From a virus: a DNA stretch of 54,783 bases. Positions within the stretch are counted from its first letter, which is position 1, and the number at the start of each line of letters is the position of its first letter. The position numbers and the translations under genes were made by a program. The stretch lies in the IMG/VR virus record IMGVR_UViG_3300025086_000031, positions 1 through 54,783 of that record; one strand, 5' to 3'. The notes under the pieces were generated by a model. The model searched no databases. It was not told the DNA's origin and saw only the letters and a program-made list of their open reading frames with translations. Shown here in pieces: positions 1-54,783 of this stretch.

Positions 1-93
1 AGTTAAGCTTTTGTTGATAGTGTTAATTGTGTCGCTTACACTTGTGTCAAGGTTAGCTTGTTCCATTTCAAATTGTTCTATTAAGTCGTTCAT
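1..93 (-). CDS. Hypothetical protein, 3' end beyond window (partial)
   Basis: An open frame starts at the ATG complementary to 91-93 and runs to base 1 without a stop (31 codons visible), so its C-terminus lies outside the window. The visible part, beginning MNDLIEQFEMEQ, is acidic and polar and probably helical. I do not recognise it. It follows the 124-414 gene on the same strand after a 30-nt gap, which suggests one short minus-strand operon read from the promoter at 445-477. Confidence 0.5.
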   Translation of the reverse strand, partial: MNDLIEQFEMEQANLDTSVSDTINTINKSLT

Positions 94-123
94 AGTTGTA
101 TAGTTTTAGTTATTACTCCTTAG

Positions 124-414
124 TTAAATTTTCTCTATTACGTGACTAACTAATCCCTCTAATGCTCTCGCATTCTCTGAGTCAGCTAATCTTATAGCTT
201 TCATTATATCTCCCCTCTGACAAGCCGACATAAAACTTCCCTGTCCACAAGCGATATGTTTGATTGTTTGTAAGTCATTTGACTCGAGCATCATACGTGC
301 TTGACTTGAGCAAGAAATGTTAGAGCTCTTTAGAGCTATTGTCTCGAGTAAATATACTGCCGTTTCGTTAAAGTATTCTCTGGCTACCTCTGTTGTCTTG
401 ATTGAATTTTTCAT
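124..414 (-). CDS. Hypothetical protein, 96 aa
   Basis: I chose the start at the ATG complementary to 412-414 (MKNSIKTTEVAREYF). A longer frame reaching 498 would read through the promoter motif at 445-477 and begin with an unrelated hydrophobic stretch. The 96-residue product is mostly helical by eye, with three cysteines (in SCSS, ACGQ and ACQR) and no membrane segment. I recognise no family. It lies just upstream of another small minus-strand gene and next to the long non-coding region, a typical place for early phage accessory genes. Function unknown. Confidence 0.6.
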   Translation of the reverse strand: MKNSIKTTEVAREYFNETAVYLLETIALKSSNISCSSQARMMLESNDLQTIKHIACGQGSFMSACQRGDIMKAIRLADSENARALEGLVSHVIEKI

Positions 415-444
415 AGTTATAGTTTTTAATTGTTTCGTATGGTA

Positions 445-477
445 CAAATGTAATGTAAAAAACAAATAACTTCCAAA
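445..477 (-). promoter_or_regulatory. Bacteroidota-type promoter for the 124-414 gene
   Basis: Read on the minus strand there is TTTG (474-477), 21 bp, then TACATTTG (445-452), matching the Bacteroidota -33/-7 consensus TTTG / TAnnTTTG. The -7 box ends 30 nt before the ATG at 414, leaving a short leader. It supports the shorter start of the gene. Confidence 0.6.
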
Positions 478-570
478 TAAAATGTAAAATAATTTCACTT
501 AACAGAGGGAAAAAAAATGAAATTTAGAATGATTCTAAATAATAAACCTGTATTACAAGCTACTAATGGA

Positions 571-634
571 ATACGTGCGATATGCGTGCGTGATGTGCGT
601 GTGTGGTGTGCGTGTATGTGCGTGTGCATACGCA
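571..634. repeat. GT/GC-rich low-complexity tract
   Basis: About 64 bp made mostly of alternating purine-pyrimidine words (TGCGTG, GTGTG, GTGCG), ending in TGCGTGTGCATACGCA, which can fold on itself (TGCGT/ACGCA). It is the sharpest compositional anomaly in the window. Confidence 0.7.
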
Positions 635-1016
635 GTCTTAGACTTGAGGAAACATAGCTTAAATTTGATTTCAGTGTGTTAGGTGGATTACGGATTAATT
701 TTGTAAGGGAGTTAGCCCCTTGCTCTACGCATCACACGAAACATAGTCAACCCCAAACTGATCTGGACTAATTCTAAATAACAGAGAGAAAAGACTTCGG
801 GTATGTGGTAGTATGTATGTAATTATTCTGAGGGTAGGTAGAGGGGGATATTATATGTATAAATTTAGATAATAGATAGCAAAAATCGATGTTTCAAATC
901 CTACTTGTATAGATATATCTACCCACCCCCCAAAAAAATATCGGTTTCGGTATCAGTTGCGTACTCGTTACATTATATTATTATCCCAAACCTATACTTA
1001 TCTCACATTTTTTTTA

Positions 1017-1024
1017 TATATTTG
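1017..1024 (+). promoter_or_regulatory. -7 promoter element, near-leaderless
   Basis: TATATTTG ends only 4 nt before the ATG at 1029. I see no good TTTG at the -33 position. If used, transcription would begin at or next to the start codon. Confidence 0.5.
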
Positions 1025-1028
1025 CCCT

Positions 1029-1301
1029 ATGCCAAGAAATTACAAAGACGAATACAATAAGTTTCATAAGAACGATAAGGCTAAAAAAAAGCGTGCTACA
1101 CTCAATAAAATACGTAGAGATAAAAACATATACGGTAAGGGTGGTAAGGACGTTTCTCATATGGCTGATGGATCCATTATTATGGAAGACCCTTCTAAGA
1201 ATAGGGGTAATAAGACTAGGACTGCTGGTGATCGTAAAGCTAGGGGTGGAAAAACATTTAAAGCTAAAAAAGGATACAAGCTTAATAAACGTAAAAGGTA
1301 A
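1029..1301 (+). CDS. Small basic phage protein, degenerate HNH-like
   Basis: The start is the ATG at 1029 (MPRNYKDEYNKFHKND), directly after a -7 box. A TTG 72 bases upstream would place the promoter inside the gene and adds a hydrophobic stretch. The 90-residue product is very rich in Lys and Arg. It has the plan of a family common in marine phages: an N-terminal (R)NYxxEY motif, a basic helix, then a GKDVxH segment that looks like a worn HNH core and a basic tail. It also carries YGKGGK, a motif recurring in other proteins here. Its stop overlaps the start of the next gene (TAATG), so the two are probably translationally coupled. Nucleic-acid binding is an inference. Confidence 0.7.
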   Translation: MPRNYKDEYNKFHKNDKAKKKRATLNKIRRDKNIYGKGGKDVSHMADGSIIMEDPSKNRGNKTRTAGDRKARGGKTFKAKKGYKLNKRKR

Positions 1302-1684
1302 TGTGCATAAAAGCTAAGAAAACTAAACAACTAGGGATGAATCCCAGCACCGCATCAAACAGACTAAAAAAACTATTATTATTCAGCTTCGCTAAGAAAT
1401 TAAAAGTTAACTGGTGTTATCAGTGTGGATCAGAAATAACAAGGGCTAGTAAGATGACTGTAGAGCATAAAACGCCTTGGTTAGATTCAGCAGACCCTGC
1501 TGGTAATTTCTTTGACTTAGATAATATAGCTTTTTCACATGCTTCTTGTAATTACGCTGCTGCCAGATCAAAAGAGGGGGCTCCATGTCCGTCAACTACA
1601 GCGTATAGAAAAGGTTGTAGATGTGATGGATGTAAGAAGTCCAGAGTTGAATATCGAAAGAATAGATCTAAGGTTAGAAATTAA
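1301..1684 (+). CDS. HNH homing-type endonuclease
   Basis: A 127-residue HNH/His-Me-finger nuclease. Visible residues: zinc pair C39-x2-C42, catalytic E55-H56, N75, and H80-x2-C83-N84, followed by a second C-terminal cysteine cluster (YRKGCRCDGC, residues 102-111) often found in phage HNH proteins. It nicks or cuts double-stranded DNA, either as a free-standing homing nuclease or in phage DNA processing. It is coupled to the upstream basic-protein gene by a TAATG overlap. Its stop codon shares a TTAA with the stop of the convergent gene at 1681. The family is secure; the role is not known. Confidence 0.88.
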   Translation: MCIKAKKTKQLGMNPSTASNRLKKLLLFSFAKKLKVNWCYQCGSEITRASKMTVEHKTPWLDSADPAGNFFDLDNIAFSHASCNYAAARSKEGAPCPSTTAYRKGCRCDGCKKSRVEYRKNRSKVRN

Positions 1685-2154
1685 CAAGGCCCCGCCCCCA
1701 TTTCTATAGACATTCCATCACCCATATCCTCCATAGACATAGGTTCATCCTCCATACCCATAGCTTTTAAAACGTGGCCAGGCATAAAGTCGAATAAATT
1801 AATCATAGCTTCATCACCCAATCTACCAGCAAAAGATCCTAAGTGAAACATAACGCTATTACCTTTGTCGATCATTCCTTTTATTAAACTAGGAGTGGCT
1901 CCAGATTCTAACGCCTCTATTTCCATCCCTAAGTATTCATCTACTAACATAGCTAGATTAATTAGATCATCAGCTTCTTGATCTCTATGTCCTTGTTTTA
2001 CCATAGCAGAAAAAGATTCCTTAGCTCCTGGACATATATGAAAGTTTTGAGTTTGATAACCCATGACATCCATCTCTCCATTTTCATCGTGACTAGACAT
2101 TTCTTTGGAGTGAGAGCTCATAGGCTCTATTATAATCATCATTGTTTCATTCAT
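1681..2154 (-). CDS. Hypothetical Met-rich acidic protein, 157 aa
   Basis: Distal gene of the three-gene minus-strand operon 5177-1681, 19 nt after the 896-aa gene. Acidic and rich in methionine at both ends. The centre (GYQTQNFHICPGA, then a helical stretch with LINLAMLVDEYLGMEIEALE) looks like a folded domain of about 100 residues. I recognise no family and see no membrane segment or signal peptide. There are several in-frame Met codons near the N-terminus, so the exact start is uncertain. Confidence 0.65.
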   Translation of the reverse strand: MNETMMIIIEPMSSHSKEMSSHDENGEMDVMGYQTQNFHICPGAKESFSAMVKQGHRDQEADDLINLAMLVDEYLGMEIEALESGATPSLIKGMIDKGNSVMFHLGSFAGRLGDEAMINLFDFMPGHVLKAMGMEDEPMSMEDMGDGMSIEMGAGPC

Positions 2155-2173
2155 AACTAAATAGTTTTATTTA

Positions 2174-4864
2174 TTAATCCATTGGTGGACCTTCTGGACC
2201 GTCACCAGAACCCGAAGGTGGTGTTCCTCCCCCTGTTGGTGGTGGTGCTGCAGGTGGTTGCATCATTCCCTTTAGTATAGCTAATTCTGTTTTACACTCT
2301 TCTAGCTCTTGATTTAGTTTTTCTAACACAGATCTATTTGCTGGATCGTTTGGATCTAGTTCAGCTATTTTATTTTCTAGTGCCATTATTTTAGCTCCTA
2401 AATAAATCTCTCCATCCTTAACCTCACCAGTTCTTCTGGTTGGGTCATGAATCTGAGCTATATTAAATCCTCCGCTAACACCAGATCCTCCACCTCCTGG
2501 TGAGAAATGGCTAGCAACATTACTAAAACCCCCCTCATTCATGAATTTCATTCTGTTCATATCAAAGTCTTTACTAAACCCACCGTTTCTGTATGTAGGA
2601 GTTTGTCCTTCTGACATCATCATTTGTTGATGCTCTATACTTGGACCTCCGAAAAACCCAAATCCAGAACCAAAACCTCCTTCAGTTGTTTGAGTTGTTT
2701 CAGCTGCTTCAGCTGTTTCAGATTCTTCTTCCTGTTTTTTCTCTTCCTTTTGTTTTTTCTCTCTATCTGTATCGTCAACCTCATCCTCACCATAATATCT
2801 GTCTCTCATTTTTTGAATCGAATCCTTCACAGAAACCCTTTCCTCTTCTTCTCTGTCTTTACCAGAGCCAAATTGATTGTAATTTAAATTTCTAGGACCA
2901 ACAAAGTCTCTTCTATTTACATCAGTATCTCCATCTGCACCAGAAGTTTGAACTAGATTAGCATTTGCATCGGTATTATTAGCAGCAGGTTGCTGTACAC
3001 TTATTAAGTCTTTCATTAATCTATCGTGAGCATCAGCACCAAACTCGCTTTTTATAATACCAGCATCTCTCCTTAGGTCACCCTCATTATATGCCTCACC
3101 AGTTTTTATATGTGTTCCGTTTTTGACAGATGTTAAAATAGCGTTTATAGATTGTGTCTCCCGTCTTGAAGGACCTTTTGTGCCTGTACCTCCTGTCTCA
3201 CCACCTGTTGCACCACCTGTTGTATCATCACCTTTAAATACTTCTGTAATGTCATCATCAAAACTACCTACTTCATCCGTGAAAGTTAATGGGCCACCTG
3301 TTGGAGTTGGAAGTTCACCAGTCGTTTTGCCTGAAGGAATTAATCCTATTTCTTTTTTAGGTAATGCCTCTGTGCCCTGCATACGAGCATCCTTCCATCC
3401 AGACTGATCTACATATTGATTAGCAAGGAATAGTCTATGATCGGCCTCTTGCTCTGGGGTAAGGTAGTCGTTAGTCCAGTTGGAATAAAATTTATCTTCT
3501 TTTTTATCATACTTTACAGTACCCTGTCGCATATCACGTGGAAGGTGATCAAATGTTTCAGCAAATACAGGTCTATCACCAAATATCCTTTTGTCTTGTC
3601 CATCGGCTAGCATTTGAATAATTTCATTTTTAGTGTTTCCACCAGATCCATCTTCACCCGCACCTTGGCTATATAGATATTGAATATGTTTCCATTCATT
3701 ACTTGGTTGAGGGGTCCAATATTCGTCATCTAAAGACTCGTCCCCAAAAGAAGCTCTATAGTTTTCCTCAAAATCCATAGGGGCACCAATAAATTTACTC
3801 ATACCTTTACGTTCCAGATCTCCCACCTTACCTTCTCTTGATTGGAATGATGGATAATATCCATTTTCTGGTTGATATTTATTAAAATGATCTGGATGCA
3901 TCTTAGCTAAAGCATCTTTTACCAGGGGAGCACTTAATTGTTGATCTAAAAGATCTCCGAATTGACTACCATCAATACCTCTAAATACTTCTTCTATGTT
4001 GTGTCCAGAGTCTTTGAAATATGGAGCGAGTATATTGTAATATTCCTCCATGGCTTTAAAGTGGTTTCTACGAATGCTCTTTTGCCTGCCGCCTGCAACC
4101 CAATCTTCATAAGCTTTTAACTCACGTTTATAATTCCGATTTTCAGGGTCTATCTTTTTTAAATATTTACTATCATCACCCTTTTTTGTTCCTGTTAAAC
4201 CTAACTCTTTTAAATGAGCAGCATTATCATTTATACTACCACTTCTAGGGACTGGTCTGTATTTCACCGATTTTAGATCTGCTACAACGTCAGGAGGTAA
4301 GCTCAAAATCATCTCAGTTATACTAAAAGGATGTTCGTTAGTAGCTTCACCCTGTGGTAAATCACGTGATCTTTTTTGAGTATAATCAAGCTCTTCATAA
4401 CCAGTTCCTAACCATCCATCACCCCACTGCTTATCTCTACCAGACGCTGACGAAATTTGTTGTTTATTTCCTGGGGTTCTTCTTTTATCATTTTGATCAA
4501 AATCAAAAAATTGACCATAAAATTTTCTTGCCTCGTTATCACTTGACTTCCATAATTTCTTTTTACCACTTGGAAGAGAGAAGTTAAAACCAGGGAAATT
4601 TGTGTCCTGATCTATATGTAGTGCGTGAGTTCCTGTAAAACCAGAGCTTTCACCCTCACCTCCGCCAGAACCAGAACTTTTACCAGATCCTTTACCAGAT
4701 CCTTTACCAGAGCCAGAACTAAAATCTAAACTTATATCACTAACAGTATCAACTATATTGTCCACTACCATTTCTGCCCATTCGCCAACACTTGCAATTC
4801 CTTCTTGTGCTTTAGGAGTGTTTCTGTTTAGTTTGTATCTTTTTTTCTTATTCATGTAAGCCAT
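2174..4864 (-). CDS. Large low-complexity protein, probable virion component, 896 aa
   Basis: Starts at the ATG complementary to 4862-4864 (MAYMNKKKRYKLNRNTPKAQ), overlapping the upstream regulator gene by 17 bases. A Lys-rich N-terminus is followed by a GSGKGSGK linker (about residues 50-70), a long charged middle, a Lys/Glu-rich stretch, repeated xxGGF motifs (TYRNGGF, MNEGGF), a short coiled coil (ALENKIAELDPNDP...ELEECKTELAIL) and a Pro/Gly tail. No enzyme motif is visible. The GG motifs and architecture recall the phage's other internal or virion-associated proteins, so a virion role is my inference. It is unusual in being read opposite to the late genes. Confidence 0.7.
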   Translation of the reverse strand: MAYMNKKKRYKLNRNTPKAQEGIASVGEWAEMVVDNIVDTVSDISLDFSSGSGKGSGKGSGKSSGSGGGEGESSGFTGTHALHIDQDTNFPGFNFSLPSGKKKLWKSSDNEARKFYGQFFDFDQNDKRRTPGNKQQISSASGRDKQWGDGWLGTGYEELDYTQKRSRDLPQGEATNEHPFSITEMILSLPPDVVADLKSVKYRPVPRSGSINDNAAHLKELGLTGTKKGDDSKYLKKIDPENRNYKRELKAYEDWVAGGRQKSIRRNHFKAMEEYYNILAPYFKDSGHNIEEVFRGIDGSQFGDLLDQQLSAPLVKDALAKMHPDHFNKYQPENGYYPSFQSREGKVGDLERKGMSKFIGAPMDFEENYRASFGDESLDDEYWTPQPSNEWKHIQYLYSQGAGEDGSGGNTKNEIIQMLADGQDKRIFGDRPVFAETFDHLPRDMRQGTVKYDKKEDKFYSNWTNDYLTPEQEADHRLFLANQYVDQSGWKDARMQGTEALPKKEIGLIPSGKTTGELPTPTGGPLTFTDEVGSFDDDITEVFKGDDTTGGATGGETGGTGTKGPSRRETQSINAILTSVKNGTHIKTGEAYNEGDLRRDAGIIKSEFGADAHDRLMKDLISVQQPAANNTDANANLVQTSGADGDTDVNRRDFVGPRNLNYNQFGSGKDREEEERVSVKDSIQKMRDRYYGEDEVDDTDREKKQKEEKKQEEESETAEAAETTQTTEGGFGSGFGFFGGPSIEHQQMMMSEGQTPTYRNGGFSKDFDMNRMKFMNEGGFSNVASHFSPGGGGSGVSGGFNIAQIHDPTRRTGEVKDGEIYLGAKIMALENKIAELDPNDPANRSVLEKLNQELEECKTELAILKGMMQPPAAPPPTGGGTPPSGSGDGPEGPPMD

Positions 4865-5177
4865 AATTGTATTCTTTTAGTAGCCTGTAAAATTTAGTAA
4901 CTAATATTTTTCCTTTTTGTGATATCATATATCTTCTAGCTCTATTATGTGCTTTTTCTAGATATATAGTCACATATCCTTTATTTAACAGCTCTGGAAG
5001 GTTCCTTGTTATAAAACTATTTGAACATCTATAATGTTTAGCTATAGTTAAACCTGTAAAGTAGTTAGAGTCGTAAATAAAAAATAAAAACTCAATATCA
5101 CTTACTTTTAGGTTGTACTTATCTCTAAAATCAAACAAAACATTTCTATAATGTTTAAGATAATTCTCCCTATCCAA
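4848..5177 (-). CDS. MarR-like winged-helix transcriptional regulator
   Basis: 109 residues with the MarR/PadR-type winged-helix plan: a helical N-terminus, a recognition-helix region (GLTIAKHYRCSNSFITRNLP, about residues 42-61), an 'LLNKGYV' step, a wing containing NRARRYMISQKGK, and a C-terminal helix. No ATG is available; the start is TTG complementary to 5175-5177, supported by a -7 box at 5203-5210 that leaves a short leader. It heads the minus-strand operon and faces the late promoter at 5242, so it could control itself and the late operon through the inverted repeat at 5203-5230. That regulation is an inference. Confidence 0.72.
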   Translation of the reverse strand: MDRENYLKHYRNVLFDFRDKYNLKVSDIEFLFFIYDSNYFTGLTIAKHYRCSNSFITRNLPELLNKGYVTIYLEKAHNRARRYMISQKGKILVTKFYRLLKEYNYGLHE

Positions 5178-5202
5178 AGTATTAAATTTAATTAAACTAA
5201 AG

Positions 5203-5249
5203 CAAATATACTAAATATTTCTTATATTTGGAATTAATTACTATATTTG
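5203..5249. promoter_or_regulatory. Divergent promoters with perfect inverted repeat
   Basis: CAAATATA at 5203-5210 is the minus-strand -7 box (TATATTTG) for the regulator gene. TATATTTG on the plus strand occurs at 5223-5230 and again at 5242-5249, the latter 26 nt before the ATG at 5276 with a TTTC about 20 bp upstream as a weak -33. The 5203 and 5223 copies form an 8-bp perfect inverted repeat with a 12-bp spacer, a plausible operator for the adjacent MarR-like protein. Confidence 0.6.
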
Positions 5250-5275
5250 TACGGAACAATTTAAAATAGAATAAA

Positions 5276-5641
5276 ATGGCATTATCAGGAACAAAAGCAC
5301 AGGAAGCTACTCTAGGACAATACGGATCAATATTCGTTAACGACACAGACCTAGTAACTCCACCTTCTGACAAAATTATATGTGCTATAACATTTATGGC
5401 AGATACAACTGTAAATACTTTGACTTGTGAGAATACTGATTCAGGATCTAGAATATATCCAAACACAGCTAACCATGCTCACGCAGCGGGAACAGGAGAT
5501 GAAGGAACAGGAGGAGAAGATATTTTAGTTGGAACAATATTCCCTAAAGGTCTTACAATATACGGAAGATGGACGACTTTTAAAATGCAGGCTGCTGATG
5601 CTGATGGAGGAGTAATATGTTACCTGGCACCAAAACATTAA
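5276..5641 (+). CDS. Putative virion decoration/structural protein, 121 aa
   Basis: First gene of the plus-strand late region, behind the promoter at 5242. Small, beta-rich, Gly/Thr/Ala-rich, with no signal peptide. The FPKGLTIYGRWTTF segment near the C-terminus resembles a small structural protein I have seen repeatedly in marine phages next to fibre genes. It probably forms a compact beta-sandwich, as capsid-decoration or fibre-accessory proteins do. The assignment to the virion rests on this resemblance and on neighbours; the exact position in the particle is unknown. Confidence 0.6.
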   Translation: MALSGTKAQEATLGQYGSIFVNDTDLVTPPSDKIICAITFMADTTVNTLTCENTDSGSRIYPNTANHAHAAGTGDEGTGGEDILVGTIFPKGLTIYGRWTTFKMQAADADGGVICYLAPKH

Positions 5642-5644
5642 GAT

Positions 5645-5995
5645 ATGGCGTTAGGGTTAGGAGCTTCATTAGTATGTGGTGATTTAGTAGGAGCAGGATC
5701 TTCTTCCGCAGCGGTAGTCGTAGAGGATTACATGTGGGAGGCTACTACCTCAACTGGATCTGGATCTACATATAACGCAGTAACACCTATACCAACCCTG
5801 TATGACTTTAATGATACTTGGGATTTAGATACAGCTACTGGATTAATAAATGACATGTATGATTATATGCCTGCCGATCCTGATGATGAATTAGAATTAA
5901 CATATGATGAGGGATATTGGAATGTGGATGCTAGTGGTGATGTTCAACCAATAGATGATACAGTATTCCCGAACCCTTATAATAGTGAAGGTTAA
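5645..5995 (+). CDS. Hypothetical acidic protein, probable structural, 116 aa
   Basis: Follows the previous gene after 3 nt, so it is in the same operon. A Gly/Ala-rich N-terminus (MALGLGASLVCGDLVGAG) precedes a strongly acidic Asp/Tyr-rich body (for example PADPDDELELTYDEGYW). The N-terminus lacks positive charges and is not a convincing signal peptide. I recognise no family. Its place between a decoration-like protein and a fibre suggests a small virion protein. Confidence 0.55.
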   Translation: MALGLGASLVCGDLVGAGSSSAAVVVEDYMWEATTSTGSGSTYNAVTPIPTLYDFNDTWDLDTATGLINDMYDYMPADPDDELELTYDEGYWNVDASGDVQPIDDTVFPNPYNSEG

Positions 5996-6024
5996 ATATA
6001 AATAATATATAAAAAAGAAATAAT

Positions 6025-8199
6025 ATGGCAACACCAAATATAGTCCCTAGAGCTGACAGGGAGGGAGGTCTAGGAACTTCAGCAAAAGCTTGGGGCAAAC
6101 TATTTATCGAACAGGGTGCATCAGGAGGGACACCTGCTGCTAGCATTACAAACCTTGATGCAGATGAAGTAGCGTTAGATATAAACGCTTCTAATACAAC
6201 AGCTAATATTTTAGATATATTCTCTACAACTCTAACAGAGGCGGCTGGACTTCAGGTTTATTATGCGGGAGGTGCAAAAAGTATGGGTAATGGTAGGGGT
6301 GTTATTAATTTAGATGTGGTTGACTCTGGAGCAACAAATGAAATTCATAGTTCAACTATAGATTACAATAGAACAACTAACACCACTGGTTCAAAAACAA
6401 CTAGAGCTAGTTATATTGATATATCAGATACAGCAAGTGGCAATACTGGAACTCTATCTCATACTGGTCAATATATTAATATTTCAACTATTAACAACGG
6501 TGGAGCAAACGACAATAGCGATATCACTCAAATGGGTATTGTTAATAAAATTGCCTTAGGTACAGTAGCTAACAATGTAGGTTTATATCAAAATATAGCA
6601 GATGGAGGTATGGATGTTAAATTCGTTAGTTCTGCTGATACTGGAGATTACTTTAGTATAGCTACAGGTGCTGCTGGAGCAACAACAATAACTACAGTAG
6701 ACGATGACGCAACTGCTGCAAACTTAACATTTACCATAGATGGTGCTATAAATTTCAATGCTGCTGCTGGAACTGTATTTAATGAAGATAGTGCAGATGT
6801 AGATTTTAGAATAGAGTCTAATGACGAAACACATATGTTCTTCCTTGATGGAGGAAATAACAGAGTAAGTATTGGTAACTCTGCAGATGCTCCAGAAGCA
6901 ACTCTCGAAGTTTCTAATCATGCTAGTGCGGGAGCTACTGGGGTTCCTTTGATGGCACTTATCAATAGTGATGTTGATCAAATAGCTTTACAAATAAAGA
7001 CAGAAAACACAACAGCCAATATTATAGATATAGATGCTGAATCTCTAACTACGGGGTCAGCTATTTATATAGATGCAAATGAGTATGAAAATGGTAGTGG
7101 TATAATTCATGTTGATTTTGATGATGCTCAAACTACTACTCTAAATAGGGGTAAACAGGGTATAATACATGTTGATTATGTTAAGGATGTAGCTACAGCA
7201 TCAGGTCAAACTATGAATATTATAGGTATTACTTCTATTATGGACGATAATGCCACCAATGTGGGTACTCACACTATGACAGCGTTTTATGGTTCATGTG
7301 ACTACGCAAGCACTGGTGGAGCTGTTGAAGGTATAGGAATGGAGCTAGTTGTTACGGATGCAGATGTCAATACAGGTATTAAAATGGAAGTAGAAGATGG
7401 GATTAGTAATTACGATCTGAAAATGCTTAGTTCTGCTAACGCAGGTGATTACGCTTACATACAGGTAGGGGCTGAAGGGGCTACTACTATAGGAACGTTT
7501 GATGTTGACACAGCAGTAGCACATTTAAAATTCCTTGTTGACGGAGATATTTTGATGGATAGCATTACTGGTATAACCAAATTTTATAAAAACCCTAATG
7601 TGGCTGACTTTTTACAATTAACTATAGGTACTAATGGTGATGCTAAGTTTGTAACTACAGATGCTGCTGGAAATGATGCTCACATTGAACTTGAAGCTGA
7701 TGGTAATATTGTATTAGATGCTGCTGGAAGTATAACTTTTGAACGGGGTGGTAATAGTGCTTCTATGCCTGAATCAAATGGTAAGGTTGTGGTTCAAACA
7801 ACTGAACTGAAGGTTATGCCTCACCATTTTGTGGGAAATGGAGACTCTGGAAGATCAGTTTTTGTTGCGGATCAACAAACTAATAAATTAGGTATTCACC
7901 AATTTGACACATCTGACGAGCTATATGCTCACGTTGAGATACCTTTTGGACATACAGTAACAGAAGTTCATGTCTATTGTAGTGATACTATTACTAACGG
8001 TGTAACTGTTGGGGCTTATAATTATCAAACTGGAGCGGATAACGCTGTAACAACAACAACTGGAAATACAAACGCAGATATAGCTTTAAGTAGTAATACT
8101 ATAGCTGGTGGTGGTACTCAGGATTTATGGATAAAAGTAGAATTAGGAGCTGCAGATAAGTATTTATGGGGAGCAAAAGTAACTCTAGCGGTAACTTAA
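6025..8199 (+). CDS. Tail or head fibre-like protein, 724 aa
   Basis: The N-terminus (NIVPRADREGGLGTSAKAWG) is a common opening of phage fibre proteins, usually followed by repeated beta units. Here there are repeated Ala/Asn/Asp/Thr-rich strands such as ALDINASNTTANILDI and ALQIKTENTTANIIDI, about 280 residues apart, implying an internally duplicated beta-helical or trimeric shaft. The last ~130 residues (from about VMPHHFVGNGDSG) differ and may form a distal beta-sandwich domain. No enzyme motif is apparent. It is likely to bind the host surface or project from the head. Fibre identity is fairly secure, attachment site unknown. Confidence 0.7.
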   Translation: MATPNIVPRADREGGLGTSAKAWGKLFIEQGASGGTPAASITNLDADEVALDINASNTTANILDIFSTTLTEAAGLQVYYAGGAKSMGNGRGVINLDVVDSGATNEIHSSTIDYNRTTNTTGSKTTRASYIDISDTASGNTGTLSHTGQYINISTINNGGANDNSDITQMGIVNKIALGTVANNVGLYQNIADGGMDVKFVSSADTGDYFSIATGAAGATTITTVDDDATAANLTFTIDGAINFNAAAGTVFNEDSADVDFRIESNDETHMFFLDGGNNRVSIGNSADAPEATLEVSNHASAGATGVPLMALINSDVDQIALQIKTENTTANIIDIDAESLTTGSAIYIDANEYENGSGIIHVDFDDAQTTTLNRGKQGIIHVDYVKDVATASGQTMNIIGITSIMDDNATNVGTHTMTAFYGSCDYASTGGAVEGIGMELVVTDADVNTGIKMEVEDGISNYDLKMLSSANAGDYAYIQVGAEGATTIGTFDVDTAVAHLKFLVDGDILMDSITGITKFYKNPNVADFLQLTIGTNGDAKFVTTDAAGNDAHIELEADGNIVLDAAGSITFERGGNSASMPESNGKVVVQTTELKVMPHHFVGNGDSGRSVFVADQQTNKLGIHQFDTSDELYAHVEIPFGHTVTEVHVYCSDTITNGVTVGAYNYQTGADNAVTTTTGNTNADIALSSNTIAGGGTQDLWIKVELGAADKYLWGAKVTLAVT

Positions 8200-8220
8200 T
8201 AATAAATAACAAATAATAAT

Positions 8221-8520
8221 ATGGCTTTAGCATCAAAAAAATCAGCAGAGATACATGATAAAACAGGAGGTGATTTAACATCAATGACAAATGCGTATAA
8301 TGCTGATAAGCATCACAATTTGATAAATTTTCCTAGTGAAGCGGCCTTGTTGCATCAAATAGAATTAATGCAGGAAGATATAGATGAATTAAGAAGATAT
8401 ATAGTGAGTGCTGAATTGTTATTACCAGACACAATGGGGGACTCAATACCCACATCAGATCCAGGGGTAGCGGGTCGAATATGGAATAGTAGTGGAATTT
8501 TAAAAGTAAGTAGAGGATAA
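8221..8520 (+). CDS. Small fibre-associated protein with coiled coil, 99 aa
   Basis: A helical centre with heptad-like spacing (AALLHQIELMQEDIDELRRY, about residues 40-59) is followed by a C-terminal segment, DPGVAGRIWNSSGILKVS, that often ends phage fibre and tail proteins. It sits between two fibre genes and leaves a single base before the next start. It is probably a trimerising connector or chaperone for a fibre, by inference from context. Confidence 0.6.
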   Translation: MALASKKSAEIHDKTGGDLTSMTNAYNADKHHNLINFPSEAALLHQIELMQEDIDELRRYIVSAELLLPDTMGDSIPTSDPGVAGRIWNSSGILKVSRG

Positions 8521-8521
8521 T

Positions 8522-9892
8522 ATGGCAACATTAACAGGACAAAATATAAAAGACACTTATAAGACTTTAGTAAAGACGGAATCTACTGTAGGTTTTAGTG
8601 GGGCTACACCTACTAGAATTGAGGATGGTGACGGAAACCAAAGTGCTTTATATCTAGGAAAGACAAGGGCTAATTTAATTGGAAGTTTATCTTTTAATTT
8701 GTCTACAACATCCACACCTAGAGCTGACCTACATATAGTATCAACATCAACTCAATCTATATTGATTCAGAATTCTAATGGATACAATAAGTTTTATGTT
8801 GGAGATTATTTGGGTGGGTATAATACAAAGATCGGAGATATAGACTCCAGCTCTCCTGGAAACAATACATACTTTTACGTGGAAGATTCTAGCAGTAGAA
8901 TAGTATCTAAAACAACTTACTTCGGTGTTAATCAAACTGTACCTACATGTACGTTGCATGTTGGATCTAATTCAGGTACAGCTTTATTTTCTTTAGGGAC
9001 AAGCACAGATGCTTTTAAAATTACTAGCAGTAGTAATACAACATTATTTACTGTAGATACTACTAACGATAAAGTTAGTATTAATGCAGACGTAGAAGTA
9101 AAAGGAAACCTTAGAAGAAGTTCTGAAAGATATTATCTGGAAGAGTTCTTTAAGAGATTACCACAAGGAAATGCTGACATTCAAAATTCTGCTGAAGCAA
9201 CACGAATGATAACTAATCCAGACTTTGAATTAGTGGGAACTAACGCTGTAACTGGTGATGCAACATTTTCTTCTACTAGAGCTGGTATAGTTCTAACAAC
9301 AAACGGAACCGATGAAGATCAAGTTGTAATAGCTCCACATTTAGATTCCAACCAATCAGCCTGGACAAATATTAAGTTTGGAACTGAAAATCAAGTAGAG
9401 TGGGAATGTGCTATCAGCACAAGTGCTACTATAACTGATTATTCTATTTGGGCTGGATTAAAAGCTTCATTGGATCCATTGTACACAACTGACACTGATC
9501 AAGCCTTTTTCTTATTTTGCACTGATGATGAGCAGGGTGCTTTAACAACAAATGCTAATTTACATTTTGTTTATTCCACAGATGCATCTGGAGCTGTTGT
9601 TGATTATGTTACTGACCTAGGTATAGCGGTAGCAGCTTCTACCATATATAGATTAAGAATAGAGATAGACTCAAATAGACAGGTTTCTGTATTTGTAAAT
9701 GATGTTCAATATGGTTTAGTTACCTCAGCAACTGCTGGTGGAGCAACGCAGAGTGTTACTACAACAAAATCTTTAGCGTTAAAAGATAATGAAGATCTAA
9801 TACCTTATATTGGGGTAGAACAAAAAGCAGGGTCTAAAACATCTGATTTAACAGTTCATTACCAAAAAATTAGCAGGATATTATTTGAGTAA
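8522..9892 (+). CDS. Tail fibre protein with C-terminal lectin-like domain, 456 aa
   Basis: The first ~200 residues are Ser/Thr/Asn-rich beta repeats (for example FKITSSSNTTLFTVDTTNDK) typical of fibre shafts. A helical hinge (ERYYLEEFFKRLPQGNADI) leads to a C-terminal domain of about 240 residues. There, strands such as ASTIYRLRIEIDSNRQVSVF, ending in VNDVQYG, resemble a concanavalin/LamG-type jelly roll, a common carbohydrate-binding tip. It overlaps the next start by one base (TAATG). It is a good candidate for the receptor-binding protein; lectin activity is inferred from fold resemblance only. Confidence 0.65.
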   Translation: MATLTGQNIKDTYKTLVKTESTVGFSGATPTRIEDGDGNQSALYLGKTRANLIGSLSFNLSTTSTPRADLHIVSTSTQSILIQNSNGYNKFYVGDYLGGYNTKIGDIDSSSPGNNTYFYVEDSSSRIVSKTTYFGVNQTVPTCTLHVGSNSGTALFSLGTSTDAFKITSSSNTTLFTVDTTNDKVSINADVEVKGNLRRSSERYYLEEFFKRLPQGNADIQNSAEATRMITNPDFELVGTNAVTGDATFSSTRAGIVLTTNGTDEDQVVIAPHLDSNQSAWTNIKFGTENQVEWECAISTSATITDYSIWAGLKASLDPLYTTDTDQAFFLFCTDDEQGALTTNANLHFVYSTDASGAVVDYVTDLGIAVAASTIYRLRIEIDSNRQVSVFVNDVQYGLVTSATAGGATQSVTTTKSLALKDNEDLIPYIGVEQKAGSKTSDLTVHYQKISRILFE

Positions 9893-10308
9893 TGGAATTT
9901 AATATAGATCTAAATAATATAAATAAGTTCTTTTACTTTTGTAAAGCTGGCACTGATGGTTTGTTTAATGCTGCTAACGATGTTGTTTGTTATCCTGTAA
10001 GTCATTTTATTGGTTTTAGCAATTTAGACAATACTGATGGAACAGCACTAACCATGTGTTTCTCTCCATTACAAGGACCTCTTGAATTAGCAGCTAATGC
10101 TTATCCAGCTGATGTTTCAGATAAAATAACTCTTACAATAGAGGCTAATAAAGCTAAAAAGGTTATATCAGAGATCATAGGAGGTATAAACTCACCAATT
10201 TTTAGAGATAACGGTATAATTGTTGTTGCTGACAGTATGAATGAAGAATTTATATCATCATATATAACGGCAGTATCTATAACTCTACAAACACCTGCAG
10301 CAGCATAA
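9892..10308 (+). CDS. Structural protein, paralogue of the post-capsid protein at 19357
   Basis: 138 residues. It shares a layout with the protein at 19357: an opening KFFYFCKAGTDG versus KYLYFASAAPDG, then VVCYPVSHF versus VACFPAAQM, a strand pair (ITLTI versus VVLTV), a helix and a closing YITAVSITL versus HITACASIAV. The 19357 copy follows the major capsid gene, and similar small proteins follow capsid genes in other marine phages. This copy ends the fibre cluster. Both are probably virion components; the role of either is unknown. Confidence 0.6.
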   Translation: MEFNIDLNNINKFFYFCKAGTDGLFNAANDVVCYPVSHFIGFSNLDNTDGTALTMCFSPLQGPLELAANAYPADVSDKITLTIEANKAKKVISEIIGGINSPIFRDNGIIVVADSMNEEFISSYITAVSITLQTPAAA

Positions 10309-10323
10309 TTATAAATATTATCA

Positions 10324-10355
10324 TTTGTATTAATAAAAGTTTTTTACTATATTAG
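10324..10355 (+). promoter_or_regulatory. Possible weak promoter
   Basis: TTTG (10324-10327), 20 bp, then TATATTAG (10348-10355), one mismatch from TAnnTTTG. It lies 25 nt before the ATG at 10381 in the gap that follows the fibre cluster, where a separate transcript for the pre-terminase block would make sense. Confidence 0.4.
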
Positions 10356-10380
10356 TGGAAATTAAATTTAATACAATATT

Positions 10381-10761
10381 ATGAAAAACACAGAACAACT
10401 CATAGAGGAGGTATGCGAATCTATGAAAAATCTTCTTTTAGAGAAGAATCGATCTTATGGCGACTCAGCCACCAACCCATCAAATGTATTTTCAAGTGGA
10501 TCAGCAATAGACTCAATATGTGCACGTATAGATGATAAGTTAATGCGTATACAAAATAAAGGAATCAATGATAAAACAGAAGATACTGTGTCTGACCTTA
10601 TAGGGTATTTAATATTATTAAAGGTGGCATTATATAAAGAGAAAAATGATGAATATAATATATTTAAAGAAACTATATCTCAAGGTGGACATGCTAATAT
10701 AAATGGCAAACCTATAGCAACAATAGAAGACTTAGATATATATTACGAAAATAAAAAATAA
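10381..10761 (+). CDS. DUF1599 / nucleotide-modification-associated domain 1 protein
   Basis: 126 residues. The helical core carries the family signature: LEKNRSYGDSATNPSNVF (about residues 20-37), then ICARIDDKLMRIQN and a closing DTVSDLIGYLILLKVALY. This matches DUF1599, named nucleotide-modification-associated domain 1 for its frequent company with base-modification genes; it is helical and related to MazG/dUTPase-like folds. It may act on nucleotides or DNA base modification, but no modifying enzyme is visible in this window. It heads a five-gene block leading into terminase. Confidence 0.7.
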   Translation: MKNTEQLIEEVCESMKNLLLEKNRSYGDSATNPSNVFSSGSAIDSICARIDDKLMRIQNKGINDKTEDTVSDLIGYLILLKVALYKEKNDEYNIFKETISQGGHANINGKPIATIEDLDIYYENKK

Positions 10762-10768
10762 TATAATT

Positions 10769-11044
10769 ATGGAATCTATAAATCCTATAATCAGAAAAAT
10801 TACGATAGGAGACTTAAAGCAAGGACTTACATATAAAGTAGGTCAATTAATGAATGCGGGAAATATTGAAATAACAGCCATTATACAAGATGAGGCTGCC
10901 TGGTATAAACATCAGCAAGTTGTGTATGATGTATATGTTAAAGCTAGAGGTGATGAATTTTCAAGACCTTGGAAAAGATTTTTTGATCAGCCTACAGCTA
11001 TAGAATACGATATTCAAGAGAGAGAAAAATACGAAGTTAATTAA
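10769..11044 (+). CDS. Hypothetical protein, 91 aa
   Basis: Follows the DUF1599 gene by 7 nt and precedes the GroES-like gene by 1 nt, in the same operon. One compact domain with alternating strands (ITIGDLKQGLTYKVGQ, VYDVYVKARGD) and an aromatic C-terminal segment (PWKRFFDQPTAIEYDI). I recall similar short proteins in Bacteroidota phages but no named family. Function unknown. Confidence 0.6.
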   Translation: MESINPIIRKITIGDLKQGLTYKVGQLMNAGNIEITAIIQDEAAWYKHQQVVYDVYVKARGDEFSRPWKRFFDQPTAIEYDIQEREKYEVN

Positions 11045-11045
11045 T

Positions 11046-11627
11046 ATGAAACCAATTAGAGATTATTATTTTGTTAAGGTTGAAAAAACCCATGAAGACA
11101 CTATTATTATAAATGATAAAGAGCTTTATATGGATACCAGCTTTGAAGATATGAAGCATGCTAGGCAGTATGGTATAGTTGTTGCAGTACCTACAACCCT
11201 ATCTTTTGGGTTGAAGATGGATATTAAAGAGGGGGATAAAGTATATTGTCACCACTTTTTAGCTAGCGAGGAGAGTAGAGTTAAATATCATGAAGAGGAA
11301 AATATATTTCAAATAAGGTGTGACGCTATATATGCTAGGGTTAGAAAGGGTAAGTTAAAGATGTTAAATCACTGGAATTTTGTAGAGCAGAAAAAAGAAG
11401 ATAAAGATAACTATATGAGTAAATCTGGAATATATTTAAAACCAGAAAGAGAAGATAAGGAATTGCATGGGTACATAAAGTACATGAATAAAGAAATGAA
11501 AGAATGGGGTGCAAAGGTTGGTGATGAAGTTGTTTTTTCAGAAAATTCAGAATACGACATGAAGATAGAAGGTGAAAAATTGCTTAGGATGAGAAATATT
11601 GATATCTTAGCAAAAATAGAAAGATGA
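11046..11627 (+). CDS. Tandem GroES-like (Cpn10) co-chaperonin
   Basis: 193 residues, twice the ~95 of GroES. The second half (about 108-193) matches Cpn10 well: a mobile-loop-like SGIYL (127-131), VGDEVVF, then KIEGEKLLRMRNIDILAKIE, equivalent to the GroES end 'DGEEYLIMREDDILAIIE'. The first half begins MKPIRDYYFVKVEK like GroES 'MKPLHDRVLVK', has a III tripeptide at 20-22 where GroES has its GroEL-binding loop, and ends GDKVY...FQIRCDAIYARV. So it is probably a fused double Cpn10 that would cap the host GroEL during capsid or fibre folding, as T4 gp31 does. No GroEL gene is present here. The position just before terminase and capsid genes fits a capsid-folding role. Confidence 0.72.
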   Translation: MKPIRDYYFVKVEKTHEDTIIINDKELYMDTSFEDMKHARQYGIVVAVPTTLSFGLKMDIKEGDKVYCHHFLASEESRVKYHEEENIFQIRCDAIYARVRKGKLKMLNHWNFVEQKKEDKDNYMSKSGIYLKPEREDKELHGYIKYMNKEMKEWGAKVGDEVVFSENSEYDMKIEGEKLLRMRNIDILAKIER

Positions 11628-11917
11628 TAAATACCCAAGAAATAATAGACATATGTGTATCAAACTCTTATGATTTATTGACAGGTAGAAAGTCTGTAGA
11701 AGATATATTAGACTCATCATCTCACCCTTATTTTTTATGGAATGTTGTGGAGGAAGATTTAGATCAAGAAATTTTTGATGGGTTTCTGGATTTTATGATT
11801 AATTATTATGAGGAAATGGAACACTATGAAAGATGTGCAGTTTTATTAAATATAAAAGTAAATGAAAGAAGTAAATGTAAGCAAGAAATTAGAAAGACTA
11901 ATAGAATCTGGGAATAA
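11624..11917 (+). CDS. Hypothetical acidic helical protein, 97 aa
   Basis: The start overlaps the end of the GroES-like gene by 4 bases (ATGA). The product is helical and acidic (for example VVEEDLDQEIFDGFLDFMIN), with a basic last ~20 residues. Its 3' end overlaps the next gene by 56 bases, unusually long for this phage, but both frames are continuous and begin with ATG. No family recognised. Confidence 0.55.
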   Translation: MINTQEIIDICVSNSYDLLTGRKSVEDILDSSSHPYFLWNVVEEDLDQEIFDGFLDFMINYYEEMEHYERCAVLLNIKVNERSKCKQEIRKTNRIWE

Positions 11918-12155
11918 AGCTTTTGACTTACTATTAGAAGAAGTAAAGAAACCTATAGACCCAGAGTTGCAAGATGATAAAGCCAGAAATGCTATGAAGG
12001 CAAAAAAAGAATGCTTCATGGATGCTCAAGATATATTGATGGCTATACATAAGATACAAAATCAAATTAATGAAGGTGTTTCAACTGAACAACAAACTGA
12101 ATTAGAGGAAAAATCTTTTAAAGCTGGATTCTCAGAAAAGTACGCCAAAAAATAG
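11862..12155 (+). CDS. Helical protein upstream of terminase; candidate small terminase
   Basis: 97 residues, almost entirely helical (KLERLIESGNKAFDLLLEEV; AKKECFMDAQDILMAIHKIQ) with charged faces. It directly precedes the large terminase gene, where many phages encode the small terminase subunit, and its size fits a short oligomeric helical TerS. I see no clear helix-turn-helix DNA-binding motif, so the terminase assignment is positional inference only. The start overlaps the preceding gene by 56 bases. Confidence 0.5.
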   Translation: MKEVNVSKKLERLIESGNKAFDLLLEEVKKPIDPELQDDKARNAMKAKKECFMDAQDILMAIHKIQNQINEGVSTEQQTELEEKSFKAGFSEKYAKK

Positions 12156-12174
12156 AGAGTATAATTTATTTTAT

Positions 12175-12182
12175 TATATTTG
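12175..12182 (+). promoter_or_regulatory. -7 promoter element before terminase
   Basis: TATATTTG ending 21 nt before the ATG at 12204. No TTTG is seen at the -33 position. The box covers an upstream TTG that could otherwise be taken as the start codon, which supports the ATG at 12204. Confidence 0.45.
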
Positions 12183-12203
12183 CATAATTGGCTAAAATTT
12201 ATT

Positions 12204-14228
12204 ATGGCAGGGTATATAAAAGTAAATGGTTTAAAATTCAAGCTTCCTGTTAAACCCAATAAGAAGGATATATTATTTTCAAATCTGAAGAAGAAGAATC
12301 AGAAGTGGAAAAGAACTGATATGCCTGAGGGTCTTAACGAGGACACCGTACCCAAATACTCATGGTTTATAGATCAAGAATTTAAAAGGAGAGATGAAGG
12401 TGTTTGGTTTATGAATAATGGGGAACCCACCTATATAACGGGAGAACATTACTATTATTTAAATTGGTGTAAAATGGATATAGGATATCCCGAATATAGA
12501 GATAGAGATAGAAGATTCTTTATCTTCTGGGATATATGTAAACAAGATCCAGACTGCTTTGGAATGATTATGGTTAAACATAGAAGAGAGGGTGCCTCAT
12601 ACAAAGGTGCAGCTATGTTACTACATGAAATAACGGCAAGATATAATTCTCATGGTGGTATAACAAGTAAAACTGGTGCTGACGCAAAATCTCTATTTAC
12701 AGATAAGCTTGTTTATATGTTTAGGAGTTTACCTTTCTTCTTTCAACCAATAATAGATGGTAGTGATAATCCTAAAAGCACTCTTAGTTTTAACACTCCT
12801 GGTCAAAAGATAACAAAAAACTACGCTAAGGTAACAAAATCTGAAGCATTGAATAGTAGGATAGATTGGAGAAATACTAGAGAGAACTCATATGACTCCG
12901 TTAAACTTATAAGATACTTATGTGATGAGGCTGGAAAATGGACGGAGGCTAGTGTGGAAAAAAACTGGGAAGTTGTTAGATCGTGTTTAACTTTAGGAGA
13001 TAAAATAATAGGAAGATGTTTTATGCCATCTACTGTAAATGAACTTGAAGTGTCTGGGGGTGAGAATTTTAAAAATATCTGGTATGATAGTGATATAAAA
13101 GAGAGAGATGCTAATGGTAGAACTAGATCAGGTATGTATTCTTATTTTACGCCAGCGTATGATGGGTATGAAGGGTTTATAGATGAATACGGATTTTCCG
13201 TTATTGACACACCTAGTAAGGAGCAAGCTAAGTTTATAGGTAAAAATATAGGATCTAAAGAATATTTACAAAACATAAGAGATGCTTATAAAGGTAATAC
13301 GACTAAGTTATCTGAAGAAAAAAGACAAAGGCCATTCTCTATAGATGAAGCGTTTAGAAGTGATTCGAGATACAGTCCTTTTGATGTTGAGAGAATATAT
13401 CAACAAATGGATTATAATGAAGAGGCTAGGAACTTAATAGTAAAAGGTGATTTTATTTGGAAGAATGGAGAAAAGGATACAACCGTGATGTGGAAACCAG
13501 GATCACAAGGTAGATGGAGAGTATCTTGGATACCTCCAGAAGAAAGGAGAAATAAATTTAAAATGGTTTACAATATAAAAGCTCCTGGAAATGACATAGA
13601 GATGGTAGCTGGATGTGACCCTTATGATCACGACACAACTACTGATGGTAGGAGATCTGATGCTGCTTGTTATATTTATAAGAAATTTAGCATGATGGAT
13701 GATTTTTCTAATCAGTTTGTTTGTGAGTATATAGCTAGACCTCCTAAAGCTGAAATGTTTTATGAAGACGTATTAAAAACTTGTGTGTTTTATGGGAGCC
13801 CAATATTAATAGAGAATAATAAGATAGGTATAATAAAGTATTTTGAAAGAAGAGGTTATTATAATTATCTAATGGACAGACCAGAATCAACACATACAGA
13901 GAGTAGTAGAAAACAAAAAACAAAAGGAATACCATCTACTGGTGTGGCTGTGCTTAATGCTCAAACAGAAGCGGTAGCTAGTTATGTTTATGACTATGTG
14001 GGTATGAATAATGATACTCAAGAGATGGGAAAATGTTATTTTAATAGACTTTTAGATGACTGGAGTAGATTTGAACCATCGAACAGAACAAAGTATGACG
14101 CTACGGTAGCTTCAAGTTTGGCTCTTTTAGCCGCACAAAAATATGTAATAGAAAAGAAAATTCCAAAAATAAATCTTAACTTTGTAAAAAAATATAGGAA
14201 TGCAGGATTAATGTCTAAGAAAATATAA
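12204..14228 (+). CDS. terL: Terminase large subunit
   Basis: 674 residues from ATG 12204 (MAGYIKVNGLKFKLP). N-terminal packaging ATPase: Walker A variant KHRREGASYKGA (about residues 122-133) and Walker B LIRYLCDEAGKW (about 234-245, D-E pair). C-terminal RNase-H-like nuclease with its acidic triad in GCDPYDHD (about 469), ILIENNK (about 534) and KYDATVASS (about 630). It drives ATP-dependent genome packaging through the portal and cuts the concatemer. It is followed without a gap by the portal gene. The RR-x-G-x-S Walker A form and size resemble terminases of large Bacteroidota podoviruses. Confidence 0.93.
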   Translation: MAGYIKVNGLKFKLPVKPNKKDILFSNLKKKNQKWKRTDMPEGLNEDTVPKYSWFIDQEFKRRDEGVWFMNNGEPTYITGEHYYYLNWCKMDIGYPEYRDRDRRFFIFWDICKQDPDCFGMIMVKHRREGASYKGAAMLLHEITARYNSHGGITSKTGADAKSLFTDKLVYMFRSLPFFFQPIIDGSDNPKSTLSFNTPGQKITKNYAKVTKSEALNSRIDWRNTRENSYDSVKLIRYLCDEAGKWTEASVEKNWEVVRSCLTLGDKIIGRCFMPSTVNELEVSGGENFKNIWYDSDIKERDANGRTRSGMYSYFTPAYDGYEGFIDEYGFSVIDTPSKEQAKFIGKNIGSKEYLQNIRDAYKGNTTKLSEEKRQRPFSIDEAFRSDSRYSPFDVERIYQQMDYNEEARNLIVKGDFIWKNGEKDTTVMWKPGSQGRWRVSWIPPEERRNKFKMVYNIKAPGNDIEMVAGCDPYDHDTTTDGRRSDAACYIYKKFSMMDDFSNQFVCEYIARPPKAEMFYEDVLKTCVFYGSPILIENNKIGIIKYFERRGYYNYLMDRPESTHTESSRKQKTKGIPSTGVAVLNAQTEAVASYVYDYVGMNNDTQEMGKCYFNRLLDDWSRFEPSNRTKYDATVASSLALLAAQKYVIEKKIPKINLNFVKKYRNAGLMSKKI

Positions 14229-16625
14229 ATGAAAAAACAATTTGAATTAATAGGAGGGTATCCAACAGTCTTCGCAACAAATGAAGAGAAAGCCACAAAA
14301 GAATATGGTCTTCAGTATTTTAAAACCATGTATTCCGATTGGAAGAATAGTACAGAGCTAGCTTATCAAGATAAAAAAAGAGCTTATCAAAAAATGAGGT
14401 CTTATGCAGAAGGTACTCAAAGCGTTTCTAAATATAAAGATTTGTTAGATGTTGAGGGAGATTCTTCATACATGAATATAGACTGGACTCCAGTATCTAT
14501 AATACCAAAATTTGTTGATGTAGTTTGTGGAGACATGACAAACAGGGAGTTTGCTGTAAAAGCTAATGCTATCGACAAACTGTCTTCTGATGAGAGAAAA
14601 AAAGCTAAGAGAGAAATGATGGCAGATATGATGAATGCTCCAATTAGACAAAAGATTTCTAAATTAACAGGCTTTGATCATAATAAAAAAGGTTTTATTC
14701 CTGAAAGTATGGAAGAGATTGAATTGTTTATGACCTTAAACTATAAGCAAGCACATGAAATATCTATAGAGAAAGGTATAGAGTTTGTTTTTCAACAAAA
14801 TGATTTTGATGAGATAAAGAAAAAATGCATAAGAGATTTGGTTGTGGTGGGTACAGCGGGATTAAAAACTCACATAGACCCATCTGAAGGGATAAAAATA
14901 AGATATGTTGATCCTTTAAACTTAATTACCTCATACTCTCAAACTTCTGACTATAGAAACATTCAACATGCAGGAGAAGTGTACACAGTTACCATAGCTC
15001 AATTAAAGCAGATGGCTGGAGAACAATTTACTGATGATGAGTACAATGATATAGCACAAAACCACGCTGCTAAAGATAAAGATGAAGATAGCTTATACGG
15101 AAGATCTTTTGGAAATCATTCATCTTATGGAAATGAGCACGATAGATTTTCTGTGCAGATAATGGATTGTGAATTTATATCAACATATGATTTAAGTTAT
15201 GAGAAAAAAGATAATGCATTTGGAGGATTTTCTGTTAGTAAAAGAAAGAAGGGGTATAAGCCTCCTAAAAAATCTAAATATAAAAGAGAACAGTTAAGTA
15301 GCACAGTGAAAGTTGTTTACTGTGGAAAGTATATTGTTGGAACTGATTATATATTTGATTATGGATTAGCTAAGAATATGTCTAGACCTAAATCTAACTT
15401 GTCAGAAACAAAATTATCATATGTAATATATAGTCCAAACCTGAACAATATGCGTAATGTGTCTTTAGTTCAGAGAATGATACCTTTTGCTGATCAAATA
15501 CAATTAGCACATTTAAAAATGCAACAAGTCATAGCTAAAGCTAGACCAAAGGGAGCTGCTTTTGAAATAGGATCTTTAGAAAATGTATCTAAAGGTGATG
15601 GAGGAACATTTACACCTCTAGAATTACAGGAGATTTATGATCAAACTGGTAATATATATTATAGACGTGTGGATGATGAAGGTGTAGCTTCTAATACTGT
15701 TCCTATACAAGAACTTGAGAATGGTATTGGTAGAGATATGATGCAACTTATACAAATATACCAACATAATCTAGGAATGATTCGTGACGTAACAGGAGTT
15801 AACGAAGCTAGAGATGGTGCTAAACCTTCCAGTGAAGCGTTGGTTGGTGTTCAAAAAATACAATTAATGGCTTCTAATAATGCTACTAGAGCTATTGACG
15901 ATGGGTTTAATAAGATAGTTGAAAACTTATCCAAGTCTATTTGTATGAAACTTCAAGATATAGTTGAGTACGATAAACCTGTAAAAGGCTATATATCTGC
16001 ACTTGGAAAATCTGTAATGAAAACTATAGAGATTAATAAAAATGTTTCTCTTCATGATTTTGGTATAGGTATTGAAATTGCTCCAGACGAACAAGAAAAA
16101 GCTCAATTAGAACAAGCCATACAAATGTCTCTAGCTCAAAAAGAATTAAGAATAGAAGACGCTATAACTATAAGAGATATTAATAATCCTAAATTAGGAT
16201 CTAAAATGTTAATGTTAAGAAGAAAGAAATATCAAGCGGAGCAAATGCAGATGGCACAGATGCAGTCTCAATCAAACGCACAACAACAACAGCAATCAGC
16301 TGCCATGGCCGCACAAATGAAGCAACAGGAATTACAAATGCAAGCTCAAATAGATGCTAAAATGAAGGAGATGGACGCTCAGTTTGATATGCAAAAAATG
16401 CAAATGGAATATCAGATGAAGAATCAATTTGAGGAAGCTTCTCATATTAGAAGATTGAAAGAAATACAGGCTGGTAATATTGGAAAAGTTGCAGCTAACA
16501 AAGCTCAAGGGGAGTCTAGAGAAAAAACAGTAGAGAAGAGTGCACACTTTCAATCTAAGATGATTGAGCAAAGAAAAGGTAAAGAAGGACCCATAGGGGA
16601 TCCAGATTTAGAATTAGGAATGTAA
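14229..16625 (+). CDS. Portal protein
   Basis: 798 residues, starting directly after the terminase stop. Portal features: an N-terminal region with PKFVDVVCGDMTNREF, a central wing/stem with long helices (VQRMIPFADQIQLAHLKMQQ), then GMIRDVTGVNEARDG...SSEALVGVQ, a typical portal segment. The last ~120 residues are a Gln/Met-rich coiled coil (QMQMAQMQSQ...), expected to form the portal barrel reaching into the head. It forms the dodecameric DNA gate at one capsid vertex. Size and layout match portals of crAss-like and related podoviruses. Confidence 0.88.
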   Translation: MKKQFELIGGYPTVFATNEEKATKEYGLQYFKTMYSDWKNSTELAYQDKKRAYQKMRSYAEGTQSVSKYKDLLDVEGDSSYMNIDWTPVSIIPKFVDVVCGDMTNREFAVKANAIDKLSSDERKKAKREMMADMMNAPIRQKISKLTGFDHNKKGFIPESMEEIELFMTLNYKQAHEISIEKGIEFVFQQNDFDEIKKKCIRDLVVVGTAGLKTHIDPSEGIKIRYVDPLNLITSYSQTSDYRNIQHAGEVYTVTIAQLKQMAGEQFTDDEYNDIAQNHAAKDKDEDSLYGRSFGNHSSYGNEHDRFSVQIMDCEFISTYDLSYEKKDNAFGGFSVSKRKKGYKPPKKSKYKREQLSSTVKVVYCGKYIVGTDYIFDYGLAKNMSRPKSNLSETKLSYVIYSPNLNNMRNVSLVQRMIPFADQIQLAHLKMQQVIAKARPKGAAFEIGSLENVSKGDGGTFTPLELQEIYDQTGNIYYRRVDDEGVASNTVPIQELENGIGRDMMQLIQIYQHNLGMIRDVTGVNEARDGAKPSSEALVGVQKIQLMASNNATRAIDDGFNKIVENLSKSICMKLQDIVEYDKPVKGYISALGKSVMKTIEINKNVSLHDFGIGIEIAPDEQEKAQLEQAIQMSLAQKELRIEDAITIRDINNPKLGSKMLMLRRKKYQAEQMQMAQMQSQSNAQQQQQSAAMAAQMKQQELQMQAQIDAKMKEMDAQFDMQKMQMEYQMKNQFEEASHIRRLKEIQAGNIGKVAANKAQGESREKTVEKSAHFQSKMIEQRKGKEGPIGDPDLELGM

Positions 16626-16642
16626 AAAAAACTTATGGATAA

Positions 16643-16673
16643 TTTGATTATATCTGTAATTGTTTTATTTTTG
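16643..16673 (+). promoter_or_regulatory. Promoter for scaffold and capsid genes
   Basis: TTTG (16643-16646), 19 bp, then TATTTTTG (16666-16673): an exact match to the Bacteroidota -33/-7 consensus with ideal spacing. The leader before the ATG at 16703 is about 24 nt. It would give the capsid genes their own strong transcript. Confidence 0.75.
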
Positions 16674-16702
16674 CAAAAAGGTTTAATTTAATTTAATATA
16701 TT

Positions 16703-17833
16703 ATGGCAGATGAAATGGGCGATATAATCGCTGAACAATTAAGTGGTAATGTTGTAGAAGAACAACCTAAAGAGTTACAATCAGAAGTTATAGATTTAAC
16801 AGGGGGTTCAGAACCACAAACAGAAACCACAACGGAAAGTAAAACTGATGAAACTGTAGAGGCTACACAAGAGGCTCCATCGGAATCACAGGATAATATT
16901 GATCGTTCTTTGAATAATGAATCTAGTAATCAACCTAAAAAAGAGGTTGTAGATGCTAACGAAGTTTCTGAAAGAAACAAAAAGGAGTTTTTAAAATTTG
17001 TAAACGAACAGTTTAAACAAGAATTTGACTCTATTGATTCTTTTAGTAACGCTTTATCAACTGAGAAAACGTCTTTCGCTAACGAACAGTTAGAAAAGAT
17101 GAATAATTTTGTCAGTGAGACAGGCAGGAGTATAGTAGACTACATTAAAACACAGGCTGTTGACTATTCTAAAATGTCTAACGAAGATGTTATGAGATTA
17201 ACTTTAAAACAAGAAAATCCTGAATTAAGTATGGATGAAGTAAATGTTTTAATAGACTCTAAATACAAGTTAGGTAAGGATAAATACGGTGATGCTGAAA
17301 AAACTCTTGGTAAAATTGAACTAAAGAAGGATGTTGCTAACGCAAGGAAGAGTCTTATGGAGATGCAGGAAAAATATAGAATGCCTGTTCAAAATAATGA
17401 TGATTCAGCTGAGAGGGAAACCGCTCAGAAAGATTGGGTTAATAATATGTCATCTGAAGTTGATGAGGTTGAGTCTATAACATTTGATATTAATGACTCT
17501 GGAGAACAATTTACTTTTTCCTTAACGGATGGTCATAGAGAAGGTTTAGTGGATGCAAATTCTAACTTAAATAATTTCTTTGATAAATACGTTGAGAATG
17601 GTAATTGGAATTTTGATAAGTTAAATACTGATATGTTTGTTTTGAATAATTTTCAAGATATAATAAGAAGTGTGGCTAATCAATATAGGTCTAAGGGAAC
17701 CGAGCAGGTAGTAAAGGATATTAAAAATCCTTCGTTTAATAACGAACCTAGACAAAACACAGAGAAGAGAAGAGATATTTTAGACGAACTAGATGACCAA
17801 ATAAATGGAGAAGGATCAATGTGGAATAGATAA
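16703..17833 (+). CDS. Probable capsid scaffolding protein
   Basis: 376 residues between portal and major capsid genes, the usual place for a scaffold. An acidic, Gln/Glu/Thr/Ser-rich unstructured N-terminus (about 1-90) is followed by helical segments (EVSERNKKEFLKFVNEQFKQ; DVANARKSLMEMQEKYRM) and a C-terminal part ending in polar, charged residues, as in scaffold proteins that contact the coat with their C-terminus. No protease motif is seen. The assignment rests on position and composition. Confidence 0.65.
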   Translation: MADEMGDIIAEQLSGNVVEEQPKELQSEVIDLTGGSEPQTETTTESKTDETVEATQEAPSESQDNIDRSLNNESSNQPKKEVVDANEVSERNKKEFLKFVNEQFKQEFDSIDSFSNALSTEKTSFANEQLEKMNNFVSETGRSIVDYIKTQAVDYSKMSNEDVMRLTLKQENPELSMDEVNVLIDSKYKLGKDKYGDAEKTLGKIELKKDVANARKSLMEMQEKYRMPVQNNDDSAERETAQKDWVNNMSSEVDEVESITFDINDSGEQFTFSLTDGHREGLVDANSNLNNFFDKYVENGNWNFDKLNTDMFVLNNFQDIIRSVANQYRSKGTEQVVKDIKNPSFNNEPRQNTEKRRDILDELDDQINGEGSMWNR

Positions 17834-17865
17834 TAATAATAATTAATAGTTAAAAAATATAAAAA

Positions 17866-19329
17866 ATGGCTACAGTAAGTTTAGGCGGACAAGTTCATAT
17901 TAAGCCTTCTGCAGTTCAAATTGCTACCAATGAGAACTACGTAAGTAACTTAACTACGAACTCTTTACGTCAAAGAGATGTCTCTGATAAACTTGTTAAG
18001 CGTTATGGCGAACAAGGTATTACGGGACTTATGGAACTAATGGGATCAAAAGCTCCTAGTTCTAACACAACATTTGAACACTACGAAGAAGCGTTCAGAC
18101 ACAACAGTGTAAGTGCAACATTTTCAAGTGCATCAGCAGATAATGCTGCGGCAGTAACACTAACAATAGCATCGGATTCATACCAATCAAACTTTGCAGG
18201 TGGAACTAATGAGTTTTCTCCAGTAAGACCTGGTGACATATTAAGAGATAAAGATGGTGACATGTGGTATTGTATATCATCAAACTTTCCTAATACTTCT
18301 GGTTATACAGTGGTAGTTCACTCTATTGATGGAGCTAACGTTGCTAAAACAGGTACAGGTGATGCTTATGAATTTGCTATCATTGGTAATGCTCATCCAG
18401 AAGGAGGATCACAACCAGATGGTTTATCTCCGTTAATTCACGAATACTCTAACAAGTGTATGATCTTAAAAGAATCTTTTGAAGTAACAGGTTCTGAGGC
18501 TACAAATGTTGTTTACGTAAAAGTTGACAATGAAAAAATGGGCTCAGGATATGTATGGTACTTAAAAGGTGAATCAGATACTTATAAGAGATTTATGGAT
18601 TACTCTGAGATTATGATGATGTTAGGTGAAGATATTACTAACTCTACCCTTACGAGTTCTGCATCACCAGTTACTACTGCATTTAAGAGTGGTAATAATG
18701 TTGCTGACAACTCAACACTTAGAGGAACTCAAGGTCTTTTACCTTGGATAGAAACAGATGGACAGTCTATGGACTTAGGTTCTGCTTCTATTACAATGGC
18801 GGATTTTGATGCTGTTATTAAATCATTAGATAAATATAGAGGTGCTAAAGAATACGCTATGTATTCAGGTATTGATCTATCTTTAGATGTTGATGATTTA
18901 TTAGCTTCTCAAGGTGCTTATGCTGCGGGTGGTGCTAACTATGGTACTTTCCAAAATAATAAGAACATGGCGTTAAACTTAGGGTTTAATTCTTTCACAA
19001 GAGGAGGTTATACATTTCATAAGAAAACTTATGATTTATTTAATCACCCAAGATTATTAGGTGCTACTGGATTTAACTACGGTGGATATGGTGTTTGCAT
19101 TCCTATGGATATGCGTAAAGATGCTAAATCTGGCGAAAGTATTCCATCGTTGAGAATACGATATAAAGCGGCTAATGGTTATTCGAGAGATATGGAGCAC
19201 TGGTTAACGGGTTCTGCTATTCTACAAAACAAAACTAACACTACTGACGTGCTACAATCGCACTACAGATGTGAAAGAGGTTTTGAAGGATTTGCGGCTA
19301 ACCGTTACATGTTGATCAAGAAATCTTAA
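17866..19329 (+). CDS. Major capsid protein
   Basis: 487 residues, after the scaffold gene, with the size of HK97-fold coat proteins of large Bacteroidota podoviruses. Features: a polar N-terminal arm with LVKRYGEQGITGLMELMG, a beta-rich insertion (about 75-180), a long spine-helix region (TMADFDAVIKSLDKYRGAKE) and a conserved-looking C-terminal end, RCERGFEGFAANRYMLIKKS. The product should form the icosahedral head. Gene order (terminase, portal, scaffold, this gene) supports the call; the HK97 fold itself is inferred. Confidence 0.85.
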   Translation: MATVSLGGQVHIKPSAVQIATNENYVSNLTTNSLRQRDVSDKLVKRYGEQGITGLMELMGSKAPSSNTTFEHYEEAFRHNSVSATFSSASADNAAAVTLTIASDSYQSNFAGGTNEFSPVRPGDILRDKDGDMWYCISSNFPNTSGYTVVVHSIDGANVAKTGTGDAYEFAIIGNAHPEGGSQPDGLSPLIHEYSNKCMILKESFEVTGSEATNVVYVKVDNEKMGSGYVWYLKGESDTYKRFMDYSEIMMMLGEDITNSTLTSSASPVTTAFKSGNNVADNSTLRGTQGLLPWIETDGQSMDLGSASITMADFDAVIKSLDKYRGAKEYAMYSGIDLSLDVDDLLASQGAYAAGGANYGTFQNNKNMALNLGFNSFTRGGYTFHKKTYDLFNHPRLLGATGFNYGGYGVCIPMDMRKDAKSGESIPSLRIRYKAANGYSRDMEHWLTGSAILQNKTNTTDVLQSHYRCERGFEGFAANRYMLIKKS

Positions 19330-19356
19330 TTATTAACCTTATAAACTTTATATAAA

Positions 19357-19719
19357 ATGGATAAATATTTATATTTCGCAAGTGCTGCTCCTGATGGAAC
19401 AGCGGGTACCGAAGAGGTAGCTTGTTTTCCTGCTGCACAAATGTCTCACATGGAGATGGCATCAGCGACTTCGATGAGAGTTTACTTTGAATCTAGTCAA
19501 GAAAATGATGCTGACTCAGGTATAGATGCAGCTCACGTTGTGCTTACCGTTGCTACTGGTAAACATAAAGAGGCTATGCAAGATATGGTTAAAGCTATAG
19601 TAGAACCTTCGATTGCTGGAAGTAATATGTTTGTAAATATTGCAGACAGTGAAACTTCAGCATTTTGCAGTGCACACATTACAGCTTGTGCTTCTATTGC
19701 AGTGGTTGACGCATCGTAA
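19357..19719 (+). CDS. Small post-capsid structural protein, 120 aa
   Basis: 27 nt after the capsid gene. A small alpha/beta protein beginning KYLYFASAAPDGTAG, with a central HVVLTVATGKHKEAMQDMVK and a closing HITACASIAVVDAS. Similar short proteins follow capsid genes in many marine phages, so a capsid-associated role (head completion or decoration) is likely. It has a paralogue at 9892 in the fibre cluster. A strong hairpin at 19773-19795 follows the gene. Confidence 0.65.
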   Translation: MDKYLYFASAAPDGTAGTEEVACFPAAQMSHMEMASATSMRVYFESSQENDADSGIDAAHVVLTVATGKHKEAMQDMVKAIVEPSIAGSNMFVNIADSETSAFCSAHITACASIAVVDAS

Positions 19720-19772
19720 TAATTGCTAACTGTCTTGAAATGATATACAGGCAGTATAAAGAACATATCTAA

Positions 19773-19795
19773 GGAGGGGGAGTTTCTCCCCTTCC
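19773..19795 (+). terminator. Strong hairpin after the capsid genes
   Basis: GGAGGGGGAG (19773-19782) pairs with CTCCCCTTCC (19786-19795) over a TTT loop: 10 bp with one G-U pair, the most GC-rich structure in the late region. No uninterrupted T-run follows on either strand, so it may be a weak terminator, an mRNA-stabilising 3' end or a processing site. It would separate abundant capsid transcripts from the neck genes. Confidence 0.55.
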
Positions 19796-19832
19796 AAAGG
19801 TATTTAATAATAATTTTAATTTAATTTTAGAA

Positions 19833-20729
19833 ATGACAAAGAAAACAACAACAACTACAAAGACTGTAGAGCCAGTGGTTACGAAAACTATTGAGACTCC
19901 TATAGCAACAAAAACAAATACCAATGGTATTGCTAACCTTAATCAAGGTAAAAAGAACACAAGAAAACCAACTACATACAGATTATATAAAGAACGTAAA
20001 GATAGAAAAACGGGTAAGACAAAATTCCCTATCGTTCATATGTTAAAAGCAGAAGACGTTATTTATGATCCAGAAAAAGGAATAAATAGAAAAATAAGAT
20101 ATATACCTGGTGAGCCTTCTATATTTGAGGATGAACAAAAAGAGGACTCAATGGTTAAATCTCCTATAACGTTTAATAATGGTTTATTAATGGTTGACTA
20201 CACTAATCCTACTTTAAAGAAGTATTTAGATATGTGTAATGCTAACGCTAGTAATCCTGATAGAATAGCTCAAGGACCTCCCGTATTTAAGAGATTAGAT
20301 TTTGAAAAAGATGCTAAGGAAAAAATGGCAAAAGAAATTCAATCTATGGACGCTTTAAGAACTGTTTTTGAAATGCCTTTAAATAAATTGTTAGGATATG
20401 CACAAGTTTTAGGTGTTAAAATGAACAAGTCTACTGATGAGATTAGATATGATATGAAAGTCTTAGCTGAAAAAGATCCTGTTAAATTTATAGCTGGGTT
20501 AGATGATCCTAAAATGGAAATTAAGCAAACTATACTTAGAGGTAAAGATGCTGGTATATTAGATTGGGACACTCAAAAGGTGACTTGGGTTCAAGGAAAT
20601 CAACGTCCTGTTATAACTCATATACCTTTAGGTGTTAGGCCTATAGACTGTTTGGCGGATATGTGTATGACAGATAAAGGAAGTGGAATTATAGACCAAA
20701 TTAAAGTAAAAATGGCATCTATGAATTAA
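19833..20729 (+). CDS. Putative head-neck protein, 298 aa
   Basis: A Thr/Lys-rich N-terminal tail (about 1-45) precedes a folded domain. The stretch VKSPITFNNGLLMVDYTNP, then TLKKYLDMC, resembles a segment recurring in structural proteins of marine T4-like and Bacteroidota phages, where an 'F.NG.L.V...NP.L..FL' motif is followed by a short helix. The C-terminal half is helical and alpha/beta. It lies between capsid and ring genes and is followed by a clear terminator at 20754-20789. A virion role is likely; the exact place is unknown. Confidence 0.6.
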   Translation: MTKKTTTTTKTVEPVVTKTIETPIATKTNTNGIANLNQGKKNTRKPTTYRLYKERKDRKTGKTKFPIVHMLKAEDVIYDPEKGINRKIRYIPGEPSIFEDEQKEDSMVKSPITFNNGLLMVDYTNPTLKKYLDMCNANASNPDRIAQGPPVFKRLDFEKDAKEKMAKEIQSMDALRTVFEMPLNKLLGYAQVLGVKMNKSTDEIRYDMKVLAEKDPVKFIAGLDDPKMEIKQTILRGKDAGILDWDTQKVTWVQGNQRPVITHIPLGVRPIDCLADMCMTDKGSGIIDQIKVKMASMN

Positions 20730-20753
20730 TCATTAGATTTAATAATACTATTT

Positions 20754-20789
20754 AAAGGGGGTTGCAGGTTTGTTACCTCCTTTTTTTTT
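20754..20789 (+). terminator. Rho-independent terminator
   Basis: AAAGGGGG (20754-20761) pairs with CCTCCTTT (20776-20783) over a 14-nt loop. The loop and stem also allow an inner AGGT/ACCT helix. The structure runs into a T-run to 20789. It closes the capsid/neck transcript starting around 16680. The following promoter's -33 box lies inside the hairpin loop. Confidence 0.75.
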
Positions 20790-20799
20790 GCTATATTTG
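20769..20799 (+). promoter_or_regulatory. Promoter for the neck-ring and muzzle genes
   Basis: TTTG (20769-20772), 19 bp, then TATATTTG (20792-20799), an exact consensus match. The predicted start leaves roughly a dozen leader bases before the ATG at 20817. The element overlaps the terminator of the upstream transcript. Confidence 0.75.
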
Positions 20800-20816
20800 T
20801 TTAAAATAAATGAGTA

Positions 20817-21707
20817 ATGAGTATAGATGAATTATACAGGTTTGTACAGCTTATAGCGAATAAAGAGCAACGAGGGTTTATAAAACCTTCTGAATTTAAC
20901 TTATTAGCACAACAGGCTCAATTAGATTTAATACATGATAGGGTTGCTAGATATAAGACTGAAGCTGAGGCTATGAGTAAAGGATCTAAGGTTTTAGTTC
21001 AGAATCATTCTGTGCTTGATGATGTTAGGAGTGTGGTTTCTAGAAAAGAACTAGAATATGATGATAGTGGTCTTGGGGTTTGGAAGTACCCTACAGGTGA
21101 GTTGGATACGGTAACTAAAAAAGTTAGTGGAGAATACCTTCATTTTTTAAGACTTTATCATGGATCTTCTGTGGGAGCCAGCCCAAGTAATGTTCAGCCT
21201 GGAGTAACTCATACAAATGATGACGGTGGAGAACCAAACAAAGAACTTAGAAGGGGTAGAATAGATCTAGTAACACATGATCAACTATCTTATAGGCTTC
21301 ATAGTGAAGTGCTATATCCAGACTCCAATCACAAGGTGGCTGTAATGTTTGATAAAGGATTTGAGATATACGGATATGATAATGTGGCTAATGAAATAAT
21401 AGAGCTTAAAGGAGATGATATTGCTAATATATTCCTTGTTTATATAGAAAAACCACCAGCTCCAAATTGGGGGTATCAAATGGTTAATAATCAATATGTA
21501 TATAATCCATCAAGTGCTAATACTCAAGAGTTAACTCTTCCTAGTAAAACTCATAAAGAAATTGCTCAAAGAATGTTATCCTACATAGGTATATCTCTAA
21601 GGGATTCAGAACCAATGAATTATGCGGAAGCTAAAGTTAAAGAGCAGAGTGCTTCAAGTCCATCAGTAGGAAGACCTAGAATAAATCCACCAACAAGAAG
21701 AAGATAA
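20817..21707 (+). CDS. Neck/ring protein, tail-adaptor type, 296 aa
   Basis: First of three probable connector proteins. The N-terminus has IDELYRFVQLIANKEQRGFI and LLAQQAQLDLIHDR, a helical start I associate with structural proteins of Bacteroidota podoviruses, followed by beta-rich segments and a Pro/Arg-rich tail. Its stop overlaps the next start (TAATG). It probably forms one of the rings between portal and tail muzzle; the number and order of rings cannot be read from sequence. Confidence 0.65.
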   Translation: MSIDELYRFVQLIANKEQRGFIKPSEFNLLAQQAQLDLIHDRVARYKTEAEAMSKGSKVLVQNHSVLDDVRSVVSRKELEYDDSGLGVWKYPTGELDTVTKKVSGEYLHFLRLYHGSSVGASPSNVQPGVTHTNDDGGEPNKELRRGRIDLVTHDQLSYRLHSEVLYPDSNHKVAVMFDKGFEIYGYDNVANEIIELKGDDIANIFLVYIEKPPAPNWGYQMVNNQYVYNPSSANTQELTLPSKTHKEIAQRMLSYIGISLRDSEPMNYAEAKVKEQSASSPSVGRPRINPPTRRR

Positions 21708-23341
21708 TGGCAACAACAAGATATAAAATAGCGGAACAGGTACTTAGAATAGTAAATGGTGGATCCCCCACAGAAGATAGCTCTATTGATATAAGAGAGG
21801 TGATGCTTTTGGTTGATCAAGAGAGGGATGCTCTTATAAAGTCTGAAATAATGGACTGGTCATACACTAAGTCTACAGCTACTGCTAAGGGTGAATTAGA
21901 AATAAATGGAGGGTGGATATCTCAAGCTACAGTTAATGTAGGAACAGATGAAAGTAGGAATGGTGCTCTTGTTGCTCCTTTACATTTTGGTTATGTTTCA
22001 CTACCTAATGATATGGGTATACAGAAAGTGGAATCTTGTGGTACTAGGTTCACAAGACAGACGAGTGTATATAGAGTAAAGGGAACAATTTTAAAAACAA
22101 CCTACAAAAGAGACAAAATAGATATAGTATTTAATAGTGGTCCTAAATTTTTAGACAAAAAATATAATGTTTCTTTTGATTTTACTATAGGAACTACATT
22201 AATGTCCAACGGATCTACAACACAGGATCAGTACGGTGGAGTTAAGACTCATAAAATAAATTTTAATGTTGACACAACTGGTTATAATTCGTATGAGAAT
22301 CAACACTTTAATTTTATTAAAGCTTTAGTTAATAGTCCTGGTTTTAAAAAGTTTGTTAAAGATTTTGATATTCATTACGGTGTTACAGAAAATGATCTAA
22401 ATGACAATAATATTATTGATGCAGCAGCATCAGTGCTTCACGTAATTCAGGTTAGGTTGTCAACAAGTTATGGTTCTGATATTAGTAATTTTACAATTAA
22501 TGGATCTGGAAAAAATAGTATTTTTGCTGGACCAAATGCTGAGTATGGTGGTGCTAGTATATCGAGCACAATAATTGATGACAATATAGGTTTTGGTTGG
22601 GTGATTGAAAAATTAGAGGACAGTGTTAACTCTTCTAGTGGAACGGAAACAGCCTTAGAAAACTCCCATGGAATAGGGTTTATAATCAATGACACTATGT
22701 ATACTACTGAGTTTGTTTCTCCTAAAGTTCAAGTAACTTATGAGGATGTTATAGATAAGTTTATATTAGAAAATGCTGATAAAATTGCTAAAGAGCAGAA
22801 TATTATATGTCACAAAAGCCAAGAGGGAGTTGCTATAACGGGTATACTGTATACGATAGCATTTCAAGAAATATTTCCAAGAGGTGGTTTTGATATAGAT
22901 ATGTTAACACCAGGTAATGCTTTTAAAATGGAACTTACGGAATCCAGCGTTGATCCAACACCAGCGGCAGAAGGGTATAATCAAATAATATTTCACAGAA
23001 TGCCATCAGGTAGTGAGCACAATTCTCTATACGATAAAACAGTTCGTAAAACGGGGAGGCAGCATTACTATATAGAAAATTTTGTGGAGTCTGGAGAATC
23101 AACAAATAATATTGGTGGAGCAGCTATATATTTATACAAGAAATATGATTTAGATATATTCACAAATAAGCATGGAAAAACTTTAAGGGTTCACTATATA
23201 GGTGCGTCAAACAGAGTGGAAGATCATGTGCTTTACCCTATACCAGCAGATTACGAAAAAATAATAATAAAAAATTTAGTTGAATTACTAACTGTTATGA
23301 AAAATGCTAGTGATGATATGGCTAATGATAATATAGATTAA
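21707..23341 (+). CDS. Neck/ring protein, 544 aa
   Basis: Coupled to the preceding gene by TAATG overlap. The N-terminal helical part (TRYKIAEQVLRIVNGGSPTE, then IREVMLLVDQERDALIKSEI) is adaptor-like; a large beta-rich middle (about 100-400) and a C-terminal helix (IIIKNLVELLTVMKNASDD) follow. Length and position resemble the larger ring/stopper proteins of crAss-like podoviruses. No enzymatic motif is seen. Structural role inferred from context and repeated gene order. Confidence 0.6.
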   Translation: MATTRYKIAEQVLRIVNGGSPTEDSSIDIREVMLLVDQERDALIKSEIMDWSYTKSTATAKGELEINGGWISQATVNVGTDESRNGALVAPLHFGYVSLPNDMGIQKVESCGTRFTRQTSVYRVKGTILKTTYKRDKIDIVFNSGPKFLDKKYNVSFDFTIGTTLMSNGSTTQDQYGGVKTHKINFNVDTTGYNSYENQHFNFIKALVNSPGFKKFVKDFDIHYGVTENDLNDNNIIDAAASVLHVIQVRLSTSYGSDISNFTINGSGKNSIFAGPNAEYGGASISSTIIDDNIGFGWVIEKLEDSVNSSSGTETALENSHGIGFIINDTMYTTEFVSPKVQVTYEDVIDKFILENADKIAKEQNIICHKSQEGVAITGILYTIAFQEIFPRGGFDIDMLTPGNAFKMELTESSVDPTPAAEGYNQIIFHRMPSGSEHNSLYDKTVRKTGRQHYYIENFVESGESTNNIGGAAIYLYKKYDLDIFTNKHGKTLRVHYIGASNRVEDHVLYPIPADYEKIIIKNLVELLTVMKNASDDMANDNID

Positions 23342-23343
23342 TA

Positions 23344-24069
23344 ATGGCACAGTTTATACCAGTTGAAGAAGTAATACAAAACCTTCTCATAGAAGAGGGT
23401 AAGTCTAGTGAACATGAATACTTGAGGTATTTTAATATAGCTATGAGTGGTCTTAAGGAGCTTAACTTTGATACAGTGAGACAAATAAAATCCATAGAGC
23501 TTACTATAGATCATAAGAATACTGTCAATTTACCAACTGATTATGTTTCATATCTTAAAATAGCTACAACTAATAGTAACGGTGAATTAAACTACTTAGG
23601 AGCTAGAGACAGAATAAACCTGGTTCATGGAACAACATCTTCTAATACAGAAGATAAAACTCAACATCCAGTATTTACTGACAACACTCCTGGAGATGGA
23701 TTATGGGGAAGATATGGTCAGGGCGGTGGAAATAATGCTAATGGCTATTATAGAGAAAATTTTGAAGAAGAAACTATTGAGTTTTCTAGTGTTACAGGAA
23801 CTGTTACGATAGAATATATTTCTGATGGATCATCTGATCTAGAAGGGGAACAAATAAAGATACATTCTTTAGCTGAAGAAGCTTTAAAAGCGTATATATA
23901 TTGGAGATCAATATACAGAAAAAGAGCTATTAATATGAATGAAAAAATGGTAGCTAAAAAAGAATACTATAACCAAAAGAGACTTGCTAGAGCTAGAATG
24001 CAGTCATTCAATAAGCAGGAGGCTATGCAGACTACAAGAAAAGCTTTTAAGCAGGCTCCTAAATTATAA
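23344..24069 (+). CDS. Neck/ring protein resembling tail tubular A-type adaptors, 241 aa
   Basis: A helical opening (VEEVIQNLLIEEGKSSEHEY) precedes IELTIDHKNTVNLPTDYVSY, a pattern typical of podovirus adaptor proteins (T7 gp11-like and crAss ring proteins: strand, 'LP.DYV', strand). The C-terminus is a basic helix (EKMVAKKEYYNQKRLARARM). It sits between the 544-aa ring protein and the muzzle gene, as expected for the ring next to the nozzle. Confidence 0.65.
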   Translation: MAQFIPVEEVIQNLLIEEGKSSEHEYLRYFNIAMSGLKELNFDTVRQIKSIELTIDHKNTVNLPTDYVSYLKIATTNSNGELNYLGARDRINLVHGTTSSNTEDKTQHPVFTDNTPGDGLWGRYGQGGGNNANGYYRENFEEETIEFSSVTGTVTIEYISDGSSDLEGEQIKIHSLAEEALKAYIYWRSIYRKRAINMNEKMVAKKEYYNQKRLARARMQSFNKQEAMQTTRKAFKQAPKL

Positions 24070-24073
24070 TTAA

Positions 24074-27000
24074 ATGCCTAGTAAACAGTCTAAAAAAATA
24101 TTTGTTGGCGGGTTAGATAGAGATACTGATCTTAGAGCCTCGAAGAATGGTGATTATCACCACGCTTTGAATATAAGGAATATGTCTTCAGAGGCTAGCA
24201 CAGAGGGGGTTGTAGAAAACATAAAAGGTAATCTAAAATCTGGCTACACATTTCCTACTCCACCTGCACAAGGTAAAAGGAGAATAACTCTATTTATGCC
24301 TTGGTTTAATTATTTTTGGAATTATGGCGGATCTTCATCTGTAGGAGAGGGTACCAGTCAATCTGGTATTTTAGATGGTTTTAATGGTCAACCTGTCTCC
24401 CCTCTTGTTGGTTATGTTTCAGACCCTAATACAAGCACTTATGACACTTATGGTGGACCATCCATATTTTTACTAAACTTTGATATAGCTATAGGTTTTT
24501 CTTTGTCTGAAATTCAAAATCCTACTAATGTGTTTCAAATAGCATATAATGGAGAAAACCTTACAGATATGTATAATTATTTAACCTTTTGGGTTCAAGT
24601 AAACTCTGCTTCCTTATCTGCGTTAGGCTTAACTGTATCTGTTATTAATAATAATAGTCCATACTTTAATAATGAATATTTCTTTGGTGAATCTACACTA
24701 GAAAATATTACGAGTCATGAAGACTACACTGCGGGTCAGATTTATGCTTACGCTCTATTGTTTGAGGCACCTTATTCTAATGACGGTTTTTCCGAGGAGG
24801 GTCTGTTTTATATAGATTTAAAAGAATCTTCGTCAGCACAGCCTTTATACTCAGGGACAGAAGATGACTTAACTGGAATATTATTTACCGTAAATTCCGA
24901 TGGAGAAGTTCCTTATTTTGTTAGTCCAGAACAAACTGTTATAAGTGATGGGTATGGTTACGCAGATGAACCTGAGTTACTAAATAATTCTACAGACTGG
25001 TCTGTTTCAGAGGAATCTGATGAAGGGGAGTTATATATAACAGAATATTTAAATGAAATAGAATCTGTGGGATGGACAGTGGGAATGTATAATATTACTG
25101 AGGGAGCTTCTGCTCAGAATAAAACTTTTATAAAGGCAAACGCTACTATAGTAAATGACATTACAGATGGTGGTGGGGAGATTAACTACAGCACTATAGG
25201 TGCATATGAAGATACTAAAAACGATAAGATATATTGGATGGTTGCTAGCGATTCGCAATTTCATTTAATATTAGAATACGATATAAAAACAGACACTATA
25301 ATAACAGTATTCAGAGATTCTGGAGATAGTGGTACTTGTGTGTTTAATTGGAATAAAGATTTCTTAATAAACGATATAGATAAAGTTGGGGACGTTTTAT
25401 ACTGGACTTCTAGAATGTATGGAGAGCCTTGTTCTATAAATGTTAGAAAATCAAAAAACAGTATACAGGCTATAGAAGTGTATAATGGTCCATATATCTT
25501 AGATGAGGAGGGTGGAACGAATGATATAAGTTTAAGAGACCACTACCCATATGACCTGTATAATCCAAACTACCCTTCAGAAGACAAAAGACAATACATA
25601 GAAGTTATTAAGAGGCCTCCTGAGTATGCCCCTACGTATGTGTACTCTAGTGACGCTGCAGTAGCTAAAAACCATCTTTTTGGGAATTTATTCCAATTTA
25701 GGTATAGATATATGTTCTACGACAATGAAGTAAGTGCATGGTCTCCTATTAGTGATATTGTACCGTCTTCATTTGATAAAGTCAATATATCACAAACCAA
25801 CATAGCTCCTTTTGTTGATAATTTCTTAACAATATCTGTGAAAAATTCATCTGGTATAGTAAAGAAGATAGAGATAGCTGGTAGAAAATGTAAAGATTTA
25901 GGAGTTATAACTAGAGGTAATAGGGGTCCTTACTCCATTGTAGCGACAATAGATAATGATTTTAGTGCTTGGCAATTAAATTCCAATTCAGAACAACAAA
26001 TAGCTTTTTATAATGATCAAGCATATCCGCCTGTTCAAGCAGGAGAAGGAGAGAGGTTATTTGATGCTGTACCTAGATCAGCACATACACAAACTATTTT
26101 AGGAAACAATAGATTAGCATACGGTAATTATACCGAAGGGTTTGATGTTCCAAAAGTTCAATTATCTGTTACTCCTCAATATGGGTTTACTCAATCAGAT
26201 GCATCTCAACCATACGGTGGCCCTGAGTATGTGGATCCAGTAACTGTAGATTTAAATGGAGTTGCTCAACAGGGAGAGGCAGTGCCTTCTTTTAAAAGTG
26301 GAGCCTTTCATAGTTTTGGTATAGCTTATTATGATGAGAAAGGAAGGTGTTCTACGGTATTAACTGATGATACATCTAGATGTTATGTTAGATTTCCTAC
26401 AGAAAGAACAAATGCAGATATACCAACTGGAGTTACTCAGTTTGATCTTAATGGAGCTGTAACAATGCAGTGGTCTATAAGCCATCGAGCTCCTACTTGG
26501 GCTAAATATTATAGATGGTTTTATTCAGGAAATAATACTGTAGATGAGTTTATTCAATTTAGAGTATTGCAAGCATTTAACAATCAGGATCCAGCATCTA
26601 ATGATAACAGAATATTCTTAAACTTAAGAGGTTTAAAGGGGTCTGATGATTCATATATAACAAATGCTGAGTTAGATCCTAATGCAGTTCCCAACCCTGA
26701 TATAAGTATATTAGATTATGAATTTACAAAAGGTGACAGGGTAAGGATTATAACTCAGGGGACTCAAGTTGGAGCAACTTTTCCTGGTAATGCAGTATTG
26801 ACACCTCCAGCTGCTGGAACAGAACAGGCAAATATTTTAAACAATAATGGAACTGTTGCAAACTACATTGACGCTAAAGTTTCAGGTTTTGAATTTTATT
26901 CTCATAACAATCCTAATATACCTATACGAACTAACGCAACTCCCGCAACAAATGCTCTTAATGATGACGGGTCTGAGGATGGATGGTATTTAATCATTGA

Positions 27001-28996
27001 TGAGTTAATAGATGCAACTGGAACCCCTATAGCTAACTACAGTGCAGCAAATGTTCAGGCAGGAACTGACTTTTTAGAGCAGGCTATAGTTGAGGTGTAT
27101 AAGATAAAACCAGATGCAGAGCCAGGAGAATTATTATATTTTGAGTTTAGTGAACTATATGATGTTAATCAACCTAGTCGTACACACTCAGGTACTTTAG
27201 CTGACCAAGGAGGTGGTTTCACTTTTGATAGCAACGGAAATGCTACGTCTGCCACTCCAGCAACAGGAGAGTTTTTGTTTGGAGATGTATACTATAAAAG
27301 GAGAAACATGCAAATGTTTTCGTTAATTGGTGGTGTAGCCACAAGAGGTTTTCAAGAGTTTTATGTAGAAGATTATTTTTTAAATGACTTTACGGACAGT
27401 AATCATATTAGTGTAGGTAGAGCAAATATTTATTCAGCTTTCTACAAACAACAAAATAAAGAAGCTTCTGTAACTTACTCTGATGTTTACCAGCCAGCCA
27501 CTAGCTTTAATGGTTTAAGCACATTTGATTACAATGTAGGAAATTGGGAAGACTATAGTAGAATATATGGAACTATACAAAAATTACATTATAGAGAAAC
27601 GGATATAGTAATGATACAGGAGGACACTACCTATAAAATACCTATTCAAAGAGATATATTACTTAGTGCTGACGGTAAAGGTACGTTAAGTGCGTCAAAT
27701 AAAGTATTAAACCCTGTGATTCCTTTTGCAGGTAATTATGGTATAAGTAGAAATCCTGAGTCATTTGTTGCTAATGGAAACGTGCTGTATTGGACTGATA
27801 TAAGAAGAGGGGCTGTTTTAAGGTTATCTGGGGATGGCATAACTCCTATATCTGATGCTAAGATGCATGATTACTTTAGAGATAAGGAAGAAGAATATAG
27901 AGCTTATGATCCTCAATTTAGATGGGATGAGTATTATGGAGAAATAGTAGGACCAATTAAAGCTGGTTATCATAAGAAATTTAAAATAAAGGGAGGTTTT
28001 AACCCTAAACATGAAGAATATGTAGTTCAAATGGATCCTATACCTTTACCAGATTTACACTGGGGTGAGATTGGCACAACATATAATACTGCAGAAGAAT
28101 GGAACTCAGCGGGGTGGTATGAGTATGAAATTTATGGACAGGATGGTTCTCCAAACAAAAATCTAATTGAAGGCTCTGTGGCTGCATGGAGAGATAAGCA
28201 AAAGAGGTGGACAAGTTTCTATTCTCATATTGCTGAGTATTACTGTAAAATAAACAGATTGTTTGTTTCTTGGGATGAAGGGTTTTTGTATTTACATGAT
28301 GTAGATGATGAGAATTATAACACTTTTTATGGCACAACTTACAATACAGAGTTATCTTTCTCTATCAACGAAGGTCCATCTACAGTTAAAGGATTCAAAA
28401 CTATTACTCTAGAAGCTAATCAGGCAGTTGAATTAGACTCAGAAGGAGTAGAAGAGGAAGAGGAAACGTCTTATGATATCAATCTAGTAACTGATATGAC
28501 AGAAACCTTTATTGATAGACATAACTTTGATCAAAGAGAAAATAAACAGTATACACAAATACCTTTTGTGACTGGAAATAGTACAGGGTCAGAGATTATA
28601 GGTTTAGGTCTTGGAACTGGAATTAACAATGATGACTCTGGTCTTGGTGTGATAGCTGGATCTAGCACAAACTTTGGAGCTGCCAATATAATTTTGGGGA
28701 CATCTACAGACGTAACCAATTCTGATTACGGAGATCAATTATATTATAATAACGGAACAGAAGATGTTTTAGTAGGTACTATATCTGAGATAAATAGTAA
28801 TAATGTACTAACTCTTTCTTCTGCTGTAGAGACTTTTAATAATCAGTTTTTGTTTATAAAAAGAAATGGTTTTGCTGAAGGAGATAGAATGAAAGGTAGG
28901 TATATGGAAGTAAAACTAAGGAAAAGGTCTAAAAGATTATTGGAAATATTTAGTGGAAGTTCTACAATATTTAATAGTGAGTTAAGTGACGACTAA
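24074..28996 (+). CDS. Tail muzzle/nozzle (stabilisation) protein, 1640 aa
   Basis: The N-terminus (KIFVGGLDRDTDLRASKNGD, then YHHALNIRNMS) matches the opening of large podovirus tail proteins that form the end of the tail tube: crAss-like 'muzzle' and T7 gp12-like nozzles start with a similar 'G.D.D.......Y..A.N...' strand-turn. The long body is beta-rich and propeller-like (repeated short strands with Trp/Tyr/Gly), and the last ~60 residues are basic. The call rests on N-terminal pattern, size and position after ring genes. It should form the distal tail channel contacting the host surface. Confidence 0.72.
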   Translation: MPSKQSKKIFVGGLDRDTDLRASKNGDYHHALNIRNMSSEASTEGVVENIKGNLKSGYTFPTPPAQGKRRITLFMPWFNYFWNYGGSSSVGEGTSQSGILDGFNGQPVSPLVGYVSDPNTSTYDTYGGPSIFLLNFDIAIGFSLSEIQNPTNVFQIAYNGENLTDMYNYLTFWVQVNSASLSALGLTVSVINNNSPYFNNEYFFGESTLENITSHEDYTAGQIYAYALLFEAPYSNDGFSEEGLFYIDLKESSSAQPLYSGTEDDLTGILFTVNSDGEVPYFVSPEQTVISDGYGYADEPELLNNSTDWSVSEESDEGELYITEYLNEIESVGWTVGMYNITEGASAQNKTFIKANATIVNDITDGGGEINYSTIGAYEDTKNDKIYWMVASDSQFHLILEYDIKTDTIITVFRDSGDSGTCVFNWNKDFLINDIDKVGDVLYWTSRMYGEPCSINVRKSKNSIQAIEVYNGPYILDEEGGTNDISLRDHYPYDLYNPNYPSEDKRQYIEVIKRPPEYAPTYVYSSDAAVAKNHLFGNLFQFRYRYMFYDNEVSAWSPISDIVPSSFDKVNISQTNIAPFVDNFLTISVKNSSGIVKKIEIAGRKCKDLGVITRGNRGPYSIVATIDNDFSAWQLNSNSEQQIAFYNDQAYPPVQAGEGERLFDAVPRSAHTQTILGNNRLAYGNYTEGFDVPKVQLSVTPQYGFTQSDASQPYGGPEYVDPVTVDLNGVAQQGEAVPSFKSGAFHSFGIAYYDEKGRCSTVLTDDTSRCYVRFPTERTNADIPTGVTQFDLNGAVTMQWSISHRAPTWAKYYRWFYSGNNTVDEFIQFRVLQAFNNQDPASNDNRIFLNLRGLKGSDDSYITNAELDPNAVPNPDISILDYEFTKGDRVRIITQGTQVGATFPGNAVLTPPAAGTEQANILNNNGTVANYIDAKVSGFEFYSHNNPNIPIRTNATPATNALNDDGSEDGWYLIIDELIDATGTPIANYSAANVQAGTDFLEQAIVEVYKIKPDAEPGELLYFEFSELYDVNQPSRTHSGTLADQGGGFTFDSNGNATSATPATGEFLFGDVYYKRRNMQMFSLIGGVATRGFQEFYVEDYFLNDFTDSNHISVGRANIYSAFYKQQNKEASVTYSDVYQPATSFNGLSTFDYNVGNWEDYSRIYGTIQKLHYRETDIVMIQEDTTYKIPIQRDILLSADGKGTLSASNKVLNPVIPFAGNYGISRNPESFVANGNVLYWTDIRRGAVLRLSGDGITPISDAKMHDYFRDKEEEYRAYDPQFRWDEYYGEIVGPIKAGYHKKFKIKGGFNPKHEEYVVQMDPIPLPDLHWGEIGTTYNTAEEWNSAGWYEYEIYGQDGSPNKNLIEGSVAAWRDKQKRWTSFYSHIAEYYCKINRLFVSWDEGFLYLHDVDDENYNTFYGTTYNTELSFSINEGPSTVKGFKTITLEANQAVELDSEGVEEEEETSYDINLVTDMTETFIDRHNFDQRENKQYTQIPFVTGNSTGSEIIGLGLGTGINNDDSGLGVIAGSSTNFGAANIILGTSTDVTNSDYGDQLYYNNGTEDVLVGTISEINSNNVLTLSSAVETFNNQFLFIKRNGFAEGDRMKGRYMEVKLRKRSKRLLEIFSGSSTIFNSELSDD

Positions 28997-29020
28997 CTTG
29001 TACAAGTGAAAAATAATAAA

Positions 29021-29028
29021 TATATTTG
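29021..29028 (+). promoter_or_regulatory. -7 promoter element, near-leaderless
   Basis: TATATTTG ends 5 nt before the ATG at 29034. CTTG at 28997-29000, 20 bp upstream, is an imperfect -33 box. Transcripts would begin at or next to the start codon. Confidence 0.6.
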
Positions 29029-29033
29029 TAAAA

Positions 29034-30521
29034 ATGAATAAAAAATATACATATAAGCCTACATCTTCCGTAAAATACGGAAAAGGAGGGAAAAATAAGA
29101 AAAAATCTTACAGAGATAATTACAGTAAAAAAATAGACGGTAATCATTTTCAAGACTATGGCTTTCTATCTCCTCTTGTTTCTCCTATCGTTGAGCTATT
29201 TGGTATAAGTAGTATGAATGAGTTTTTGGGCTATGATGACTTAGTAAATGATCCTGATTTTGAAAGTATATATCAGATGGGTGTAGATCAACAAGCAGAT
29301 GCTGCAGGTACAGGTACAGATATGGCAACTGGCATAGCAGCTGGCACATATGGTCTTGATGCAGAGGGTGAACTTGATTTACAATCTGTAGGCACACTTC
29401 AAGATCAAATTGATAATATAGGTATAGCTAGACCTAAGAAAACTTCTACTGAATTTACGGAAGGTATAAAAGATACTATAAGTCAACAGACAACAGGTGT
29501 TTTAGGTGAGATAGGAAAGACGGGTAAGATGACAGGAATACGAGATGTTATGCAATCTGCTGATCAAGCATTTATAGGAGCTCAAGAGAAAGCTGCTGGA
29601 ATGGATGAGAGATACCAACAACAGCTAACAGACATAGAAAAATTTGAAACTGGTCAAGTATCTCAATTAGTTGGTCAACAGGCTCAACAGCAGTTTGGTG
29701 CAGAGTCATCATTATTTGATTTAGCTGGAGATTTAGCTGCTCAGTCAGCACAGGCAGGTGGTGATTTATCAGCGTCAGCATTAGCAGGTATAGTGGAGCT
29801 TCAAGGTCAAAACGTAGCTGCTTGGGGAGATCTTATTTCTGGAGGTTTGGAGGCTATTCTTGCTGCAATTAATCCATTTGATTTTGATAGTGATAAGAAA
29901 TTAAAGAAGAATATTGAAAAGGTGGGAGAAACTGAATCAGGCGTTCCTGTTAGTGATTTTGAATACAAAAAAGATAAAGACGCTCCAGAGGGTCCTGGTA
30001 GATATAGAGGTGTTATAGCACAAGATCTTATGGGGACAGAGCATGAGGGGGCTGTATCGAAAAAAGATAAAGGAACTTTAAGTGTTGATTATGGTCAGTT
30101 AGATGTACAGCTTCAAAAAATAGAGGAAGAGGGTAAGAGAATGAAAGCTGAAAATGGAGCTAAAATGCAGGAGTATGAGGAAGGAGCAAAGCAAGATATG
30201 ATGCCAGCGGAAGAGGCTGATGTAACTCCAGGAAAGTTTTCTCACAAAGAAAATCCTATTGATATAGTTCAAGATGGAGAAAAGATAGGAGAAATGACTG
30301 GTGGTGAGGCTATTATGCCTGTTAAAGACGTAAAAATATTTGAAGAATTATTAGCTGAAGGAGATAAAGATGGTGTGTTTGATAAGCTAGAACAATTATT
30401 TAATAAATGGGATCGTAAAGCTGAAATGCATAAAGAGAAGGATTTAGACCAAAGAGAGGCTATGGCTATGGGTGGAGCTAAAATGCGTTACCAACCTAAA
30501 TCAACAATAAATTATAGATAA
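29034..30521 (+). CDS. Internal/tail protein with S74 intramolecular chaperone domain
   Basis: 495 residues. A basic N-terminus (with YGKGGKNKKK) leads to an Ala/Gln-rich helical region (about 60-270). Residues about 283-365 match peptidase S74, the endosialidase chaperone: FDSDKKLKKNIEKVG with the likely nucleophile Ser286, then GRYRGVIAQDLM and LSVDYGQLDVQLQK. In this family the domain folds a trimer and often cuts itself off before the Ser. Here another ~130 residues follow, with IDIVQDGEKIGEMTGGEAIM, a module common in phage virion proteins. It begins a cargo-like block after the muzzle gene. Confidence 0.72.
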   Translation: MNKKYTYKPTSSVKYGKGGKNKKKSYRDNYSKKIDGNHFQDYGFLSPLVSPIVELFGISSMNEFLGYDDLVNDPDFESIYQMGVDQQADAAGTGTDMATGIAAGTYGLDAEGELDLQSVGTLQDQIDNIGIARPKKTSTEFTEGIKDTISQQTTGVLGEIGKTGKMTGIRDVMQSADQAFIGAQEKAAGMDERYQQQLTDIEKFETGQVSQLVGQQAQQQFGAESSLFDLAGDLAAQSAQAGGDLSASALAGIVELQGQNVAAWGDLISGGLEAILAAINPFDFDSDKKLKKNIEKVGETESGVPVSDFEYKKDKDAPEGPGRYRGVIAQDLMGTEHEGAVSKKDKGTLSVDYGQLDVQLQKIEEEGKRMKAENGAKMQEYEEGAKQDMMPAEEADVTPGKFSHKENPIDIVQDGEKIGEMTGGEAIMPVKDVKIFEELLAEGDKDGVFDKLEQLFNKWDRKAEMHKEKDLDQREAMAMGGAKMRYQPKSTINYR

Positions 30522-30523
30522 TT

Positions 30524-32581
30524 ATGGCTGGAGGATTTACTAGCGGTTTTGACCCTCAGATATTTGATTTTGCTGGTCACAGACTAAAAAAAGAAGAACT
30601 TAGACATAGAAAGAGACAGTCTGAAAAGAAGAAAGCTGAGGATAAGATGAAGCAGTCTGCTGTTAATCCGTCTAAGATAGATCCTAAGTTTCCTGAAAAA
30701 TTCATGCCTGGTCAGGAAGAATTACTAAGACAATTAGATTCTTATGCCGCTCTACATGCTAATTCATTAAATCCAAAAAACACTGCTGACGATGATATAG
30801 AAGGACAATTTGATCCTAATATATATTCTATATACAGAAATATGGAGCGTCAAGTGATGTTATTTTCAGAGCATACCGCAGGGTATGTAACAGATTATAA
30901 AAATCATCATGATCAGGTGTATCAAGTAGATGAGTTTGGTAATAACACTTATAATCTAGATATGGTAGAACAGGAGCCTGTGCATTTAACCAAAGAAGAT
31001 GTAGAAGGTAAAATGGGAAAAGGTGAGAGTATGGATGATTACAGCTGGATGTGGAACTCTGAAGGAACAGTTCATGATGATGGAGTAGGGCAACAAACAG
31101 CATTAAAAAATGAAAACGGAGAATATCAATATGAGGTAGGCCCTAATGGAGAGCAGTATTTATTAGGTCAGGATGGGAATAGGTTAACAGCTTACGAACT
31201 AGACGGAAATAATGAGGTGGTTCAATCAAAGTCTGGAATATACAAATTTGAGTCTATCTACAATCAAGAATATAATACTGACTTAATTAAGTTTAATGAA
31301 AAAGGAAATATAGTATATGGAGAAGAGGGTAGCGAAACTGCTTTCTATGATTATTGGAGCAGGGACTTTACTAAACTAGACAAAAAACAATATTCTACAA
31401 ATGGATTATATGAAATATCTCAAGGATTAAAATTTGAAGGAGCGTACGATGAGGCTGTTGGAGGTACAAATTCTTATTTAACTCCTGAAGCTATGAATGG
31501 TTTATGGTTTCAAGCTACTCAGGCCTACCAATGGAATAGTGATTTAAATGAAGGTAAAGGTGATTGGTCAAATGATTACGGTACTATAGCTTCTATGCAG
31601 GTTGCAGATATGATACTAAAAGAACAAGGAAATAATCAACCTAGTGTAGGAGCTAAAAATGATATTGTTAGAAAAATTCAATTAGGAAATTCAAAAGGTA
31701 AAGAAGAAGAATTATTAGGAGAATTGCCAGAATCTTTAAAGGGTTCTAGTAAATACGCTCCAGGTAAAAAAATAGAGACTTATCAAGATTACATGACTGA
31801 GATGATTCTAGAACAGTGGAAAGCTAGACATACTAGCGTGAAGATTAATAATCCAACTGTTACAGGAGTAGAGAATAAAGATATTTTATTTGACTGGGAT
31901 AACGCTGGTGTTCAACAAACTCAGATGTCAATCGGTCAAGAGGGTATGTCTGTTAATAATGATATGGGTTATGTTACTCAATTAGATAAAGATGTTAATC
32001 TTGATAGACCTTGGAGACCTACTGATATAAGTGATATAACTGATCATAATGATGTTGGATTCCAGGCTTTTGATCCTTCTTTAACTAAAATATTACAAAA
32101 AGGTGGAGCTCAGGGTGATGTTATAACAGGAACAACAGGATTTAGGGCGATAGATAAAAGAACGGGACAGTTAATGCATAACGCAACTTTTGATAAATCT
32201 AGCGGGTCATACGTATTTACAGATGCTGAAGCAGCAGAAAATGCTATAATAGTATTTGGTTTTGATGGATACTGGAAAGCTAAAGACCCTGACGATATTA
32301 GAAAGTTATATACTGGAGATAATGAAGGCATAATAGAAGGTTGGGAAAGTATAACTATAGATGAAATATTGTCTAATGATAAAGGTATACCAGGATTCTT
32401 CCCTATAAATAGTTCAACTTTAAGTGTTAGAGAATTAAAAGCTTATCAAAAAGGTATTGATAAAATGAAAGATATTAAGAAAGTTATAATAAAGGATGGT
32501 AAGAAAGAGGAGATAGCTATGAATGGTGAAGTAATAGGTGATGAATGGGGATTTCCTGGAGCTAATACAATGACAGCATAA
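30524..32581 (+). CDS. Probable internal virion protein, 685 aa
   Basis: Starts 2 nt after the S74-domain gene. A basic helical N-terminus (HRLKKEELRHRKRQSEKKKA) is followed by a long Tyr/Asn/Glu-rich body. I see no enzyme motif, signal peptide or membrane segment and cannot name the family. Its place between the S74-domain protein and the giant polyvalent protein suggests ejected cargo or a scaffold for it, as in podoviruses with several internal proteins. Function inferred from context only. Confidence 0.55.
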   Translation: MAGGFTSGFDPQIFDFAGHRLKKEELRHRKRQSEKKKAEDKMKQSAVNPSKIDPKFPEKFMPGQEELLRQLDSYAALHANSLNPKNTADDDIEGQFDPNIYSIYRNMERQVMLFSEHTAGYVTDYKNHHDQVYQVDEFGNNTYNLDMVEQEPVHLTKEDVEGKMGKGESMDDYSWMWNSEGTVHDDGVGQQTALKNENGEYQYEVGPNGEQYLLGQDGNRLTAYELDGNNEVVQSKSGIYKFESIYNQEYNTDLIKFNEKGNIVYGEEGSETAFYDYWSRDFTKLDKKQYSTNGLYEISQGLKFEGAYDEAVGGTNSYLTPEAMNGLWFQATQAYQWNSDLNEGKGDWSNDYGTIASMQVADMILKEQGNNQPSVGAKNDIVRKIQLGNSKGKEEELLGELPESLKGSSKYAPGKKIETYQDYMTEMILEQWKARHTSVKINNPTVTGVENKDILFDWDNAGVQQTQMSIGQEGMSVNNDMGYVTQLDKDVNLDRPWRPTDISDITDHNDVGFQAFDPSLTKILQKGGAQGDVITGTTGFRAIDKRTGQLMHNATFDKSSGSYVFTDAEAAENAIIVFGFDGYWKAKDPDDIRKLYTGDNEGIIEGWESITIDEILSNDKGIPGFFPINSSTLSVRELKAYQKGIDKMKDIKKVIIKDGKKEEIAMNGEVIGDEWGFPGANTMTA

Positions 32582-32599
32582 AATTAAAATTAATTAAAT

Positions 32600-35500
32600 A
32601 TGGCAGTAGTATATCAAAAAGATAAAAACGCTATTAGATTCGTTGCAGATTTCTACAAGAAGTTTAAGCCTAATCATAAGCTTACTCAGGTTGAGATTGA
32701 CTCGATCTTTGCCCAGTACGATGGTGATTATGAAACCATGGTTAAAGACATTTACGGTGCACTAACAGAATACACACCTAGTGATAGTGACATAACAAGT
32801 GTAATTAACCGTTACGCTTTAAAAAAAAAAGATTCGGCAAATGGTTTATTAGAATCGGCAACTGGAGAATCGGAGCAATTAGAAATAGACGAAAATAAAG
32901 AGGGTTTTACAGCTGAAGATGGAGCCTTTGTAACTGATCTTAATTTAAGTACAGACGAAGAAATACATAAAGGTTTAGAGGGTGCGAAAGCAGGCACTTC
33001 AGCAACTCTCAATTATAAAACTAAAGAGCCTAGAGTTTTAGAGGGTAGACAAGATTATCCTATACATGTTTATGCAGATGGCGGTTATCAGGGTGTATTG
33101 AAGCCTGGGGGTAAAATGAAAACCTCTCCAGCATCTAAAATAGTAGAAATTCCAACTGACAAATACTTTAAAGCACAAGATGGAGCCATAGTTCCTAATG
33201 AAGAAAATAATCAAGATGTGAGCATCGAGAATGAAGAAGATGTTTGGAATTATGATTATATACTAAAAACTTTCACTAAAAACGGATCTCCTGTAGATGC
33301 CTCACAAGTTCCTATTAATATTATGGGGGATCTAAAGATAGATATACAAAATCAACATGATCTTCAAAAAAGAGAAAAATCAAGAAATGATGCTGAGATT
33401 CAAGCAGGGTTAAAAAATGTAGAGTTTAACCAAAACTTTGAACAATTCTACGGACAAGAAGGTGACTTAAATTTCTACAAGGCAGCACAGCTATACGCTG
33501 AAAACCCTGAAAATTTTAATCTCCTATTAGAGAGTACAGAGGAGGGTCAATTTGTAGATTATGAGGGTATGCAAATACCTTTAACAACATCTATATCTGA
33601 AAGTGGGAAAGATTTAATATCCGCTGCTAATCCTGACACCAATACATTTTTCCATGAAGTGCCCGTAGGTGGAGGTTCTAATGAAGAAATTTTATCAGAA
33701 TACGGAATAGAGTCAGGTCTTGTTACGGGGGATGAAAATCAATCATTTCAATCTGTAGATGATGACGGTTTAACTCAGTATGAGACTATTTTAAACATGG
33801 ATAATCATATGGCTAGCTTATTAAATCAAAGGAGCGAACTTGTTGGTGGTAAACATGTATATAAAGAGGATAAGAAATCAAAGTTTTTAAGGCCAAAAGC
33901 TCTGTATGAAGAGGGTGTAGACCAAACAACGACACTTGGAAATATAAATTACAACACGCTTAGTGAGGATCAGAGATTTCAATATGAAAAATTAACAGAA
34001 CAGATAAATAATGTTAAAGGAGCTAAAGCTAAATTAAATGTACAATTATTAACATCTTCCAATAAACACGGTGTAAATGACGTAAAAACAGCTTATGGTG
34101 GATTAAAGACTCATGAGGATAGAGTATCTTTTTTTAATAGTAGTAGTGATCAAATAAACGATAAGGTAGATAGGTCTGAAAGTTATCAAATGAACTTAGT
34201 TGTAAGTGAGTTAAAAAATGAAATACAACAAGATTTAAGTGATGAATTTTCTGTTGACACAGAAGCTAAAGATCTTTTACAAAAATATCAAACCAATAAA
34301 GGGATAAAATTCAAAGGCCCTGAAGAAATGCTTGGAGATAAGGTTTTTATGAATCTTTATAGTGACTTTCAGAAGAGTAGACTTAACAAGATTAATATGA
34401 CTATTGCTGATATAGATTGGCAAAATGAAGAAACTTTTAAAACTCAAGTTAAGCTAAACGCTTCCTTAAAAAATATAAACAAACAACTTGAAAGGTTAGA
34501 GTTACAAAAGGAGAATGAGAAAATAGATGAGGATGAATATATTGAACAATCAACTAAATTAAATCAGCAAATATCTATTCTTAGAGAAAAAATGGAGGAG
34601 AATAGGGGAAAAAGAGGTTACGAGAGAGGTACGGAAATGTTTACAGAAACGGGAGAGAGGATAGAAGGACCTGTAGCTACAGAAGAAGATAAAATTATTC
34701 AACAGCAAATAACAAATAAAGAGGCAGAATTTATGCAAGCTTTAAGTCAGGCTGAGGATTATGGTGCGTTTGTTGATAAATTAATGAGAGCTCAAGATGG
34801 TTTATACTCTACTGAGTTAATGAATCAGGATATATGGAAGAATGAAAAAATGACTCTTCCTAGTGGTAAAGAGATGACTCTAGAGGAGATGTATAGTTTT
34901 ATACAGGCTCAATCTGGTGATACAGGTGCTCTTTGGAGTCTAGGTATTGGTGGTGGAGCAAAGGAGTTGAGAGAGCAATTTGACAGCGAAGCTGAAAGAA
35001 ATACTGGTGTTATTGGTTTAAGGCAACAGCTAAGAACTATAGATAAGTCAATCCCTATGATGATAGCTAAAAACTTTGGAGAGGGATCTAAGGAAGATGC
35101 TGTATTTATGATTGAGATGTTGAAAAATTTTAAAGGTAGGTATTATGAGAATCAAACTCAGTTAGTAGCTATGTCTAATGTATTAACATTCAATGTTGAT
35201 CCAGGAAAAGAATGGGGGGAGAAAACTGGAGCAGGATTATTTTTAAGACAAATGTCAGAGAGTTTTGGTCACGCTGTACATAAAAGGCATGTTCATAGCG
35301 AGGATGATATGATTAATTACTATGATGATATAGCTAATGCCTACGGAATAGAGTTAACAGACCAACAAAAGGTAGCTGGAGAAATAAGTTTAAATGACAT
35401 GGTGGCTCAAGGTGTGGGTACTACAGTTCCTATTATGATTGAAATGATTGCTACTATGCCTTTAGCTGGTGCTGGGTTAAAAACTCTTACCAAAGTGCCT

Positions 35501-38500
35501 TTGATTAAGAATGCTATGGTTGCTGCTAAAACTACAGATGTAGGTAAATTTTGGTGGAATTTTAGTGAGAATGTAGTTAGAGGTGCTGTAGCTTTTGAGA
35601 TGACATCAGGTGATCAGGCTACATGGAGAATGGGTGCTGCTGAGGGAGCTACAGAGCAAGTGATGAACTCTTTATTTAAAAGAACTCCTGTAACTAGATC
35701 TCTATTAACATTATATAGAAGTTTTGGAAAACCAGGTGTTAAAGTTGCTACCCTGCCTCCAAGAATCCTTGCGGGTGGTGGTGCTGAGCTTTTAGCGGAG
35801 TATTCAGGTGAGTTTGTTGAGAACTTAACTAATATGGGTTTTAACTGGGAAGAAGCTTTAATGGCTACTGTTGGTCAATCAAGAGACGAAAGGATAAATA
35901 AGTTAATGACTACAGCTATTATTTGTGTAGGTTTATCTACAGCTTTTACAACTTTAACAGCTAATAGCATAGAACAGAATTTTCAAGACATGCTAGATGG
36001 TGGTCAGTTAGGTCCTGAAGACACTAAATTAGTTCAAGACTTCTTAGGTGTTATGGATGAATATAAAAAATCACCACAAGGAGAACAATTAACATTATGG
36101 GGAGATGATGATTTTGACACTATGGTTGGAGAGACTCCAGATCACTTAAGTGGAGTAAATGGAGATGACGAAGGAGATACTCCTGGAGGTCCTACTATTC
36201 CTTTAGGGGAAGGTCCAGGTGGTTTACCTACTATTAAAGATGAGCGTGATGAAGATATTGGTATGCCAGCTTCTGGCGGTAGACAATTAACTCTTTTTGA
36301 AGACGAGTCAGTAAGGAGTTCTGCAGGAAATACAAGTTCGGTTAATCCTGGAAATAGATTATTTAATGACCCAAACCCAGAAACTTCACAAATAGCAAAA
36401 AATTATATAAATACTAATTCTCCTCAGATTGGAGTTCAACATTCAGATGCTACTCCAGTAACTGATATTAACGAAGAAAACTCTAAAAATATAGCTGATG
36501 CATATGAGGCTATGGAAAATAACCCTAACGATCCTAAAGTTCAGAAAGCTTACACAGCTCTAGCTAATGAAACACAAATGCAATATCAAGAATTAATAAA
36601 TGCTGGCTATACCATTGAAGTTTACAACGGTAAAGGAGAGCCTTATGCTAATAGTGACGAAATGATAAAAGATGTTAGGGATAATAAGCATTTGTATATA
36701 TTTGGAACAGAAACTGGTTTTGGTCAAGGTCAGATTACAGATCAAATGAGAGCAGAAAACCCCTTGCTTCAACCTACAGAATTTCAAGATGTTAACGGTA
36801 ATCCATTACTTGTTAATGATTTATTTAGAGCTGTTCATGATTTTTTTGGTCATACAGAGCTAGGTAATGGGTTTGGAATCAAAGGGGAGGAAAATGCTTG
36901 GCTTAATCACTCTAGAATGTTTAGTCATGACGCTAGAAGAGCTATGACAACAGAGACTAGAGGTCAAAACTCATGGGTTAATTTTAATCAAAAGTTAAGA
37001 AGAGAAGATGGGAGTATGCCTAAGAAGGGAGATCCTGATTATGTAAGACCTCAAGATAGACCTTTTGCAGACCAGAAAATAGGATTACTTCCTGATGAGT
37101 TTGTATTCCAACAACCATCAACGCCAAGTGTTACAGCTGACCCAGCGGTAGAAGTTACTCAAGATACTCCATTTAAGTATAATAGATCTAAAAAGGTATA
37201 CGAGGGAACTGTTAATAACAAACCATTTGTAATAGCTAAAAGATATGGTAAACAAGAATGGATAGAAGCTTTGTCTGGAGAAGTGTTAGGAAGAACTAAA
37301 AAAGAAGCTATAAAAACTTTAAAGTTAGCTATGGAAGGTCCTGTGGCTATGGATCTAATGGAGTCTACTGATCAAATAACAGAAGAGTTAGCTGGCATAA
37401 TAGATTTAATAAATGCTTCTACAAATGCTCATGATTCTGATGTTGATCCGAATACAAAATCTCCAGAAAATATAGAAAGTCTTGTAGATAGAACAATTAG
37501 AGGTATTGACTCAGAATTAGATAGAATAAATCGAAATAGAGGTAAGAACCTGTATATGGACGTAACTATGGGGTTAGGACCAGTGGCGTGGGAAGCCTTC
37601 TTAAAAGCTTTAAAAACAGGCTTAAAAGCGGGACAGAGTGTTTCCGTTGCTTTCAATAAAGCTGTAGAGTCTATAAAAGGATTAGATGAATTTAAGGAAG
37701 AAAGTATAGAATCTCTTAAGAAAAGGTTCTTATTTAATAATGATGGTGTTGTTAAGTTTGCTGAGGAAGCTATAATTAATAAAGTTACTGCACCTAAATT
37801 TCTTGAGGCTTTACAAGAGAAATATCCAGATCAGTATAACGAGATAGAAGCTAAAGAGATATATAAAATAGCTAAGTTAAGAGTTAATCCTAAAGTTGTT
37901 AGAAGTAATTATACTAGAAGTGAACTTAAACAAATAGATAACTTACAAAACAAAATAGATCAGCATAATAATGTTGACATGAAAAATGATCGTAGCTTAT
38001 CAGATCCTATGCAAATATTATTTGACGGAGGATTTGTAGTATTAAAGAATGGTAAACCTGTAATAAAAACTCTTCCTTTTAATTTTAATGGAGCTCCTAT
38101 ATTCCAAGGATTAAATGAGCAACAAAAAATAGAATTAGCTTCAGATTTACTTATACAGGATTTTAATACAAACAGCTCTAAAATAGATTTAGAAAGAGCT
38201 ACAGGTTGGTATAGTAAAACAAAAAACTTAATACAACAGAAGTTTGGTGGAAATGCACCAATATTCTTCGAGCTACTAGGCGTTACATCTCCACAAGCAC
38301 CACCTCAAGTTAACTTTAGAAAATCTACTGAAGTTTTAAGATCTTATTCAGAGGGTAAGTTTGATGAATCTTTAGAGATATACGATAATAAAGTTAAAGC
38401 TATAATGGCTCAATATGATCAAGGTGTTTTTGGTGTGGGTAAAAAGGCTGTAATAAAAGCTAAAGAACTTATAAAGCAAGCCTCTTCTGATCAAGATGTT

Positions 38501-41500
38501 GTGGCCGCTATAAAAAAGAAAAACGGAAAGTCATTCGGTCTTCCAGTAGTTACCTCAGGTATTGTTAGAGTTTTATATGGTAATTGGCTATCTAATAATC
38601 CAGCTAATAAAACAGGACAGTTTTACAATAACTTGTCTTTAAGAGATAGAAGTGCTACTATTGATGTTTGGGCTGCTAGGAATATGAGAAGAATAGTATA
38701 TTCTCAAGGAGGTTTTGTACCATTTAGAAGAAGACAATCTCAAGAAACAACAGTAGGTAATAAAGATTTTTCTTTTGCACAAAGTGTATATGCTGTAGCT
38801 GCTAAGAAGCTAAACTTAAACCCTGACGACCTACAAGCTGCTATGTGGTTTATAGAAAAACAAATATATGACGAATCTGGATTTAGTGGAACTGATAGAA
38901 CTGGAGCAGCTAAAGATCAAGCAACCATGGAAAACGCTGTAAATTCTGCTAAGATAACAGATAGAGTTATGGTGGGTGCTAGCACCTTTATAGGTAATAC
39001 AAGTCCAGAACAGAAAAACAGAATATATAGTGCTACAGCTAGAGCTATACAAAAAGCTTTAGAAAGAAATGCTACTGACGAAGAGATTGCCGCTGTGATA
39101 GCAGAGACTATGCAGGGTTCTGTAAGAATGGATCAAGCACTTCAAAACTTAGACGCTGTAGTTTCTTTATTAGGTGCTATGGGTAGACCATATCAGTCGG
39201 AAGGTATATATATGAATCAAACAGAAGATACTATAAATTTAGAAATGTTAGTTGATGCTGGAACAGATTTATCTCCTTTATTTGATGAGCTATTAAATAC
39301 AGCTATTAACAATGAGCAAGAGTCTGTGTTTGCATCTAAAGTGACAACAAAACAAGATCCTAACGCTAGACCTTTTAGGAGAATAGAGTTTGACTCTCCC
39401 ATGACACTTACTGATGCTAGAATGTTTGCTAATGAGCATTTTGGGCCTAATGGTGTAGAGGGATTAACTCTTAATTACAATCAAGAAGGTGAGGTTACGG
39501 GTATGTCAATGCAATTTGTTCCTGAATATTTAATGGAACCTATGGGTGAGGGTTTAACGATGGAAAATATAAAAGAATATGAGTCAAGATGGGAGGATGG
39601 TGCAAATAAAGCTATAAGAGAAATACAAGAAAAATACGGTGAAGATATTTTTAATACCGTAGAAAATGGATATATTAACACAAAAGTTTTTACAAATGGG
39701 GAATACGAAACAACTACAAGACAAGAAAAGTCGTTTGAAACAGACATCAATAGAGAGCTTGCCAGAAGGCAAAGAGCTATTAATAGCGGGGACAACGCCC
39801 AGGACATCTCTGATCTCAGAACAGGAGATGAATATTCTAGCGGAAGCGTTCAGCGTTTTCAAATCTTAACAGATTTTGCAGACAAATTAGATCAGATATA
39901 TAAAGATTTAGGTGGTAATGCTTATGCAGATCCATTTATGTCAATTCCTATTATTAGAGCCGCCCTCAAAACAGCTTCTATTACCCTTAGAGCCACTTCT
40001 AGTGTAGCTAAAGCTGTAGATGCAGCTATAGATTACTTAAATAGAGCTCAAGCTGATGGGGATAAATTTATTCCTAATCAAGAAGCTGAGATAAGAGAAT
40101 TATTCAAAAATTTCCTATCAACACAAGAAGGGTTGTTTAACCCTAAAGATCCTGGAATGTCTGGAGAAACTGAACTGACAGAAGAAGAAGCATCTCAACT
40201 TGAAGAGCAAGAGGCTCGTTTACAGGAAATGAGAGAAAGACGAGTTCTTGAGATGATTGACGCTTTAAATTCTGATATAGACCTTAAAGATTGGACGGAT
40301 GCAGACTACTCAGAAACTTTAGAAGAGTTACAGAAAGATCAAGATGCAGCATTCTCTAGGGGTAAAGATAATTTCTTTGGAAGGTTAGCGGATTTTAGAA
40401 GGTCTTTAGACAATATGTTTGTTAAATTAAAAGAGCAAACAGTAGATACTAAATTTAGAATAAAAAGATCTATTAGAAATATAGGTAAAGATTTAAATCT
40501 TAGTGAGACAGCTTCTAATGCACTCGCATCTATAACTCTATGGTTAACGGTTCCAGGTACAGCTAAAGAACTTATAGATCAAGCTAATAAAAAAATATGG
40601 GGAGCTTTATCTTCTGCTCAAATAAAACTGGTAGGTCAACTATCTACACTTGAAAGAATAATAGAGCTTGATAATTTATCTGACGCTCAAAAATCAGCAG
40701 CTGATGCTATTGTTAAGAACTTAAATATTTTATCTAAAAAACTTGGTAAAGCTAAAACAAAAGAGGAAAAAGCCGCTATAAAAGAACAAATAAAACAATC
40801 TGAAGCTCAAATAGATAACATATATAAAGATAACTCCAGTGTTAGTGTCAAGAAAAACGAGGATGGCTCAGGTTATTATTTAGAATATGTAACGAAAGAT
40901 AAGAGTGGAAAAGATCTTTTTATTAAAATGAAACCTGGTATAGCCTCAATAACTAATCCAACTACTAAGAGTAAGGTTTGGCCTTGGAGGATGAAGCATC
41001 CAGAGGTTAAAAATCCTAAAGGAGAAGGTTATGTCATGATGAATAAAGAGATTGCTGAAGGTATGATTAACAGCATGAAGTTGAAGGAAGGTGATGGGTT
41101 TAAAGTTATTAGAGAGACTACAGATAAATTATTTGAAGAATATCGTAATGAGTTAAAAAGAAATTTTGAAGCGGGGTTAATAGATGAGGCAACTTATAAT
41201 GAACTTAAAGATCTTAAATATAACCCTAGAAAGTTTGTTGATCACGTAATATTTACGGAGAGAAACTTGAATGAACAGAGGAAATCAGGTCGTGCTAATA
41301 AGGGTGATCATTTAGAGTCTCCTTTACAAATGTTAAAACAGGGTAGTGATCAGGTTCTTTTTATGGATCCAGTTAAGTTATTACAAAACACATTAGCTAT
41401 CGGAGCTAAATTAAGAGCTGAGAATGAGGTTAGAAGAGGTATATATGATATAATATCTCAAGCTACAAAGAAGGGGTTTGAGTACGTTAATGGAACAAAT

Positions 41501-44077
41501 ATGGCTGTAGAGGAAATAGGATATATACTAAAAGACGGAGAACAGGTGAGACCTGGATATGTGGAAATGAGCTATAATGAAGGTGGTAAAAAGATTAGGT
41601 TTGCCATGAAAAATGCTTCTTATGAAAGTTTATTTGCTCATCCTAGAGAAATGGTTCCTGCTGGGGATCAACTTAACATGATAACTGGACCCTTAAAATG
41701 GGGTGGTAGTATGCTTAAAACATTTGCTACTGGTGTTGGTGCACCATTTTTCTTTATTGCTAACGTGTTTTATGATTTTGCTCAGCAAGTTATGTTTACA
41801 GACACCTATAACGGTAATTGGTACGGATCAACTCTAGCAACAAAATTCGGAATAGCAGCTTCAGATTGGTTATCTGTAATGAAGGATGCAGCAACAAATG
41901 GACCACTTAGCCAGGAATATAAGATGCTTGGAGGTTCTTTAGAATTTATGACTAGATACGGATTAATGGATTACTCAACAGATTTATTGGTAAATGAAAA
42001 GGAGTTGTCAGAAAGAGTTAAAGAGATAATGTCTAATCCTGAAAACAAACTCAATGAAGATCAGGCTAGAGATCAAGCTATTCGAGAACAAGTGAGTAGA
42101 ATGTATGGTGATAACGCTCCTTACACAAACCCTAATACAAAAAGTGGATGGGAGATAATTAAAAGAGTTGTGTCATCTATGAACTCAACATCTGAAATGA
42201 CGGGTAGATTAGCTAATACTCGTAGATGGACTAAAAAATATATACAAGAGTATAAAGATAAAAACGATGGTCAAGAACCTACGGGTGAGGATCTTATACA
42301 AATCAAGAAAAGAGCTGTGGCTAATGCGGTTGATTACGCTAACTTTAATAATGGGGGGAAATCTATTAAGTTTTTTGATTCTTTAGGGTTTGCTTACCTT
42401 AATGCTGCATCACAAGTTCTTGATAAGAGTGTTAGGTATGTTAGTGAAAATCCAGCTCAATTCGCTTGGGATGCGGCACAATGGGCTGTAACATTTGGAG
42501 CTGGTATAATGGCTTACAACTTGCAGTATTTTGATATCTTAGATGAGGACGAAGAAGAAAGATTACAGAATAATTTAAATGATGCGATAGAGAGTGGGGA
42601 TAATAAATTAGAGAAAAGGATAAGAGAAAAGCTGTACAAAAACAGAAGATACTTTATAAATCATATTAGCGATTATGATATGGAGAATTATCACTGTATA
42701 ATATTACCTGGTAAAGTTACAGATATAGTGAGTCAAGAGAAAGAAATAGCTTTACAAGATCAATTAAAGATTGCTGAAAGCATGCCTATAGGGGAGGATA
42801 GAGATAAAAGAATAGCTGAAATTAAAGAGCAGTTATCTGATAATAGAGTTGTAACTCCTAGATATTTAAAGATACCTAGCGATGCTAGAATAAATGCTTT
42901 TAGAGTTGGTGTTGAAGATCTTACGTTTAAGCATATTACTGGATCTAACTACAGGGTTCAATCTGAAGACGCTTTATCATTTACTCCGTGGGGTAGAGGT
43001 GATGAGAAAAATTCTTACGGTAGAATATTACAGAAAGCTATACCAGCTGGTGGTGGTAATCCTAGGGATTTAGTAGCTTCAAATCCTCTCCTTAATGTAA
43101 TATTAAAAACAACTCAAAATTATGACGCTTTTTACAATAGACCTATATGGAAAGATTATAATGAAGGTGCTAATGGGTATACTCAGTATGAAGGTTCTTT
43201 TGATAAATATGAAGACAAGTGGCTAAGAGATTTATCTAAGAGACTTGATACAATGGGGTTGTGGGAAGGAGGTTTTCCTATTACAACTACAAAATCAGTT
43301 TTAAGTTCTTTATTTACCAATATGGATAGAAACCCAGTTAACGCTATAGTTAACCATAGTTATGTAGCTGCTACTGGAGGTCTTAATGAGTATGAGAAAG
43401 AACAATATGGAAATCAAATGAATATGTTTTTAAATGATGTTTTAGGCCCAGTAACAAAAAGGTATGTTGGAGATATTGATCTTCTTAGAAATCAAAAATC
43501 TAAATTACAAGCTGAAGCTGATCATATGAGAGAGACAGAAGATAGATTCCAAGCTAACTTAAGGCTTTCTTATCAAGCTGTTATAAACAAGAATGGAATA
43601 AGAAAAGATCCTGACACAGGAAATTGGATAGATGCTGACGGTAAGGTTATGAGACTTGAGGATTCAGATGGAGATGGATTATATGATGCTAAAGACTTTT
43701 TCTTATCTGAATCAGACAGAGTAATAAATCAAGTGGAGGATGAGCTTAGAGGTAGATTGGGTGAAGATGAGATTATAGATCAAAACTTATGGAACGTGGA
43801 AGAACAGAAAAAGCGAATACATAGAATGGTTGTTATGGATTGGAAGTATGGTGAAAACAGTTCTGATATTCAAAGGGCTATTATAGATTTTAAACAAGGT
43901 AATAAAATGACAGCAGCCTTTATGATATATCAAATAAGAAAAGAGTCAATGGGTGACTCGCAACAATATAGCTCTTTAATGAAGACTATTAGAGAAGAAA
44001 ATATAATTTCAGATCCTCAAGTTATGTATATGATGAAACAATTTGCAATAGCTGATGCTGAAAAAATTACAGAGTAA
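32600..44077 (+). CDS. Giant polyvalent internal virion protein, 3825 aa
   Basis: A single uninterrupted frame of 11.5 kb. Parts visible in order: a helical N-terminus; hydrophobic helices at about 935-985 and 1098-1125; a domain at about 1250-1505 with VHDFFGHTELGNGF and RRAMTTETRGQNSWVNF, recurring in phage polyvalent proteins; a helical domain at about 1865-2095 (FFELLGVTSPQAPPQ, ATIDVWAARNMRR, LQAAMWFIEKQ), also seen in such proteins; coiled coils; and an LPD38-like region at about 3020-3320 (GPLKWGGSMLKTFATG; SEMTGRLANTRRW; FDSLGFAYLNAASQV). Such proteins are packaged in the head and ejected with the DNA to form a channel or counter host defences. An A10 run lies near the 5' end. No RNA polymerase motif was seen. 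Confidence 0.75.
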   Translation: MAVVYQKDKNAIRFVADFYKKFKPNHKLTQVEIDSIFAQYDGDYETMVKDIYGALTEYTPSDSDITSVINRYALKKKDSANGLLESATGESEQLEIDENKEGFTAEDGAFVTDLNLSTDEEIHKGLEGAKAGTSATLNYKTKEPRVLEGRQDYPIHVYADGGYQGVLKPGGKMKTSPASKIVEIPTDKYFKAQDGAIVPNEENNQDVSIENEEDVWNYDYILKTFTKNGSPVDASQVPINIMGDLKIDIQNQHDLQKREKSRNDAEIQAGLKNVEFNQNFEQFYGQEGDLNFYKAAQLYAENPENFNLLLESTEEGQFVDYEGMQIPLTTSISESGKDLISAANPDTNTFFHEVPVGGGSNEEILSEYGIESGLVTGDENQSFQSVDDDGLTQYETILNMDNHMASLLNQRSELVGGKHVYKEDKKSKFLRPKALYEEGVDQTTTLGNINYNTLSEDQRFQYEKLTEQINNVKGAKAKLNVQLLTSSNKHGVNDVKTAYGGLKTHEDRVSFFNSSSDQINDKVDRSESYQMNLVVSELKNEIQQDLSDEFSVDTEAKDLLQKYQTNKGIKFKGPEEMLGDKVFMNLYSDFQKSRLNKINMTIADIDWQNEETFKTQVKLNASLKNINKQLERLELQKENEKIDEDEYIEQSTKLNQQISILREKMEENRGKRGYERGTEMFTETGERIEGPVATEEDKIIQQQITNKEAEFMQALSQAEDYGAFVDKLMRAQDGLYSTELMNQDIWKNEKMTLPSGKEMTLEEMYSFIQAQSGDTGALWSLGIGGGAKELREQFDSEAERNTGVIGLRQQLRTIDKSIPMMIAKNFGEGSKEDAVFMIEMLKNFKGRYYENQTQLVAMSNVLTFNVDPGKEWGEKTGAGLFLRQMSESFGHAVHKRHVHSEDDMINYYDDIANAYGIELTDQQKVAGEISLNDMVAQGVGTTVPIMIEMIATMPLAGAGLKTLTKVPLIKNAMVAAKTTDVGKFWWNFSENVVRGAVAFEMTSGDQATWRMGAAEGATEQVMNSLFKRTPVTRSLLTLYRSFGKPGVKVATLPPRILAGGGAELLAEYSGEFVENLTNMGFNWEEALMATVGQSRDERINKLMTTAIICVGLSTAFTTLTANSIEQNFQDMLDGGQLGPEDTKLVQDFLGVMDEYKKSPQGEQLTLWGDDDFDTMVGETPDHLSGVNGDDEGDTPGGPTIPLGEGPGGLPTIKDERDEDIGMPASGGRQLTLFEDESVRSSAGNTSSVNPGNRLFNDPNPETSQIAKNYINTNSPQIGVQHSDATPVTDINEENSKNIADAYEAMENNPNDPKVQKAYTALANETQMQYQELINAGYTIEVYNGKGEPYANSDEMIKDVRDNKHLYIFGTETGFGQGQITDQMRAENPLLQPTEFQDVNGNPLLVNDLFRAVHDFFGHTELGNGFGIKGEENAWLNHSRMFSHDARRAMTTETRGQNSWVNFNQKLRREDGSMPKKGDPDYVRPQDRPFADQKIGLLPDEFVFQQPSTPSVTADPAVEVTQDTPFKYNRSKKVYEGTVNNKPFVIAKRYGKQEWIEALSGEVLGRTKKEAIKTLKLAMEGPVAMDLMESTDQITEELAGIIDLINASTNAHDSDVDPNTKSPENIESLVDRTIRGIDSELDRINRNRGKNLYMDVTMGLGPVAWEAFLKALKTGLKAGQSVSVAFNKAVESIKGLDEFKEESIESLKKRFLFNNDGVVKFAEEAIINKVTAPKFLEALQEKYPDQYNEIEAKEIYKIAKLRVNPKVVRSNYTRSELKQIDNLQNKIDQHNNVDMKNDRSLSDPMQILFDGGFVVLKNGKPVIKTLPFNFNGAPIFQGLNEQQKIELASDLLIQDFNTNSSKIDLERATGWYSKTKNLIQQKFGGNAPIFFELLGVTSPQAPPQVNFRKSTEVLRSYSEGKFDESLEIYDNKVKAIMAQYDQGVFGVGKKAVIKAKELIKQASSDQDVVAAIKKKNGKSFGLPVVTSGIVRVLYGNWLSNNPANKTGQFYNNLSLRDRSATIDVWAARNMRRIVYSQGGFVPFRRRQSQETTVGNKDFSFAQSVYAVAAKKLNLNPDDLQAAMWFIEKQIYDESGFSGTDRTGAAKDQATMENAVNSAKITDRVMVGASTFIGNTSPEQKNRIYSATARAIQKALERNATDEEIAAVIAETMQGSVRMDQALQNLDAVVSLLGAMGRPYQSEGIYMNQTEDTINLEMLVDAGTDLSPLFDELLNTAINNEQESVFASKVTTKQDPNARPFRRIEFDSPMTLTDARMFANEHFGPNGVEGLTLNYNQEGEVTGMSMQFVPEYLMEPMGEGLTMENIKEYESRWEDGANKAIREIQEKYGEDIFNTVENGYINTKVFTNGEYETTTRQEKSFETDINRELARRQRAINSGDNAQDISDLRTGDEYSSGSVQRFQILTDFADKLDQIYKDLGGNAYADPFMSIPIIRAALKTASITLRATSSVAKAVDAAIDYLNRAQADGDKFIPNQEAEIRELFKNFLSTQEGLFNPKDPGMSGETELTEEEASQLEEQEARLQEMRERRVLEMIDALNSDIDLKDWTDADYSETLEELQKDQDAAFSRGKDNFFGRLADFRRSLDNMFVKLKEQTVDTKFRIKRSIRNIGKDLNLSETASNALASITLWLTVPGTAKELIDQANKKIWGALSSAQIKLVGQLSTLERIIELDNLSDAQKSAADAIVKNLNILSKKLGKAKTKEEKAAIKEQIKQSEAQIDNIYKDNSSVSVKKNEDGSGYYLEYVTKDKSGKDLFIKMKPGIASITNPTTKSKVWPWRMKHPEVKNPKGEGYVMMNKEIAEGMINSMKLKEGDGFKVIRETTDKLFEEYRNELKRNFEAGLIDEATYNELKDLKYNPRKFVDHVIFTERNLNEQRKSGRANKGDHLESPLQMLKQGSDQVLFMDPVKLLQNTLAIGAKLRAENEVRRGIYDIISQATKKGFEYVNGTNMAVEEIGYILKDGEQVRPGYVEMSYNEGGKKIRFAMKNASYESLFAHPREMVPAGDQLNMITGPLKWGGSMLKTFATGVGAPFFFIANVFYDFAQQVMFTDTYNGNWYGSTLATKFGIAASDWLSVMKDAATNGPLSQEYKMLGGSLEFMTRYGLMDYSTDLLVNEKELSERVKEIMSNPENKLNEDQARDQAIREQVSRMYGDNAPYTNPNTKSGWEIIKRVVSSMNSTSEMTGRLANTRRWTKKYIQEYKDKNDGQEPTGEDLIQIKKRAVANAVDYANFNNGGKSIKFFDSLGFAYLNAASQVLDKSVRYVSENPAQFAWDAAQWAVTFGAGIMAYNLQYFDILDEDEEERLQNNLNDAIESGDNKLEKRIREKLYKNRRYFINHISDYDMENYHCIILPGKVTDIVSQEKEIALQDQLKIAESMPIGEDRDKRIAEIKEQLSDNRVVTPRYLKIPSDARINAFRVGVEDLTFKHITGSNYRVQSEDALSFTPWGRGDEKNSYGRILQKAIPAGGGNPRDLVASNPLLNVILKTTQNYDAFYNRPIWKDYNEGANGYTQYEGSFDKYEDKWLRDLSKRLDTMGLWEGGFPITTTKSVLSSLFTNMDRNPVNAIVNHSYVAATGGLNEYEKEQYGNQMNMFLNDVLGPVTKRYVGDIDLLRNQKSKLQAEADHMRETEDRFQANLRLSYQAVINKNGIRKDPDTGNWIDADGKVMRLEDSDGDGLYDAKDFFLSESDRVINQVEDELRGRLGEDEIIDQNLWNVEEQKKRIHRMVVMDWKYGENSSDIQRAIIDFKQGNKMTAAFMIYQIRKESMGDSQQYSSLMKTIREENIISDPQVMYMMKQFAIADAEKITE

Positions 44078-44101
44078 TAGATATAATGATTAAAAAATAA
44101 C

Positions 44102-44109
44102 TATATTTA
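44102..44109 (+). promoter_or_regulatory. Possible -7 element, near-leaderless
   Basis: TATATTTA, one base off TAnnTTTG, ends 4 nt before the ATG at 44114, at the same distance as the boxes before 1029 and 29034. No clear -33 box. It would drive the exported-protein block separately from the giant gene. Confidence 0.4.
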
Positions 44110-44113
44110 CAAG

Positions 44114-45187
44114 ATGAAAAAGGACATAAGTAAAATACTTTATATAATAATGATGATAGTGGTATTTGGTATATCCACTGCTTTTAGTCAAGGAGACTTT
44201 TTTAAGTATTCCACTTTCTACACTTCAATGACTATGAACACTCCTTTTGTTGAGAGGGGTGACTATGTAGCTGCAGATAAAGGCTATGAGGATGTAACTC
44301 AAGTCCATCCATACGATTATAATTTAACTCTCGGCTTGAGAAAAATAGCACGATTTGATTATGAATACAAAGTTAAAACATGGTATTATGGAACTGAAAA
44401 AGCTGTTGCAGATAATGTTACTATTGGTAATAGCGTTGGTTGGGAGTATCTACTTAATTATTCATTTATACGTAATCGTGGTGATAAATATACTGAGCAA
44501 AATTTCTGGCTTAGATACCTTGGAGATAAATGTGTAACAAAAGTTCAGTATAAGGATAATCAGAGAGTTAATTTAAGATATAACTCATTCGATACAAGAT
44601 TTAGGATTAATAAGGGAAATTGGGATTTTACTATTGGTGGAGTATTTCGTATGCACCCAGTATATGGTGTCACTCCAATAGAAGATTTCTGGATTCCTGG
44701 AGAGTCTACTTTTCAACAGTTAGCAGAGGATTTTGGATATGCTCCAGAACAATGGGTTCAGGGGTTTTATGTTAATCAAAACTGGTACGATGTTAGTGGT
44801 GGAGACTCCGTTTTGGTCGCTACCTCGAATGATGAGTTCTTCAACCACTACTTCGGTGATGCAGTGGAAACATATAATGAGAGAGAGTTAGAAAAACTTG
44901 GAATGCAGAAAGAATTAAGTGCTGTTATAGGAATAGCATACTATAAATATACCCCTAAAATGTGGATGCACGCTTGGGTTAATTGCATGCCTGTTCACTA
45001 CGGAATGGATGAGTATTCATTTGAATATGGTAAAGAAGATTGGGATAATATGGAGTGGGATGCTGGTATGGTATTTGGATCTAGAATAACCAAGAACTTG
45101 GGAATGTTTGTGGAGGGAACTCATATGCGTTATTGGATGAAACCTGTATATGAAGTAAAGTTTGGTTTTAACTATTTAATATTTTAA
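44114..45187 (+). CDS. Predicted outer-membrane beta-barrel protein
   Basis: 357 residues. The signal peptide (MKKDISKILYIIMMIVVFGI, then STAFS) has Gln26 at the predicted +1, following the Bacteroidota Q-rule. The mature part shows alternating amphipathic, aromatic-rich strands (FDYEYKVKTWYYG; FDTRFRINKGNWDFTIGGVF; GMFVEGTHMRYWM) and ends YEVKFGFNYLIF, with the C-terminal Phe typical of barrels handled by the BAM complex. It is expected in the host outer membrane. It heads the block with a lipoprotein and a secreted repeat protein. Possible roles are receptor masking, superinfection exclusion or lysis; none is proven. Confidence 0.62.
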   Translation: MKKDISKILYIIMMIVVFGISTAFSQGDFFKYSTFYTSMTMNTPFVERGDYVAADKGYEDVTQVHPYDYNLTLGLRKIARFDYEYKVKTWYYGTEKAVADNVTIGNSVGWEYLLNYSFIRNRGDKYTEQNFWLRYLGDKCVTKVQYKDNQRVNLRYNSFDTRFRINKGNWDFTIGGVFRMHPVYGVTPIEDFWIPGESTFQQLAEDFGYAPEQWVQGFYVNQNWYDVSGGDSVLVATSNDEFFNHYFGDAVETYNERELEKLGMQKELSAVIGIAYYKYTPKMWMHAWVNCMPVHYGMDEYSFEYGKEDWDNMEWDAGMVFGSRITKNLGMFVEGTHMRYWMKPVYEVKFGFNYLIF

Positions 45188-45189
45188 TT

Positions 45190-45381
45190 ATGAAAAAACT
45201 ATTATTCTTATTGGTACTATGTTCAGGGTGCTCAATGTTATTTAATCCTGATAATTACAATCCAAACCCCACCCCAAAACCTATCGTTGAGGAGCCAAAA
45301 GATTCAATTAGGGTTGATACTATAAGATTAACAAACGGTATTGATCATATTATTATGTTAGATACAGTAAAAATAAAATAG
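45190..45381 (+). CDS. Small predicted lipoprotein, 63 aa
   Basis: The N-terminus MKKLLFLLVLCSGC is a lipoprotein signal peptide with the acceptor Cys14 after SG. The mature chain is short, Pro/Asn-rich (NPDNYNPNPTPKP), then has DSIRVDTIRL and MLDTVKIK, echoing the 'DTI' words of the repeat protein that follows. It starts 2 nt after the barrel gene and stops 2 nt before the next. It may partner the barrel or the repeat protein, or act as an outer-membrane spanin subunit; sequence does not decide. Confidence 0.65.
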   Translation: MKKLLFLLVLCSGCSMLFNPDNYNPNPTPKPIVEEPKDSIRVDTIRLTNGIDHIIMLDTVKIK

Positions 45382-45383
45382 AT

Positions 45384-46301
45384 ATGAAAAAACTATTAAT
45401 AATATTATTTGCTTTCATTAGCTCTTTAACTTACTCTCAGCAATATGATTTTGAAGCTATATGTTTAGCTTGTGCTGAAGCAGAAGGTTTTTATTGTGGT
45501 GATGATCCCACAAACTGGACTCAATATTCTCCTAATGGTTGTGTTCAAAACTCTTGGATAAACGATGGATGGGTGGACTGTGTTGATGCTACTGATGAAG
45601 GAGAAGATGTTGTTCCAACATCCCCTGATGAATGTGCTCCTCCCCCACCACAATGTGACACTATTTATGTGGATGTTCCAGTAATAGAATATGTATATGA
45701 AACTGACACAGTTGAAGTTGAGGTTCCTTTTTACATTTATGAAACAATCATACAGCTAGATACAATAGTCGAGACGGAATATATAACTCAGATTGTTATA
45801 GATACTATTATTGAAACACAGCTAGACACAATTTACAACACAGAATATATAACTCAAATAGTAATTGACACTGTGATTCAGGAGGTTGAGGTTTTTGTTC
45901 CTGAGTATATATATGTTACAGACACTGTATATGCGGAGGTGCTAGATACTATGTTTATAGATGTCATACAAGAAGTGGAGGTTGTTGTATATGATACTAT
46001 AGTTGAAACAGAAATTGAATATGTGGAGTTTTTTGTTACAGATACTATTGTTCAGTATGATACTATAGTAAACACAGAATACGTTGAAATATTTGTTATT
46101 GATACTGTAGTAGAATATATTGAGGTTGTAGAAATTGAATATATAGACTGTGACACTGGTTTACCTTGCGGATCTGGAATGGAAGAAATATTAGATAAAT
46201 CTATTAATACTGGATTGTTATACGATCTAAACGGGAAAGCTATAAGAAAAACAGAAGGAATATATATAAAAAATGGTAAAATTAAATATTTAATAAGATG
46301 A
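45384..46301 (+). CDS. Secreted repeat protein with T9SS-like C-terminal signal
   Basis: 305 residues. The signal peptide (MKKLLIILFAFISSLTYS) has Gln19 at +1. A cysteine-rich head (about 28-95) is followed by ~155 residues of acidic beta repeats built from DTI/DTV words (for example LDTIVETEYITQIVIDTIIE, 22-residue period), then a cysteine pair (CDTGLPC). The last ~30 residues (LLYDLNGKAI...GIYIKNGKIKYLIR) resemble the short C-terminal sorting signal of type IX secretion substrates ('YDL.GR.V....GIY.V.GKK...K'). It would therefore be displayed on, or released from, the host surface. The 3' end overlaps the next gene by 4 bases (ATGA). Its phage function is unknown. Confidence 0.65.
   Translation: MKKLLIILFAFISSLTYSQQYDFEAICLACAEAEGFYCGDDPTNWTQYSPNGCVQNSWINDGWVDCVDATDEGEDVVPTSPDECAPPPPQCDTIYVDVPVIEYVYETDTVEVEVPFYIYETIIQLDTIVETEYITQIVIDTIIETQLDTIYNTEYITQIVIDTVIQEVEVFVPEYIYVTDTVYAEVLDTMFIDVIQEVEVVVYDTIVETEIEYVEFFVTDTIVQYDTIVNTEYVEIFVIDTVVEYIEVVEIEYIDCDTGLPCGSGMEEILDKSINTGLLYDLNGKAIRKTEGIYIKNGKIKYLIR
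45753..45884 (+). repeat. Two tandem 66-bp coding repeats
   Basis: Units 45753-45818 and 45819-45884 encode 22 residues each, opening QLDTIVETEYITQIVIDT and QLDTIYNTEYITQIVIDT. Looser copies of the same unit occur further along (around YDTIVETE and YDTIVNTE). DNA divergence is mostly silent, so the protein pattern is kept. Confidence 0.75.
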
Positions 46302-46891
46302 AAATAAAAAAAGAATACATGGGCGGAGGAGTCAATAGAATGAATAAAAATATGTACGAAAAGGGAGGGTTATCTGAAGCTCAAAAGAAAATGGACAAAA
46401 ATAATAATAATGAAATAGACTCTGAAGATCTAGCTATGCTTAGAAACGCTGAAGAGGGAATGAAGATGAAGTACGCTTATGGAGGTAAAAATAAAATGAT
46501 GTATCAAGATGGGGGAATGAATAATATAAGCTCTATGTCATTGGAAGAGCTGCAAAAACTACTACAATCTCTTGAGCAACAACAACAATCTAGTGAAATG
46601 AAGGGTCGTATGCCATCACAAAGAGATATAGAAATGAGGGCTAGGAGTGAGGGTCGTATACCTCAAGGAACTCCAATGGAGGTTAGTGGTCAGGTTATGG
46701 ATACTCCAATAGGTCCAATGCATCATGGACCAACAAGTAGTGAGCTTCATCAACAAGCTGAGCAAGATGCGTCAGATAGAGAACTGCAGGTGCGGATTCA
46801 TGATATTCGAAAAGCTATAAAAAACTACGAACCAAATAAGGGAACGGGTGGAAATTACCAGAAAGGAGGAAGATTACCTAGATTTATGTAA
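46298..46891 (+). CDS. Small protein with GG motifs and an EF-hand-like loop
   Basis: 197 residues, overlapping the preceding gene by 4 bases. Contains several Y-x-x-G-G words (MYEKGGL, YAYGGK, YQDGGM, NYQKGGR) and, at residues 33-44, DKNNNNEIDSED, which fits the 12-residue EF-hand loop spacing (D, N, N, E, I, D, D). A Gln/Met-rich helical middle follows. Similar GG-motif proteins are frequent in marine phages. No named family. It may be virion-associated; calcium binding is inferred from spacing alone. Confidence 0.6.
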   Translation: MKIKKEYMGGGVNRMNKNMYEKGGLSEAQKKMDKNNNNEIDSEDLAMLRNAEEGMKMKYAYGGKNKMMYQDGGMNNISSMSLEELQKLLQSLEQQQQSSEMKGRMPSQRDIEMRARSEGRIPQGTPMEVSGQVMDTPIGPMHHGPTSSELHQQAEQDASDRELQVRIHDIRKAIKNYEPNKGTGGNYQKGGRLPRFM

Positions 46892-47104
46892 ATGAATATA
46901 TTTAAAGACGATAATAATTGGAATGAAAAGGCTATAATTGGTTTTGTAGCTTTTATAATAATGTGTATAATAATGATCGCTGACCTAGCAACTGGATGGT
47001 ATGGTTATGACCTAGTTATAAATGAGTTTGTATATGATTCGTTTGTTTGGGTTGTCCTTGGTTGTTTTGGTATCAGTGGCGTAGAAAAATTTGCTAAGAA
47101 ATGA
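46892..47104 (+). CDS. Two-TM small membrane protein, holin candidate
   Basis: 70 residues: a short charged N-terminus (NIFKDDNNWNEK), a first hydrophobic helix (AIIGFVAFIIMCIIMIADLA), a polar turn, a second helix (FVWVVLGCFGISGV) and a basic end. This is the profile of a small class II holin, though other inner-membrane roles are possible. It starts directly after the preceding stop and overlaps the next gene by 4 bases (ATGA). A more convincing holin lies at 51105 on the other strand. Confidence 0.55.
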   Translation: MNIFKDDNNWNEKAIIGFVAFIIMCIIMIADLATGWYGYDLVINEFVYDSFVWVVLGCFGISGVEKFAKK

Positions 47105-47412
47105 GTTTGTATGCTAACATAAATAAGAGAAAAAAAGCTGGAACCAGTAGGTCTAAAAAAGACTCTACTATAAGTGATAAGGCTTATTCTGATATGAAAA
47201 AGGGTTTTCCTAAAGGGAGAATGGGAATGAAGATTAATAAGTATAATAAAGGTGGTAAGATGGAGGGGTTGACAGATCGTCAAATGGAAACATTGGAAAA
47301 ACATAAGGAACATCATACCAAAAAACATATGGATTTAATGATAAAACTTATGAAAGAAGGTAAAACATTTACTGAGGCTCATAAAGTAGCTATGGATAAG
47401 GTGGGAAAATAA
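47101..47412 (+). CDS. Conserved small basic phage protein, 103 aa
   Basis: The N-terminus MSLYANINKRKKAGTSRSKK is an opening I associate with small basic proteins of many marine phages. It has KYNKGGK in the middle and a helical His/Lys-rich C-terminus (LTDRQMETLEKHKEHHTKKH ending TFTEAHKVAMDKVGK), also recurrent in phages. No catalytic motif. It sits beside two other Lys/Arg-rich genes, so nucleic-acid or capsid association is plausible. Function unknown. Confidence 0.65.
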   Translation: MSLYANINKRKKAGTSRSKKDSTISDKAYSDMKKGFPKGRMGMKINKYNKGGKMEGLTDRQMETLEKHKEHHTKKHMDLMIKLMKEGKTFTEAHKVAMDKVGK

Positions 47413-47413
47413 T

Positions 47414-47716
47414 ATGGCCAAGTTAAATAAAAGAAAGAAGACAGCAGCTTGGACCAGAAAAGAAGGGAAAAATCCTAGTGGAGGATTAAATAAAAAGGGT
47501 AGAGACTCTTATAAAAGAGAAAACCCTGGCAGTAAATTAAAAGCTCCTGTTACAGGGAAGGTTAAAAAGGGTAGTAAAGCTGCCAAGAGACGTAAGTCTT
47601 TTTGTGCTAGAATGGGTGGAATGAAGGGGCCTATGAAAGACAGTAAAGGTAGACCAACAAGGAAAGCTTTAGCACTTAGAAAATGGAAATGTAGAGTTAA
47701 TAAAAAAAAGAAATAA
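47414..47716 (+). CDS. DUF6321-type basic phage protein
   Basis: 100 residues, about a third Lys/Arg. It matches a widespread phage family (DUF6321): AAWTRKEGKNPSGGLNKKGR, then SYKRENPGSKLKAPVT, GSKAAKRRKSFCARMGGMKG and RPTRKALALRKWKC. The function is not established; its strong positive charge and conserved Trp, Cys and Gly suggest DNA or RNA binding, perhaps in the packaged head. Starts 1 nt after the previous gene. Confidence 0.75.
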   Translation: MAKLNKRKKTAAWTRKEGKNPSGGLNKKGRDSYKRENPGSKLKAPVTGKVKKGSKAAKRRKSFCARMGGMKGPMKDSKGRPTRKALALRKWKCRVNKKKK

Positions 47717-47718
47717 TC

Positions 47719-48000
47719 ATGAAAGAAATATCAGAAGATTCAAAATTTCAAGTAAGCCTAAAAACATTAGGTGGAATATCTATGTTAATAGCTACATTAG
47801 TTGGTATGTGGTTTACGCTACAAGCTGATATAGATGAAGCCAAATTACTTCCTGAGCCTCCTAAACCAGAGGTTACTCAAATGGAGTTCAAAATGAAAGA
47901 TGAATATATAAGAGCTTCAATTCTAAAAACAGAAGAGGATGTTAAGGAAATAAAAGATGACATTAAATATCTTAGAGATAAGATGGATAACATGAAGTAA
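47719..48000 (+). CDS. Single-TM coiled-coil protein, spanin-like candidate
   Basis: 93 residues: a cytoplasmic-type start, one hydrophobic helix (LGGISMLIATLVGMWFTLQA, about 17-36), a Pro-rich hinge (LLPEPPKPEV) and a charged coiled coil (TEEDVKEIKDDIKYLRDKMD). This is the shape of an inner-membrane spanin (Rz-like), with the small lipoprotein at 45190 as a possible partner. Similar proteins occur beside basic small genes in marine phages with no proven role. Confidence 0.5.
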   Translation: MKEISEDSKFQVSLKTLGGISMLIATLVGMWFTLQADIDEAKLLPEPPKPEVTQMEFKMKDEYIRASILKTEEDVKEIKDDIKYLRDKMDNMK

Positions 48001-48001
48001 T

Positions 48002-48394
48002 ATGAAATATTTAGACTTAAAATTATTAGTAGTATTTATATTAATCCTTATCATAGGATCTAAAGCTACGGGACAAGAGTTTATTAATCAAGATAATTTT
48101 AACCAGAAAATAGCTAAAGATATAGTGGCTGTAGAATTTTGGGTTGAATGGAACTCTTCTAATGAATTTGTTGATCTTTCAAATTTAAATGACTGCTCAA
48201 AGTATAGGATTGACATAGCTGAATATCCTGATCTTCAAGCTAAATACGAAGTAACTTGTATACCTACTGTTATTATATTTGAGAGTGGAGAGGAGAAAGA
48301 AAGATTTAAAGCTAATATAATGTTTGAACTTGAAGCTGATAAAAAAGAAGTGCAAAAAAGCATTGATCAAATCATGATCGCAAAATTCAATTAA
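48002..48394 (+). CDS. Exported thioredoxin-like protein lacking the CXXC motif
   Basis: 130 residues. The signal peptide ends at about SKATG with Gln25 at +1. The mature part follows the thioredoxin fold: VAVEFWVEWNSSN (43-54) aligns with the 'VDFWAxWCxxC' strand and active site, with both cysteines replaced (N51 and N54), and CIPTVIIFESGEE (86-98) holds the cis-proline (Pro88). It therefore cannot do normal dithiol exchange; it may bind a protein or act as a chaperone in the periplasm. Located with small membrane and nuclease genes before the lysis gene. Confidence 0.68.
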   Translation: MKYLDLKLLVVFILILIIGSKATGQEFINQDNFNQKIAKDIVAVEFWVEWNSSNEFVDLSNLNDCSKYRIDIAEYPDLQAKYEVTCIPTVIIFESGEEKERFKANIMFELEADKKEVQKSIDQIMIAKFN

Positions 48395-48395
48395 T

Positions 48396-48812
48396 ATGTA
48401 TACTTATAAAGCAAAATTAGACAGAGTAGTCGATGGAGACACTATAGATGTTAATATAGATCTAGGATTTGATATTAGCGTTCATAAAAGAGTTAGGTTA
48501 GCAGATATAGATACTCCAGAATCTAGGACTAGAGATTTAGAAGAAAAGAAAAGAGGGTTAGCCGCTAAATACAGGTTGACTGAAATTCTTGATAAAGGAA
48601 GCTTGGTTGTAGAAAGTAAAGAGGTTGGAAAATATGGTAGGGTTTTAGGTGTTTTAACTGTTTACCCTGACAATATGGATTTACCAATTAATGTTAATGA
48701 AACATTAGTTAGTGAAGGACATGCAGTTGAATACAACGGTGGAAAGAGAAATAAAAAAAAGGTGGAAGAAGACTCATCTGATTTAAATGAGGACGTTCCC
48801 TTTGGAGATTAA
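48396..48812 (+). CDS. Thermonuclease (staphylococcal nuclease family)
   Basis: 138 residues with the SNase fold signatures: VVDGDTIDV (11-19, Asp15), VRLADIDTPE (33-42, Arg34, Asp39, Glu42) and GKYGRVLG (78-85, Arg82). These correspond to catalytic D21, R35, D40, E43 and R87 of staphylococcal nuclease, so it should be an active Ca2+-dependent nuclease for DNA or RNA. No signal peptide is present, so it acts in the cytoplasm or virion. The acidic tail is typical of phage versions. Starts 1 nt after the thioredoxin-like gene. Confidence 0.88.
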   Translation: MYTYKAKLDRVVDGDTIDVNIDLGFDISVHKRVRLADIDTPESRTRDLEEKKRGLAAKYRLTEILDKGSLVVESKEVGKYGRVLGVLTVYPDNMDLPINVNETLVSEGHAVEYNGGKRNKKKVEEDSSDLNEDVPFGD

Positions 48813-48835
48813 TAATAATTAAAAACAAAAAATAT

Positions 48836-49018
48836 ATGATTAATTGGATTAATTCCTGGACATCAGGAAATAAAAAAGATAGGTATGAATTAACATTCAG
48901 AATAAGTACACTTACTATTTTTGAATTAATGTTTTGCCCTTGCTTGGTTTGTGAAAACAAAAAGGGAAGTTGTAAAAGATTTAGATTTATGATTTTTAAT
49001 TTTGGGTTTGAGCTTTGA
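48836..49018 (+). CDS. Small cysteine-containing hypothetical protein, 60 aa
   Basis: Starts at ATG 48836 (MINWINSWTSGNKKDRYELT). Contains a hydrophobic central stretch and a Cys cluster (CPCLVCENKKGSC), perhaps metal-binding. Its TGA stop overlaps the TTG start of the next gene (TTGA), like other coupled pairs here, which supports it as a real gene. No family recognised. Confidence 0.5.
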   Translation: MINWINSWTSGNKKDRYELTFRISTLTIFELMFCPCLVCENKKGSCKRFRFMIFNFGFEL

Positions 49019-49695
49019 TATCACAAGTAAATAAAAATAAAACACAAAAAGGAACTGAACTAAAGAAGGTTCCATCAATAAAAAGATCTAAGGGTCTTCA
49101 AGGTGCTATAGATTGGGTGGTTGAAAATGATGCTACGGAAGAAAAGGATAAATTAAGACACTTAATGGAGGCTACAGCCTTCTTAGAAAATTCTTTTGGT
49201 GCAAATGAAAAAGCTTACAATAGAGACTACACTAACTCGCACTGGTCTATAGATGATGGTTTTTTAAACGATCTTGTAACTAAGAAAGATAGTAAGTATG
49301 ATAAAGTTTACAATGATTATTTTGCTAAGTATGATGCTATTGATGCAGATAGAGGTAATTTAAAAGATATGTTAAATGCTAATGATGAAATAGCCTCAGC
49401 GTTATCAGCTAGAATAAAGTATGCTATCTCACCAGATCCTCTTCCTGATACTGATGTTGACTCTGTTGTTGATTATTGGTATAAACATTATAATGCTAAT
49501 AAGGATTTTACAAAGGATGATATTGATAGAAAGAAAGATGAATACAGAAAGTTTTTAGAATCTAAAAGCGAATCATCTACTGAAGAAGAACAAGAGTTTA
49601 GAGACACAAAGACAAAAGAAAATACTGGACATTATTATCCGATGGGATTTACGGGTGGTAAAAGTAACTCTGTAGAGGAATTATTTAATAATTAG
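49015..49695 (+). CDS. Putative lytic transglycosylase-like/phage structural lysozyme, 226 aa
   Basis: An in-frame TGA lies just upstream (49009-49011) and the first Met is near residue 47, so the TTG at 49015 is the likely start. Residues about 40-110 (LRHLMEATAFLENSFGANEK; SIDDGFLNDLVTKK) resemble the catalytic helical part of goose-type/SLT transglycosylases found in marine phages, with Glu in FLENSFG as a possible catalytic residue. The following DVDSVVDYWYKHYN fits the same group. The C-terminus is disordered. It may aid peptidoglycan penetration or lysis. The assignment is tentative. Confidence 0.5.
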   Translation: MISQVNKNKTQKGTELKKVPSIKRSKGLQGAIDWVVENDATEEKDKLRHLMEATAFLENSFGANEKAYNRDYTNSHWSIDDGFLNDLVTKKDSKYDKVYNDYFAKYDAIDADRGNLKDMLNANDEIASALSARIKYAISPDPLPDTDVDSVVDYWYKHYNANKDFTKDDIDRKKDEYRKFLESKSESSTEEEQEFRDTKTKENTGHYYPMGFTGGKSNSVEELFNN

Positions 49696-49703
49696 ATAAT
49701 GTT

Positions 49704-49735
49704 TTTGTTTTACAGATAAAAAATGATTATATTTG
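49704..49735 (+). promoter_or_regulatory. Promoter for the 49770-50678 genes
   Basis: TTTG (49704-49707), 20 bp, then TATATTTG (49728-49735), an exact consensus match, 34 nt before the ATG at 49770. It would express the small structural protein and the lysis enzyme together. Confidence 0.7.
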
Positions 49736-49769
49736 ATAAAAATTAGTTAACAATTTAAAATAAAAATAA

Positions 49770-50180
49770 ATGGCAACAACAACTGCACAAATTACGTTAT
49801 CTTCTAGTGATCTATTAACAGATTCTTTGAGTTTAACTACGACAGCTACTTTGTATGATGCTGGAACAACAACAGGTGTTACTCAGACTAGCGGTTTATC
49901 TAGAAAAACAACCACTGCTACAGATGTGGTAACTTTGTTTAATGCTGCTCCACACACTGAGTATGGTGCTAATGGAGCTCATAAAGTTTACGTCAAAAAC
50001 TGTTCTTCAACTAGATCGGAGTTTATTACAGTTACTATTAATACTGAGGAAGTAGGTAGATTATATGCTGGAGACTGGATGTTTATGCCTTGGGGTGCTC
50101 ATGATACAGATAATGATATCAAAGTTACACCAAGCGTAGCAACAAGTATGACTTTTGAGTACATGTTATTCATAGGGTAA
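49770..50180 (+). CDS. Small structural protein, 136 aa
   Basis: Thr/Ser/Ala-rich beta protein. The segment VGRLYAGDWMFMPWGAHDTD, followed by KVTPSVATSMTFEYML, matches a small protein I have seen in many marine phage genomes next to structural genes, probably a virion decoration or fibre-accessory protein. It has its own strong promoter, consistent with high expression, and is followed at once by the DUF5675 gene. Confidence 0.6.
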   Translation: MATTTAQITLSSSDLLTDSLSLTTTATLYDAGTTTGVTQTSGLSRKTTTATDVVTLFNAAPHTEYGANGAHKVYVKNCSSTRSEFITVTINTEEVGRLYAGDWMFMPWGAHDTDNDIKVTPSVATSMTFEYMLFIG

Positions 50181-50678
50181 ATGGAACTTGAGGTAGTAAG
50201 GTTTTCTAGTGAGTCTGATTCTACGAATGGGATTCTATTTGACTCTAGCAATAAACTAGATGGTAGAAAATTCTTATGTTACACTCTAGAAGATGAACAG
50301 AGAGACAAGAAGGTTAAAGGGGAAACTCGTATACCAGCGGGATCTTATAAAATTAAGGTTCGGAAAGTTGGTGGATTCCATGCAAGATATTCTAAAAAGT
50401 TTGGTAAAATGCATCGTGGCATGCTTCATGTCACCAATGTTCCTGGTTTTGATTATATACTCATTCATTGTGGTAATACTGATGAGCACACGTCTGGGTG
50501 TCTACTTGTTGGGGACTCGCAGGAAAACAACCAAATCAAGAAGGACGGTTTTATAGGTAAATCTACTCAATCTTATAAGAGGGTATATGATTATATAATG
50601 AAGGCTATTGAGTGTGATGATAGTGTTACAATAACATATATAGATTTTGATTCACCATCCACACCTATTAGTTGTTAA
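50181..50678 (+). CDS. DUF5675 protein, L,D-transpeptidase-like lysis enzyme
   Basis: 165 residues. DUF5675 hallmarks: TRIPAGSYKIKVRK (about 49-62), MHRGMLHVTNVPGFDYILIH (77-96) and CGNTDEHTSGCLLVG (97-111), with H96 and C107 placed like the His/Cys pair of L,D-transpeptidases. Phage members are thought to act on peptidoglycan and are probable endolysins; no direct proof is known to me. Last plus-strand gene before the terminator at 50777. No signal peptide, so it would need a holin for release. Confidence 0.72.
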   Translation: MELEVVRFSSESDSTNGILFDSSNKLDGRKFLCYTLEDEQRDKKVKGETRIPAGSYKIKVRKVGGFHARYSKKFGKMHRGMLHVTNVPGFDYILIHCGNTDEHTSGCLLVGDSQENNQIKKDGFIGKSTQSYKRVYDYIMKAIECDDSVTITYIDFDSPSTPISC

Positions 50679-50731
50679 TAATTTTTTACAACAAACCTTT
50701 AAAAACCTAATAAATATTTGTATATTGGATT

Positions 50732-50755
50732 TATGTTAACATTCGTGTTTACATA
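50732..50755. repeat. Imperfect inverted repeat in the convergent gap
   Basis: TATGTTAAC (50732-50740) and GTTTACATA (50747-50755) are inverted with one mismatch around a 6-nt centre. It lies between the DUF5675 stop and the terminator hairpin. It may be a protein-binding site or part of the mRNA 3' end. Confidence 0.4.
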
Positions 50756-50776
50756 GTTTTAGTTTTAAGTTTCGAT

Positions 50777-50800
50777 AAGCCCATCTCCCAGATGGGTTTA
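50777..50800. terminator. Bidirectional terminator between convergent operons
   Basis: AAGCCCATCT (50777-50786) pairs with AGATGGGTTT (50790-50799) over a CCC loop; the plus strand continues TTTATTGTTTT. On the minus strand the hairpin follows the 50813-51103 gene by 13 nt. It separates the 45-kb plus-strand late region from the minus-strand block. Confidence 0.75.
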
Positions 50801-50812
50801 TTGTTTTATAAC

Positions 50813-51103
50813 TTAAACTTTATCCTCTTCTTTAGGAGACGGAGTGAATACTCCCTCATCAATATTAATAGTTCCAGAACCATATTTTTTATTCATCTTA
50901 TCCATCATCTTTTTCCCTTTTGTCTGATTGCCTTTAAATTTAGCTACCATATCCTCTTCCATTTTTTCAAGCTCTTTCATTTGAGCTCCCACTAAGATCA
51001 TGTCCGTTTTAAGTTTACCAAAATCTACTGTTAGTTGATTTTTTTCACTAGCAATTTCTTTTATTTCATTGATTTCTTTTTCTTCTAAATTTTTTGTTTC
51101 CAT
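50813..51103 (-). CDS. Coiled-coil protein, 96 aa
   Basis: Last gene of the minus-strand block. Helical and charged (EEKEINEIKEIASEKNQLTV; ILVGAQMKELEKMEEDMVAK), ending KYGSGTINIDEGVFTP, a closing motif I have seen on small coiled-coil proteins of marine phages. No membrane segment. Starts 1 nt after the holin-like gene's stop, so it may be linked to lysis. Function unknown. Confidence 0.6.
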   Translation of the reverse strand: METKNLEEKEINEIKEIASEKNQLTVDFGKLKTDMILVGAQMKELEKMEEDMVAKFKGNQTKGKKMMDKMNKKYGSGTINIDEGVFTPSPKEEDKV

Positions 51104-51104
51104 T

Positions 51105-51503
51105 TTATTTACTTTTATTATTGTTTTTATTACTTTTTATTTTCTCGATTGATCTACCAGCGAAGTACGCTGAGTATACTACAAGTAGGAGCTGGGTGTA
51201 AATTGGACCGTACATTGGATTCATTTTAAACTCCCCTACATTACCGTCAAAGAATGACATAACTACCAGCATAATAGTTAAAAAAGCTAGAGTTAGAGGC
51301 CTAATATTAGCTGGTAACCATCCCGCTTTAGCGTCAGCCTCCCATCTTCTAGTAACTTGCTCTTGAGCGTTCATCTGAGACTTAGCTATAAGCTCTTTCA
51401 TCCTCAATTTTAAGGACATCTTTTCCTCTTCTGTTGTTACACACTCATCTATTATAGTTGATGCGTTTCCTATTAAACTTTTAAATATGTCTCCTAGTAT
51501 CAT
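51105..51503 (-). CDS. GTA-type three-TM holin
   Basis: 132 residues. A helical N-terminus (EEEKMSLKLRMKELIAKSQM) leads to the family signature TRRWEADAKAGWLPANIRPL, then hydrophobic segments (TLAFLTIMLVVMSFF; YTQLLLVVYSAYFAG) and GRSIEKIK. This matches the 'Holin of 3TMs' family first named from gene-transfer agents. It should form inner-membrane lesions releasing the endolysin. It overlaps the upstream nuclease gene by 23 bases and sits opposite the plus-strand lysis gene across the terminator. Confidence 0.8.
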   Translation of the reverse strand: MILGDIFKSLIGNASTIIDECVTTEEEKMSLKLRMKELIAKSQMNAQEQVTRRWEADAKAGWLPANIRPLTLAFLTIMLVVMSFFDGNVGEFKMNPMYGPIYTQLLLVVYSAYFAGRSIEKIKSNKNNNKSK

Positions 51504-51969
51504 TACGCCTTTCTTTTCTTGTATATTTTTTTTTCAGTTTCTCTACAACTTCCATAATTTGTTTTTGAGTCCCTGGCATGTAAAGATCGTAACTTTTTTT
51601 CTGTTTTGCAAGCGTGTTCTTAAATAATTTCCACCTAAGATTGAACGCTTCTGTTCTAAGACCTTTACATTCTATGATCCATCCTTGCTCAAGATTAGTA
51701 AAGTCAGGAAGGTATGTAGCTTGTGATATATTTTCAGAAGATTTTAAAAATACATTCTTCCCCTTCCTCTTCTTCTTCTCAATACATTCACCCTTATATA
51801 TAAACTTATCTATAAGAACAAATCTATCTTCTTCATATTTAAAAGGTATGCCCGCCACCTTAAGGCATTGATATGTAAACTTCTCTAGCTTAGATTTAAA
51901 TTTAACACCATTAAATGTGGTGGCTGTGGCATTCCTTACTTTTTTATTGTATTTCCTTTTTCTTTTCAT
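51481..51969 (-). CDS. DUF1064-type PD-(D/E)XK endonuclease
   Basis: 162 residues. A basic start (MKRKRKYNKKVRNAT) precedes the FKSKLEKFTY helix with E29, then ATYLPDFTNLEQGWIIECKG (84-103), giving D89, E100 and K102 of a PD-(D/E)XK core, as in DUF1064 and T7 endonuclease I-like proteins. It probably resolves branched DNA during replication or recombination. Its stop overlaps the holin gene; its start overlaps the stop of the exported-protein gene by one base. Confidence 0.78.
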   Translation of the reverse strand: MKRKRKYNKKVRNATATTFNGVKFKSKLEKFTYQCLKVAGIPFKYEEDRFVLIDKFIYKGECIEKKKRKGKNVFLKSSENISQATYLPDFTNLEQGWIIECKGLRTEAFNLRWKLFKNTLAKQKKSYDLYMPGTQKQIMEVVEKLKKKYTRKERRNDTRRHI

Positions 51970-52406
51970 TATTCCTCCATTATATAATTGCCGTCTTTTG
52001 ATGACTCAGCGTTATCATTATCTATAGGTATCTTAATCATATTCCTAAACTCTATTAATTTCTTATATTCAAATGCGTTATATTTGTCTTCATAAAAATA
52101 ATATATACCATTTATTTCTGGCCCAACACACACCTTAGTTCCGTTTGTTAAAATATATGTGTAGTGGGTGTCAAAAAAATCTATACTTTTCCAAGCGTGA
52201 TAAAACCCTAAACCACCTGGGGGATATATCCTTATACCGTCACTTGTTATGTCTAGATATTGAGATGTTTCCATTTTGGTAGTATTATATGCTGTATAAT
52301 TATCTACATCAGATCTGTAAACATCTTCAGAGTAATATAACCCACTCTCAATTTGTGCGAATACCTGACCCGTCAGCATAAACGCAATAAAAATCATTTT
52401 CTTCAT
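51969..52406 (-). CDS. Exported protein of unknown function, 145 aa
   Basis: The signal peptide MKKMIFIAFMLTGQVFA has Gln18 at +1 (Bacteroidota Q-rule). The mature part is Tyr-rich with beta-strand character (SGLYYSEDVYRS; GIRIYPPGGLGFYHAW; YTYILTNGTKVCVG; GIYYFYEDKYNAF), perhaps a small beta-barrel or lipocalin-like fold in the periplasm. I recognise no family. It sits between the replication helicase and a nuclease, an odd place for an exported protein; a host-envelope or superinfection role is possible. Confidence 0.6.
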   Translation of the reverse strand: MKKMIFIAFMLTGQVFAQIESGLYYSEDVYRSDVDNYTAYNTTKMETSQYLDITSDGIRIYPPGGLGFYHAWKSIDFFDTHYTYILTNGTKVCVGPEINGIYYFYEDKYNAFEYKKLIEFRNMIKIPIDNDNAESSKDGNYIMEE

Positions 52407-52421
52407 AATTAATAATTTTAG

Positions 52422-52703
52422 TTAATATATATCGTTACTTAAACCCAACTCTAGAGATTCTAATATTTCCTCTAAAGTTATTTCAACTTCTTTTTTAGTT
52501 TTTTTACCTATGTCAAACATTATTTTATCCATAGATCTTTCGCAATTCATTAGGTCTTTTATATTGTTCTCGGTAAAGCACCTATCTATTATAATTTCAT
52601 TTTTATTTTTACTAACCAATCTTCTTCCAATTTTATTATAGTTAACATTCTGATAATAACATTTTAGTTTAAGTGAATATATTATTTTCCTCATTTTACT
52701 CAA
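52422..52703 (-). CDS. Hypothetical protein, 93 aa
   Basis: Overlaps the primase-helicase gene's end by 8 bases. A basic N-terminal half (IIYSLKLKCYYQNVNYNKIG) is followed by an acidic helical half (KKEVEITLEEILESLELGLS). No family recognised. A second Met three residues in could be the true start. Operon position suggests a replication or early function. Confidence 0.5.
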   Translation of the reverse strand: MSKMRKIIYSLKLKCYYQNVNYNKIGRRLVSKNKNEIIIDRCFTENNIKDLMNCERSMDKIMFDIGKKTKKEVEITLEEILESLELGLSNDIY

Positions 52704-54486
52704 AATCCTTTCTATCTACCCACTCCTGCTCTGGTGAATATGTAGTTTTTTCCCTCCATAAACTGTGTGTTTGGCTAACACCATCTAAAGGACAGCTCAT
52801 TTGGTGATCCAAATATCTACCAGATCTTCTATCATACTTAAGAGACTCTTCTCCTGGAACCCCTACAAGCTTTTGAAACTTAACCTTTTGAACACTAAAA
52901 GCAACAGATGTGTTGTTAATATCCATTGAGTTGTCTCTATGTATACATATAACATTATCAGCTTTATTAAACCAGTTTTGACTACCACTTATATCATATG
53001 CTGTAGGTTTTTTATATCCACCATTGTCATCTCTGTCCATTTTTCTAGGGTGTGCTATAATAATAAACTTAAGATCATTAACCTGTTCAAATCTTCGTAT
53101 ATGAGTCAAGCATTCTCCTATGTATGTTGTTTCATCTTTACCTTGAAACTTATGATCTAATTGATTAAATGGATCTAACAGACAACCTTTTATACCGTGT
53201 CTCAATACTAAATGTTTAAACTTGGATAGTATATTATCGAGACTAAAATCATCTTCAGGATATATAGCGTAGAAATGATTATGTAAAAAGTCTATGGCTT
53301 TCTCATACTCATATATTGTCATTCTATCATTAACATCTACATCTGATGTGTTACCTATATACATTTCAGCTAGAGTGTCGAACAGGTCTCCCACAGGGTA
53401 GTTTTCTGGGGAAAATATTCCCCACTTCCACCCGTATAAAACAGAGGCGTTTAACATTATCTGTAAAGCCATCATAGTTTTACCTGAGCCTGGAATACCT
53501 GTCCACACATCTAGTTCTGAAGTTCTGAGGGTATAGTGATTGTCTAATACTTGATATCCTGTAGTTAATCCTTTCTTTTTACCATTATTAAAAACATCTA
53601 TCATGTAATCTTGCTCAGATTTAACAGTAAAAATACCGTCCACAGGATATGGTTCAGCGTCTTTTATTATTTTTTCTAATGCTAACACACCCTCATCAAC
53701 CAGCATTTGATTAGCGTCTTTTATTTCTTCTGGAAACTTAACTATATAACATCTCTCTCTACCTATTCTTCTACTAAGTTCCTCTAATAAAACCCTACCA
53801 TTAGTGTCATTATCTGAACATATATATATCTTTTCCATTTCTTCAAAATATTCCCAGCAGTTGTCTAGATATGAGAATTTATTGTCATAGTTTTTAGTCC
53901 CAGGATTAGGTGCTCCATCAGGAACTGACACACAATTATCTATACCTATTTCATTTAGAGATAGCTTATCCATTTCTCCCTCTACTATATATACTTCTTT
54001 ATGATCCTTTATATCGTCAAGTCCATAGAATATTTTTTCAGCATCTTTAAATTGTTTAAAGTTTTTCTCCCCATCTCTATACTTAATATTGATCAACTCC
54101 CCATCTCTGAAGTAGTTAAAGCAAATAGTATTTCTATTTTCAGATACTTGAGGCATATATTCTTTTGTTTGACTGATTTTATTTTTTATTAAAACTCTCT
54201 GAGATATCCCTCTAGACTTGAACCAGTCCACCATTTCATCTGACAGATCAGTTGAGTTACTCATTTCGGGTCTAGAATATTCTATATTCTTTTCCTTTTT
54301 ATAAGTTTTATATTGATTAATAATACCACTATCTGAGCAGTGGTGACACATATATGCTCCAGTCTCTCCATTTATAGCTAGACATTTTTCTTTAGATTTT
54401 TTACGATCTGTTGAACAATTATAACATATGTGTCTTACCTCGCTTGATGTATCATTAATTCGTATTCTATCATTATTTAGGCTCAT
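52696..54486 (-). CDS. Primase-helicase, T7 gp4-like
   Basis: 596 residues. A zinc-binding primase head with C21-x2-C24 and C47-x2-C50; a TOPRIM region with EVYIVEGEMDKLSL (about 163-176) and YICSDNDTNG (about 218-227); then a RecA-type helicase with Walker A WTGIPGSGKTMMALQ (about 325-339), a Walker B-like KGCLLDPFNQL (about 430), FIIIAHPRK and the late motif SGSQNWFNKADNVICIHRD. It unwinds DNA at the fork and makes primers. Size and domain order match T7 gp4. The gene overlaps the upstream partial gene by 4 bases and the downstream gene by 8. Confidence 0.9.
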   Translation of the reverse strand: MSLNNDRIRINDTSSEVRHICYNCSTDRKKSKEKCLAINGETGAYMCHHCSDSGIINQYKTYKKEKNIEYSRPEMSNSTDLSDEMVDWFKSRGISQRVLIKNKISQTKEYMPQVSENRNTICFNYFRDGELINIKYRDGEKNFKQFKDAEKIFYGLDDIKDHKEVYIVEGEMDKLSLNEIGIDNCVSVPDGAPNPGTKNYDNKFSYLDNCWEYFEEMEKIYICSDNDTNGRVLLEELSRRIGRERCYIVKFPEEIKDANQMLVDEGVLALEKIIKDAEPYPVDGIFTVKSEQDYMIDVFNNGKKKGLTTGYQVLDNHYTLRTSELDVWTGIPGSGKTMMALQIMLNASVLYGWKWGIFSPENYPVGDLFDTLAEMYIGNTSDVDVNDRMTIYEYEKAIDFLHNHFYAIYPEDDFSLDNILSKFKHLVLRHGIKGCLLDPFNQLDHKFQGKDETTYIGECLTHIRRFEQVNDLKFIIIAHPRKMDRDDNGGYKKPTAYDISGSQNWFNKADNVICIHRDNSMDINNTSVAFSVQKVKFQKLVGVPGEESLKYDRRSGRYLDHQMSCPLDGVSQTHSLWREKTTYSPEQEWVDRKDFE

Positions 54487-54783
54487 TTAAATAAATCGTT
54501 TACATTAAATTCTTGTTTCTTTTTCTCTTCTTCTTTCACTTTCTCATCCTTCCAATACTCTCCATTCAACCAAGTGAGTGGGTGTTTTCTAAACTTTGGA
54601 TCAGGAGTCTCTTTTATATAGGGTGGTACAGCATCTATAATTATTTGCATTGTCTTAATATTATATTTAATAAACTTATCTTGACACTTATGCATACCAG
54701 TCTTTTTATTGTAAAGAGTCCAAAATACTTTAAACATAGCTAGTTTTATTTCTTTATCCTCGTTTGTCTCTTTAGGAGATGAT
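54483..54783 (-). CDS. Replication-initiator-like protein, 5' end beyond window (partial)
   Basis: The frame stays open from its stop at 54483 to the right edge (last codon complementary to 54780-54782), so the gene begins outside; the Met at 54737 is internal. The visible ~100 residues include LAMFKVFWTLYNKKTGMHKC and a closing FRKHPLTWLNGEYWKDE, the 'FW..Y..K ... HP.TWLN' pattern of the C-terminal domain of phage replisome-organiser proteins. That fits its place just upstream of the primase-helicase, with a 4-base overlap. It may load the helicase; this is inferred from the family pattern. Confidence 0.62.
   Translation of the reverse strand, partial: SSPKETNEDKEIKLAMFKVFWTLYNKKTGMHKCQDKFIKYNIKTMQIIIDAVPPYIKETPDPKFRKHPLTWLNGEYWKDEKVKEEEKKKQEFNVNDLFK

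Follow-up and report, generated by a model that had tools for sequence, protein, structure and literature searches.

A predicted outer-membrane barrel and an exported protein with an LDL-receptor class A-like head form a conserved gene pair near phage lysis genes

In the type IX secretion system (T9SS), gene pairs encoding a substrate and its cognate barrel are a known arrangement (PMC12618676). Phages have also been reported to carry T9SS cargo, including the endoglucanase, GH39, and PA14 proteins of Cryophage (PMC7468147) and cargo of the crAss-like cluster 2 (PMC6949934). Phage outer-membrane exclusion proteins, including T5 Llp, are likewise on record (PMC9586334), and Bacteroidetes phages were reported to use unimolecular spanins (PMC12596118). 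In the open-licence literature, we found no report of the cassette described here, of an LDL-receptor class A (LDLa) domain in phages, or of a phage barrel-cargo pair, and nothing pertinent on outer-membrane exclusion proteins of Bacteroidota phages.

We analyzed a virus record of 54,783 bases (the window, meaning this whole stretch of DNA), in which the genes for a predicted outer-membrane barrel, a putative lipoprotein, and a 305-amino-acid (aa) exported protein follow one another on the plus strand at 44114-45187, 45190-45381, and 45384-46301, respectively. The coordinates, the strand, and the 2-nt spacing between neighbors proved exact. The original prediction read the three genes as a unit for remodelling the host surface. 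Searches of Pfam, NCBIfam, and PHROGs gave no meaningful match for any of the three products. All three genes showed purifying selection, with dN/dS values of approximately 0.05 for the barrel, 0.08 to 0.19 for the 305-aa protein, and 0.11 for the lipoprotein. An export rule, i.e., a hydrophobic stretch ending in A/S/G before Gln, was matched by 107 of 123 barrels and by 101 of 118 relatives of the 305-aa protein (the LDLa proteins), compared with 5 of 980 other neighboring ORFs. Taken together, this enrichment and the purifying selection indicate that the genes and their export signals are more than chance, and the prediction that the third gene encodes an exported protein is supported at this level.

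Scans of viral contigs returned 94, 227, and 99 relatives, which gave 122 distinct loci after de-duplication by the barrel end; the sample sets behind these loci overlap, and the loci are not independent of one another. An LDLa protein was encoded 3′ of the barrel in all 118 loci that continued for more than 90 bp past it, within 10 bp in 90 of them, so that the gene order, which the original prediction had proposed to check, proved to be conserved. Among the records with the window's capsid protein, the pair was present in all nine contigs longer than 50 kb. The small Pro-rich putative lipoprotein (63 aa), on the other hand, was an occasional insert found in only 6 of the 118 loci, which places it outside the conserved unit. 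The conserved unit is the duo of the barrel and the LDLa protein, and the trio was rejected as such a unit. A lipoprotein nevertheless remains a plausible reading of the middle gene, as an invariant "GCS.LFN" follows its hydrophobic stretch, with Leu at -4 rather than at -3 of the lipobox. Inserts between the barrel and the LDLa gene occurred in 28 of the 118 loci. Small basic proteins of the "MAFKM.GFSAF" type were a repeated insert at this site (L012, L091, L094, L105, L114, L115, L121, L135, L136, L145, L155, L160, and L161), and a secreted 170-aa protein ("MRKLIFFLFISLISAGQEVFPWN...") was seen there in L089 and L153. The wide conservation had been overlooked in the original prediction, as had the LDLa head and the neighboring lysis cassette.

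The barrel protein comprises 357 aa, with a signal peptide at residues ~1-25 and a C-terminal Phe. Its AlphaFold2 model, built on an alignment of 49 relatives, is a closed antiparallel barrel of about 12 β-strands (mean pLDDT, 73.7; pTM, 0.70) that is weak at residues 82-105 and has one predicted outer loop of 83 residues (182-264). The best structural matches of the model (Foldseek and VIA-align) were all outer-membrane barrels, with Z scores of 13.9 for EstA, 13.2 for KdgM and NanC, 12.6 for NalP, and 10.8 for FapF, and what such a model has in common with them is the fold, not the function. The great majority of relatives ended in Phe or Tyr. The model, the structural matches, the signal peptide, and the terminal Phe thus bear out, as a prediction, the earlier assignment to the outer-membrane barrels, and there is good support for the earlier picture, in which such a barrel is accompanied by a protein that is exported and probably lies at the cell surface. 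We considered and rejected a PorP/SprF identity, since none of 49 barrel members matched PF11751 at an E value of ≤10, and hhalign gave a probability of 0.7% against four PorP proteins. The PDB contained no sequence relative of the barrel, and neither the barrel nor the LDLa protein had a relative among isolated phages (50,697 phage records). No cellular relative of the barrel was found in a GTDB scan or in 299 Flavobacteriales genomes, the latter search being without its own positive control. Relatives were confined to metagenomic viral contigs, and the nearest viral model, A0A516LKJ4, had 28% identity. Overall, the predicted outer loops were about as conserved as the strands; this favors a constant partner of the barrel over the idea that the barrel is itself an arms-race surface. 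In one record (G338, the record of L015), a frameshift/TGA splits the barrel gene, while the secreted protein is intact.

The 305-aa protein is a candidate surface protein that consists of a signal peptide, an LDLa-like head (residues 27-84; 45462-45635, plus strand), a Y/D/T/V stalk, and a T9SS-like tail. PF00057, the LDLa family, was matched by 40 of 46 head-protein members at E values of ≤10, with the best at 4e-4, and by the window's own protein at 1.6, under the gathering cutoff. In a PDB profile search with the head, LDLR-type modules made up most of the matches, including all the best ones. AlphaFold2 of the whole protein was informative in the head and tail only; the head formed a block with a pLDDT of 84-91, and all 18 rows of its structural alignment (Z ≥ 2) spanned the head and were nearly all LDLR-type modules, with Z up to 3.3 over 43 residues and CD320 among the neighbors. 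The phage heads have in common with PF00057 much of the cysteine pattern, the W..NDG..DC.D.SDE Ca2+ motif with its acidic ligand positions (D61, D65, D71, and E72) invariant, and the predicted fold. They differ from it in being phage-borne, in having an extra N-terminal CxxC, and in having Asn at the fourth LDLa cysteine in nearly all members, so that the canonical three-disulfide, six-cysteine pattern is not reproduced; six cysteines are conserved in all, but they are shifted. The low-complexity "DT" stalk (residues 92-253; 45657-46142, plus strand) gave no confident structure, and its length varied from ~10 to 160 residues across relatives. Heads of this type also occurred in one MAG each of Crocinitomicaceae (in a secreted protein of 1138 aa with a T9SS-type domain at its end), Flavobacteriales, and Neomarinimicrobiota (with canonical cysteines), and were rare in Flavobacteriales (1 of 299 genomes). 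A Neomarinimicrobiota secreted protein at L164:7218-9344 contains several repeats of the LDLa kind, among them the CGDD variant seen in the phages.

The conserved C-terminal tail ("YDLNGKAIRKTEGIYIKNGKIKYLIR"; 46167-46298, plus strand) is 26-45 residues long and carries "YDLxG..V ... GIYI ... K" motifs that resemble those of the T9SS type A sorting domain, without its PNP strand. None of the 46 head-protein members, nor the tested member of a second family described below, reached the cutoffs of TIGR04183 or of the Pfam C-terminal domain (CTD; PF18962), and we therefore rejected a full type A domain (~70 residues with a PNP motif). A CTD profile made from one Crocinitomicaceae (flavobacterial) genome with 54 TIGR04183 matches hit 93 of 118 phage tails compared with 41 of 1456 control tails, and hhalign gave probabilities of 15-29% against the T9SS CTD. 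In the PDB, the tail profile matched best the C terminus of the secreted arabinanase 4kca ("YDLSGRLVTTPLQKGIYIRNGK"; E = 0.016), and the host-genome search with the tail gave an E value of 0.74. The type IX-like resemblance noted in the original prediction is thus real and weak, and falls short of a curated match. A previous study placed the targeting signal of HBP35 in its last 22 residues and found the last-strand lysine to be conserved (PMC11285876). By its sequence, the tail is T9SS-like, and it may act as a T9SS signal.

A distant barrel without an LDLa head, found in a capsid relative, led to a second barrel subfamily, in which the order is barrel, coiled-coil protein, thioredoxin (Trx)-like protein, and head protein, followed in many loci by an M15 endolysin and a holin. 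The secreted protein of this subfamily (173-185 aa) has an unrelated "EISWEI...YGDGWNGAYL" head and a tail of the same kind, "YYNLxGQ.V....GYYIATDG..SRLIY". A tail profile built from the second subfamily alone matched 117 of 118 LDLa-protein tails (best E, 3.9e-5), compared with 29 of 1456 control C termini (best E, 0.37). The use of one tail on unrelated heads, each beside a barrel, resembles a sorting or anchoring signal. The "YGDGWNG" head was found in 67 of 120 Flavobacteriales genomes; most of the proteins that carry it are large, and one of them has an apparent type B T9SS signal at its C terminus. On the barrel tree, phage type changed 3 times (shuffled mean, 26) and LDLa loop type 24 times (shuffled mean, 39), suggesting that exchange or remodelling of the head was much more frequent than a change of phage type by the barrel. 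We preferred this tree-based count because the two halves of the short, 64-residue head correlated only at 0.36 in their distances, which makes distance correlation alone unsafe. The pattern fits a head that serves as an exchanged specificity module, although the 24 changes may be an overcount if loop indels recurred or loop lengths were homoplasious.

The duo heads a cassette that encodes a protein with two transmembrane (TM) segments, a TM-coiled-coil protein, an exported Trx-like protein, an M15 endolysin, and a holin. A 28.9-kb contig with overlapping ends, which is apparently complete, has the order barrel, LDLa protein, 2-TM protein, coiled-coil protein, Trx-like protein, endolysin, and holin, and the M15 endolysin and holin of the small-phage cassette matched phrog_894 (E = 1e-28) and phrog_3427 (E = 1e-21), respectively. 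The window has, on the plus strand, a 70-aa protein with two hydrophobic segments (46892-47104; 61 of 122 loci), holin-like only in appearance, a 93-aa TM-coiled-coil protein (47719-48000; 96 of 122 loci), inner-spanin-like only in topology, and an exported thioredoxin-fold protein without CXXC (48002-48394; 102 of 122 loci), possibly a chaperone instead of a redox enzyme. Further along lie a DUF5675 protein (50181-50678, plus strand), which is replaced by the M15 endolysin in other loci, and a protein resembling a GTA-type holin (phrog_3427; 51105-51503, minus strand), which was placed by sequence reading and a relative of which closes the cassette in small phages. Clustering of the neighbors over the 122 loci gave 38 with the M15 endolysin, 38 with DUF5675, and 42 with the holin-like protein. 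The late region also encodes small low-complexity proteins rich in Gly and Lys (46298-46891, 47101-47412, and 47414-47716).

This cassette was found in at least two unrelated phage lineages. The window-type portal, phrog_6547, was detected in 24 of the 35 records tested but was absent from all 10 contigs of 25-32 kb, one of which (the 28.9-kb type) had the portal phrog_33693 and the terminase Terminase_3C. Resemblances of the window's portal and terminase to their counterparts in phages of Flavobacterium, Cellulophaga, Tenacibaculum, and Maribacter suggest that the host is a flavobacterium; the terminase also matches Bacteroides phages. The annotations examined for the flavophages related by portal or terminase name no outer-membrane gene (for Panino, over 1-49999). 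Directly 5′ of the barrel, the window encodes a 3825-aa protein (32600-44077, plus strand), the positional counterpart of which is annotated as structural in Flavobacterium elemo phages. In its position and sequence style, 11046-11627 resembles the co-chaperonin GroES that is annotated before the terminase in the same phages. The portal ORFs of four records (G013, G021, G023, and G026; records of L036, L060, L150, and L203) had one to three in-frame TAA/TAG/TGA codons in otherwise strong profile matches, which could reflect recoding, an intron, or an assembly error.

Starting from what is established at the level of sequence, i.e., the export signals, the pairing, the modularity of head and tail, and the linkage to lysis genes, we tentatively read the pair, with somewhat less than even confidence, as a late phage "outer-membrane display unit," in which a barrel that acts as an anchor or shuttle and a head-swappable surface protein remodel the cell surface and lower adsorption. 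In such a scheme, both proteins would be exported by Sec, a step supported by their sequences. The barrel would then enter the outer membrane of the host, which the head protein would cross by virtue of its tail, via the host type IX machinery or a pathway mimicking it, with the always-adjacent barrel possibly serving as its dedicated shuttle or anchor, as PorP/SprF barrels do for the substrates encoded beside them. The stalk may raise a Ca2+-dependent LDLa head above the cell surface. In the least certain step, the surface of the infected cell would be changed at lysis, most likely in that receptors become occupied or masked, which would prevent superinfection by sister phages and re-adsorption of progeny to the cell or its debris. 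Receptor masking or exclusion, already raised in the original prediction, may be what the pair does, and the place of the pair after the structural block recalls that of T5 llp, which is adjacent to a receptor-binding gene (PMC9586334). A more specific version, in which phages of at least two unrelated lineages bring their own type IX-style display, with a barrel, a cognate head-swappable substrate, and a minimal signal, all tied genetically to the lysis cassette, and coat every infected cell with an LDLa or YGDGWNG head just before lysis, seems unlikely to us. Judged by sequence, the short, sub-threshold tail, the lack of resemblance of the barrel to PorP/SprF, and barrel loops too conserved for a fast arms race argue against display, and exclusion alone leaves the linked coiled-coil and Trx-like genes and the lysis-cassette position unexplained.

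Blocking of adsorption is the likeliest role of the duo, and the main rival, in line with an unusual lysis role that the original prediction listed as an alternative, is an outer-membrane lysis step, in which the barrel, with or without the head protein, would be the outer partner of a spanin-like complex, the TM-coiled-coil protein the inner partner, and the thioredoxin-fold protein a periplasmic link or chaperone, with rupture following endolysin action. We consider this doubtful, if a serious contender: in complete small phages, the pair heads a lysis cassette with an endolysin and a holin, most loci with the barrel also have the coiled-coil and Trx-like genes, which are linked to it again in the second subfamily, often with an endolysin and a holin, and a canonical o-spanin or u-spanin was not seen in the cassette. 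However, the best spanin-profile match, that of the lipoprotein to a PHROG, was at chance level (E = 0.4), and a stalked, head-swapping LDLa protein would have no obvious job in membrane fusion; we also know of no spanin with a porin-sized barrel. The two genes could instead be neighbors without functional dependence, the host PorV pathway alone exporting and attaching the head protein while the barrel acts separately. Type A CTD proteins do use the general PorV shuttle (PMC12618676), and the inserts described above part the pair in some loci, but the obligate co-occurrence in the 118 loci, repeated in the second subfamily with another head and another gene order, makes this quite improbable. 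The presence of the small-molecule porins NanC and KdgM among the fold matches, and the diverse ligands bound by LDLa modules such as that of CD320, would suit a barrel that admits nutrients during infection beside a head protein that captures a ligand; such auxiliary metabolism is very unlikely, given that the barrel has no sequence similarity to any transporter family and that genes for nutrient uptake would be an odd find so late, in a lysis cassette. Least credible of all is that both proteins are parts of the virion, another alternative of the original prediction. The pair does come after the window's last structural gene, but nearly all members have Sec signal peptides, and one and the same cassette occurs in phages with unrelated portals and terminases.

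If the display reading is true, the more than 120 distinct viral loci represent an envelope module that is widespread among marine Bacteroidota phages and has not yet been named. The cassette makes testable what Bacteroidota phages do with the outer membrane at lysis, and whether they re-coat infected cells with the help of type IX components that they hijack or carry themselves. The tail common to unrelated heads offers a short candidate for a sorting signal, suited to direct testing with a reporter.

Compared with known systems, the duo resembles a PorP/SprF barrel with its type B CTD substrate in Flavobacterium johnsoniae, in that a barrel gene is paired with that of a Sec-exported protein that has, or in the duo would have, a C-terminal signal and an extracellular head. 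Unlike that pair, however, it is phage-borne and without sequence similarity, its barrel gene lies upstream and not downstream, and its tail is type A-like and much shorter. The T9SS cargo of other phages consists of Bacteroidota phage proteins with a T9SS-type C-terminal signal, which the tail here resembles; that cargo has recognized sorting domains and is not known to us to be paired with a barrel, whereas the tail here is sub-threshold and its protein is always paired with a barrel and encoded beside lysis genes. The superinfection-exclusion proteins (lambda Lom, T1-type Cor, and T5 Llp) are also products of phage outer-membrane or lipoprotein genes beside tail or receptor-binding genes, a position that the lambda Lom gene likewise has, but their folds and sizes differ, and to our knowledge none of this type has an exported, stalked, head-swapping partner. 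With spanins (Rz/Rz1 and u-spanins), the duo has in common its site in a lysis cassette, a TM-coiled-coil partner, and an exported, predicted outer-membrane component, and it differs from them in matching no spanin profile and in offering a predicted barrel in place of a lipoprotein.
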